The position numbers and the translations under genes were made by a program. This document shows, piece by piece, positions 1 through 33,215 of a stretch of 33,215 nucleotides of DNA (its first letter is position 1; every line of letters starts with the position of its first letter). The stretch comes from Anaerolineaceae bacterium. GTDB taxonomy: Bacteria > Chloroflexota > Anaerolineae > Anaerolineales > Villigracilaceae. The stretch is taken from positions 1-33,215 of the forward strand of contig VFJR01000114.1 in assembly GCA_009885945.1 (NCBI GenBank), written 5' to 3'. The notes beneath the pieces are model-generated. The model made no database searches. It saw only the letters and a list, made by a program, of their open reading frames with translations, and was not told the DNA's origin.

Positions 1-69
1 ATAGGTAACCCCTGCAAGTGCAATTCCAATAAGTAAAGCGAGCACATAATAAAATTTTGCAAGTTTCAT
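1..69 (-). CDS. N-terminus of a secreted or membrane protein (cut by window edge)
   Basis: Only the first 23 codons are inside the window. They read MKLAKFYYVLALLIGIALAG and onward: a short basic start followed by a hydrophobic stretch, as in a signal peptide or first membrane helix. An AAGGAG ribosome binding site (75-80, minus strand) lies 5 bases before the ATG (67-69). The gene is divergent from the LuxR-type regulator at 202 and shares its control region. The function cannot be named from this fragment. Confidence 0.6.
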   Translation of the reverse strand, partial: MKLAKFYYVLALLIGIALAGVTY

Positions 70-94
70 AAATTCTCCTTTATGTATTGAGCTA

Positions 95-123
95 ATTATA
101 GTAACGGTCCCACTTTTTTCTGG
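95..123 (-). promoter_or_regulatory. Promoter of the leftward partial gene
   Basis: A perfect TATAAT -10 (95-100, minus strand) has only a poor -35 (CCAGAA, 118-123) at 17 bases. The predicted transcription start is near 88. A consensus -10 with no usable -35 is the usual shape of an activator-dependent promoter. A 16-bp dyad touches the -35 position. Confidence 0.5.
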
Positions 124-138
124 TAGGGTTAACCCTAC
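123..138. promoter_or_regulatory. 16-bp perfect palindrome, probable regulator binding site
   Basis: GTAGGGTTAACCCTAC is a perfect dyad in the intergenic region between the divergent genes. Its centre (130.5) is 42.5 bases upstream of the predicted leftward start and 61.5 bases upstream of the predicted rightward start. Both are standard activator positions. The adjacent LuxR-type protein is the obvious candidate to bind it; that link is inferred. Confidence 0.55.
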
Positions 139-176
139 TCTTGTGCGTCAATATTCATTTGGAAGATATTTACGGG

Positions 177-185
177 TGATATAAT
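177..185 (+). promoter_or_regulatory. Extended -10 promoter of the LuxR-type gene
   Basis: TGATATAAT is an extended -10 (TG at 177-178, TATAAT at 180-185) with no good -35. The predicted start is near 192, leaving a leader of only about 10 bases before the ATG at 202 and no clear Shine-Dalgarno sequence. Confidence 0.45.
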
Positions 186-201
186 TTTTTCAATTGCAGA
201 C

Positions 202-2709
202 ATGAATAAATCCCCATCAGATCCCATCACTCGCAAATACTCGCGCCAATCAATGGATATATTGACATCATCCATTCCCTCTGTTTTGCCGGTGCTGCGA
301 GGTCAGATCATTGGACGTGATGATGAAATTCGCTTCGTTAGCGAATTATTGCAGAACACAGATATCCGCCTGGTTACTCTGGTTGGTTTTGGAGGCGCAG
401 GCAAGACCACACTGTCTTTGCATATAGCGCGCGCAATATTCGAAAATTTTACAGGCGGTTTATTCTTTGTTGACCTTTCTCCAATTACAGACCCCGCATT
501 AATTTCCTATTACATCGCTCAAACTTTAAAAGTACCCGAAGATGCTCAGCGCGATAGGATTGCAAGCATTAATGATTTTATAAGCAACCGCGCCATTTTG
601 CTGATTCTGGATAATTTTGAGCAAGTTATTAATGGCGCGCATATCATTGATAATTTATTGAACTCGAGTCCAAATCTCAAAGTCATAGTTACCAGTCGTG
701 AGCCCTTGCGGCTGCGTCATGAGCAGATTGTTCCCATTTTGCCTTTAAAGCAAAATGATGCTTTGCAGTTGTTTGTTGAGCGCGCCCGCTCTTTAAACCC
801 AGATTTTCAACTAACAGACCAGAACGCAACGGCTATTGCTCAACTCTGCGGAAGACTCGATAGACTTCCACTTGCCATTGAGCTTGCTGCCATGCGCACT
901 ACTATCTTCTCGCCTCAATCTTTGCTGGATCGCATCCAACCCAGCCTCGAAACTGAATCGCCTTTATTGGGGACTCTTAACTCTGGAGCTCGTGACCTGC
1001 CTGTTCGTCAAAAAACATTACGCGAAACAATTAATTGGAGTTACAGCCTTCTAAGTGAAGCTGAACAACTTGCGTTTCGAGGCGCATCTCTTTTTGTGGG
1101 CGGCTTTGATTTGCAAGCCCTTCAAAGTGTGCTTGACCAACCCGAGAGTCAAGTATTGGAGATTGTTTCTTCGTTGGTAGATAAAAACCTCCTGCAGGTA
1201 ACAGGGCAAACAAAAAGCGCTCAACCTCGATTCCAAATGTACGAATCCCTGCGCGAATTTGCTGGCGAACAAATAATTGTTCACAATCAGCACGAAAAAT
1301 TATACGAGAAATTTGCGGCTTGGATGTTGATTTTTTCAGCTCAAGCGCATGATGGTTTGCAAAGTAAAGATCAGGCTCTTTGGCTGCGGCGTATGGTGAT
1401 TGAAAGCGACAACCTTTTGCGTATACTGGACGATGCGTTTGCGGCTACGCCTGGATCTGTTCTATGGAAAAGCGGCTTTGAAATTCTTGGGCATACTCAA
1501 ATATATTGGATGATTAGCAGTCAATTTCAAATTGCTGGGCGCTGGACCGAAAAAAGTATGAGCGCCATCGCAGAATTAGACGATATGACTGACCTATCTC
1601 CAGATCTCAAGCATAAATATAAAGCCATCGTATATGGAAATGCCGGCAGTGTTGCGTGGAGTAAAGCGGATTATTTAAAAGCGATCGAATATCATCAAGC
1701 CAGCCACCAATATTATTGTTTGCGTGAAGACGAATTGGGTATGGCTGAGTCTGCGACCAATAGCGGCGCTAATTATATGGAGATCGGGCAGCATGATCGG
1801 GCGCTGGAACTGCTTGAATTAGCGATCAATTTGTATCGTAATAATCATCATCCATGGGGTGAATTAACAGTAATCAATGGGCTTGCGATTACTTATGTAG
1901 CCAGTAAAAGATTTGATGAAGCCCATCAAATGTACCAAGATGGAAACCGTCTTGCTCAGCAATTAAATCAGGATTTTTTGCAGCATGTTTTTCTTTGCAA
2001 TTTAGGACAGCTTGAACATCGTCTTGGAAATACCGAAAAAGCGTCTGAGCTTCAACGTCAAGTATTGAAATATCTGGATGAGAACGATCAACCTTATTTG
2101 CGCACATGGGCGCTAAGCATTCTTGCAGCATGTTATGCTGAAATGGGCAAGACAGAGGAAGCGCTTAAGTTGTTGCTGATGGTTTATCCGTCTTTACAGG
2201 CTGGTTTTGATTTTGAAGCCAGTATTTATTTTCTTCAATCAACTGCTATTATGTGTGCTGGTAGTGACCGAAAATTGCAAGCCGCGCGAATTATGGCGGG
2301 GTTGGATGCTAATATTAAAAATAAACAATATTACAATTACAACATAGACGAAGAAAAACGTAAAAAATTAATGCAAAGTATTCGTTTTTCATTACAACTC
2401 GAGCAATTCCGGCAAGAATGGGATTTGGGTCAAAGCATGGAGGTTGAGGGGATTTTGAATTTTGCGTACCAACAAGTTGTATTGCTTGACCAAACTCAAG
2501 CATTTCTGCCCCTTGCTCAAATATTCAGCCAACGCGAATTTGATGTTCTAAAGCTGATTGTGCGCGGCAAAAGTAACGAAGAAATATCCCAGGAATTAAT
2601 CATTGTTCAAAAAACAGTCGAAAAACATGTCGCTAGTATTTTTCGTAAAATAAAAGTGAAGAATCGTACCGAAGCCGCGGCTTGGGCAATCAAGAATCAT
2701 TTGAAATAA
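202..2709 (+). CDS. NB-ARC/TPR transcriptional regulator with LuxR-type DNA-binding domain
   Basis: An 835-residue signal-integrating regulator of the LAL/MalT-like kind. The N-terminal NTPase has a Walker A (GFGGAGKT, about residues 62-69), a Walker B-like ILLILDNFEQ (about 132-141), a sensor-type TSREPL and the LPLAIELAA motif typical of AfsR/NB-ARC ATPases. Residues about 360-740 are helical and TPR-like. The C-terminus (about 770-833) is a GerE/LuxR helix-turn-helix with FSQREFDVLKLIVRGKSNEE and KTVEKHVASIFRKI. ATP-dependent oligomerisation controlled by a ligand or partner bound to the TPR region is known for such proteins; the signal here is unknown. The gene is divergent from a membrane-protein gene and probably acts on the dyad at 123-138. 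The ATG at 202 is preferred because no other good start lies before the NTPase. Confidence 0.85.
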   Translation: MNKSPSDPITRKYSRQSMDILTSSIPSVLPVLRGQIIGRDDEIRFVSELLQNTDIRLVTLVGFGGAGKTTLSLHIARAIFENFTGGLFFVDLSPITDPALISYYIAQTLKVPEDAQRDRIASINDFISNRAILLILDNFEQVINGAHIIDNLLNSSPNLKVIVTSREPLRLRHEQIVPILPLKQNDALQLFVERARSLNPDFQLTDQNATAIAQLCGRLDRLPLAIELAAMRTTIFSPQSLLDRIQPSLETESPLLGTLNSGARDLPVRQKTLRETINWSYSLLSEAEQLAFRGASLFVGGFDLQALQSVLDQPESQVLEIVSSLVDKNLLQVTGQTKSAQPRFQMYESLREFAGEQIIVHNQHEKLYEKFAAWMLIFSAQAHDGLQSKDQALWLRRMVIESDNLLRILDDAFAATPGSVLWKSGFEILGHTQIYWMISSQFQIAGRWTEKSMSAIAELDDMTDLSPDLKHKYKAIVYGNAGSVAWSKADYLKAIEYHQASHQYYCLREDELGMAESATNSGANYMEIGQHDRALELLELAINLYRNNHHPWGELTVINGLAITYVASKRFDEAHQMYQDGNRLAQQLNQDFLQHVFLCNLGQLEHRLGNTEKASELQRQVLKYLDENDQPYLRTWALSILAACYAEMGKTEEALKLLLMVYPSLQAGFDFEASIYFLQSTAIMCAGSDRKLQAARIMAGLDANIKNKQYYNYNIDEEKRKKLMQSIRFSLQLEQFRQEWDLGQSMEVEGILNFAYQQVVLLDQTQAFLPLAQIFSQREFDVLKLIVRGKSNEEISQELIIVQKTVEKHVASIFRKIKVKNRTEAAAWAIKNHLK

Positions 2710-2739
2710 TAGAACATCACTCGCAAATATAACGGTGAG

Positions 2740-3531
2740 TTAGTTTCCCATCCTTTTCCCCGAACCCTTATCCCTCACCATCAACACCTCTGCCATTATG
2801 CTCACTGCAATTTCTTCCGGGGTTTCTGCTTGCAGTTCCAAACCCATGGGTGAATGTACGCGCATGATCTTTGCATCTTCAACACCTTTTTCTTTTAGCG
2901 CCTTCACAGTGACAGCCCATCTGCGTTTGGAGCCAATTACGCCGATATATGCCGCGTTTGATTCGAGCAAAGGTGTGATGCCCGCCGCGTCTATGGCAGA
3001 GCCGCGTGTGGTGAGAATTAAATAAGTGCGCGCATCAATTGAAATATGATTCGGCAACTCATTCATTGAAACAGGATAAAACGCATCACCATCTGGAACG
3101 GTAGCTGGGTTGCAAAATTCAGCGCGGTCATCGCTGACAGCGACTCTAAACCCCAGCCACTTAGCAAGATGTGCCACAGCCTTGCCTACATGCCCCGCGC
3201 CAACCACAACTAATAACGGAGCTGGAAAGATTGGTTCCACAAAGACCTCCACTTGACCGCCGCATACACCCGGGTCGCCGCGTGCTGGGTCTGCCATGGT
3301 GTAATTTAATTTTCTGGGTTTTCCATCTTGCAATGAGAGTAGTGCCTCTTTAATAACGCGATTCTCCAAATCCCCGCCGCCTACAGTGCCAATAAACTTG
3401 CCATCCGCATACACCAACATCTTACTGCCCACGTGTCGGGGAGTAGAACCTTCACTCTGAGTAACAGTGCACAGCGCGGCAGGTTCGTGCTTTTCATCTA
3501 AATCTGCAAGGGCTTGATAAATTGTTTTCAT
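2740..3531 (-). CDS. XdhC/CoxI-family protein
   Basis: A 263-residue protein of the XdhC/CoxI family, which delivers molybdenum cofactor to xanthine dehydrogenase-like or CO dehydrogenase-like enzymes. The N-terminal domain has the family signature (TVTQSEGSTPRHVGSKMLV, then GTVGGGDLE near residue 50). After the GGQVEVFVEPI linker comes a Rossmann-like domain with VVGAGHVGKAVAHLA (about 110-124). A conserved GVIGSKRR follows near residue 198. No molybdoenzyme subunit is encoded next to it, so the client is elsewhere or the protein has another role. It is convergent with the LuxR-type gene and divergent from thioredoxin. Confidence 0.85.
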   Translation of the reverse strand: MKTIYQALADLDEKHEPAALCTVTQSEGSTPRHVGSKMLVYADGKFIGTVGGGDLENRVIKEALLSLQDGKPRKLNYTMADPARGDPGVCGGQVEVFVEPIFPAPLLVVVGAGHVGKAVAHLAKWLGFRVAVSDDRAEFCNPATVPDGDAFYPVSMNELPNHISIDARTYLILTTRGSAIDAAGITPLLESNAAYIGVIGSKRRWAVTVKALKEKGVEDAKIMRVHSPMGLELQAETPEEIAVSIMAEVLMVRDKGSGKRMGN

Positions 3532-3540
3532 CCAAATGAA

Positions 3541-3569
3541 AGTGTAAGCGTTTGATTAGATTTTCGCAA
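3541..3569 (-). promoter_or_regulatory. Promoter of the XdhC-like gene
   Basis: On the minus strand, TTGCGA (3564-3569) and TACACT (3541-3546) are separated by exactly 17 bases. The -35 hexamer overlaps the -35 of the divergent thioredoxin promoter. Confidence 0.4.
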
Positions 3570-3591
3570 GATGGGTAATATGACGTATACT
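3563..3591 (+). promoter_or_regulatory. Promoter of thioredoxin gene
   Basis: TTCGCA (3563-3568), 17 bases, then TATACT (3586-3591). The start is predicted near 3598. That is only 4 bases before the in-frame ATG at 3602, which supports translation from the ATG at 3620 instead. Confidence 0.45.
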
Positions 3592-3619
3592 CGTTGCATC
3601 TATGAAGCGGAGGCTTATT

Positions 3620-3949
3620 ATGAGCGAAATGCAATACGTAACGGATGCAGATTTTCAAAACGAAGTTATTAATTCATCCATGCCCGTCTTGGTGGATTTC
3701 ACCGCGACTTGGTGCCAGCCCTGCAAGATGATCGAGCCGATCGTCAAGCAATTGGCTGAGGAATGGGATGGCAAGGTGAAAGTTGTCAAACTGGATGCCG
3801 ACACCAACCCCGACACCATGATGCAATATGGCGTCATGGGCATTCCCACACTGATGCTGTTTAAAAGCGGCGAAGTGAAAGAACGCGTCACAGGTTTTCA
3901 GCCCAAGGATAAACTCGCAGCAAAAGTCTTGCCGCATCTGGGTGGGTAA
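3620..3949 (+). CDS. trxA: Thioredoxin
   Basis: A 109-residue cytoplasmic dithiol-disulfide reductase. It has the usual thioredoxin length and layout: VLVDFTATWCQPCKMIEP with the two active cysteines, DADTNPDTMMQYGVMGIPTLMLF with the cis-proline, and a C-terminal helix. The active site is WCQPC rather than the common WCGPC, which may shift the redox potential. The ATG at 3620 is chosen because GGAGG (3609-3613) lies 6 bases before it; an in-frame ATG at 3602 has no ribosome binding site and almost no leader. The gene is monocistronic, ending at a strong terminator. Confidence 0.93.
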   Translation: MSEMQYVTDADFQNEVINSSMPVLVDFTATWCQPCKMIEPIVKQLAEEWDGKVKVVKLDADTNPDTMMQYGVMGIPTLMLFKSGEVKERVTGFQPKDKLAAKVLPHLGG

Positions 3950-3967
3950 TTCTTGTCAGGTTAAAGA

Positions 3968-3998
3968 AAAAATGGACACTTTCATGGTGTCCATTTTT
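3968..3998. terminator. Bidirectional terminator between trxA and the SDR gene
   Basis: A 12-bp perfect stem (AAAAATGGACAC with GTGTCCATTTTT) around a 7-base loop, with A and T tracts on both sides. It fits rho-independent termination of both convergent genes. Confidence 0.85.
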
Positions 3999-4020
3999 CT
4001 ATTAATTACAATTCGTTAAT

Positions 4021-4923
4021 TTAAAAATGCCTAGTTAATTCGTTTGCATATTTCATGCCAATTGTTGTTTTATTTTCTCTGACCCAATCTATAAAACTTG
4101 TTTTGCAGCGGGCTGGTTCTTTTGAAACAAGTAAGTTTGCCATTAAGCCGTCTACTTCTTCAGGTGTCAACATGACATCCTTCACAAAAAGACTTATCAC
4201 TTGTGCTGCAAATAAGGCTAAGCGGGGTGGAAAGGGGAGAAGTAGTCTCTTTTTACCGGTACTGCCTTCAATTACTTCTACCAATTCTTTGAATGTAAAT
4301 TCATCTGGTCCAACTGCGTCCCAAATATAATTTTCCTTTTTGTAAATGGCTTCAACTGCCAATTCAGCAAGGTCATCTACGTATACTGGGGAAATTTTAT
4401 AAGAACCATCTCCGGGAATTCCAAAAACAGGAAGTTTGCGCAATAGCCATGCAATATTGTTCATTAAAATATCTTCTTTTCCGAAAAGTACGGTAGGTCG
4501 TAAAATTGCATAACTTATCCCCGAATTTATAACCGTTTCTTCGTTTGCTGCTTTTCCCCAAAAATATGGAAGATGGGATTTTGCCGAAGGCTGTGTAATG
4601 CTAATATGGACTATTCTTTTAACCCCGGCTTCTTTAGCGGCATTAATGAGAACTTTGGTGTTTTCAACGGCGCGTGGTTGAGTATTATCTTCTTTATCAA
4701 AACGCACCCAGTACGTGTTAATTAACACATCTATGTCTTGTAAGTTTTTAATGAGTTCGCCTTTTTCCTGAAAATTTAATGGATATGCTTTTACTTTTCC
4801 GCTAAAGGGATCGGGGCGGTTTGGATGCCCTGTCAAAGTAATCACTTCTTCCCCCCGAGTCAGTAATTTCTCAGTAATGTATTTGCCCGAATAAGAGAAA
4901 GCGCCTGTAACTGCAATTTTCAT
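4021..4923 (-). CDS. Atypical SDR / NAD(P)-binding epimerase-like protein
   Basis: A 300-residue Rossmann protein of the atypical short-chain dehydrogenase group (NmrA/NDUFA9-like). The dinucleotide-binding motif TGAFSYSGKYI begins near residue 6. Other features are VLINTYWVRF, VKRIVHISITQPS and a YxxxK catalytic pair in PYFWGKAANEE. The substrate cannot be read from the sequence. The start overlaps the end of the upstream GbsR-type gene by four bases (ATGA), so the two are translationally coupled and the SDR is the likely regulated function. Confidence 0.75.
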   Translation of the reverse strand: MKIAVTGAFSYSGKYITEKLLTRGEEVITLTGHPNRPDPFSGKVKAYPLNFQEKGELIKNLQDIDVLINTYWVRFDKEDNTQPRAVENTKVLINAAKEAGVKRIVHISITQPSAKSHLPYFWGKAANEETVINSGISYAILRPTVLFGKEDILMNNIAWLLRKLPVFGIPGDGSYKISPVYVDDLAELAVEAIYKKENYIWDAVGPDEFTFKELVEVIEGSTGKKRLLLPFPPRLALFAAQVISLFVKDVMLTPEEVDGLMANLLVSKEPARCKTSFIDWVRENKTTIGMKYANELTRHF

Positions 4924-5450
4924 TTTAATACTCCTAATATTGTTTTCACATTATTGAATCCAAGTTTTTCTAGTTTTATTACAGCGTTGGATAGGCTGTC
5001 TATGGCGTTGAAGAACTCCTGCAATGCTTGCACGCGTTCATACACAAAATGAACATCATCAGCACTACCAATAATCGAACCCGCTTCCAACTTCTCGAGA
5101 GCAATTCCTACAGAACGAATTGCTCTATCGAATTCACTGTTTTGACGTTCTTTCAATATAGAGCGAATGGATTTGTAAAAATCGCTTTCTGCCTCGTAAT
5201 AATCTTTTCGATCGCCAAATTTTGATGAACGGTGCACCAAGCCCATGCGCAATAATGTACGTATTTGAGTACTGATTGCTCCTTTTGTTATTCCAGCTTC
5301 CTTTGCGATTTCATCTAAAGACAATCCTGTGGGGGATAGATATAAAACCCCAAAGATGGCCCCTGTTCCTGGGGGGAATCCCCAAAAGCGGCTGATTTGA
5401 CTTAAACTCACGGCGAATTCTTTTTTGAGGTCAAGCAGTTTTGTTGACAT
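4920..5450 (-). CDS. GbsR/MarR-type winged-helix transcriptional regulator
   Basis: A 176-residue regulator. Residues about 10-100 carry the GbsR-like winged helix: FWGFPPGTGAIFGVLYLSP, then LSLDEIAKEAGITKGAISTQ as the helix-turn-helix, then LLRMGLVHRSSKFGDRKDYY as the wing. The C-terminal half is helical and probably dimerises. GbsR proteins are usually repressors. The gene sits behind a near-consensus promoter whose start point is covered by an 18-bp palindrome, which points to autoregulation of the regulator-SDR operon. Confidence 0.85.
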   Translation of the reverse strand: MSTKLLDLKKEFAVSLSQISRFWGFPPGTGAIFGVLYLSPTGLSLDEIAKEAGITKGAISTQIRTLLRMGLVHRSSKFGDRKDYYEAESDFYKSIRSILKERQNSEFDRAIRSVGIALEKLEAGSIIGSADDVHFVYERVQALQEFFNAIDSLSNAVIKLEKLGFNNVKTILGVLK

Positions 5451-5466
5451 ATTTTCCTTTTAGAAC

Positions 5467-5484
5467 GTTTAGTAATTACTAAAC
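5467..5484. promoter_or_regulatory. 18-bp operator of the GbsR-type regulator
   Basis: GTTTAGTAATTACTAAAC is a perfect palindrome. It spans the predicted transcription start (about 5480) and lies just downstream of the -10, a classical repression site. A further half-site, TTTAGT (5502-5507), lies in the promoter spacer. Confidence 0.75.
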
Positions 5485-5486
5485 AA

Positions 5487-5515
5487 AGTATACGAAAAAA
5501 ATTTAGTTTTGTCAA
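5487..5515 (-). promoter_or_regulatory. Strong sigma-70-type promoter of the gbsR-like/SDR operon
   Basis: On the minus strand, a perfect TTGACA (5510-5515) and TATACT (5487-5492) are separated by 17 bases. The strength of the core promoter fits a gene normally held down by a repressor. Confidence 0.75.
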
Positions 5516-5520
5516 GAATC

Positions 5521-5547
5521 AAAAAATCCCCAATCCGGGGATTTTTT
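5521..5547. terminator. Terminator after surE
   Basis: AAAAAATCCCC and GGGGATTTTTT form an 11-bp stem around a 5-base loop, 30 bases past the end of surE. It insulates the GbsR-operon promoter just beyond it. Confidence 0.85.
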
Positions 5548-5576
5548 GCAAGATTGGTTATCCATTCTCTGGTTAC

Positions 5577-6392
5577 CTATTCCTTCTCTTTTATCATTCT
5601 CTCCAACTCACTTAACTCCACCCGCGACGTCATATCCAAACTAATCGGCGTGACCGTGACCATATATTTTTTGCGCAAGACATAAACATCACTGTTTTCG
5701 GCTTCGTGCTCTAATTGCATATCTTCTTTATATCCGACAGTTTCAGCTATATCCCATGAACTTCGTTTGGGTTTAACGGATATGTAATAATTTTGTTTTG
5801 ACACACGTGTTATTTGCCAGCCAGTTTCAATGGTGGCATGGGCTGGAATATTCACGTTGAGCAGGCGCACATCTTCGGGGAATTTTTTCTCTAACAACAT
5901 TTTTCCAAAAAATGCGGCGAAATGCCCCGCAACCGAAAAGTCAATTTCTTCTGAATAACTTAAATGATATTCTTGATCTGTCTGCAATGAAACCGCCAAT
6001 GCTGGGAAGCCCATTGCCGCCGCTTCCATCGCCGCGCCGACTGTGCCAGAACTGGTGATGCCTGCGCCAATGTTTTCGCCATAATTGATTCCTGAAACGA
6101 CGAGATCGGGTTTCGTTGTTAAGATTTCCAAAATCCCATGCTGGATTGCCTGTGCTGGGGAACCTCCTACTGCGTAGGCGATCCATTCTTGACCGTTGAC
6201 TTGAATCTGTTCCTGACGAATGATCCCATCTGACGTACTCGGCATACTGCGTCCCATACCCGAAGATTGATCACGCGGCGCGGAAACAGTAACAAACCCC
6301 AGCGTAGAAAGAGCGCGAGCTGCCGACCATAATCCGGGCGAGCGAATCCCATCATCATTTGTTAGCAAGATATTTTTTTTAAATGTAGACAT
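5577..6392 (-). CDS. surE: 5'/3'-nucleotidase SurE
   Basis: A 271-residue metal-dependent nucleoside monophosphatase, a survival protein of stationary phase. The family signature is clear: NILLTNDDGIRSPG at the N-terminus with the metal-binding Asp pair, then GRSMPSTSDGI, VSGINYGENIGAG with the metal-binding Asn, and SGTVGAAMEAA. The length is normal. Upstream lies a REP-like repeat rather than another gene, so surE appears to be transcribed alone, ending at the terminator at 5521-5547. Confidence 0.93.
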   Translation of the reverse strand: MSTFKKNILLTNDDGIRSPGLWSAARALSTLGFVTVSAPRDQSSGMGRSMPSTSDGIIRQEQIQVNGQEWIAYAVGGSPAQAIQHGILEILTTKPDLVVSGINYGENIGAGITSSGTVGAAMEAAAMGFPALAVSLQTDQEYHLSYSEEIDFSVAGHFAAFFGKMLLEKKFPEDVRLLNVNIPAHATIETGWQITRVSKQNYYISVKPKRSSWDIAETVGYKEDMQLEHEAENSDVYVLRKKYMVTVTPISLDMTSRVELSELERMIKEKE

Positions 6393-6423
6393 AAATATTC
6401 CTAATTGTTAACTCACCTTACGC

Positions 6424-6541
6424 AAAATATTATGTCGTTGCGAGGACGCTCTTGTTTTTCGTCCGAAGCAATCTCACCTTGTTCTGTTGGGGATTGCTTC
6501 GCCGCTAAAACCAAGAACGCGGCTCGCAAAGACATATTTTT
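6424..6541. repeat. REP-like imperfect inverted repeat
   Basis: The two outer arms match well: AAAATATTATGTCGTTGCGAG at one end and CTCGCAAAGACATATTTT at the other. Inside, GAAGCAATC (6465-6473) pairs with GATTGCTTC (6492-6500). The whole element can fold into one long hairpin. It holds no reading frame and resembles the dispersed 'TTGCGAG...GAAGCAATC' palindromic elements of environmental genomes, which is recalled rather than searched. Confidence 0.6.
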
Positions 6542-6554
6542 CAGTAATTAAAAT

Positions 6555-6580
6555 AAAAGAAGCAGAATAAACTGCTTCTT
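6555..6580 (-). terminator. Terminator of tRNA-Arg
   Basis: On the minus strand, AAGAAGCAG and CTGCTTCTT form a 9-bp stem with a 6-base loop, followed by a T-rich run. It lies 6 bases beyond the tRNA. Confidence 0.7.
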
Positions 6581-6586
6581 CAAAGG

Positions 6587-6660
6587 TGCTCCCGGCAGGA
6601 TTCGAACCTGCGACCTCTTGCTCCGCAAGCAAGCGCTCTAATCCACTGAGCTACGAGAGC
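6587..6660 (-). tRNA. tRNA-Arg(GCG)
   Basis: A 74-base cloverleaf. The acceptor GCTCTCG pairs with CGGGAGC through one G-T pair. The D arm is GCTC/GAGC, the anticodon stem CTTGC/GCAAG with loop TTGCGGA, and the T arm GCAGG-TTCGAAT-CCTGC. Bases 34-36 are GCG, reading CGC and CGU. The D-loop A20 typical of arginine tRNAs is present. CCA is not encoded: the discriminator A is followed by CCT. Most bacteria use an ACG gene (inosine) for this box, so the GCG anticodon is unusual. Confidence 0.95.
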
Positions 6661-6673
6661 ATAACGGAACGGG

Positions 6674-6702
6674 ATTTTAATACACATTTTAAGCATGGTC
6701 AA
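6674..6702 (-). promoter_or_regulatory. Promoter of tRNA-Arg
   Basis: On the minus strand, TTGACC (6697-6702), 17 bases, TAAAAT (6674-6679). The predicted start at about 6667 leaves a 7-base leader before the mature tRNA. Confidence 0.65.
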
Positions 6703-6718
6703 GGAGTTGTTTTGGTTG

Positions 6719-6727
6719 TGTTAAAAT
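6719..6727 (+). promoter_or_regulatory. Extended -10 promoter of the dprE2-dprE1-lipB operon
   Basis: TGTTAAAAT is an extended -10 without a recognisable -35. The start would be near 6734, giving a leader of about 52 bases before the GTG at 6786. Confidence 0.35.
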
Positions 6728-6785
6728 GGATTTGCATTTTGAGTAATGCGTACTAAAAATCTTATCTTCATTTTTTGAGGTACTT

Positions 6786-7568
6786 GTGACAAACACTACA
6801 CTTAATCCAGCTACACCCTTAAACCCGCGCAAACACGGAATCATCGTCGGCGCAGTCGGCGGAATTGGCTCTGCTCTATCAATGAAACTTGCGCGCGAAG
6901 GATATACGCTTGCGTTGCTTGGGCGTAATAAAAAAGCTCTGCAATCTTTATGCGCTGAAATCAATAAAAGTATCGGCGAGACCCGTGCGAAGGCATATGA
7001 ACATGATGTATTGAAATACGACTCGATTCCTGCGTTGCTGCGAACGATTACCAAAGACCTGGGCGGCTTGGATTTATTTGTCTTTGCGCCAGGCGCTATA
7101 TACTTTCCGAAGATGGATGAGTTTAATTTTGCAGAAGACTCGAAAATGATTCAAGTGAATACCATCAGCGCAATTGCATGGTTAAGCGAAGTTGCGCCAT
7201 TATTCCAAAGTATGAAAGGCGGGCAAATCGTTGGCATTTCTTCCGTGGCCGGCGACCGCGGGCGCGTGGGCAACCCGGGTTATAACGCATCGAAAGCCGC
7301 CTTTACTTCTTATTTAGAGTCTTTGCGCAATCGCCTCACGCGTCATGGCGTCAATGTCATTACCGTCAAGCCTGGTTTTGTTAAAACAAAAATGATCGCG
7401 CATGTTCAAAAGACACCTTTTGCGGTTACGCCAGAAAAAGTAGCAGACGTTATTTCAATGGCAATTCGCAAGCGTAAACAAACAGTTTATGTTGCGGATA
7501 TTTGGCAATGGGTCATGCTCGTGATTCGCCATATCCCATCTTTTATATTTAGGCGGTTAAGTTTCTAA
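6786..7568 (+). CDS. dprE2: SDR oxidoreductase, DprE2-like keto-ribose reductase
   Basis: A 260-residue classical short-chain dehydrogenase. It has GAVGGIGSAL for NAD(P) binding (about residues 22-31), FAPGA, the ISSVAGDRG catalytic-Ser strand, YNASK as the YxxxK active site, and KPGFVKTKM. The C-terminus ends in MLVIRHIPSFIFRRL, which closely resembles the end of mycobacterial DprE2, reductase of decaprenylphosphoryl-2-keto-ribose. The next gene is a DprE1-like oxidase one base away, so the pair probably epimerises a polyprenyl-phosphate sugar at C2. The GTG start is supported by GAGG five bases upstream. Substrate identity is inferred. Confidence 0.8.
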   Translation: MTNTTLNPATPLNPRKHGIIVGAVGGIGSALSMKLAREGYTLALLGRNKKALQSLCAEINKSIGETRAKAYEHDVLKYDSIPALLRTITKDLGGLDLFVFAPGAIYFPKMDEFNFAEDSKMIQVNTISAIAWLSEVAPLFQSMKGGQIVGISSVAGDRGRVGNPGYNASKAAFTSYLESLRNRLTRHGVNVITVKPGFVKTKMIAHVQKTPFAVTPEKVADVISMAIRKRKQTVYVADIWQWVMLVIRHIPSFIFRRLSF

Positions 7569-7569
7569 A

Positions 7570-8979
7570 ATGACAGACAATATCCAAAGACGTTTTACTA
7601 CGCTGGATAATTTTGGGCATTCAGTTAATGCATCCTCTTATCACTTTAAACCTATTCATGTAGATGAAATTAAACAAATATTTTTACTTGCAAAAAAACT
7701 TGGCTTATCAGTAACTGCGCGCGGCGCAGGGCGCAGTTATAACGACGCCTCTTTAAATGGGGGAGGTATAAGTCTCAACACCACCGAGATGAATCGTGTT
7801 ATCAAATGGGATGCAGATACGGGTCTTATCACTGCCGAAGCAGGCGTAACCCTTGAGCAAATCTGGAAAAAAGCTGAGCCAGATGGCTGGTGGCCCCCTG
7901 TTGTCTCCGGCACAATGAAAACCACTTTGGGTGGTTGTCTTTCTACTAATATTCACGGAAAAAATAATTTTCAAATGGGACCCATCGGTGAGCATGTTGT
8001 CGAGTTCACGGCAATTTTGCCCACTAGCGCCGAGATCACCTGCTCGCCAAAAAAGAATGCAGATTTATTTTATGCCATGATCAGCGGAATAGGGATGCTT
8101 GGAATCTTCACATCCGTCACCTTACAGATGAAGCGCATCTATTCTGGGCTTTTGGCTGTGGATGCCCATCCCGTGCCGAATCTCAGCGGACAGCTTTCAT
8201 CTTTACTGGAAGATGCGCCTCGTTATGATTATATTGTCGGCTGGATGGATACAACTGCAAAAGGCGCCTCGCTTGGGCGCGGACAAATTCATGCCGCACG
8301 GTATTTGCACGAAAACGAAGATATGAATCCAAACGAAACCATGAAGTTGGCAAATCAAATTCTGCCGTCTACTTTGTTTGGTGTATTTCCAAAAGCATGG
8401 CTTCCATATTTTATGAAACCCTTTGTGAATAATTTTGGCGCATGGGGAGTTAACACAGCAAAATACATTGCATCATTGCGTACACATTCTTTTCGCCAGC
8501 CGCATGGTGCTTTTCATTTTTTGCTGGATTACATCCCCGGTTGGGAATTATCTTTTGGCAAAGGCGGCTTGATCCAATATCAATCTTTTGTGCCCAAAGA
8601 AACTGCGCAATCTGCTTGGCGCGAAATTATCCGCCTCTCTCAAAAACGCGGATTGCCCTCTTATTTGGGCGTTACCAAACGTCACCGCCCCGATAAGTTT
8701 TTACTCACTTATGCTGTAGATGGTTTTTCACTTGCCTTAGATTTCAAAGTGACCCAAAGCAACCGCGCAAAATTATCTGCTATGCTGCAGGAGTTTGACA
8801 AGATTATCGTTCAAGCAGGCGGGCGTTTTTACTTCGCCAAGAATAGTGAGACAACCTCTCAAACCGCATTGAATTTTTACGGACAAGAAACTGTCGAAAA
8901 ATTTAAACGCTTGAAAAAACGCTGTGACCCCAATCATTTATTAGAGTCAGATCTGTACCGTAGAATATTTGGTGTGTAA
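7570..8979 (+). CDS. dprE1: FAD-dependent oxidase, DprE1-like
   Basis: A 469-residue FAD-linked oxidase of the vanillyl-alcohol-oxidase/PCMH fold. It shows ARGAGRSYNDASLNGGG, GGCLSTNIHGKNN with the His that matches DprE1 His132, GLIQYQSFVPKE, and YFAKNSETT with the Lys that matches DprE1 Lys418. DprE1 oxidises C2 of decaprenylphosphoryl ribose before DprE2 reduces it. At the position of mycobacterial Cys387, the benzothiazinone target, this protein has Ala (SLALDF). The C-terminal KRCDPNHLLESDL also matches the family. Its stop overlaps the lipB start by one base. No polyprenyl-phosphate ribosyltransferase is present in the window. Confidence 0.8.
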   Translation: MTDNIQRRFTTLDNFGHSVNASSYHFKPIHVDEIKQIFLLAKKLGLSVTARGAGRSYNDASLNGGGISLNTTEMNRVIKWDADTGLITAEAGVTLEQIWKKAEPDGWWPPVVSGTMKTTLGGCLSTNIHGKNNFQMGPIGEHVVEFTAILPTSAEITCSPKKNADLFYAMISGIGMLGIFTSVTLQMKRIYSGLLAVDAHPVPNLSGQLSSLLEDAPRYDYIVGWMDTTAKGASLGRGQIHAARYLHENEDMNPNETMKLANQILPSTLFGVFPKAWLPYFMKPFVNNFGAWGVNTAKYIASLRTHSFRQPHGAFHFLLDYIPGWELSFGKGGLIQYQSFVPKETAQSAWREIIRLSQKRGLPSYLGVTKRHRPDKFLLTYAVDGFSLALDFKVTQSNRAKLSAMLQEFDKIIVQAGGRFYFAKNSETTSQTALNFYGQETVEKFKRLKKRCDPNHLLESDLYRRIFGV

Positions 8980-9713
8980 TGAAGCTCATTGTTGAAGACC
9001 TAGGTTTGATTGATTATGAATCTGCGTGGAAATTGCAGGACGAATATGCCGCAGAAATTGCGACAGGGGTGCGCCCGCCGACACTGCTATTGCTAGAGCA
9101 TCCCCACGTCTACACCTTTGGGCGCAGTGGCCATGCAGAAAACCTACTTTGGAACGAAAGCCAACTTAAAGAAAAGGGTATCTCTGTGCATTGGGTAGAT
9201 CGCGGCGGAGATGTGACGTATCATGGTCCGGGTCAATTGGTGGGGTATCCATTAATTCCGTTGACGCCCTTAAGACCTGACAGGTCTCAAGAAGACGATG
9301 CGGTCTTAGACGAATCTTTAAGACCTGTCAGGTCTGATTATGTAGGATATGTACGCAAGCTGGAGAAAACGCTTATCGGCGCGATCATGCGACTCGGACT
9401 GGTAACAGGCCAAAGGTCAGGAAAGAGCGGGGTTTGGATTCAGGCAGATGTTCATTCGCGTTGCCTGCACTGTCAACCAGCGGATCGTAAAAAGCCAGCA
9501 AAACTGGCGGCAATTGGTGTCAAAGTAGATGCGCGCGGCATTACGCGTCATGGCTTTGCTTTGAATGTAAATCCAGCCATGGAATATTTTGACGGTATTA
9601 ATGCCTGTGGATTAAATGAGCCTATCGTTTCTTTAGCAGATTTAATTGACCCTGTGCCGCCTATGGTGCTTGTAAAGGATGAAATTAAAAGTGCATTTAT
9701 CAAAAACTTTTAA
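8979..9713 (+). CDS. lipB: Octanoyltransferase LipB with a repeat-derived insert
   Basis: A 244-residue lipoyl(octanoyl) transferase, which moves octanoate from acyl carrier protein to the lipoyl domains of E2 and GcvH. Seen are EHPHVYTFGRSG, VDRGGDVTYHGPGQLVGYPL, the catalytic Lys in AAIGVKVD, RHGFALNVN, and the catalytic Cys in GINACGL. Two inserts stand out. Residues about 97-120 are encoded by two AGACCTGnCAGGTCT palindromes and the DNA between them. A second loop, HSRCLHCQPADRKK, has a Cys-x-x-Cys that could bind metal. Both catalytic residues are intact, so the enzyme is probably active. It is the third gene of the operon. The E2 gene in this window (20716-21960) is a likely acceptor. 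Confidence 0.92.
   Translation: MKLIVEDLGLIDYESAWKLQDEYAAEIATGVRPPTLLLLEHPHVYTFGRSGHAENLLWNESQLKEKGISVHWVDRGGDVTYHGPGQLVGYPLIPLTPLRPDRSQEDDAVLDESLRPVRSDYVGYVRKLEKTLIGAIMRLGLVTGQRSGKSGVWIQADVHSRCLHCQPADRKKPAKLAAIGVKVDARGITRHGFALNVNPAMEYFDGINACGLNEPIVSLADLIDPVPPMVLVKDEIKSAFIKNF
9273..9335. repeat. Two in-frame palindromes inside lipB
   Basis: AGACCTGACAGGTCT (9273-9287) and AGACCTGTCAGGTCT (9321-9335) differ only at the central base and start 48 bases apart, so both are read in the same frame (LRPDRS and LRPVRS). Between them AAGAC and GTCTT form a third small inverted repeat (9292-9308). Confidence 0.9.
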
Positions 9714-9731
9714 CCTTGGTTGATTATCTGA

Positions 9732-9760
9732 TTGACTTTTTTGCTCTAACCTTGTACACT
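9732..9760 (+). promoter_or_regulatory. Promoter of the FHA gene
   Basis: TTGACT (9732-9737), 17 bases, TACACT (9755-9760). The predicted start is near 9767, 30 bases before the ATG. Confidence 0.55.
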
Positions 9761-9796
9761 ATAAAAAATATTTTTTAGCTATTTTTGGAGGAGAAA

Positions 9797-10381
9797 ATGA
9801 CCCAATTTCAATTTGTAATGCGTTCTGGACCTACCCCCGGCGTTGTATATCCGCTTGAAGGGGATCAACTCACCATTGGGCGCGATGCTTCTAACGGCGT
9901 TGCAATTAATGACGTTGAAGTATCACGCAAGCATACACGTTTAAGTTTTCAGGGCGGCAAATATGTAGTTGAAGACTTGGGCTCTACCAATGGAACGTTT
10001 GTAAATGGACAGCGCCTAAGCGGTCCTAGTGTCTTGAAATCTGGCGATGTTGTTTCACTTGGCGAACAAATTGTTTTGCTATATGAAGCTATTGTTGTAG
10101 ACTCCGGCGCGACCATGGTTGCGACCCCGGTTCGCAAATCACCAGCGCCTGTGCGTGCTGCGCCTGTAATGCCTGCGCCTGCGCAGAATTATTCCGGACA
10201 GGCTCCATCCGGACCAAGTGCAGCGCCAGCCAAAAAAAGCAATGCGCTTGTCTTTACCCTTGTTGGGGTAGGGCTTTTATTATGTTGTGGCGGCACTTTT
10301 GCTGTTGTAGATTTCACCAGCAGCTGGTGTATGTTCCCCTTTAATATTATTACCCAATATATTTTCCAACTTGCTTGCTAG
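9797..10381 (+). CDS. FHA-domain protein with C-terminal membrane segment
   Basis: A 194-residue protein. The N-terminal forkhead-associated domain (about residues 1-90) keeps the phosphothreonine-binding set: LTIGRDASNGVAI, VSRKHTRL and GSTNGTFVNG. A Pro/Ala-rich linker follows (about 110-145), then a hydrophobic helix (ALVFTLVGVGLLLCCGGTFAVV, here described rather than assigned a topology) and a short hydrophobic tail containing two cysteines. FHA domains dock to proteins phosphorylated by Ser/Thr kinases; no kinase is encoded nearby. The ATG at 9797 is chosen because GGAGGAG (9787-9793) is its ribosome binding site. An in-frame TTG at 9785 lies within that site and is rejected. Confidence 0.8.
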   Translation: MTQFQFVMRSGPTPGVVYPLEGDQLTIGRDASNGVAINDVEVSRKHTRLSFQGGKYVVEDLGSTNGTFVNGQRLSGPSVLKSGDVVSLGEQIVLLYEAIVVDSGATMVATPVRKSPAPVRAAPVMPAPAQNYSGQAPSGPSAAPAKKSNALVFTLVGVGLLLCCGGTFAVVDFTSSWCMFPFNIITQYIFQLAC

Positions 10382-10430
10382 AAGCATGCGAAAATATATG
10401 ACCCTTTTCCTTTTATAGGACGCGCAACTT

Positions 10431-10466
10431 GAAAGACGAAAGACAACCAATAGTCTTTCGTCTTTC
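10431..10466. repeat. Perfect 14-bp hairpin between the FHA and permease genes
   Basis: GAAAGACGAAAGAC and GTCTTTCGTCTTTC flank an 8-base loop. Downstream sequence is T-rich (TTCTCTTAATTTC) but lacks a clean T run. It may act as a weak terminator of the FHA gene or be a dispersed palindrome. Confidence 0.6.
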
Positions 10467-10489
10467 TTCTCTTAATTTCTGCAGAGACC

Positions 10490-11728
10490 ATGAGCCCCAA
10501 AAAAACGACTCAACCCAAACCGATAGCCCCAGAATATAGCGTTTCTCCTGCCTGGAGTTCCGAAACCAAACAATTAATAGCATTTGTGCTTATCGCCATT
10601 TGTGTTTTTTTGCTTTGGAAATTTTCTGTGTTGATCACGCCTTTATTGATGGTGATTATTGTTGCGTATTTATTGCATCCCATTACTGCAAAAATGAGTT
10701 CTTGGTTTCGAATTTCTTGGAGCGCGGCAGTGGTGGTGATTTATCTGACTACGATTGCGGCAATTCTTACTCTTATTACATTAGGCGGGGTAGGGCTGGT
10801 GCAACAAATACAAAGTTTGATCGTTTCCGTTCAGGATATTGTCGCCGACTTGCCAGCTTATATAAATAAAATAACCAGTGTCACATATCAACCCTTTGGC
10901 TTATTTACAATCGACTTGTCCAACCTTGATCTAAACACCCTTGGCGGGGAATTGACTTCATATATTCAGCCGATTCTTGGGCAAACAGGGACTATTGTAG
11001 GCACTCTAGCGGCGAGTACCGCTGAAAGCATTGGCTGGTTAATTTTTATTATCACCGTCTCATTCTTTGTCATGCTCGAAAGCAGCGGTGAGCGGCGCGA
11101 CATTATCAAAGTGAATGTGCCTGGATATCAAGAGGATGTTGATCGCATTACGCAGGAACTCTCCCGTATTTGGAATGCCTTTTTACGCGGACAGTTCATT
11201 ATCTTCTTCTTGGCGTTGATCGTCTATTCTATTTTGCTGCCCATCTTCGGTGTTCGTTATTCTTTGGGTATTGCCCTGATGGCGGCAATTGCAAAATTCC
11301 TACCCTATATCGGACCCGCCATCACATGGACAGTCTTGGCGCTTGTTTCATTCTTCCAAGCGCAACACCCTTTTGGGATGCAGCCATTTTTATATACTAT
11401 TCTAGTACTTGGAATTATCCTCTTAATTGATCAGATTATTGACAGTATTATTGCTCCGCGTATTATGGCAGACGCGCTTAAAGTTCACCCCGCCGCAGTC
11501 TTGGTTGCTATTATTATGGGGGCAACTTTATTTGGATTGCTTGGTGTTATTATTGCGGCGCCGCTGCTCGCTACTTTTACTTTATTAATCAGATATGCAA
11601 TACGAAAAATATTTGACCTTGATCCTTGGCCCCAGCCTTTGCAGCAGCCGAAGATTACCCCAGAATCGAAAATTCTAGCCCGAATTCGCCGCTTCTTTCG
11701 CGGCTCAGGCTTGATGCAAAAAAAATAA
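10490..11728 (+). CDS. AI-2E family transporter (PerM-like permease)
   Basis: A 412-residue integral membrane protein of the AI-2E/PerM family. A disordered N-terminus (MSPKKTTQPKP...) precedes two helices (IAFVLIAICVFLLWKF and LITPLLMVIIVAYLLHPI). A periplasmic-type domain with amphipathic stretches follows, then several further helices. The conserved core reads LGIALMAAIAKFLPYIGPAI, and the late DQIIDSIIAPRIMADALKVHPAAVLVAIIMGATLFGLLG is typical, given here in parts: DQIIDSIIAPRIMAD, then KVHPAAVLVAIIMG. Members export quorum signals or act as ion antiporters; the substrate cannot be predicted. The ribosome binding site is weak. Confidence 0.88.
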   Translation: MSPKKTTQPKPIAPEYSVSPAWSSETKQLIAFVLIAICVFLLWKFSVLITPLLMVIIVAYLLHPITAKMSSWFRISWSAAVVVIYLTTIAAILTLITLGGVGLVQQIQSLIVSVQDIVADLPAYINKITSVTYQPFGLFTIDLSNLDLNTLGGELTSYIQPILGQTGTIVGTLAASTAESIGWLIFIITVSFFVMLESSGERRDIIKVNVPGYQEDVDRITQELSRIWNAFLRGQFIIFFLALIVYSILLPIFGVRYSLGIALMAAIAKFLPYIGPAITWTVLALVSFFQAQHPFGMQPFLYTILVLGIILLIDQIIDSIIAPRIMADALKVHPAAVLVAIIMGATLFGLLGVIIAAPLLATFTLLIRYAIRKIFDLDPWPQPLQQPKITPESKILARIRRFFRGSGLMQKK

Positions 11729-11755
11729 ATTTGATCTACATCTAAAGGAGATTCC

Positions 11756-11938
11756 ATGAATAACAACAACCAAGAACCCAAGACCGAAACTATCGCCGAA
11801 ACCGAAAATTTCATCGCTTGGCGCGCCGAAGAGCCCGACGGCGAAGTAACATATCACGTCGAATTGCAAAACTCGACCGTTCATTTCTTTGAAGAGGAAT
11901 GGCAAGAATTTTTAGAGTTAGCTCGCAGCTTAACCTAG
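11756..11938 (+). CDS. Conserved-looking 60-residue acidic protein, function unknown
   Basis: A 60-residue soluble protein, rich in Glu and Asn. It has a disordered start (MNNNNQEPKTETIAE), then IAWRAEEPDGEVTYHVELQN, which looks like two beta strands, and a C-terminal helix (EEEWQEFLELARSL). A strong AAAGGAG site lies 7 bases before the ATG and a terminator follows the stop, both arguing for a real gene. It may be co-transcribed with the upstream permease (27-base gap). I do not recognise the family. Confidence 0.7.
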   Translation: MNNNNQEPKTETIAETENFIAWRAEEPDGEVTYHVELQNSTVHFFEEEWQEFLELARSLT

Positions 11939-11962
11939 TTTTTAGTTTCCTGCTTTAAATAC

Positions 11963-11999
11963 AACTGCCCATAACAGACCCAGTCTGCTATGGGCAGTT
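11963..11999. terminator. Terminator between the small gene and recF
   Basis: AACTGCCCATA pairs with TATGGGCAGTT (11 bp), with an inner CAGA/TCTG stem. The hairpin ends five bases from the recF stop, so it probably serves both convergent genes. Confidence 0.75.
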
Positions 12000-12003
12000 T
12001 ATA

Positions 12004-13215
12004 TTATTTATTTTTTAAACTAATTGTGCCGTCATGCACGTCCCACACTTCAGACGAGTCTGAAAATTCACGGGGGAATAAATTCAGATCTGTTGTGGTG
12101 AATAACACTTGTTCACTTTTGCCCACATACTTTAATAAATCAGCACGGCGTTCAAGGTCTAACTCTGCCATCACTTCATCTAACAGAATCACTGGCCATT
12201 CGCCAGTACGTTCTTTTAACCATTCCACTTCTGCGAGCTTGAGCGAAAGCAAGGTTGTCTTAATTTGACCGCGTGAACCATATTCGCCAAGATCAACGCC
12301 ATTGGCGAGGAAGCGTAATTCATCTCGATGAGGTCCAATGGTTGTTACCCCGCGGGCAATTTCTTCGCTTCGTAACTCTATCAACTTTTCCGAAAATCCT
12401 TTTTGAATTTCTTTAACGTCCAAGCCTGTGCGGTCAATCGGCGTATCCAGCCTGAGCCCCAATTGTCCGCTTGGTTTGGGCAGGGGATCGTAGGCAGGTT
12501 CATAAGCCAAACGAAGAGTCTCGGATTCATGAGTCAGGTCGTGATGCACGCGTGAAGCGAGTTTTTCGATCTGTTGAATCGCTTCAATGCGCCACAAAAT
12601 GATTTGTGCACCCAGCCGCGCAATCGCTTCATCCCACACCGAAAGTTGATTACGGTCTCCTCCATTTTCACTCAACGCCTTGAGCAGTGCGTTGCGTTGT
12701 GTCAGCGCTTGTTGATAGTCACTTAGTGCGCGCGCATAAGCAGGGTTAGATTGTGATATGGCAAGATTGATATAGCGTCTGCGTTCATCAGGCGAACCAT
12801 CCATAATGGCAGACATTTGCGGCACAAAGATCACCGCGTTGAAGTGACCAATTACATCACCAGCTTGTTTTTTAACCCCATCCAACAAAATTTCTTTTCG
12901 CAGTCGTTGACCATTGACGCCCATTGGCTCAAGAATTAACCGAACTTCGATACGGTGATCGGATTTGCCGCGTTTATATTCTGCAACAAGGCGTGATATA
13001 CCAAGTGTATTTTTCTTTGCCTCATAAAAATTCACCATTTGACGATCTGTGTTGGTTTGAAAAGAAGTAAAAGCTGCCAGAAAATAAATAGCTTCGAGTA
13101 CGCTGGTTTTTCCCTGTGCATTTTTGCCCACCAGCACAATTTCCCGTTGTGGGATTTTTAAATCCAAACGGGTAAACGTGCGAAAATTTGTCAGCGATAA
13201 ATGTTTAAGGTACAT
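12004..13215 (-). CDS. recF: DNA replication and repair protein RecF
   Basis: A 403-residue ABC-type ATPase that loads RecA at single-strand gaps with RecO and RecR. It has LTNFRTFTRLDL at the N-terminus, Walker A GKNAQGKTS (about residues 31-39), SPDERRRYINLAISQ, the ABC signature region YGSRGQIKTTLLSLKLAE, and Walker B VILLDEVMAELD. The length is slightly above average. It is the last gene of a five-gene minus-strand operon, four bases after the deformylase gene. The usual dnaA-dnaN neighbours are absent, so this is not the origin region. Confidence 0.95.
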   Translation of the reverse strand: MYLKHLSLTNFRTFTRLDLKIPQREIVLVGKNAQGKTSVLEAIYFLAAFTSFQTNTDRQMVNFYEAKKNTLGISRLVAEYKRGKSDHRIEVRLILEPMGVNGQRLRKEILLDGVKKQAGDVIGHFNAVIFVPQMSAIMDGSPDERRRYINLAISQSNPAYARALSDYQQALTQRNALLKALSENGGDRNQLSVWDEAIARLGAQIILWRIEAIQQIEKLASRVHHDLTHESETLRLAYEPAYDPLPKPSGQLGLRLDTPIDRTGLDVKEIQKGFSEKLIELRSEEIARGVTTIGPHRDELRFLANGVDLGEYGSRGQIKTTLLSLKLAEVEWLKERTGEWPVILLDEVMAELDLERRADLLKYVGKSEQVLFTTTDLNLFPREFSDSSEVWDVHDGTISLKNK

Positions 13216-13219
13216 TAAA

Positions 13220-13765
13220 TTATTCTATGATTTCTTCTTCATCTTCTTCTTGATCGTCTTGCATCTTCCAGAGTTTTGTTGCTTTCTCTGTGTACATAAG
13301 TCCATTAAGATGGTCAATTTCATGTTGAAAAATACGTGCTAGCCAGCCATCTGCTTTGATCTTCACAGGTTTGCCATGACGATTGAGCGCCTTTACTTGT
13401 ACGCTCTCGTGACGTTCTACTTCGCCAACAATGCCGGGCAGTGAAAGGCAACCCTCTACGCCAACAACAGTTTCTTCAGAAGCTTTAATGATCTCGGGGT
13501 TAATAATTACAAATAACTTTTTAGGCTTTGCAGGCTTTTTTTCAGTTTCATCGTCATCATTTTCATCTTCTTCGGCATACTCAATCACTGCAAGTTGTTG
13601 CGAGAGTCCAATTTGCGGTGCGGCAAGCCCAACACCCGGCGCCTCGCGCATGGTTTCAATCATATCGTCTATTAATTTTTGCAAATTTGTGTCGAACTTG
13701 GTGATTGGTTTTGCTTTGCGCCTTAAGATCGGGTCAGGCAGATATACAATTTTTTTTAATGCCAT
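13220..13765 (-). CDS. def: Peptide deformylase with an acidic loop
   Basis: A 181-residue metallo-hydrolase that removes the formyl group from nascent proteins. All three signatures are present: GVGLAAPQIG, EGCLSLPG with the metal-binding Cys, and QHEIDHLNG with the HExxH-like His pair. An extra loop of about 20 residues rich in Asp, Glu and Lys (EEDENDDDETEKKPAKPKK) sits between the first and second motifs. The C-terminal tail is also strongly acidic (DDQEEDEEEIIE). The metal site is intact. The gene is in an operon with recF. Confidence 0.95.
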   Translation of the reverse strand: MALKKIVYLPDPILRRKAKPITKFDTNLQKLIDDMIETMREAPGVGLAAPQIGLSQQLAVIEYAEEDENDDDETEKKPAKPKKLFVIINPEIIKASEETVVGVEGCLSLPGIVGEVERHESVQVKALNRHGKPVKIKADGWLARIFQHEIDHLNGLMYTEKATKLWKMQDDQEEDEEEIIE

Positions 13766-13826
13766 TCTTGAATTCCTATTTCGTTATTGAGAATATCAAC
13801 AGTAGATCAATTAAAGGTTTCAGATT

Positions 13827-15653
13827 TTACCCGCTTTCCTGATCATTATCATGGTCATCTTTATCAGGGATTGGTGGTGGATAATTTTCAGTTGTGGCGC
13901 TGGTTTGAGCCGCTTGGATATCAGTGGTATCGTTTCGTTTGGGTTGTTGCGTTTTACCCATTTTTCCCTCGGCGACCCTTTTTTCTTCTTCTTCATTAAA
14001 AATTTGATTACGAGTTTGATGGTAAATCGCCAGCCAGGTTGCCATACGTTCACGTTCACCGGACGCCTCTGTTTCCTTTTTCTTTGCCAGCTTTGTTGCG
14101 CGGCGGCGATCAATATCAGATTGTACAGCGGCTGGATCCATTACATCCTCAAAGGCAAGCTGCATACCGCCAACGGTGATGTATACCGTTCCAAAATTTA
14201 GAAAATATGCCGCCAAGCCAATGCGCTTATATTCGGTGCCAAGGATGTTGTCTATTTGCGCGGACCGACGCTCTTCTGCGCCAAAGGGTTTACGGTCAAT
14301 ATCTACAATTTGATCTGCGGAAACTTGAAAAATATCATTTGACCAATCCATATATTGATACACTAACCAGATGATCAGTGGAATCATGAGCACGGGTAAG
14401 CCAAAAAAAATTGAATCTAACGAAACACCTGTTTCACTGCGTGTGATCAATCCCTTTTCCAAGCTTTGGAACATTTCCCAGCCGCGCCTTATCATCAGGA
14501 TCAATAAAATTCCAAGGAAAAAAGTAGGTTTCCACGCTTGCAGCCATAAAACATACCAATGTTTTCGATAGGTGACTGTACTGCCTTCTTCTACTTTGAG
14601 GCGGAATAAATTCTTTAGTACAATTTTGCTGATCGGTTCTTTTTGCGGATGTGTGAACGTTCCCGAATATTTTTCTTTTGGCTTATTCTGTGTGGTCAAG
14701 CCCATCTTTCCGCGGATCGCATCGATCAATTTATCTTTTTCGTTGCGAAATGCGCCAGCCTTGATGCGATCCCAATGTTCTTCGATCATACGCGCAGCTT
14801 GATCTGGATGGTTGACATGGTCGAATTTGATTTGACCTACAAAGGTGCGGATGATGACACTGCCATAATCCAAAATTCGTCCAATCTGATTTGATTCAAC
14901 ACTAATGGAGAGCACTGTGCCAAGCGGGGCTTCCTGCCTGCTGTCGTAAAGGCCGATCACTTTTTCAAGCCAAATAACGCGTTGGTTAGTTACGATGTAA
15001 TAATCATTGCCCCAATCAATAAAATTCCATATTGCCCAGCCTAAAACTGCTGTAATAGCAATCGCTCCAGCTGTAATGGCAATAATTGAATTTACAATAA
15101 AAGCCCAAATTATAAATGCCAATACAAGTATGAATGTAAAAATAGGTCCCACCATTGCTTGCGCAAGCAATAAAGGATGTTTGCGTGTGATGAAGTATAC
15201 AACCTCATCGTCATTTAACCATTTGAGGCGGGTATTTCGCGCCAGCCTGCGGCTTCTGATGGAAACTTTGAAATTTGGTGCGATCTTCGGGACTTTTTTA
15301 AGCAGCCAGTTAAAATCGGTGCGTGTAATTTGAAATAACAGAGCATCTTCATCGGCTTCCATGGATGCGGATCTTTTTCTGCCTGTATAAGCGCCCTCTT
15401 CTCCAAAATAATCGGAGCGCACAAAAATTGCCAACGGAATTTTTTTGTTGTTACGAGTATGAGTGGCTAGAGTTCTACCTTTAAATACCATAAATAACCC
15501 ATCGGCTTCATCGCCTTCTTCAAAAATGGATTCAGTGGCTTTAAATGTAAGCTCTATTAACCTTTCTGCAACGCCGGATAATTCATTATCCCGAAGGTCG
15601 CGGAAGAGGTGAATCTTCTTTAAGAATAGTATTCGTTCAGCAATTTCAATCAT
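13827..15653 (-). CDS. Membrane protein with cyclic-nucleotide-binding and two bacterial PH domains
   Basis: A 608-residue protein. Residues about 10-130 form a cyclic-nucleotide-binding domain whose phosphate-binding cassette is FGEEGAYTGRKRSASM, keeping the Glu and Arg needed to bind cAMP or cGMP. Two helices follow (about 160-205), then a bacterial PH-like domain starting NDYYIVTNQRVIWLEK. A second pair of helices (about 375-445) precedes a second PH-like domain (NDIFQVSADQIVDIDRKPFG). The C-terminal 80 residues are charged and likely disordered. The duplicated helix-pair/PH unit behind one nucleotide sensor suggests a membrane protein gated by cAMP. An adenylate cyclase lies at 21998-23206. 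The specific function is unknown. Confidence 0.8.
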   Translation of the reverse strand: MIEIAERILFLKKIHLFRDLRDNELSGVAERLIELTFKATESIFEEGDEADGLFMVFKGRTLATHTRNNKKIPLAIFVRSDYFGEEGAYTGRKRSASMEADEDALLFQITRTDFNWLLKKVPKIAPNFKVSIRSRRLARNTRLKWLNDDEVVYFITRKHPLLLAQAMVGPIFTFILVLAFIIWAFIVNSIIAITAGAIAITAVLGWAIWNFIDWGNDYYIVTNQRVIWLEKVIGLYDSRQEAPLGTVLSISVESNQIGRILDYGSVIIRTFVGQIKFDHVNHPDQAARMIEEHWDRIKAGAFRNEKDKLIDAIRGKMGLTTQNKPKEKYSGTFTHPQKEPISKIVLKNLFRLKVEEGSTVTYRKHWYVLWLQAWKPTFFLGILLILMIRRGWEMFQSLEKGLITRSETGVSLDSIFFGLPVLMIPLIIWLVYQYMDWSNDIFQVSADQIVDIDRKPFGAEERRSAQIDNILGTEYKRIGLAAYFLNFGTVYITVGGMQLAFEDVMDPAAVQSDIDRRRATKLAKKKETEASGERERMATWLAIYHQTRNQIFNEEEEKRVAEGKMGKTQQPKRNDTTDIQAAQTSATTENYPPPIPDKDDHDNDQESG

Positions 15654-15665
15654 AATTTGATTCTA

Positions 15666-16169
15666 TCAAACTTCACGCACAATCGTACAACCGTAGGCGG
15701 GCGTCTCTGTAATTTCTGGCTGGCGATCTTCAAGCAAGGCTTCTACCGCCTCTTCTAAATAAAAGCGGGCGGCATTTTTGTGGCGAAATGTGACATTGTC
15801 CACTGCGCCTTGATAACGCAGAATTCCTTCGCGATCTATTAGAAATACATGCGGAGTAGTGATGGCTTGATACAAATCTGCAACCCTTTGCTCCGCATCT
15901 TTCAAAACGATGGGTAGGTGTCGTATGTTAACAGCATTTTCCACTGTTTCAGCTGATTCGTTTCGATTTGACGCAATTGGCAAGTAGACAACATCCTGTC
16001 CCCACTGCACAATGCAAGACATGGTGGAGCGGTCTGCTCGTTCAGAGTGCGGACATTCGGCAGACCAAAAGTTGATAATGACCAATTTGCCGCGAAAAAA
16101 TCTAAGGCGTTGAGTCCGTCCGTTGAGGTCGGGCAAGCCAAAGTCAGGCGCGAGGCGGTTTATTTCCAT
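15666..16169 (-). CDS. Peroxiredoxin-like (AhpC/TSA, redoxin) protein
   Basis: A 167-residue thioredoxin-fold protein. It starts with LAPDFGLPDLNGRTQRL and LVIINFWSAECPHSE. The single active Cys is in CPHS, so the thioredoxin CxxC is absent. The cis-Pro segment is ITTPHVFLIDREGILRYQG. A second Cys lies near the C-terminus in AYGCTI, a place often seen in the redoxin subgroup and possibly the resolving Cys. It probably reduces peroxides or serves as a thiol reductant in the cytoplasm. It follows the aminotransferase gene with no gap and lies 12 bases before the cyclic-nucleotide-binding gene. Confidence 0.8.
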   Translation of the reverse strand: MEINRLAPDFGLPDLNGRTQRLRFFRGKLVIINFWSAECPHSERADRSTMSCIVQWGQDVVYLPIASNRNESAETVENAVNIRHLPIVLKDAEQRVADLYQAITTPHVFLIDREGILRYQGAVDNVTFRHKNAARFYLEEAVEALLEDRQPEITETPAYGCTIVREV

Positions 16170-17336
16170 CTATTCTTTACCTGTAAAGCAATTGCTTAAT
16201 CTAAGAATACCTTCTTCAATTTTTTCCGATTCGTAATGTGCAAAACTTATCCGAAAAAATTGATCGAGACCGTTGCTGGTCGAAAATTTCTTGCCTTGCC
16301 GAATGTCCACTTTATGGGCTTTGGCTTTTTCGCGTAAAGTAGTTGCGTCCATGCCGTTATTTAATTGCAGCCAAAAGAAGTAGCCGCCATGTGGATGCGT
16401 GTATGAAACTTCAGGAATGTTTTTTTGCAAAACCAGGTGCATTGATTGGATGCGTTGACTGTAGGTATTTTTCAACTTTAAAATATTATTTTCCAAGTTT
16501 CCAGAATCAATTACATCGCGAAGCAAGGCAGAAGTAAATGGGTTTAGTCCGCCTCCGCTATCAAGCAATCCACAGATTGTAATTTTTTGAATTGTGACTG
16601 GGTGGGCATGCAGCCAGCCAAGCCGTAAACCTGGCGCAAGAATTTTTGAAAACGACCCAAGCGCGATAATATTTTTTTGATCGGTGTATGCCGCAAATGA
16701 TGACGGAGGTTTTTGCGTGTACCCAAGGAGTTGATAAGCCTCATCTGCGACAATGATGAAATTATATTTGATGGAAAGTGAAATAAGCTGTGTGCGTTCT
16801 TCTTGGGAAAGGGTGTGCCCCGAAGGATTTTGGAATGTTGGAATGATGTAAAAAAACTTTGGCGGGATAGTTTTTAATTTCTGTTCCAATAATTCAAAAT
16901 CGATTCCTTGATCGTCCGATTGGATAGAAATGATGTTTAGTTTATGATCTGCAAAAATGCGCGGCGCTAAAAAATATGTTGGTTCTTCCACATAAATGGT
17001 ATCGCCTGCTTGTGTAAAAAGTGTGCAAATTAAATCCAGCGCGTTAGAAATGCCATTCGTGACGAATAATTTTTCTGGTGAAATATCAAACTCATATTGT
17101 TTGCTTAAAAATTGAGAGAGCACAAAACGAAAATGCCCGTCGCCTTGTTCAGAGCCATATTGCAGAAATGAATTATCGCTTTGGGATAATACTTTTTGCG
17201 CGGAAGTGTTTATCATTTCTAGCGGAATCAACGAAAGCGATGGCTCGCCTGCGCCCAAGTCGATGATGTCTGGCGGGATGACGGTTTGAATGGTAGGCAA
17301 ATTGAGCATGATTCTCTTATAACGCAAATAAGGCAT
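16170..17336 (-). CDS. PLP-dependent aminotransferase, class I/II
   Basis: A 388-residue fold-type I aminotransferase like the 2-aminoadipate/MocR-type catalytic domain, without an N-terminal regulator domain. Seen are LGAGEPSLSL, NGISNALDLIC, PTFQNPSGHTLS with the conserved Asn, ADEAYQLLGY with the Asp, and the PLP Lys in GSFSKILAPGLRLGW. The late Arg in FFRISFAHYE contacts the substrate carboxylate. The amino donor is not predictable. The start is uncertain: the ATG at 17336 lacks a ribosome binding site. The in-frame ATG at 17309 sits just behind TTGTAA-17-TATAAG and would be nearly leaderless. First gene of the five-gene operon. Confidence 0.88.
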   Translation of the reverse strand: MPYLRYKRIMLNLPTIQTVIPPDIIDLGAGEPSLSLIPLEMINTSAQKVLSQSDNSFLQYGSEQGDGHFRFVLSQFLSKQYEFDISPEKLFVTNGISNALDLICTLFTQAGDTIYVEEPTYFLAPRIFADHKLNIISIQSDDQGIDFELLEQKLKTIPPKFFYIIPTFQNPSGHTLSQEERTQLISLSIKYNFIIVADEAYQLLGYTQKPPSSFAAYTDQKNIIALGSFSKILAPGLRLGWLHAHPVTIQKITICGLLDSGGGLNPFTSALLRDVIDSGNLENNILKLKNTYSQRIQSMHLVLQKNIPEVSYTHPHGGYFFWLQLNNGMDATTLREKAKAHKVDIRQGKKFSTSNGLDQFFRISFAHYESEKIEEGILRLSNCFTGKE

Positions 17337-17421
17337 ATTTACAATGAACTTTATAGGGTGTTTTAAGGCTTGGTTATGAAAAAACTCATTTTCAAAAAGA
17401 AATAGGGGTAATTTTGGAAAT

Positions 17422-17451
17422 AAAAAAAGCGGACTACTAGTAGTCCGCTTT
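17422..17451 (-). terminator. Terminator after the small unknown gene pair
   Basis: A perfect 26-base palindrome (17426-17451) with the arm AAAGCGGACTACT is followed on the minus strand by a run of T. It lies 17 bases past the stop of the gene at 17469. Confidence 0.85.
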
Positions 17452-17468
17452 AGGTGATAAGGTTAAAG

Positions 17469-17789
17469 CTACTTTAGCATTGCAGGAAGCTTAAGCTCGG
17501 GGTTACGTTCGCGAGCTGGACCAATAGCGCGCTGTGTAAGCGGCAAAACTTCTGATCCTAGCAGGCTCATATATTCAATTATCAAGCCTTGCACAATAAC
17601 CATTCCATCGCCTTGATAGCGTAAAACGGTACCATCTTCCTGCACATTTAAACTATATACACGCCGAGCCAATTTAAGCGCGGGGGGTCCCATTAACTTC
17701 ACAAAGCGCTGAACGATCGCAGTTAATACTTCTAAATAAACATCAACTGGTTTTTCTGGTAAATTTTCAGGTTTCTTTTCGGGTTGCAT
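17469..17789 (-). CDS. Small protein of unknown function, partner of the 98-residue membrane protein
   Basis: A 106-residue, probably soluble protein. The first 15 residues are Pro/Glu/Lys-rich. The core DVYLEVLTAIVQRFVKLMGPP looks helical. Next come YSLNVQEDGTVLRYQGDGMVIV, probably beta strands, and a helical IEYMSLLGSEVLPLTQRAIG. The start lies one base after the stop of the upstream membrane-protein gene, so the pair is coupled. The family is not recognised. A strong terminator follows. Confidence 0.65.
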   Translation of the reverse strand: MQPEKKPENLPEKPVDVYLEVLTAIVQRFVKLMGPPALKLARRVYSLNVQEDGTVLRYQGDGMVIVQGLIIEYMSLLGSEVLPLTQRAIGPARERNPELKLPAMLK

Positions 17790-17790
17790 A

Positions 17791-18087
17791 TTATGCCTCG
17801 ATAGCTTTCCTCATTTGGAAGAAGCCAATAAAAATAAAAAGGAAGCCTACAACATTTAGTCCACGGTGTAGTAAAGGACGGGTCGCGGCGTCAATTGCTT
17901 CCACAAAATCTTTGAGCAAGGTGTCGGTTAAGTGCGTGAAACCTAAAATAACAACTCCAACCATGATCAACCGTAACCCTACAGCCAATTGCCCGCCTAT
18001 TTTCGGGCGATAATACAAAGCCAAAGCGGCACTAACGACGAGTAGAATATCCAGAACATAAGTGAAGCCGTGCGCATCCATTATCAT
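17791..18087 (-). CDS. 98-residue membrane protein of unknown function
   Basis: Three hydrophobic segments are visible: YVLDILLVVSAALALYY (about 10-26), LRLIMVGVVILGFTHL (about 38-53) and LNVVGFLFIFIGFFQM (about 77-92). Between the second and third is a short charged stretch. AAAGGAT lies about 7 bases before the ATG. The gene is the first of a two-gene unit and is divergent from the E1 dehydrogenase. No family is recognised. Confidence 0.65.
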   Translation of the reverse strand: MIMDAHGFTYVLDILLVVSAALALYYRPKIGGQLAVGLRLIMVGVVILGFTHLTDTLLKDFVEAIDAATRPLLHRGLNVVGFLFIFIGFFQMRKAIEA

Positions 18088-18138
18088 AAGTTATATCCTT
18101 TGTATATAAATTGATTGAATTTTGGTTCGTTGTATTTT

Positions 18139-18167
18139 AGAATACCACCAAGGGGTGGGTGCGTCAA
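18139..18167 (-). promoter_or_regulatory. Promoter of the small gene pair with an inverted repeat in the spacer
   Basis: On the minus strand, TTGACG (18162-18167), 17 bases, TATTCT (18139-18144). Within the spacer, CCACC (18145-18149) and GGTGG (18154-18158) form an inverted repeat, a possible operator. Confidence 0.45.
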
Positions 18168-18195
18168 TATAAGCCTAATGTTCTCTCAGTATCCT

Positions 18196-18204
18196 TGTTA
18201 TAAT
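18196..18204 (+). promoter_or_regulatory. Extended -10 promoter of the E1 gene
   Basis: TGTTATAAT is a perfect extended -10 (TG at 18196-18197, TATAAT at 18199-18204) with a weak -35. The start near 18211 leaves a 28-base leader containing the GGAGA ribosome binding site. It may drive the whole 13-kb plus-strand run. Confidence 0.6.
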
Positions 18205-18238
18205 CTCAGTTGAAAATATAAAATTTTGGAGAAAGTAC

Positions 18239-20638
18239 ATGCCCAAGAAAAAGGGTGCCACTGCACTTCCCTTTGAAAAAGATGAAATAATAAAAGATTA
18301 CCGTCTTGCTTACCAAAGCAGGCAGGCTTCGCTTATCGGGCGCAGAGAAGTCTTGAGCGGCAAGGCTAAGTTCGGGATTTTTGGAGATGGTAAGGAAATT
18401 CCTCAGCTTGCGATTGCGCACGCGTTTCGCCCGGGAGACTGGCGTTCTGGATATTATCGTGACCAGACTTGGATGTTCATGGTTGGACTAATGAGCATAC
18501 AGGAATTTTTTGCGCAACTTTATGCTCATGCAGATGTTACTTATGATCCTGCGAGTGCGGGGCGGCAGATGAATGCGCATTTTGCCTCGCGCAATTTATA
18601 TCCAAATGGCACTTGGCGTTCGCAAACCAAAATGTACAATACCTCAGCAGATGGATCGCCCACAGCGGCACAAATGCCGCGCAGTGTGGGGCTTGCTTAC
18701 GCATCAGTGTTATATCGCAATATAAATGAATTAAAAGAATTCAAGGACTTTTCAGATAAGGGCAATGAAGTTACATTCGTCACCATTGGCAACGCGTCAA
18801 CTGCCGAAGGTTTATTTTGGGAATCAGTGAATGCCATTGGGGTGTTGAAAGCTCCCGCCGTCATTAGTATTTATGATGATGGCTACGGCATTTCTGTGCC
18901 TAATGAAATGCAAATGGTGAAAGGCAATGTGGGGAAATTGCTCAAGGGTTTTGAGCGCGAAGAAAATGGCACATCTGGATTCAATCATTACACTGTTAGC
19001 GCGTGGGATTATCCAGCGCTGGTTGAAACCTACCAAGCCGCCGCAGATAGCGCGCGTGAAGATCACATCCCCGCGATTGTGCATGTTGTGGACGTGACTC
19101 AGCCGCAAGGTCACAGTACATCCGGCAGTCATGAGAGATATAAATCTGTTGAACGATTAAAGTTTGAAGAAGACTTTGACGGATTGAAAAAAATGCGCGC
19201 GTGGATTTTAGATCAGCGTCTCATTTCTACGCCTGAACTTGATTCTATGGAAGAGGCAGATCACAACGCCGTAGAGGGATTCCGCAAAGCCGCTTGGGAT
19301 GCGTATCTCTCTCCGATTATGGATGAGCGCAATCAAGTGATGGATATGCTTGAAGAGATCGCGGGTTCTTCGAATCATGTTGCAGAGTTGAGAATGCTCA
19401 GGGATCGGCTGGCAAACCTCCCGTCGGTGGCGAGGCGTGATATTCATAGCGCCGCACATGAAGCATTGAGACTTCTGCGGGATGAAGCAAATCCCACAAA
19501 GGCAGTCCTCATCCAATGGAAATTTGAAAATGATAAATTGAATGTGGAGCGTTATGGCTCGCATTTACATTCTGGCACAGCAATGAAGATCGAAGAAATC
19601 AAACCTGTGTATTCAGACACTTCGCCGACCATGTTTGGTTTTGAAGTGGTCAACGCCGCGTTTGATTTGGCATTGGCGCGTGAGCCGCGTTTGGTTGCGT
19701 TTGGCGAAGATGTTGGAAAACTTGGTGACGTGAATCAGGGCTTTAAGGGAATGCAAGAAAAATACGGCGAGTTGCGAGTAAGTGATACAGGCATTCGTGA
19801 AGCGACAATTATAGGACAGGCGATTGGGCTGGCAATGCGCGGCTTGCGTCCTATCGCTGAGATTCAATACCTTGATTATATTTTGTATGCCATTCAAACC
19901 CTGAGCGATGATCTGGCAACTTTGCATTGGCGCAGTTCGGGTGGACAAAAAGCGCCCGTGATCGTGCGCACGCGCGGACATAGACTGGAAGGTGTGTGGC
20001 ACGCAGGCTCGCCGATGGCAGGCATTATTAATTTGGTGCGCGGCATGTATGTTTTGGTTCCGCGTGATATGACTCGCGCTGCAGGTTTTTACAATACGCT
20101 GTTGAAAGGTGATGAGCCAGCAGTTGTAGTTGAAGTATTAAACGGCTACCGCGTCAAAGAACGTTTGCCAGATAACATCGGTGAAATCACCTTGCCATTG
20201 GGGGTGCCAGAAATAATCCGTCAGGGTAGCGATGTAACTGTGGTTACATATGGTGCTTGTTGCCGCATCGTGATGGACGCCGCTGATAAATTATCCAAGC
20301 TTGGAATTGATGTTGAAGTGATAGATGTGCAATCTCTTTTGCCTTTTGACATTCACGGCATGATCGTTGAATCTTTGAAAAAGACAAACCGCGTGCTCTT
20401 TGTAGATGAAGATGTGCCAGGCGGCACGACTGCTTACATGATGCAGGAAGTAATCGAAAAGCAAGGCGGGTATTTTCATTTAGATTCGCCTGCAAAGACA
20501 TTATCCGCTAAAGCTCATCGCCCCGCATATGGTTCGGACGGTGATTATTGGTCAAAGCCGAATGTGGAGACGGTGTTCGACGCGGTGTATGAGATGATGA
20601 ATGAGGTTGATCCTGGGGTGTACCCACAAATTTATTAA
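18239..20638 (+). CDS. Fused alpha-beta E1 subunit of a 2-oxo acid dehydrogenase
   Basis: A 799-residue thiamine-diphosphate enzyme that decarboxylates a 2-oxo acid and passes the acyl group to E2. Residues about 20-350 are E1-alpha and about 460-795 E1-beta (VAFGEDVGKLGDVNQGFKGM, DTGIREATIIGQAIGLA, then FVDEDVPGGTTAYM). In alpha, the metal-binding GDG...N motif appears as GNASTAEG (184-191) and DDGYGI (213-218), a pattern I associate with fused E1 proteins. Fused E1 proteins are found among branched-chain and pyruvate dehydrogenase-like enzymes, so the substrate is uncertain. The E2 gene follows after a repeat-bearing 77-base gap. No E3 is in the window. Confidence 0.9.
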   Translation: MPKKKGATALPFEKDEIIKDYRLAYQSRQASLIGRREVLSGKAKFGIFGDGKEIPQLAIAHAFRPGDWRSGYYRDQTWMFMVGLMSIQEFFAQLYAHADVTYDPASAGRQMNAHFASRNLYPNGTWRSQTKMYNTSADGSPTAAQMPRSVGLAYASVLYRNINELKEFKDFSDKGNEVTFVTIGNASTAEGLFWESVNAIGVLKAPAVISIYDDGYGISVPNEMQMVKGNVGKLLKGFEREENGTSGFNHYTVSAWDYPALVETYQAAADSAREDHIPAIVHVVDVTQPQGHSTSGSHERYKSVERLKFEEDFDGLKKMRAWILDQRLISTPELDSMEEADHNAVEGFRKAAWDAYLSPIMDERNQVMDMLEEIAGSSNHVAELRMLRDRLANLPSVARRDIHSAAHEALRLLRDEANPTKAVLIQWKFENDKLNVERYGSHLHSGTAMKIEEIKPVYSDTSPTMFGFEVVNAAFDLALAREPRLVAFGEDVGKLGDVNQGFKGMQEKYGELRVSDTGIREATIIGQAIGLAMRGLRPIAEIQYLDYILYAIQTLSDDLATLHWRSSGGQKAPVIVRTRGHRLEGVWHAGSPMAGIINLVRGMYVLVPRDMTRAAGFYNTLLKGDEPAVVVEVLNGYRVKERLPDNIGEITLPLGVPEIIRQGSDVTVVTYGACCRIVMDAADKLSKLGIDVEVIDVQSLLPFDIHGMIVESLKKTNRVLFVDEDVPGGTTAYMMQEVIEKQGGYFHLDSPAKTLSAKAHRPAYGSDGDYWSKPNVETVFDAVYEMMNEVDPGVYPQIY

Positions 20639-20700
20639 CCACAAAGGAACGAAGGGTCACGAAGGAAAACCTTTGTGTACCTTTGTGACCCTTCGTGGTG
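20639..20700. repeat. Inverted repeat between the E1 and E2 genes
   Basis: GAAGGGTCACGAAGG (20651-20665) pairs with CCTTTGTGACCCTTC (20681-20695) with one mismatch. CCAC and GTGG close the outer ends. It carries the unit CACAAAGG...ACGAAGG, which also appears near 32850. It could modulate E2 expression relative to E1 by stabilising or terminating the transcript. Confidence 0.75.
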
Positions 20701-20715
20701 AATAGGAGTTGAATT

Positions 20716-21960
20716 ATGGCAACAAAAGTATTCGTTCCAAGATTAGGCGAAGGCGTTGATGAAGTGACTGTATCAAAATGGCTTAAACAAGTTGGCGATT
20801 CCGTCAAAGAGTTGGAGCCGTTGCTTGAGGTGAATACAGATAAAGTAGACACAGAAATCCCTGCGCCTGCTTCGGGTGTAATTCTTAAGATTGAAATGCA
20901 AGAGGGGCAGGTAGGGAAGGTGGGGCAATTGCTTGCAGTGATTGGGGAGGCAGGGGAATTAGTGAACAGTGAACAGTTGACAGTTGAAAGCAAGAAAGAG
21001 TCGAAAGTTGAAGGTCAAAGGTCAGAGCCGAAACCTGAGACCTTAGACCTTAGACCTGCGACTAATTCACACACCAATCTCGGTTTCATCTCCCCTGTTG
21101 TAGCAAAGATTGCGGCAGAATATGGCGTGGATTTGAGGCAAGTTGCAGGGTCAGGCTTGAATGGACGTATTACGAAAAATGACGTACTGGCGTTTATTCC
21201 CAGTCAAAAATCTAAGGTTGAAGGTCAAAATGTTCAACGTTCAACCTTCCAACCTGCAAACCTGAAACTTGATACTAGTGTACATGACACTTTAGTCAAA
21301 CACACTACGATGCGAAAATCTATCGCGGCGCATATGATTGAGTCGAAGCACACTTCTCCACATGTGTTAACTGTGATGGAGGCGGATATGTCTCGGGTGG
21401 TGAAGCATCGTGCGCATAATAAATCTGTGTTTGAACGTGATGGCGTCAACTTAACTTTTACAGCTTATTTTATGACCGCCATGGTTGCGGGGCTAAAAGC
21501 CTATCCTCTTGCCAATTCTTCGTGGAGCGACGAAGGTGTAATTCTGCGCAAAGATATTAATCTCGGCATGGCAGTTTCGCTTGGCGAAGACGGCTTGATA
21601 GTGCCCGTCATCAAAGGCGCGGATAATTTATCTCTGCTGGCGATGGCGCGTTCAATTAATGATCTGGCAAATCGCGCGCGCACTAAGAAATTACAGCCTG
21701 ATGATGTCAAAGGTGGCACATTTACTTTAACGAATCACGGCACAAGCGGATCGCTGTTTGCTTTTCCAGTGATCAATCAGCCGCAATCGGGCATTCTCGG
21801 AATTGGCGCCATGCAAAAGCGCGTGGTTGTGATTGATGATGCGATTGCAATCCGACCGATGGTGTATATGTCCTTTGTGTTCGATCACCGCATTCTAGAC
21901 GGCGCATCCGCAGATGCATTTTTGATGAAGGTTAAAGAGACGTTGGAAAATTGGAGTTAG
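20716..21960 (+). CDS. Dihydrolipoamide acyltransferase (E2) of a 2-oxo acid dehydrogenase complex
   Basis: A 414-residue E2. An N-terminal lipoyl domain (1-80) has the lipoylated Lys43 in NTDKVDTEI. A peripheral subunit-binding domain follows (about 126-161: VVAKIAAEYGVDLRQVAGSG, then LNGRITKNDV). The catalytic domain starts near 195 and ends with the His and Asp of FDHRILDGASAD. The two linkers are odd. Residues about 84-118 and 163-185 are encoded by repeat-like DNA, and both contain the peptide KVEGQ from nearly the same bases. The usual Ala/Pro-rich linker is thus replaced by repeat-derived sequence. It works with the E1 gene upstream and needs lipoylation by LipB and LipA. Confidence 0.92.
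   Translation: MATKVFVPRLGEGVDEVTVSKWLKQVGDSVKELEPLLEVNTDKVDTEIPAPASGVILKIEMQEGQVGKVGQLLAVIGEAGELVNSEQLTVESKKESKVEGQRSEPKPETLDLRPATNSHTNLGFISPVVAKIAAEYGVDLRQVAGSGLNGRITKNDVLAFIPSQKSKVEGQNVQRSTFQPANLKLDTSVHDTLVKHTTMRKSIAAHMIESKHTSPHVLTVMEADMSRVVKHRAHNKSVFERDGVNLTFTAYFMTAMVAGLKAYPLANSSWSDEGVILRKDINLGMAVSLGEDGLIVPVIKGADNLSLLAMARSINDLANRARTKKLQPDDVKGGTFTLTNHGTSGSLFAFPVINQPQSGILGIGAMQKRVVVIDDAIAIRPMVYMSFVFDHRILDGASADAFLMKVKETLENWS
20961..21057. repeat. Repeat cluster in the first linker of E2
   Basis: AGTGAAC, AGTGAAC, AGTTGAC and AGTTGA follow in tandem from 20961. Then AAGGTC units (21011-21023) face repeated GACCTT units (21039-21057), forming an imperfect inverted repeat. All is read in frame. 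Confidence 0.75.
21214..21255. repeat. Inverted repeat in the second linker of E2
   Basis: AAGGTTGAA (21214-21222) pairs perfectly with TTCAACCTT (21240-21248). GTTGAAGGTCAAA at its left side is also found at 21007-21019 in the first linker. Confidence 0.75.
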
Positions 21961-21997
21961 TGTGTGTTGATTTGACCCCAAATGACTTGAGAAAATT

Positions 21998-23206
21998 ATG
22001 TTAAAAAAAACAATATCAGATGTGTTGGTTTGGATGAGTTGGGTAAAACCTGCACAAAACGAAATCACCCGCCTGCGCACTTCAATCGGCATTATATCAA
22101 CGATGATGGGAATTTTCTTTTCTGCTGCGGCTGGTATTCCAGTTTATTTAAATGGAGAGCCAGTAGCAGGGCTGACGTTTTTCGCTTTAACGATCTGGCT
22201 ATTTTTAGGAATGTTGCTTTTTGCTTACAAGGAAGATCGTCTTTCAACCTGGGTGTATTTTGATTTCATTGGTCTCATTGTTACAAACCTTGTTGGCACA
22301 ATCTTGCTGGGCGGCTTACAAAGCTCGGGCTTGCTCATCATTTGGACATTACTTACGCCTTTGTTTGCACCGATCTTACTTTCACCTCGGCAAACGATCT
22401 ATTGGGGTCTGGTATTTTTTACCATGCTGATCGTAACAGCTTACATGCCAGATATGCTTGGGCAAGTTAGCTCACTGCCAGCTAGTATGCAAAAAACACT
22501 AACCTTATTTAATGTCAGTGGTATTTCTTTTTTCGTTTTAGTGATCGTGCATCTTTTTGTGACTCAACGAAATCAATATCAAGAACGTTCAGATAGTTTA
22601 TTGCTAAATATTTTGCCTCAAGAAATTGCGGATATTCTGCGGAATGAAAAACATATCATCGCGGACGCATTTGATAATGCCAGTATTTTATTTGCAGATG
22701 TGGTTAATTTCACGCCCATGTCAGCGAAGTTGTCGCCGGTTGAATTGGTGGAACTGCTTAATGAAGTTTTTTCTCATTTTGATGCACTTGTTGAAAAGCA
22801 TAATTTAGAGAAAATAAAAACCATCGGTGATTGTTATATGGCTGCAAGTGGAATCCCGCGAACGCGGGCGGATCACGCGCAGGCAATTACGAAAATGGCA
22901 TTGAATATATTGGAGTATGTGCAAACTCATGATTTCAACGGACATAGGCTTGCCTTTCGCATAGGTATTAATTCGGGACCTGTTATCGCAGGTGTGATCG
23001 GCCAGAAAAAGTTTGCATATGATTTGTGGGGAGATGCAGTTAACACTGCCAGCCGCATGGAATCGCAGGGCGCAAGCAACATAGTTCAAATTACGCGCAG
23101 TACCTATGAATTGATCCAGAATGAATTTGTTTGCGAACCCCAAAAATCACTTCATGTAAAAGGAAAAGGGGAAATGGAAGTTTGGCATGTAATCAAGGAG
23201 AAATAA
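21998..23206 (+). CDS. Membrane-bound class III adenylate cyclase
   Basis: A 402-residue protein. Five or six hydrophobic segments (about residues 28-190) are followed by a class III cyclase domain (about 220-400). The catalytic features are intact. Metal-binding Asp residues lie in LFADVVNFT (about 229-237) and IGDCYMAAS. The base-selecting Lys is in EKIKTIGD and its partner Asp in AYDLWGD, the pair that selects ATP over GTP. The transition-state Asn and Arg are in NTASRMES. The product is therefore predicted to be cAMP. The layout matches adenylate cyclases with a simple membrane anchor. The start is 37 bases after E2, with a weak ribosome binding site. Confidence 0.9.
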   Translation: MLKKTISDVLVWMSWVKPAQNEITRLRTSIGIISTMMGIFFSAAAGIPVYLNGEPVAGLTFFALTIWLFLGMLLFAYKEDRLSTWVYFDFIGLIVTNLVGTILLGGLQSSGLLIIWTLLTPLFAPILLSPRQTIYWGLVFFTMLIVTAYMPDMLGQVSSLPASMQKTLTLFNVSGISFFVLVIVHLFVTQRNQYQERSDSLLLNILPQEIADILRNEKHIIADAFDNASILFADVVNFTPMSAKLSPVELVELLNEVFSHFDALVEKHNLEKIKTIGDCYMAASGIPRTRADHAQAITKMALNILEYVQTHDFNGHRLAFRIGINSGPVIAGVIGQKKFAYDLWGDAVNTASRMESQGASNIVQITRSTYELIQNEFVCEPQKSLHVKGKGEMEVWHVIKEK

Positions 23207-23207
23207 A

Positions 23208-23678
23208 GTGACTGAAAATAATAAAGACCACGCTGATGTAAAAATTCACCCGCCTATATTGACTTTTATATTTCTGGTCATCGCATATGCGGCGAAATGG
23301 TCAATAGCCCTCCCGTTTCAAACACCTGATAACGCGCACATCATCGGCTATATTTCAATAGCCATCAGCTTCTTTTTAGCTTTAAGTGCGTTTTTAGAAT
23401 TTAGAAAGGCAAAGACGACCGTCCTGCCTCATGGAAGTGTATCCAGTATTATCAGTTCAGGTATTTTTCGCTTCACGCGCAACCCAATTTATTTAGGTTT
23501 TGTATTAATGGTAATTGGATTCCCATTAATCTCAGGCACACTTTGGGGATTGATTATTGCGCCTGCGTTTATTTATTTTATGAACAGCCTTGTGATCGAG
23601 CACGAAGAGGCATATCTGGAGAAAAAATTCGGGGATGTATATATCAGCTATAAGCGCAAAGTGAGGCGCTGGTTGTAA
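23208..23678 (+). CDS. Isoprenylcysteine carboxyl methyltransferase-like membrane protein
   Basis: A 156-residue protein with three to four membrane segments (LTFIFLVIAYAAKW, IIGYISIAISFFLALSAFL, FVLMVIGFPLISG, LWGLIIAPAFIYFM). The family's SAM-binding core is present: RFTRNPIYLGFV and EHEEAYLEKKFGDVYISYK with the terminal VRRW. Bacterial members are rarely characterised and the methyl acceptor is unknown. The GTG start is one base after the cyclase stop and is backed by AAGGAG, so it is coupled to the cyclase. It directly precedes the nonribosomal peptide genes and could tailor their product, but that is only proximity. Confidence 0.8.
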   Translation: MTENNKDHADVKIHPPILTFIFLVIAYAAKWSIALPFQTPDNAHIIGYISIAISFFLALSAFLEFRKAKTTVLPHGSVSSIISSGIFRFTRNPIYLGFVLMVIGFPLISGTLWGLIIAPAFIYFMNSLVIEHEEAYLEKKFGDVYISYKRKVRRWL

Positions 23679-23698
23679 TCATCATTGGCAGTCGACAT

Positions 23699-25501
23699 AT
23701 GAAACCTGACTTAATTATTAATAGCATTCATGAATTTTCCCTCAGAAATCCAAAAGCTGAAGCGATCCTTGCTCCTGAACGATCTGCTCTAAATTATGCT
23801 TCTCTGTACAAGCAGGTTTGCGAAATTGCACTGGCTTTGAATCATATCCAAATTAATCAAGATTCGCGAATTGCTGTGGTGCTTCCAAATGGACCTGAAA
23901 CGGCAGTTTGTTTTTTAGCCGTTTCTTCTGTTTGTGTGTGTGCTCCCTTAAACCCTGCTTACACAGCAGATGAATATAAATTTTACCTAGCCGATTTAAA
24001 GCCCAATGCGATTATTCTTTTAGCTAATAGTCAAACCCCCGCACGCTCGGTTGCAGAGAAACTGGGGATTCAAATTATTGATCTTTCCCTTGACCCAAGT
24101 GACTCGGCAGGCGTTTTCAAGCTGTCCACGAATCAACCAAGCAACTATTTAGACGCGCCTATCTTTGGTGATTTGGATAAAACAGCATTGATCTTGCATA
24201 CATCTGGCACAACTTCACGTCCAAAAATAGTGCCGCTGACCCGCCGCAATATTTTTTATTCCATGCAAAACATCGCTCAAACGTACGATCTTAGTTCCGG
24301 TGATCGCGTTTTAAATATAATGCCGCTCTTTCATATTCATGGATTAATCGGTGCGCTTTCTTCAACCTTATTTTCAGGCGGCAGTGTAATATGCGCGCCG
24401 GGTTTGAACATGGATAAAATTTTAGACTGGCTGATTGAATATCAACCGACTTGGTATACAGCCGTGCCTACCATGCATCAGGCAATTGTGGAGCAGGCGC
24501 GCCAACATCCTGAGAAATCATCAAATATAAAATTACGTTTTATTCGTTCTAGTTCGTCGGCTTTATCGCCCGCTGTGGCTATTGATTTGGAAAAAACGTT
24601 CAATACGCCTGTTTTAGAAGCGTATGGCATGACCGAAGCCGCGCATCAAATGTCTAGCAATCCGCTTCTGCCGCGCTTGCATAAATTTGGCTCAGTGGGA
24701 ATGCAAACAGGCACAACTCAAATTGTTGTTCTTGATGAAGACGGGAATCAACTTTCAGCAAATATTGTTGGCGAGATTTGCATTCGCGGCGAAAATGTAA
24801 TGAGCGGGTATGAGAATAATCCCGAAGCCAATGCCAGCGCTTTTATCAATGGTTGGCTGAGAACTGGTGATTTGGGGTATCTTGATCAAGATGGATATTT
24901 ATTTATTCATGGACGTTCCAAAGAAATGATCAATCGTGGCGGAGAGAAAATAAGTCCGCGTGAAATTGATGATGTTGTCTTGCAACATCCATCTGTCAAA
25001 CAGGCAGTGGCGTTTGCAGTGCCGCACTCAACGCTTGGAGAGGATATTGCTGTTGCGGTTGTCTTAAGAGAGGCTTGTCAGCTATCAGTACATGATTTGC
25101 GTATGTTCGTTGCGGATAAGTTATCAGAGTTCAAGGTTCCGCGGCAAATTGTCTTTTTAGATGAAATTCCAAAAGGACCCACAGGAAAAATTCAGCGCAT
25201 TGGGCTGGCAGAAAAATTGAGCGCCCAATTGCAAAAAACATCATCCTACCTGAATGACAATAGTATGCCGAGCAACCAATTTGAAGCAGATCTTTTGATG
25301 ATCTGGCAAGAAATTTTAGGAAATACATCTATTGGCGTTCACGACGATTTTATATCGGTAGGCGGTGATTCTCTACGCGCGGCACAAGTTTTGGCAAAGG
25401 TTAATAAACTTTATTCCATTAAATTAACCATGCGCGACCTGTTTGATACTTCTTCAATAACAGACCTTGCTGGCTTACTGAAAAAAATCGATGAAAAATA
25501 A
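23699..25501 (+). CDS. Acyl-adenylating ligase fused to a carrier domain (loading module)
   Basis: A 600-residue two-domain protein. Residues about 1-515 form an ANL-superfamily ligase: LHTSGTTSRPKIVPLTRRNI (P-loop, about 165-184), PLFHIHGL, YTAVPTMHQ, EAYGMTEAAHQMSSNPL, GWLRTGDLGYLDQDG, and the late catalytic Lys in PKGPTGKIQR. From memory these match oxalyl-CoA synthetase (AAE3)-type ligases better than standard NRPS adenylation domains. Residues about 520-598 form a phosphopantetheine carrier (FISVGGDSLRAAQVL, Ser near 557). The enzyme would activate a small carboxylic acid and load its own carrier, starting the assembly line. The last 11 bases overlap the next gene. Confidence 0.88.
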   Translation: MKPDLIINSIHEFSLRNPKAEAILAPERSALNYASLYKQVCEIALALNHIQINQDSRIAVVLPNGPETAVCFLAVSSVCVCAPLNPAYTADEYKFYLADLKPNAIILLANSQTPARSVAEKLGIQIIDLSLDPSDSAGVFKLSTNQPSNYLDAPIFGDLDKTALILHTSGTTSRPKIVPLTRRNIFYSMQNIAQTYDLSSGDRVLNIMPLFHIHGLIGALSSTLFSGGSVICAPGLNMDKILDWLIEYQPTWYTAVPTMHQAIVEQARQHPEKSSNIKLRFIRSSSSALSPAVAIDLEKTFNTPVLEAYGMTEAAHQMSSNPLLPRLHKFGSVGMQTGTTQIVVLDEDGNQLSANIVGEICIRGENVMSGYENNPEANASAFINGWLRTGDLGYLDQDGYLFIHGRSKEMINRGGEKISPREIDDVVLQHPSVKQAVAFAVPHSTLGEDIAVAVVLREACQLSVHDLRMFVADKLSEFKVPRQIVFLDEIPKGPTGKIQRIGLAEKLSAQLQKTSSYLNDNSMPSNQFEADLLMIWQEILGNTSIGVHDDFISVGGDSLRAAQVLAKVNKLYSIKLTMRDLFDTSSITDLAGLLKKIDEK

Positions 25502-28500
25502 TACGCTGGCGCTTTCCTTTGCGCAAGAAAGCTTTTGGATGCTTCATCAAATGGAGCCTCATAATACAGCATATAACGATGTTCTAGTACTGCGCTTGCA
25601 TGGTGAGTTGAAGATTAATATTTTGGAAGAATCTTTAAATCGGTTGCTTCAACGGCATGAAATTCTTCGTACAACTTATTTCTTAACTGAAGATGGTCCG
25701 CGCCAGCAGATTGCACCTTTTAGGCGCATGATTTTGCCTGTTAAAGAAGTTTCAGCAATTCATGCAGTAGGAAATGAAAACGAAGGGCTTGATTTTGCGC
25801 TTGCGCAATGTTATCGTTCTTTTGATCTTTTGCACGGTCCCGTTTTTCGTTTCGGCTTGGTGCGTTTTACAAGTGAGCATTTCTTGTTTTATTTTTCAGC
25901 TTGCCATATTGTCTTTGATGGATGGTCGAAAAATATAATATTGAAAGAATTATCGTTAATATATAACGCCCTCCGTCAAGGTGTTGCTCCAAACTTGCCT
26001 GAGGTAGTTCCTTATATTGAATACATCCATTGGCAAAACAATTGGGTTAAATCTGAAAATTACCAGCAAAACCGCGTCTTTTGGAAGCAACAATTTGAGG
26101 GCGGCTTGCCTCAGCTTAATATGCCGCTTGATCATCCCCGTCCGCGGCAATCTAAGCGTATTGGCAGGCGTTATTCATTTAACATCCCATCTCAAACTGT
26201 AGCTAAAATTCACGACGTTTGCAAGCGGCATCGTCTTTCGTTATTTAATTTCCTTGCTGCGGCTTATCATATTTTATTAGCGCGTTATACCGCTCAAAAT
26301 GAAATTTCAGTAGGATGTGTATTTTCCACCCGCTGGCATGTTGACATGCCGGTAAATTTTAGAAACACAGTTGGCGCTTTTGTAAACACACTTCCATTGT
26401 ATATTAATTTAAAAGATAATCCGACTGTCCGCCAAGTGCTTATTCGCACAAAAGACAACCTAATCGATGCCCTTCAATCTCAGGCATATCCGTATTACCA
26501 CCTTGTTGCAGAGATACGGCAGAATGACCGCTACAATAACAATACAGGGCTCAACGCAAGAATCAATATGCAAGGCTTCTCGAATGCATTTTATGAAATT
26601 GAAAATTTAAAAATAGAAGAAGTTTTTATTGATGAGCCAGGCTCTTACACAGATATTTTGTTTGAGATCGCAGAAGAAAGCGAAAACCTTGTTTGTGCAA
26701 TTCGTTATGACCTGGAACTTTTTGAAACTGAAACAATTGTGCATTTTACAGAAAATTTGCAAAATATTATTGACCTAATGCTTTTGGATGAAGAAGCAAG
26801 TGTTAACTCACTTCAAATAATACCTGCCAAAGAAAGACAACGCATCTTAGATTTTAATCCGCCCGCCTCAAACTACCCCTCAACCTGCCTCCACGACCTG
26901 ATCCAATCCCAAGCCGACTCATTTCCTCAGCTTGTAGCCGCCTCTTGTAACGGCGACCAAATTACGTATCAAGAATTGACGCGCCGCGCAGATGTTTTAG
27001 CGCGCAGGCTGTATTCATTTCTCAACAATACCAAAGCAATCATCGCGTTTTATTTGCCGCGTGGGATTGATTTGCTGGTTGCTCAGTTGGCAATCCTTAA
27101 AGCTGGTTCTGCTTACCTGCCGTTGGATATCACTTATCCCAAAGAGCGTACTCGTTTTATGCTGGAAGATGCCAAGCCTGCTTTGATTCTCACGTTGTCA
27201 TCCAAGCTCACTGAGATTCCTGCGGGTTTTCCTGTATTGTGCCTTGATAACGATCTGCCTGAAAGCGTAGACTCTCCGTTACCAAAAACCACAGCAGATG
27301 ATTTAGCTTATGTTCTTTACACATCTGGCTCTACAGGACAGCCAAAAGGCTCGCTTATTTATCATCGCGGCGCAGTGAATTATATTGAAGATATGATTCA
27401 CTCACGCAATCTCAAACCCGCTGAAAAGGTCTTGAATTTCACGTCTTTTTCATTTGATCCATCTGTGCGCAGTTCGTTGGGTGTGCTTGCTTTTGGCGGC
27501 ACGATTCTTTTAATGGATGATGACAAAATGCGTTCTCCGTCAGAAATTCTTCTTTCTGCGATCATTGAACAAAAAACACAGGTGATAGTGAGCGTTGTGC
27601 CAACTATGCTGCGCGCGCTATCTGATTTTGCCATTGAGATTGGAGCTTTCGATCACGAATTGAGATTGATCATGGTGAGCGGGGAGGTGTTAACCGTTTC
27701 TGATGTGCAGAAGGCGCGTCTGGCATTTGGTGCAAATATTGAAATTGTGAATCAATATGGTCCAACAGAATGCTCTATGATTACAACAACATTTAATGTT
27801 CCAGAAGAAATTCCAAGCGAATGGGCTGGAGTTCCAATTGGCATGCCGATTCGCAATACGCAGGTTTATATTTTGGATTCACATCTTCAGCTTGTACCTT
27901 GTGGAGTCATTGGCGAAATTTGCATCGGCGGCGCAGGGGTTGGCGGAGGATACCTTAATCATCCAGAACTCACCGCAGAAAAATTTGTAAAAAACCCTTT
28001 TTCGAGCAGTGCGCAAGAAAATATCTATCGAACAGGCGACTTGGGCAAGAACCTGCAAGATGGAACCATTCTCTATCTTGGACGAATGGACGCGCAGGTA
28101 AAATTTCACGGGCACCGTGTTGAATTGGGCGAAATCGAAAATGTATTAAAAAAACATTTGGGTATTCGAGAAGCTGTGGTGTTGCTTGAAAACGAAAATG
28201 AACCAAATGTTTTAATGGTCGCTTATCTAACTCTTATTTCTGGGTCTACAGCGCCTTCAGATATACGAGAGTATCTTGCTCAATATTTGCCGAACTACAT
28301 GATTCCATCTATCTTTATTGCTGTCGAAAAATTTCCCCTGACGCTTAATCATAAGATTGACCGCATCGCTTTATCTCAAACCCCAATTAATATTCCAGAA
28401 AAAAAATATGTGCCGCCGTCCAATGAAATTGAGGAAAAGCTGATGAAAATTTGGAAGCAGATCATGAAGCTTGAAAAGATTAGCGTCACCGATAATTTTT

Positions 28501-29495
28501 TTGACCTAGGTGGGCATTCTTTGGCGGCTGTCAAGATAGTAGCGTTAATTGAAAAAAAATTCCCGCAGAAAATTTCACTTGTTACATTGTTAAATGCGCC
28601 TACGATCAGACAGCAGGCAGAGATATTATTAACTGAAAAAATAAAACAAAATAATCCAATTATTGTTCCGGTTCAAAAGGGCAGCGATGCTCAGCCGCCT
28701 TTGTTTTGCCTGACAGGCAAAGGTGGAAATCCAATGCGTTTTTTTAATTTGATTAAGTATTTAAGCAAGGATCAGCCTGTATATTATTTCCGTTCGGAGG
28801 GTTTGCTGCTTGGGGAAAATATTAATAGCAGTGTTGAGGGGATAGCCTTGAATTATGTGCAGGAGGTAAAAAAAATATACCCGCTAGGTCCTTATTTTTT
28901 TCTTGGAGAATCGGGTGGCGGGTTGGTTGCCTACGAAATGGCGCAGCGATTGCATCAATTTGGAGACGAGATTGGCTTTTTAGGATTGCTCGATACTTTT
29001 GTTTGGGCGTATATGCATCAAGCAAAAACAGCAGTGCCTTACTGGCTGATTATTTTTAGAAAACATTTGCAAACATTAATCAGCGGCGGTCTGGGCGGCT
29101 TGTGGATGTATGTCGCTTACTATATTGGGCTGTGGCGTTATAAAATATACAGGTTGAAAACACGACTTGACAAGCAATGGATGCAATTTAGATATCAAAA
29201 TATTATGCAAACCTCCGAGCTTGTTGAAGTAGCCAACATAAAAGCAAACAGATCTTATATCCCTCAACATTACCCTGGTTCAGTTCATTTTTTTCACGCG
29301 GCGCTTCAAGCAAAATACGAGAATAATACAAATCACAATGGCTGGGATGAGCTTGCTTTAACTGGGTTAACTACTCATTCTTTGGAGTGCTATCATGGCA
29401 ATCTTTTGTTTGAACCCTTTATTCGGAAAGTTGCTCAGATTTTAAATCAGGAATTGAGAAATAATAATTCACGCAAGAATATGAAAGCTGTATAA
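25491..29495 (+). CDS. Nonribosomal peptide synthetase, C-A-T-TE
   Basis: A 1334-residue single-module NRPS. The condensation domain (about 5-440) has CHIVFDG (138-144) in place of HHxxxDG; the catalytic second His is kept and the first is Cys. The adenylation domain (about 460-960) has LYTSGSTGQPKGS, FDPSVRSSLG, NQYGPTECS and GRMDAQVKFHGHRVELGEIE. By eye the pocket residues read D-P-R-S-M-S-Q-M-I, a code I do not recognise; the Asp suggests an alpha-amino acid. The carrier is at about 985-1050 (DNFFDLGGHSL). The thioesterase (about 1060-1325) has GESGG for its nucleophile and a late His in CYHGN. It would join the upstream acyl group to one amino acid and release the product. No epimerase or methyltransferase domain is present. 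Confidence 0.93.
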   Translation: MKNNTLALSFAQESFWMLHQMEPHNTAYNDVLVLRLHGELKINILEESLNRLLQRHEILRTTYFLTEDGPRQQIAPFRRMILPVKEVSAIHAVGNENEGLDFALAQCYRSFDLLHGPVFRFGLVRFTSEHFLFYFSACHIVFDGWSKNIILKELSLIYNALRQGVAPNLPEVVPYIEYIHWQNNWVKSENYQQNRVFWKQQFEGGLPQLNMPLDHPRPRQSKRIGRRYSFNIPSQTVAKIHDVCKRHRLSLFNFLAAAYHILLARYTAQNEISVGCVFSTRWHVDMPVNFRNTVGAFVNTLPLYINLKDNPTVRQVLIRTKDNLIDALQSQAYPYYHLVAEIRQNDRYNNNTGLNARINMQGFSNAFYEIENLKIEEVFIDEPGSYTDILFEIAEESENLVCAIRYDLELFETETIVHFTENLQNIIDLMLLDEEASVNSLQIIPAKERQRILDFNPPASNYPSTCLHDLIQSQADSFPQLVAASCNGDQITYQELTRRADVLARRLYSFLNNTKAIIAFYLPRGIDLLVAQLAILKAGSAYLPLDITYPKERTRFMLEDAKPALILTLSSKLTEIPAGFPVLCLDNDLPESVDSPLPKTTADDLAYVLYTSGSTGQPKGSLIYHRGAVNYIEDMIHSRNLKPAEKVLNFTSFSFDPSVRSSLGVLAFGGTILLMDDDKMRSPSEILLSAIIEQKTQVIVSVVPTMLRALSDFAIEIGAFDHELRLIMVSGEVLTVSDVQKARLAFGANIEIVNQYGPTECSMITTTFNVPEEIPSEWAGVPIGMPIRNTQVYILDSHLQLVPCGVIGEICIGGAGVGGGYLNHPELTAEKFVKNPFSSSAQENIYRTGDLGKNLQDGTILYLGRMDAQVKFHGHRVELGEIENVLKKHLGIREAVVLLENENEPNVLMVAYLTLISGSTAPSDIREYLAQYLPNYMIPSIFIAVEKFPLTLNHKIDRIALSQTPINIPEKKYVPPSNEIEEKLMKIWKQIMKLEKISVTDNFFDLGGHSLAAVKIVALIEKKFPQKISLVTLLNAPTIRQQAEILLTEKIKQNNPIIVPVQKGSDAQPPLFCLTGKGGNPMRFFNLIKYLSKDQPVYYFRSEGLLLGENINSSVEGIALNYVQEVKKIYPLGPYFFLGESGGGLVAYEMAQRLHQFGDEIGFLGLLDTFVWAYMHQAKTAVPYWLIIFRKHLQTLISGGLGGLWMYVAYYIGLWRYKIYRLKTRLDKQWMQFRYQNIMQTSELVEVANIKANRSYIPQHYPGSVHFFHAALQAKYENNTNHNGWDELALTGLTTHSLECYHGNLLFEPFIRKVAQILNQELRNNNSRKNMKAV
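28396..28529 (+). repeat. Carrier-domain segment duplicated at 29554-29687 (copy 1)
   Basis: This 134-base stretch, covering the linker and Ser motif of the NRPS carrier, aligns without gaps to 29554-29687 with roughly 85% identity by eye. Similarity drops sharply just after it. Confidence 0.8.
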
Positions 29496-29528
29496 TAGTT
29501 TAAGCTAATTAAAAAAGAGGAATATATT

Positions 29529-30611
29529 ATGACCGCCCAAATCATTGAGGTTTCAGAAAAAACATATGTGCCGCCGCCCAATGAAATTGAGCAAAAGCTG
29601 GAGAAAATTTGGAAACAAGTAATGAAGATTGAAAGGATTAGTGTCACCGATAATTTTTTTGACCTGGGCGGGGATTCTTTGTTAGCTATTCAGTTGTTAT
29701 TCAAAATTAAGAAAATATTTAACTGCGATATTCCTTATGTTTCACTGCTAGAATATCCTACCATCACAGAAATCGCCAATCTTATCGAAAACAAGATGCG
29801 GTTTTTGATGCTTGAGCAAACTATTATGCCTGTGCAGCCGTTGGGAAATAATCCTCCAATTTTTTGGATTCCATCAGGGTTTGGTGTTGATCTTTATGTT
29901 CAAGGCATGGCAAAATATATGGCACCGGATCAACCTTTGTACCTATTATCAATTCCCAAGCCGGAACGCGGCGATATTTTATTAATTCCTGAGCTTGCAA
30001 AAATATACGCTGGTGAAATTATGAAGTTTCGACCGCAGGGTCTTTATTATCTTGCTGGACATTCCAATGGCGGGACAATTGCCTGTGAAACCGCAAATCA
30101 ACTGGACTTAAACGGTGGGCAGATAGGCTGGGTTAGCATTCTTGATACATCTGCTCCGAATCAAGCGCCATTAGGCTGGTTTGAATTATTCGGGCTATTT
30201 TTTATTAATTTGCGCGACCTTGGTTTTATTCGCGCACTGAAAGATATGCGGCGTAATATTTTCGTAATCATTTCGATGTTAATTCTCAAGCCTAAATGGT
30301 TGCAAAGCAAAATAATCCGAGATAGAAAAATCCCATTTTTCGATTTATTGGAAATGCGCCAAGCCGCCTACGTTAAAAACGTTTTTGTAGGACGCTTATA
30401 TCAACCACATCCTTTTCTTTTTAAGTTATTGCTTTTTGAAGCAAAAGGCTTCCGTCGCTATCATCTTTCCGACCATACAAAAGGCTGGGAAAAATTTTCG
30501 ACAGTACAGATTAAGCGTTTTGAGATGCATGGTGATCATGTCAGTATTATGGAAGAGCCGCATATTGCCAAGTTGGCACAAGTGATGTGTGCAGAAATTA
30601 AAAGTAAATAA
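29529..30611 (+). CDS. Carrier-thioesterase didomain protein
   Basis: A 360-residue protein. Residues about 10-90 form a carrier (DNFFDLGGDSLLAIQLL, Ser near 50). Residues about 105-355 form a type I thioesterase with AGHSNGG (nucleophile near 178), LDTSAP and HGDHVSIM with the catalytic His. A hydrophobic lid-like segment (ELFGLFFINL, NIFVIISMLILKP) may touch the membrane. There is no adenylation domain, so the carrier must be loaded by another protein or receive the chain from the NRPS. The N-terminus MTAQIIE mirrors the folD start MPAQIID, and the carrier segment is nearly copied from the NRPS next door. The ribosome binding site AGAGGAA is clear. It could be a second release, transfer or proofreading step. 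Confidence 0.88.
   Translation: MTAQIIEVSEKTYVPPPNEIEQKLEKIWKQVMKIERISVTDNFFDLGGDSLLAIQLLFKIKKIFNCDIPYVSLLEYPTITEIANLIENKMRFLMLEQTIMPVQPLGNNPPIFWIPSGFGVDLYVQGMAKYMAPDQPLYLLSIPKPERGDILLIPELAKIYAGEIMKFRPQGLYYLAGHSNGGTIACETANQLDLNGGQIGWVSILDTSAPNQAPLGWFELFGLFFINLRDLGFIRALKDMRRNIFVIISMLILKPKWLQSKIIRDRKIPFFDLLEMRQAAYVKNVFVGRLYQPHPFLFKLLLFEAKGFRRYHLSDHTKGWEKFSTVQIKRFEMHGDHVSIMEEPHIAKLAQVMCAEIKSK
29554..29687 (+). repeat. Carrier-domain segment duplicated from 28396-28529 (copy 2)
   Basis: Ungapped partner of copy 1. It begins 10 bases after the folD-like stretch near the gene start and ends just past the phosphopantetheine Ser. Confidence 0.8.
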
Positions 30612-30643
30612 CAAAGTTGTTTAATTCTTAAAGGAGATAAATC

Positions 30644-31522
30644 ATGCCAGCCCAAATCATTGATGGAAAATTGATCGCTCAAAATTTACGCGAGGAGGTT
30701 ACTGCAAAAGTAGCCCGGCGCCTCGCTGACGGCAAGACCAAACCCACTCTTGCAACGGTTCTTGTTGGCAGTCGTGTAGATTCTGCAACTTATGTTTCTG
30801 CTAAACAAAAAGCCTGTGCTGAATTGGGTATGGGTTCTGTCAGTCATAACCTGCCCGAGGATATTTCTCAGGAAGAATTGGAAAAGATTATCAAAAGCCT
30901 GAATGCAGATAAATCTATTAATGGGATTTTGGTTCAATTGCCTTTACCAGCTCATTTGAATGAAGAAAGAATTTTGCAATTGATCAGCATTGAAAAAGAT
31001 GTGGACGGCTTTTCCCCATTAAATATTGGTCGTCTTGCTCAAAAAGGACGAGAGCCTTTATTTGTGCCTTGTACACCCTACGGCTGCATTTATTTATTGG
31101 AAAAATCAGGGGTAAAAATTGAAGGTGCAAACGCGGTTGTCTTGGGCAGGTCAAATATTGTTGGGATGCCTGCCGCGTTGTTGTTGATCAGTAGAAACGC
31201 CACTGTAACTGTGTGTCATTCGCGCACCAAAGATATTGCGGGCATGATTCGGCAGGCGGATATTTTGATCGCCGCCATTGGCAAAACTGAATTTGTGCGC
31301 GGGGATTGGATCAAGCCTGGCGCGGCGGTGATAGATGTGGGCATTAATTCCAAGCCGGATGCGACTAAGAAAAGCGGCTATCGTTTAGTGGGGGATGTGA
31401 ATTACGATGAAGCGAAAGAAACGGCTGGGTTCATCACTCCAGTTCCGGGCGGGGTTGGACCGATGACGATCGCCATGCTGATGAATAATACATATCGCGC
31501 GGCTGAGATTCAAGATAGTTGA
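30644..31522 (+). CDS. folD: Methylenetetrahydrofolate dehydrogenase/cyclohydrolase FolD
   Basis: A 292-residue bifunctional enzyme linking methylene- and formyl-tetrahydrofolate. Seen are YVSAKQKACAELG with the catalytic Lys, GILVQLPLPAHL, DVDGFSPLNIGRL, PCTPYGC, VLGRSNIVGMPAALLL for NAD(P) binding, and TPVPGGVGPMTIAMLM. Length and motifs are normal. A strong AAAGGAG precedes the ATG. The gap to the carrier-thioesterase gene is only 32 bases with no terminator, so it is probably co-transcribed. It is housekeeping and probably was there before the peptide cluster. Confidence 0.96.
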   Translation: MPAQIIDGKLIAQNLREEVTAKVARRLADGKTKPTLATVLVGSRVDSATYVSAKQKACAELGMGSVSHNLPEDISQEELEKIIKSLNADKSINGILVQLPLPAHLNEERILQLISIEKDVDGFSPLNIGRLAQKGREPLFVPCTPYGCIYLLEKSGVKIEGANAVVLGRSNIVGMPAALLLISRNATVTVCHSRTKDIAGMIRQADILIAAIGKTEFVRGDWIKPGAAVIDVGINSKPDATKKSGYRLVGDVNYDEAKETAGFITPVPGGVGPMTIAMLMNNTYRAAEIQDS

Positions 31523-31528
31523 TTGAAT

Positions 31529-31560
31529 AAAAAAAGTCCATATTTCTATGGACTTTTTTT
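31529..31560. terminator. Bidirectional terminator between folD and the FKBP gene
   Basis: AAAAAAAGTCCATA and TATGGACTTTTTTT form a 14-bp perfect stem around a 4-base loop. It serves both convergent genes and closes the long plus-strand run. Confidence 0.9.
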
Positions 31561-31574
31561 ATTGATATACTTTT

Positions 31575-31910
31575 TTATTTCATTGAAACGAGTTCTACAT
31601 CAAAAACAAGCGTTGCATTGGGCGGAATTACGCCGCCCGCACCGCGTTCACCGTAAGCAAGATTTGGGGGAATAGTGAGCTTTGCCTTGCCGCCGACTTT
31701 CATGAGGGCAATGCCCTCGTCCCAGCCCTTGATGACATTGCCTTTTCCTAATGGAAATGTGATCGGCTCGCCGCGTGTGACTGAGCTGTCAAATACTGTG
31801 CCGTCTAATAATTTGCCTGTGTAATGCACGCTGACGACTTTTCCCGCCACTGCCTGCGCGCCTGTGCCTGCTTCTACTTCGACATATTCCAATCCGCTTG
31901 ATGTTTTCAT
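31575..31910 (-). CDS. FKBP-type peptidyl-prolyl isomerase
   Basis: A 111-residue single-domain FKBP without signal peptide, so cytoplasmic. It has [37 protein letters not shown], and [20 protein letters not shown], the standard active-site strands. It speeds proline isomerisation in folding proteins. GGAGAG lies 4 bases before the ATG. It is monocistronic. Confidence 0.95.
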
Positions 31911-31952
31911 TTTCTCTCCATTTGTTTTTTTTGTGGATTGTACCTTTAAAAA

Positions 31953-31971
31953 CTAGCATTTCGTGTGCTAG
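31953..31971. promoter_or_regulatory. Inverted repeat in the FKBP/sdhC divergent region
   Basis: CTAGCA and TGCTAG, 7 bases apart, lie just upstream of a rightward TAAAAT (31977-31982). On the other side is a leftward TACAAT (31938-31943). The site could control either gene. Confidence 0.35.
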
Positions 31972-32027
31972 GAGGGTAAAATCAAGAATTGTGACTAAAG
32001 TTACAAATAAAATTTTAGGAGATTTAC

Positions 32028-32408
32028 ATGAGCTTGAAAAGAGATGTTAGCCTTTCTACAGCTCTGCGATACAAAGGACAAGGTCCGTTTTTGACTTTTA
32101 TTTTGCATCGTATTGGCGGAATAGGAATGGCGCTCTTCATAACATTGCATGTGTTGGCTTCATTTGTTGAGGGCAGAGGTTGGAAAATTGGGGATGTGAT
32201 TAATGATATTTATATCAATCCTGTCTTCCAAATTGTTTTGCTGTTTTTTGTATTATTCCATGTCATTAATGGATTACGCATCACAATGCTAGACCTTTTC
32301 CCAACCCGCTTAATTCAATACCACCGTCAAGCGATTAAGCTTGAGTGGGTTGTGTTTATTGCTATCTATGGCTTTGCTGTGATTTCGATTATAGGGAGCA
32401 TGTTATGA
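32028..32408 (+). CDS. sdhC: Succinate dehydrogenase cytochrome b subunit
   Basis: A 126-residue membrane subunit of complex II that binds heme b and quinone. It has the N-terminal ALRYKGQGPFLTFILHRIGG with the conserved HRxxG. Three helices follow: GMALFITLHVLASF with the probable heme-ligand His, FQIVLLFFVLFHVINGLRI, and LEWVVFIAIYGFAVISIIG. TAGGAGA lies 7 bases before the ATG. It overlaps sdhD by four bases. Confidence 0.88.
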   Translation: MSLKRDVSLSTALRYKGQGPFLTFILHRIGGIGMALFITLHVLASFVEGRGWKIGDVINDIYINPVFQIVLLFFVLFHVINGLRITMLDLFPTRLIQYHRQAIKLEWVVFIAIYGFAVISIIGSML

Positions 32409-32839
32409 ATCAAGCCAAAGCAAGAAATTTACCTTTGTCTAAACGCGGGATGAGTTTTGAAACCGTGATGTGGGTCTTTACCCGTGCTACCGCGCTTTTG
32501 ATGTATGGCTTCATCCTGGTGGGCATTGTTGGCGCGTTGATGATGGGCGCAGCAAATGATATGAATTTTGCAGATATTTTGCGCTGGGCGCTCATGCCGA
32601 ATGTTTCACATGTTGAGAATACGAACCTTGCAGACTTGGCTCCTTGGGCAACGACCTTTTGGAAACTAGTGGCAATGGGATTGTTCGTCACAGCCTCATC
32701 TCATGGCGTGCATGGTGTGATTGTTGTCTTGGATGATTACTTTGCAAAACATTCGCACCGTCAAATAATCCGCGGGATTTGTGTGATTATTTTTCTTGCT
32801 GTTGCGCCTGCTGGTTTGTATGTTATTTGGACTTCGTAA
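32405..32839 (+). CDS. sdhD: Succinate dehydrogenase membrane anchor subunit
   Basis: A 144-residue three-helix protein: FTRATALLMYGFILVGIVGALMMG (split here as FTRATALLMYGFILV and GIVGALMMG), then FWKLVAMGLFVTASSHGVHG with His residues placed for heme and quinone binding, and ICVIIFLAVAPAGLYVIW. The ATG at 32405 overlaps the sdhC stop (ATGA), and an upstream in-frame start inside sdhC is not needed. The catalytic subunits sdhA and sdhB would be expected next but are not seen in the remaining 376 bases. Confidence 0.85.
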   Translation: MNQAKARNLPLSKRGMSFETVMWVFTRATALLMYGFILVGIVGALMMGAANDMNFADILRWALMPNVSHVENTNLADLAPWATTFWKLVAMGLFVTASSHGVHGVIVVLDDYFAKHSHRQIIRGICVIIFLAVAPAGLYVIWTS

Positions 32840-32849
32840 GATATTTAAA

Positions 32850-32865
32850 CACAAAGGACACGAAG
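32850..32865 (+). repeat. CACAAAGGACACGAAG repeat unit
   Basis: CACAAAGGACACGAAG begins 11 bases after sdhD. The same type of unit forms the inverted repeat at 20639-20700. It sits about 70 bases before the GxxExxY remnant. Confidence 0.7.
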
Positions 32866-32931
32866 AGCACTAAGGTTGGTTTTGTGAAAGATAAGGTCGA
32901 TTTTTCTTGACTGTATTTGAGGATGAGTTAA

Positions 32932-33209
32932 TTGGAAAGTAAAAGGTTAATGCCAGGTATGCAGAAGAAAAATTACTTGCCTATTCCTGTTGAAACTGAA
33001 AGAACAGGAAAATTAGTTCTTGATGCGGCTTATAAAGTCCATACTGTATTGGGTCCTGGTCTACTTGAGTCTGTGTATCAAACGGCAATTGAGCATGTCC
33101 TTAAAACTTTAGTTTCCGCTAACTGGATTTGATAAAAGAAAAGGTAATGGTGCAAAGCGTGGTAATCTTGTTTTGCGAACAAATCCCACGACACCATTAC
33201 CTAAAATGA
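32932..33209 (+). pseudogene. Degraded GxxExxY-family protein gene
   Basis: The first frame encodes ETERTGKLVLDAAYKVHTVLG and GPGLLESVYQTAIEHVL, the N-terminal signature of the GxxExxY family (G-x-x-E-x-x-Y seen as GLLESVY). It then stops at 33132. Another frame (33123-33209) reads LDLIKEKVMVQSVVILF, resembling the later family segment LDL(L/I)V...VIVELK, but without the ELK. The middle of the protein (tens of residues) is missing between the two. This looks like a deletion plus frame change. Family members have a PD-(D/E)xK nuclease-like fold and are about 125-135 residues. The start is unclear: TTG at 32932 or ATG at 32950 or 32959. Confidence 0.65.
33143..33201. repeat. Nested inverted repeat at the window end
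   Basis: GGTAATGGTG (33143-33152) pairs with CACCATTACC (33192-33201), CGTGG (33158-33162) with CCACG (33186-33190), and TTGTT (33168-33172) with AACAA (33178-33182). The 59 bases can fold into one long hairpin. It overlaps the degraded end of the GxxExxY gene. Confidence 0.7.
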
Positions 33210-33215
33210 ATCATA

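Follow-up and report, generated by a model that had tools for sequence, protein, structure and literature searches.

Three adjacent genes in the window, as we call the whole 33,215-nucleotide stretch of DNA from an uncultured bacterium analysed here, appear to encode a one-condensation nonribosomal line that starts from a small acid, with oxalate the likeliest, a reading that we hold with roughly even confidence. Because the starter enzyme looks, from its sequence, as if it were built for loading oxalate and not a fatty acid, the likely product is an N-oxalyl amino acid, with the identity of the residue uncertain.

The initial annotation had described a ligase-carrier, a C-A-T-TE protein and a carrier-TE protein encoded by neighbouring genes at 23699–30611, and this layout was confirmed. 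The open reading frames lie exactly at 23699–25501, 25491–29495 and 29529–30611 on the forward strand, and an ORF check and Pfam matches, all exceeding the gathering score, indicate that the domains are genuine. The first gene encodes a 600-residue didomain, with an oxalate-CoA-ligase-like adenylating enzyme at about residues 16–497 and the carrier T0 at 531–594, as placed by Pfam, PDB-sequence search and alignment (AMP-binding, 237.1 bits; AMP-binding_C, 54.6; PP-binding, 50.8). The second encodes a 1334-residue protein that carries a minimal NRPS module, with C at 25497–26849, A at 26904–28355, T1 at 28434–28622 and TE1 at about 28698–29465, the end of TE1 being set by alignment (Condensation, 308.8; AMP-binding, 236.6; AMP-binding_C, 29.4; PP-binding, 53.2; Thioesterase, 49.8). 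The third encodes a 360-residue didomain with T2 at 29592–29786 and TE2 from about 29856 (PP-binding, 57.8; Thioesterase, 54.8). The resulting total of three carriers, two thioesterases, two activating domains and a single condensation domain agrees with the earlier count for a minimal line. The carrier serine motifs of T0, T1 and T2 (GGDSL, GGHSL and GGDSL) are intact, as are, by alignment, the Ser/Asp/His triads of both thioesterases (Ser178/Asp206/His337 in the carrier-TE protein). By their coordinates, the ligase-carrier gene starts 20 nt after a methyltransferase gene and overlaps the NRPS gene by 11 nt, with gaps of 33 nt to the carrier-TE gene and 32 nt from there to folD. The upstream protein (23208–23678, forward strand), a PEMT/ICMT-like membrane methyltransferase, scores higher against PEMT (59.2 bits) than against ICMT (27.4 bits) in Pfam. 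It had been proposed to modify the product, but we found no match to a homologue around 13 ligase-carrier genes of relatives, some of whose stretches end at contig ends; a tailoring role is therefore unsupported, and the gene probably lies outside the pathway.

The top four PDB sequences for the ligase are oxalyl-CoA synthetases or oxalate-CoA ligases (E = 2.4e-123, 1.2e-118, 1.1e-106 and 1.3e-75), and the next kind in the ranking is malonyl-CoA synthetase (3e-62). Across the entire domain, the nearest solved sequences are AAE3 from Arabidopsis and grass pea and yeast Pcs60/Fat2, which have a pocket His, Arg and His in common with the window ligase. The pocket residues of the window ligase are H212, H214, R283 and H316. 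Nine pocket-equivalent positions align as HGGTRSAHQ in the window, HGGSRCAHQ in yeast Pcs60, identical at seven of the nine, and HGATRCAHL in AtAAE3. The columns of the first His, the Arg and the last His read HRH in 35 of 37 ligase-carrier rows, in which two loci appear twice, and in all 94 free-standing ligase rows, a sample that combines a draw across phyla with the best 80 of 589 confirmed places. A control malonyl-CoA synthetase has HIN there, and one close relative, G400, has an altered pocket (GGAARATSA), with HRS at the three key columns. From their position, we infer that the His/Arg/His residues bind oxalate. By both rank and pocket columns, the window ligase falls with the oxalate-CoA ligases of the AAE3/Pcs60 type. 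AAE3 and Pcs60/Fat2 are free enzymes that make oxalyl-CoA, whereas the putative oxalate ligase of the window is fused to a carrier and adjoins an NRPS, and it would more likely hand its acyl group to that carrier than to CoA.

Ligase-carrier-primed NRPSs usually start with fatty acids, and a line in which loading of a medium- or long-chain fatty acid leads to an N-fatty-acyl amino acid is the strongest competing explanation, although we consider it unlikely. The best NCBIfam match of the ligase is the FadD7 family of fatty acid-CoA ligases, a fungal Pcs60 relative is reported to be important in fatty acid metabolism (PMC8826238), and an Acinetobacter C-A-T-TE operon is tied to a C15 acyl compound (PMC5376624). 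However, the FadD7 match is under the cut-off (413.6 against 650), as is that to the long-chain subfamily (347.8 against 476), so that neither assigns the ligase to the fatty-acid-CoA ligases. Oxalate ligases also rank far above fatty acyl-CoA synthetases (1.4e-123 versus 3.7e-58 for FadD13), the polar Arg/His pocket is kept in nearly all ligase-carriers, and the reductase and ThDP-enzyme neighbours described below fit oxalyl thioesters. On sequence rank and pocket, we rejected a generic fatty-acid starter as first choice. The earlier prediction of an acylated amino acid stands, an N-acyl amino acid being the natural outcome of one condensation step, but in place of a generic acyl chain we expect the donor to be oxalate or, failing that, some other very small oxo- or di-acid.

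The genes around relatives of the ligase bear on which small acid this might be. Within the same sample of free-standing ligases (the phylum draw plus the best 80 of 589), a PanE/ApbA-type reductase is encoded within 400 nt on the same strand at 43 of 94 loci, making up 43 of 185 near ORFs versus 3 of 652 far ORFs. The other 51 loci have no such reductase within 400 nt; at some of them the neighbours are unrelated genes. Fifteen of the 132 loci (L120–L251) gave no ligase row because the ORF picker took an overlapping ORF, and three of these (L126, L152 and L170) hold an ApbA-type ORF that was left out of the reductase count. The link was seen with free-standing ligases only, at 0 of 23 ligase-carrier loci. 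At three of those 23, the gene for a ThDP enzyme resembling both oxalyl-CoA decarboxylase and acetolactate synthase overlaps the ligase-carrier gene at a 3-nt-offset junction, and at two of the three an NRPS is directly next.

A still less likely explanation is that the line begins with a different small 2-oxo or 2-hydroxy acid (for example, glyoxylate, pyruvate or a ketopantoate-like acid), with the reductase of the free-standing relatives acting on the same acid. PanE/ApbA reductases are also active on other 2-oxo acids, which counts against oxalate; reductase neighbours match NF005089, 2-dehydropantoate 2-reductase (483 and 494 bits, cut-off 223), an oxalate pocket could admit related acids, and the ThDP neighbours score about equally as acetolactate synthase and as oxalyl-CoA decarboxylase. 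Against this stands the pocket's close agreement with yeast Pcs60/Fat2, which is used as an oxalyl-CoA synthetase (PMC12686821, PMC8099913). PanE2, which appears to be of the same PanE/ApbA type as the reductase neighbours, is described as a (putative) oxalyl-CoA reductase (PMC8411744, PMC12686821, PMC7486775). Oxalate is the likeliest starter of the window's assembly line. Oxalate catabolism by decarboxylation was rejected as the setting in which the free ligases work: none of 56 genomes tested passed the oxalyl-CoA decarboxylase family cut-off, a result that also counts against the oxalate reading, and an OXC-like ORF lies within 6 kb at one of the 94 free loci, in the sample with the best 80 of 589 (L186, 80 bits, 1801 nt off). 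Such an ORF is found at 3 of 23 ligase-carrier loci.

The C domain, the sole one found in the genome, has the motif CHIVFDG, which keeps the second His and the Asp-Gly and has Cys in place of the first His. A single clade for all ligase-served C domains was not supported, the tree needing five changes; only those of the window, G024, G331 and G400 group (86/84). The A-domain code, DPRSMSQMIK, has at best three specificity positions in common with published codes in addition to the Asp and Lys, a literature search for specificity codes gave no match, and the codes of the partner A domains differ among relatives. Asp/Glu235, Arg239 and His/Asn278 together are associated with side-chain carboxyl activation in A domains; the window domain has Asp235, Arg239 and Ser at 278. 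Codes with Arg239 include DPRHLALLAK for alpha-aminoadipate and DPRHVSLLAK, annotated for Asn, which match the window at Asp235, Pro236, Arg239 and Lys517 but differ at the remaining six positions (PMC12283262). Because of this arginine, our best guess is an acidic or amide amino acid that may be activated via its side-chain carboxyl.

We propose that the ligase domain converts oxalate to its adenylate and passes the oxalyl group to the carrier in the same protein, T0, and that the A domain, as its code weakly suggests, puts one amino acid on T1. Judging from domain order, the C domain would then couple oxalyl with the amino group, leaving TE1 to free the N-oxalyl amino acid through either hydrolysis or cyclisation.

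The surplus carrier-TE has the look of a remnant left by an exchange of release domains. In a tree, TE1 falls among thioesterases of separate A-T-TE proteins, and it is 58% identical to that of an A-T-TE protein elsewhere in the window's genome; no supported group contains TE2, which has a long branch. Nucleotide comparison revealed a forward-strand direct repeat, with the N-terminal half of T1 up to GGHSL (28398–28525) recurring as that of T2 up to GGDSL (29556–29683). From 29556 onwards, 105 of 120 nt are identical to the T1 copy, compared with 32/60 and 30/60 beyond the repeat, and the exchange junction seems to be still visible. The carrier-TE gene would keep the probable original release domain, left behind once a thioesterase of the A-T-TE family came behind T1. 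With its catalytic residues kept, TE2 may still function in a further release step or in proofreading.

The ligase-carrier/C-A-T-TE pair was also found in relatives, including ones of the same family, so it is not unique to the window; the third gene did not recur, with no carrier-TE downstream of C-A-T-TE in any of the seven relatives with a readable stretch. When the genome collection was scanned with just the NRPS protein, no relatives were returned. It is improbable that the locus is decaying or silent, its half-carrier repeat and duplicated thioesterase being recombination debris: the third gene is unseen in those seven relatives and no Sfp-like phosphopantetheinyl transferase was found in the 95.7%-complete genome (one AcpS-size match only), but ORFs, carrier serines and TE triads are all intact across 7 kb, the pair persists in same-family relatives, AcpS enzymes sometimes modify other carriers, and the activating-enzyme gene may be missing because the genome is in 209 contigs.

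The initial annotation knew of no described pathway with this set; literature searches on the pathway and its architecture likewise gave no match to the gene set, and we know of no oxalyl-primed NRPS. The A. baumannii A1S_0112-0119 operon (PMC5376624) has the nearest characterised architecture that we found. Like the window, it has one C-A-T-TE NRPS (A1S_0115/AB3403), which is the best PDB match of our carrier-TE protein (4zxh, E = 4.8e-28) and is served by a carrier outside it. That carrier, A1S_0114, is free, whereas the window's is fused to the ligase; Gly is bound in the A domain, a 15-carbon acyl moiety is proposed for the compound, Ac-505, and the available part of the source mentions neither an oxalate-type ligase nor a carrier-TE gene (PMC5376624). 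None of the ten window proteins from 18239 to 32839 has a Pfam match to acyl-CoA dehydrogenase. Among PDB sequences, the C-A-T part is most similar to the linear gramicidin synthetase LgrA (E = 3.6e-241), a formyl-primed enzyme that, unlike the window, is multi-module and without a ligase-carrier starter. In grass pea LsAAE3-LsBOS, as in our reading of the window, an AAE3-type ligase provides the activated oxalate from which an N-oxalyl amino acid is made, there an oxalyl-diaminopropionate, but a BAHD-type partner forms the amide in place of carriers and a C domain (PMC9935904).

Ligase-carriers are spread over several phyla, among them Chloroflexota, Acidobacteria, Gemmatimonadota, Planctomycetes and Proteobacteria, and the starter unit adjoins many other unstudied bacterial assembly lines. 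One organism with the unit, Methyloversatilis universalis EHg5, can be cultured. More tentatively, then, we suggest a widespread, unrecognised class of bacterial NRPSs primed with oxalate by ligase-carriers derived from free oxalyl-CoA synthetases. The window would be its smallest form, making an N-oxalyl amino acid of the 2-oxoglutarate-mimic type, and in some members the ThDP enzyme would decarboxylate or extend carrier-bound oxalyl before the peptide bond is made. N-oxalylglycine mimics 2-oxoglutarate, and because N-oxalyl amino acids bind metals and are similar to 2-oxoglutarate, such a product would have a guessable, testable biological activity. The apparent release-domain exchange, with its visible junction, gives the surplus carrier-TE an evolutionary explanation and bears on how assembly lines evolve. 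If the starter is oxalate, genome-mining tools that label such a ligase a fatty acid starter would err for these clusters, and orphan NRPS clusters across the phyla named above would gain their first predictable building block.

The initial annotation was right to recognize a three-gene assembly line here, and open-reading-frame and profile checks recovered its coordinates exactly, along with every domain that it had listed. The ligase-carrier (23699-25501), C-A-T-TE (25491-29495) and carrier-TE (29529-30611) genes lie on the + strand, 20 nt after a PEMT/ICMT-like methyltransferase gene and 32 nt before folD, both also on the + strand, with 2-oxoacid dehydrogenase E1 and E2 genes and a class III cyclase further upstream. 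No second C domain was found in the 209 contigs of the host genome (95.7% complete). A single AcpS-size phosphopantetheinyl transferase (open frame 123 aa) was found in the genome, and an Sfp-like query, taken from beside the cluster of the relative G214, found no meaningful match in this 95.7% of it. The window also encodes a large regulator (202-2709) with an NB-ARC-type ATPase, TPR repeats and a LuxR DNA-binding domain.

The ligase domain most closely matches the oxalyl-CoA synthetases of grass pea (2.4e-123), Arabidopsis (1.2e-118) and yeast (Pcs60, 1.1e-106; 1.3e-75 for a shorter construct), followed by malonyl-CoA synthetase (3e-62) and then fatty acyl and aryl ligases. Nine pocket-equivalent positions read HGGTRSAHQ in the window, HGGSRCAHQ in Pcs60 and HGATRCAHL in AtAAE3. 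The His-Arg-His triad within them (H212, R283 and H316) occurs in 35 of 37 alignable ligase-carrier rows, which include two repeats (L172 = L018, L251 = L132), and in all 94 free-standing rows; the exceptions are the ligase-carriers of G400 (HRS) and L183 (HRM). Malonyl-CoA synthetase, unlike the window ligase, reads HIN at these columns, and the triad was seen in no other of the eight AMP-binding enzymes of the host genome, three of whose rows did not align reliably. The G400 protein (L043, 5247-7127) is a close relative of the window ligase-carrier whose pocket, GGAARATSA, has lost two His; it offers a natural contrast for starter specificity. Its A code is Gly-like (DILQLGMIWK).

Ligase-carriers occur in 14 of 400 genomes of the order, the window's own included (E <= 1e-115). 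Among the other 13, a C-domain protein follows or is fused to the ligase-carrier in nine (G024, G331, G101, G400, G236, G067, G189, G222 and G214), NRPS modules flank it on both sides in G251, and it is a ligase-carrier-TE in G191; no NRPS domain was found near it in the stretches of G305 and G207. Five relatives (G024, G331, G400, G222 and G214) have counterparts of the window's ligase-carrier and C-A-T-TE genes in a single-module arrangement. The carrier-TE third gene was seen in none of the seven relatives with a readable downstream stretch (G024, G400, G236, G067, G189, G222 and G214), of which G222 shows just 147 codons; G331 stops at its contig end. The locus of G024, which belongs to the same family as the window's host, is split over two contigs sharing 141 nt, with an opposite-strand gene after its C-A-T-TE.

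Among the best 80 of 589 named loci, 69 gave a ligase row, 21 of them ligase-carriers and 48 free-standing. C-A modules accompany ten of these 21, either within the protein itself or elsewhere in the locus; another eight are ligase-carrier-TE proteins, and three are neither or cut. Their hosts include Gemmatimonadota, Acidobacteria, Bacteroidetes, Verrucomicrobia, Planctomycetes (Uabimicrobium), Desulfobacterales, Beta- and Gammaproteobacteria (including the named strain Methyloversatilis universalis EHg5) and others. At three of 23 ligase-carrier loci the next gene, whose start overlaps the stop of the ligase-carrier gene, encodes a ThDP enzyme (L177 2274-3827; L199 9960-11624; L220 1923-3587), and in L199 and L220 an NRPS gene follows within 5 nt. 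NCBIfam scores these enzymes partly as oxalyl-CoA decarboxylase and partly as acetolactate synthase, in no case reaching a cut-off; they might decarboxylate or extend carrier-bound oxalyl. Ligase-carrier-TE proteins lacking a C domain (L044, L132 (= L251), L174, L175, L176, L181, L182, L183 and L222) form a further set, in which the TE possibly transfers oxalyl to a nucleophile. Two other proteins (L046 9425-14929; L047 9256-14748) carry an extra C-like domain between C and A, without HxxxDG, that forms a long separate branch in the C tree.

The thioesterase of the C-A-T-TE protein (TE1) is 58% identical (153/265) to that of an A-T-TE protein on contig C81 of the same genome, versus 26% (66/250) to the thioesterase of the carrier-TE gene (TE2). 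TE1 and the C81 domain pair at 99/96 and, together with two further domains from A-T-TE proteins, make up a four-member group with 100/99 support; TE2 has no supported place in the tree and its best identity, 30-32%, is to the G024 C-A-T-TE. The C81 protein (L017 7780-10461; C81 79893-82436; 893 aa), a donor-like relative of TE1, has the A code AGARISQRLK without Asp235 and adjoins an ABC transporter with a substrate-binding protein. The two carriers preceding TE1 and TE2 are identical at 105 of 120 nt over their N-terminal halves, then at 32/60 and 30/60, and the upstream edge of the shared stretch is equally sharp. In the simplest story, a thioesterase from the A-T-TE proteins would have been inserted after the carrier of a G024-like C-A-T-TE, leaving the older carrier-TE as a separate gene, and copying between the half-carriers would have come later, an order of events that we infer. 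Because Ser, Asp and His are kept in both thioesterases, the carrier-TE gene may be a working second release station.

The window A domain has the code DPRSMSQMIK, with GrsA as ruler. Its Arg239 recurs in the ligase-carrier-linked A domains of G251 (DARSLSQLIK), G222 (DPRHFALLVK) and G214 (DARHMSTITK), and is absent from the codes of G024, G331, G400, G236, G067 and G189. In side-chain-activating A domains, Arg239 reads the alpha-carboxylate. Aminoadipate-like codes occur in further C-A-T-TE or C-A-T proteins (L078 7509-11804, DPRHFVSRAK; L077 8120-12127, DVRHFALLAK; L179 17225-20455, DPRHFAILVK). A survey of 2051 A domains assigns DPRHLALLAK to alpha-aminoadipate and DPRHVSLLAK to an Asn-annotated domain (PMC12283262), and ACV synthetase is described as activating aminoadipate via its side chain (PMC7147772). 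From the A code and the Arg239 comparisons, our guess is an acidic or amide amino acid, perhaps linked through its side chain.

A close ligase is encoded in 53 of 400 genomes drawn from the phylum; nearly all loci opened from this draw are free-standing (~500-600 aa), with two carrier fusions (L131 and L132). Of 94 free-standing loci (L123, L128, L129, L186 and L247 among the 94), 43 have a PanE/ApbA-type reductase gene no more than 400 nt from the ligase gene and on its strand (18/46 from the phylum draw, 25/48 from named genomes), as against none of 23 ligase-carrier loci. ApbA-type proteins make up 43 of 185 near ORFs in the free-standing loci versus 3 of 652 ORFs lying beyond 2 kb (Fisher p = 8e-27, overstated because the loci are related). 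PanE2 of Methylobacterium extorquens is called a putative oxalyl-CoA reductase (PMC8411744), is used as one (PMC12686821) and, in a third paper that places an ApbA2 homologue close to frc-oxc, is termed a CoA-acylating glyoxylate dehydrogenase (PMC7486775). The 43 reductase-linked loci look like candidate oxalate-to-glyoxylate operons. Against an oxalate context, however, none of 56 genomes passed the oxalyl-CoA decarboxylase family cut-off, and some free ligases adjoin unrelated genes. All ligase-carriers group together in the ligase tree, in a supported set (99 SH-aLRT) of 20 rows with four listed as free-standing; one of the four, L049, is really a carrier fusion whose start is truncated. 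L121, within the set, and L123, its nearest outside neighbour, are both reductase-linked.

Ligase-primed NRPSs are known, and we know of no oxalate-type ligase-carrier starter. The best reading of the window's three genes is that they would form a one-step line joining one amino acid to a starter that we take, with about even confidence, to be oxalate.
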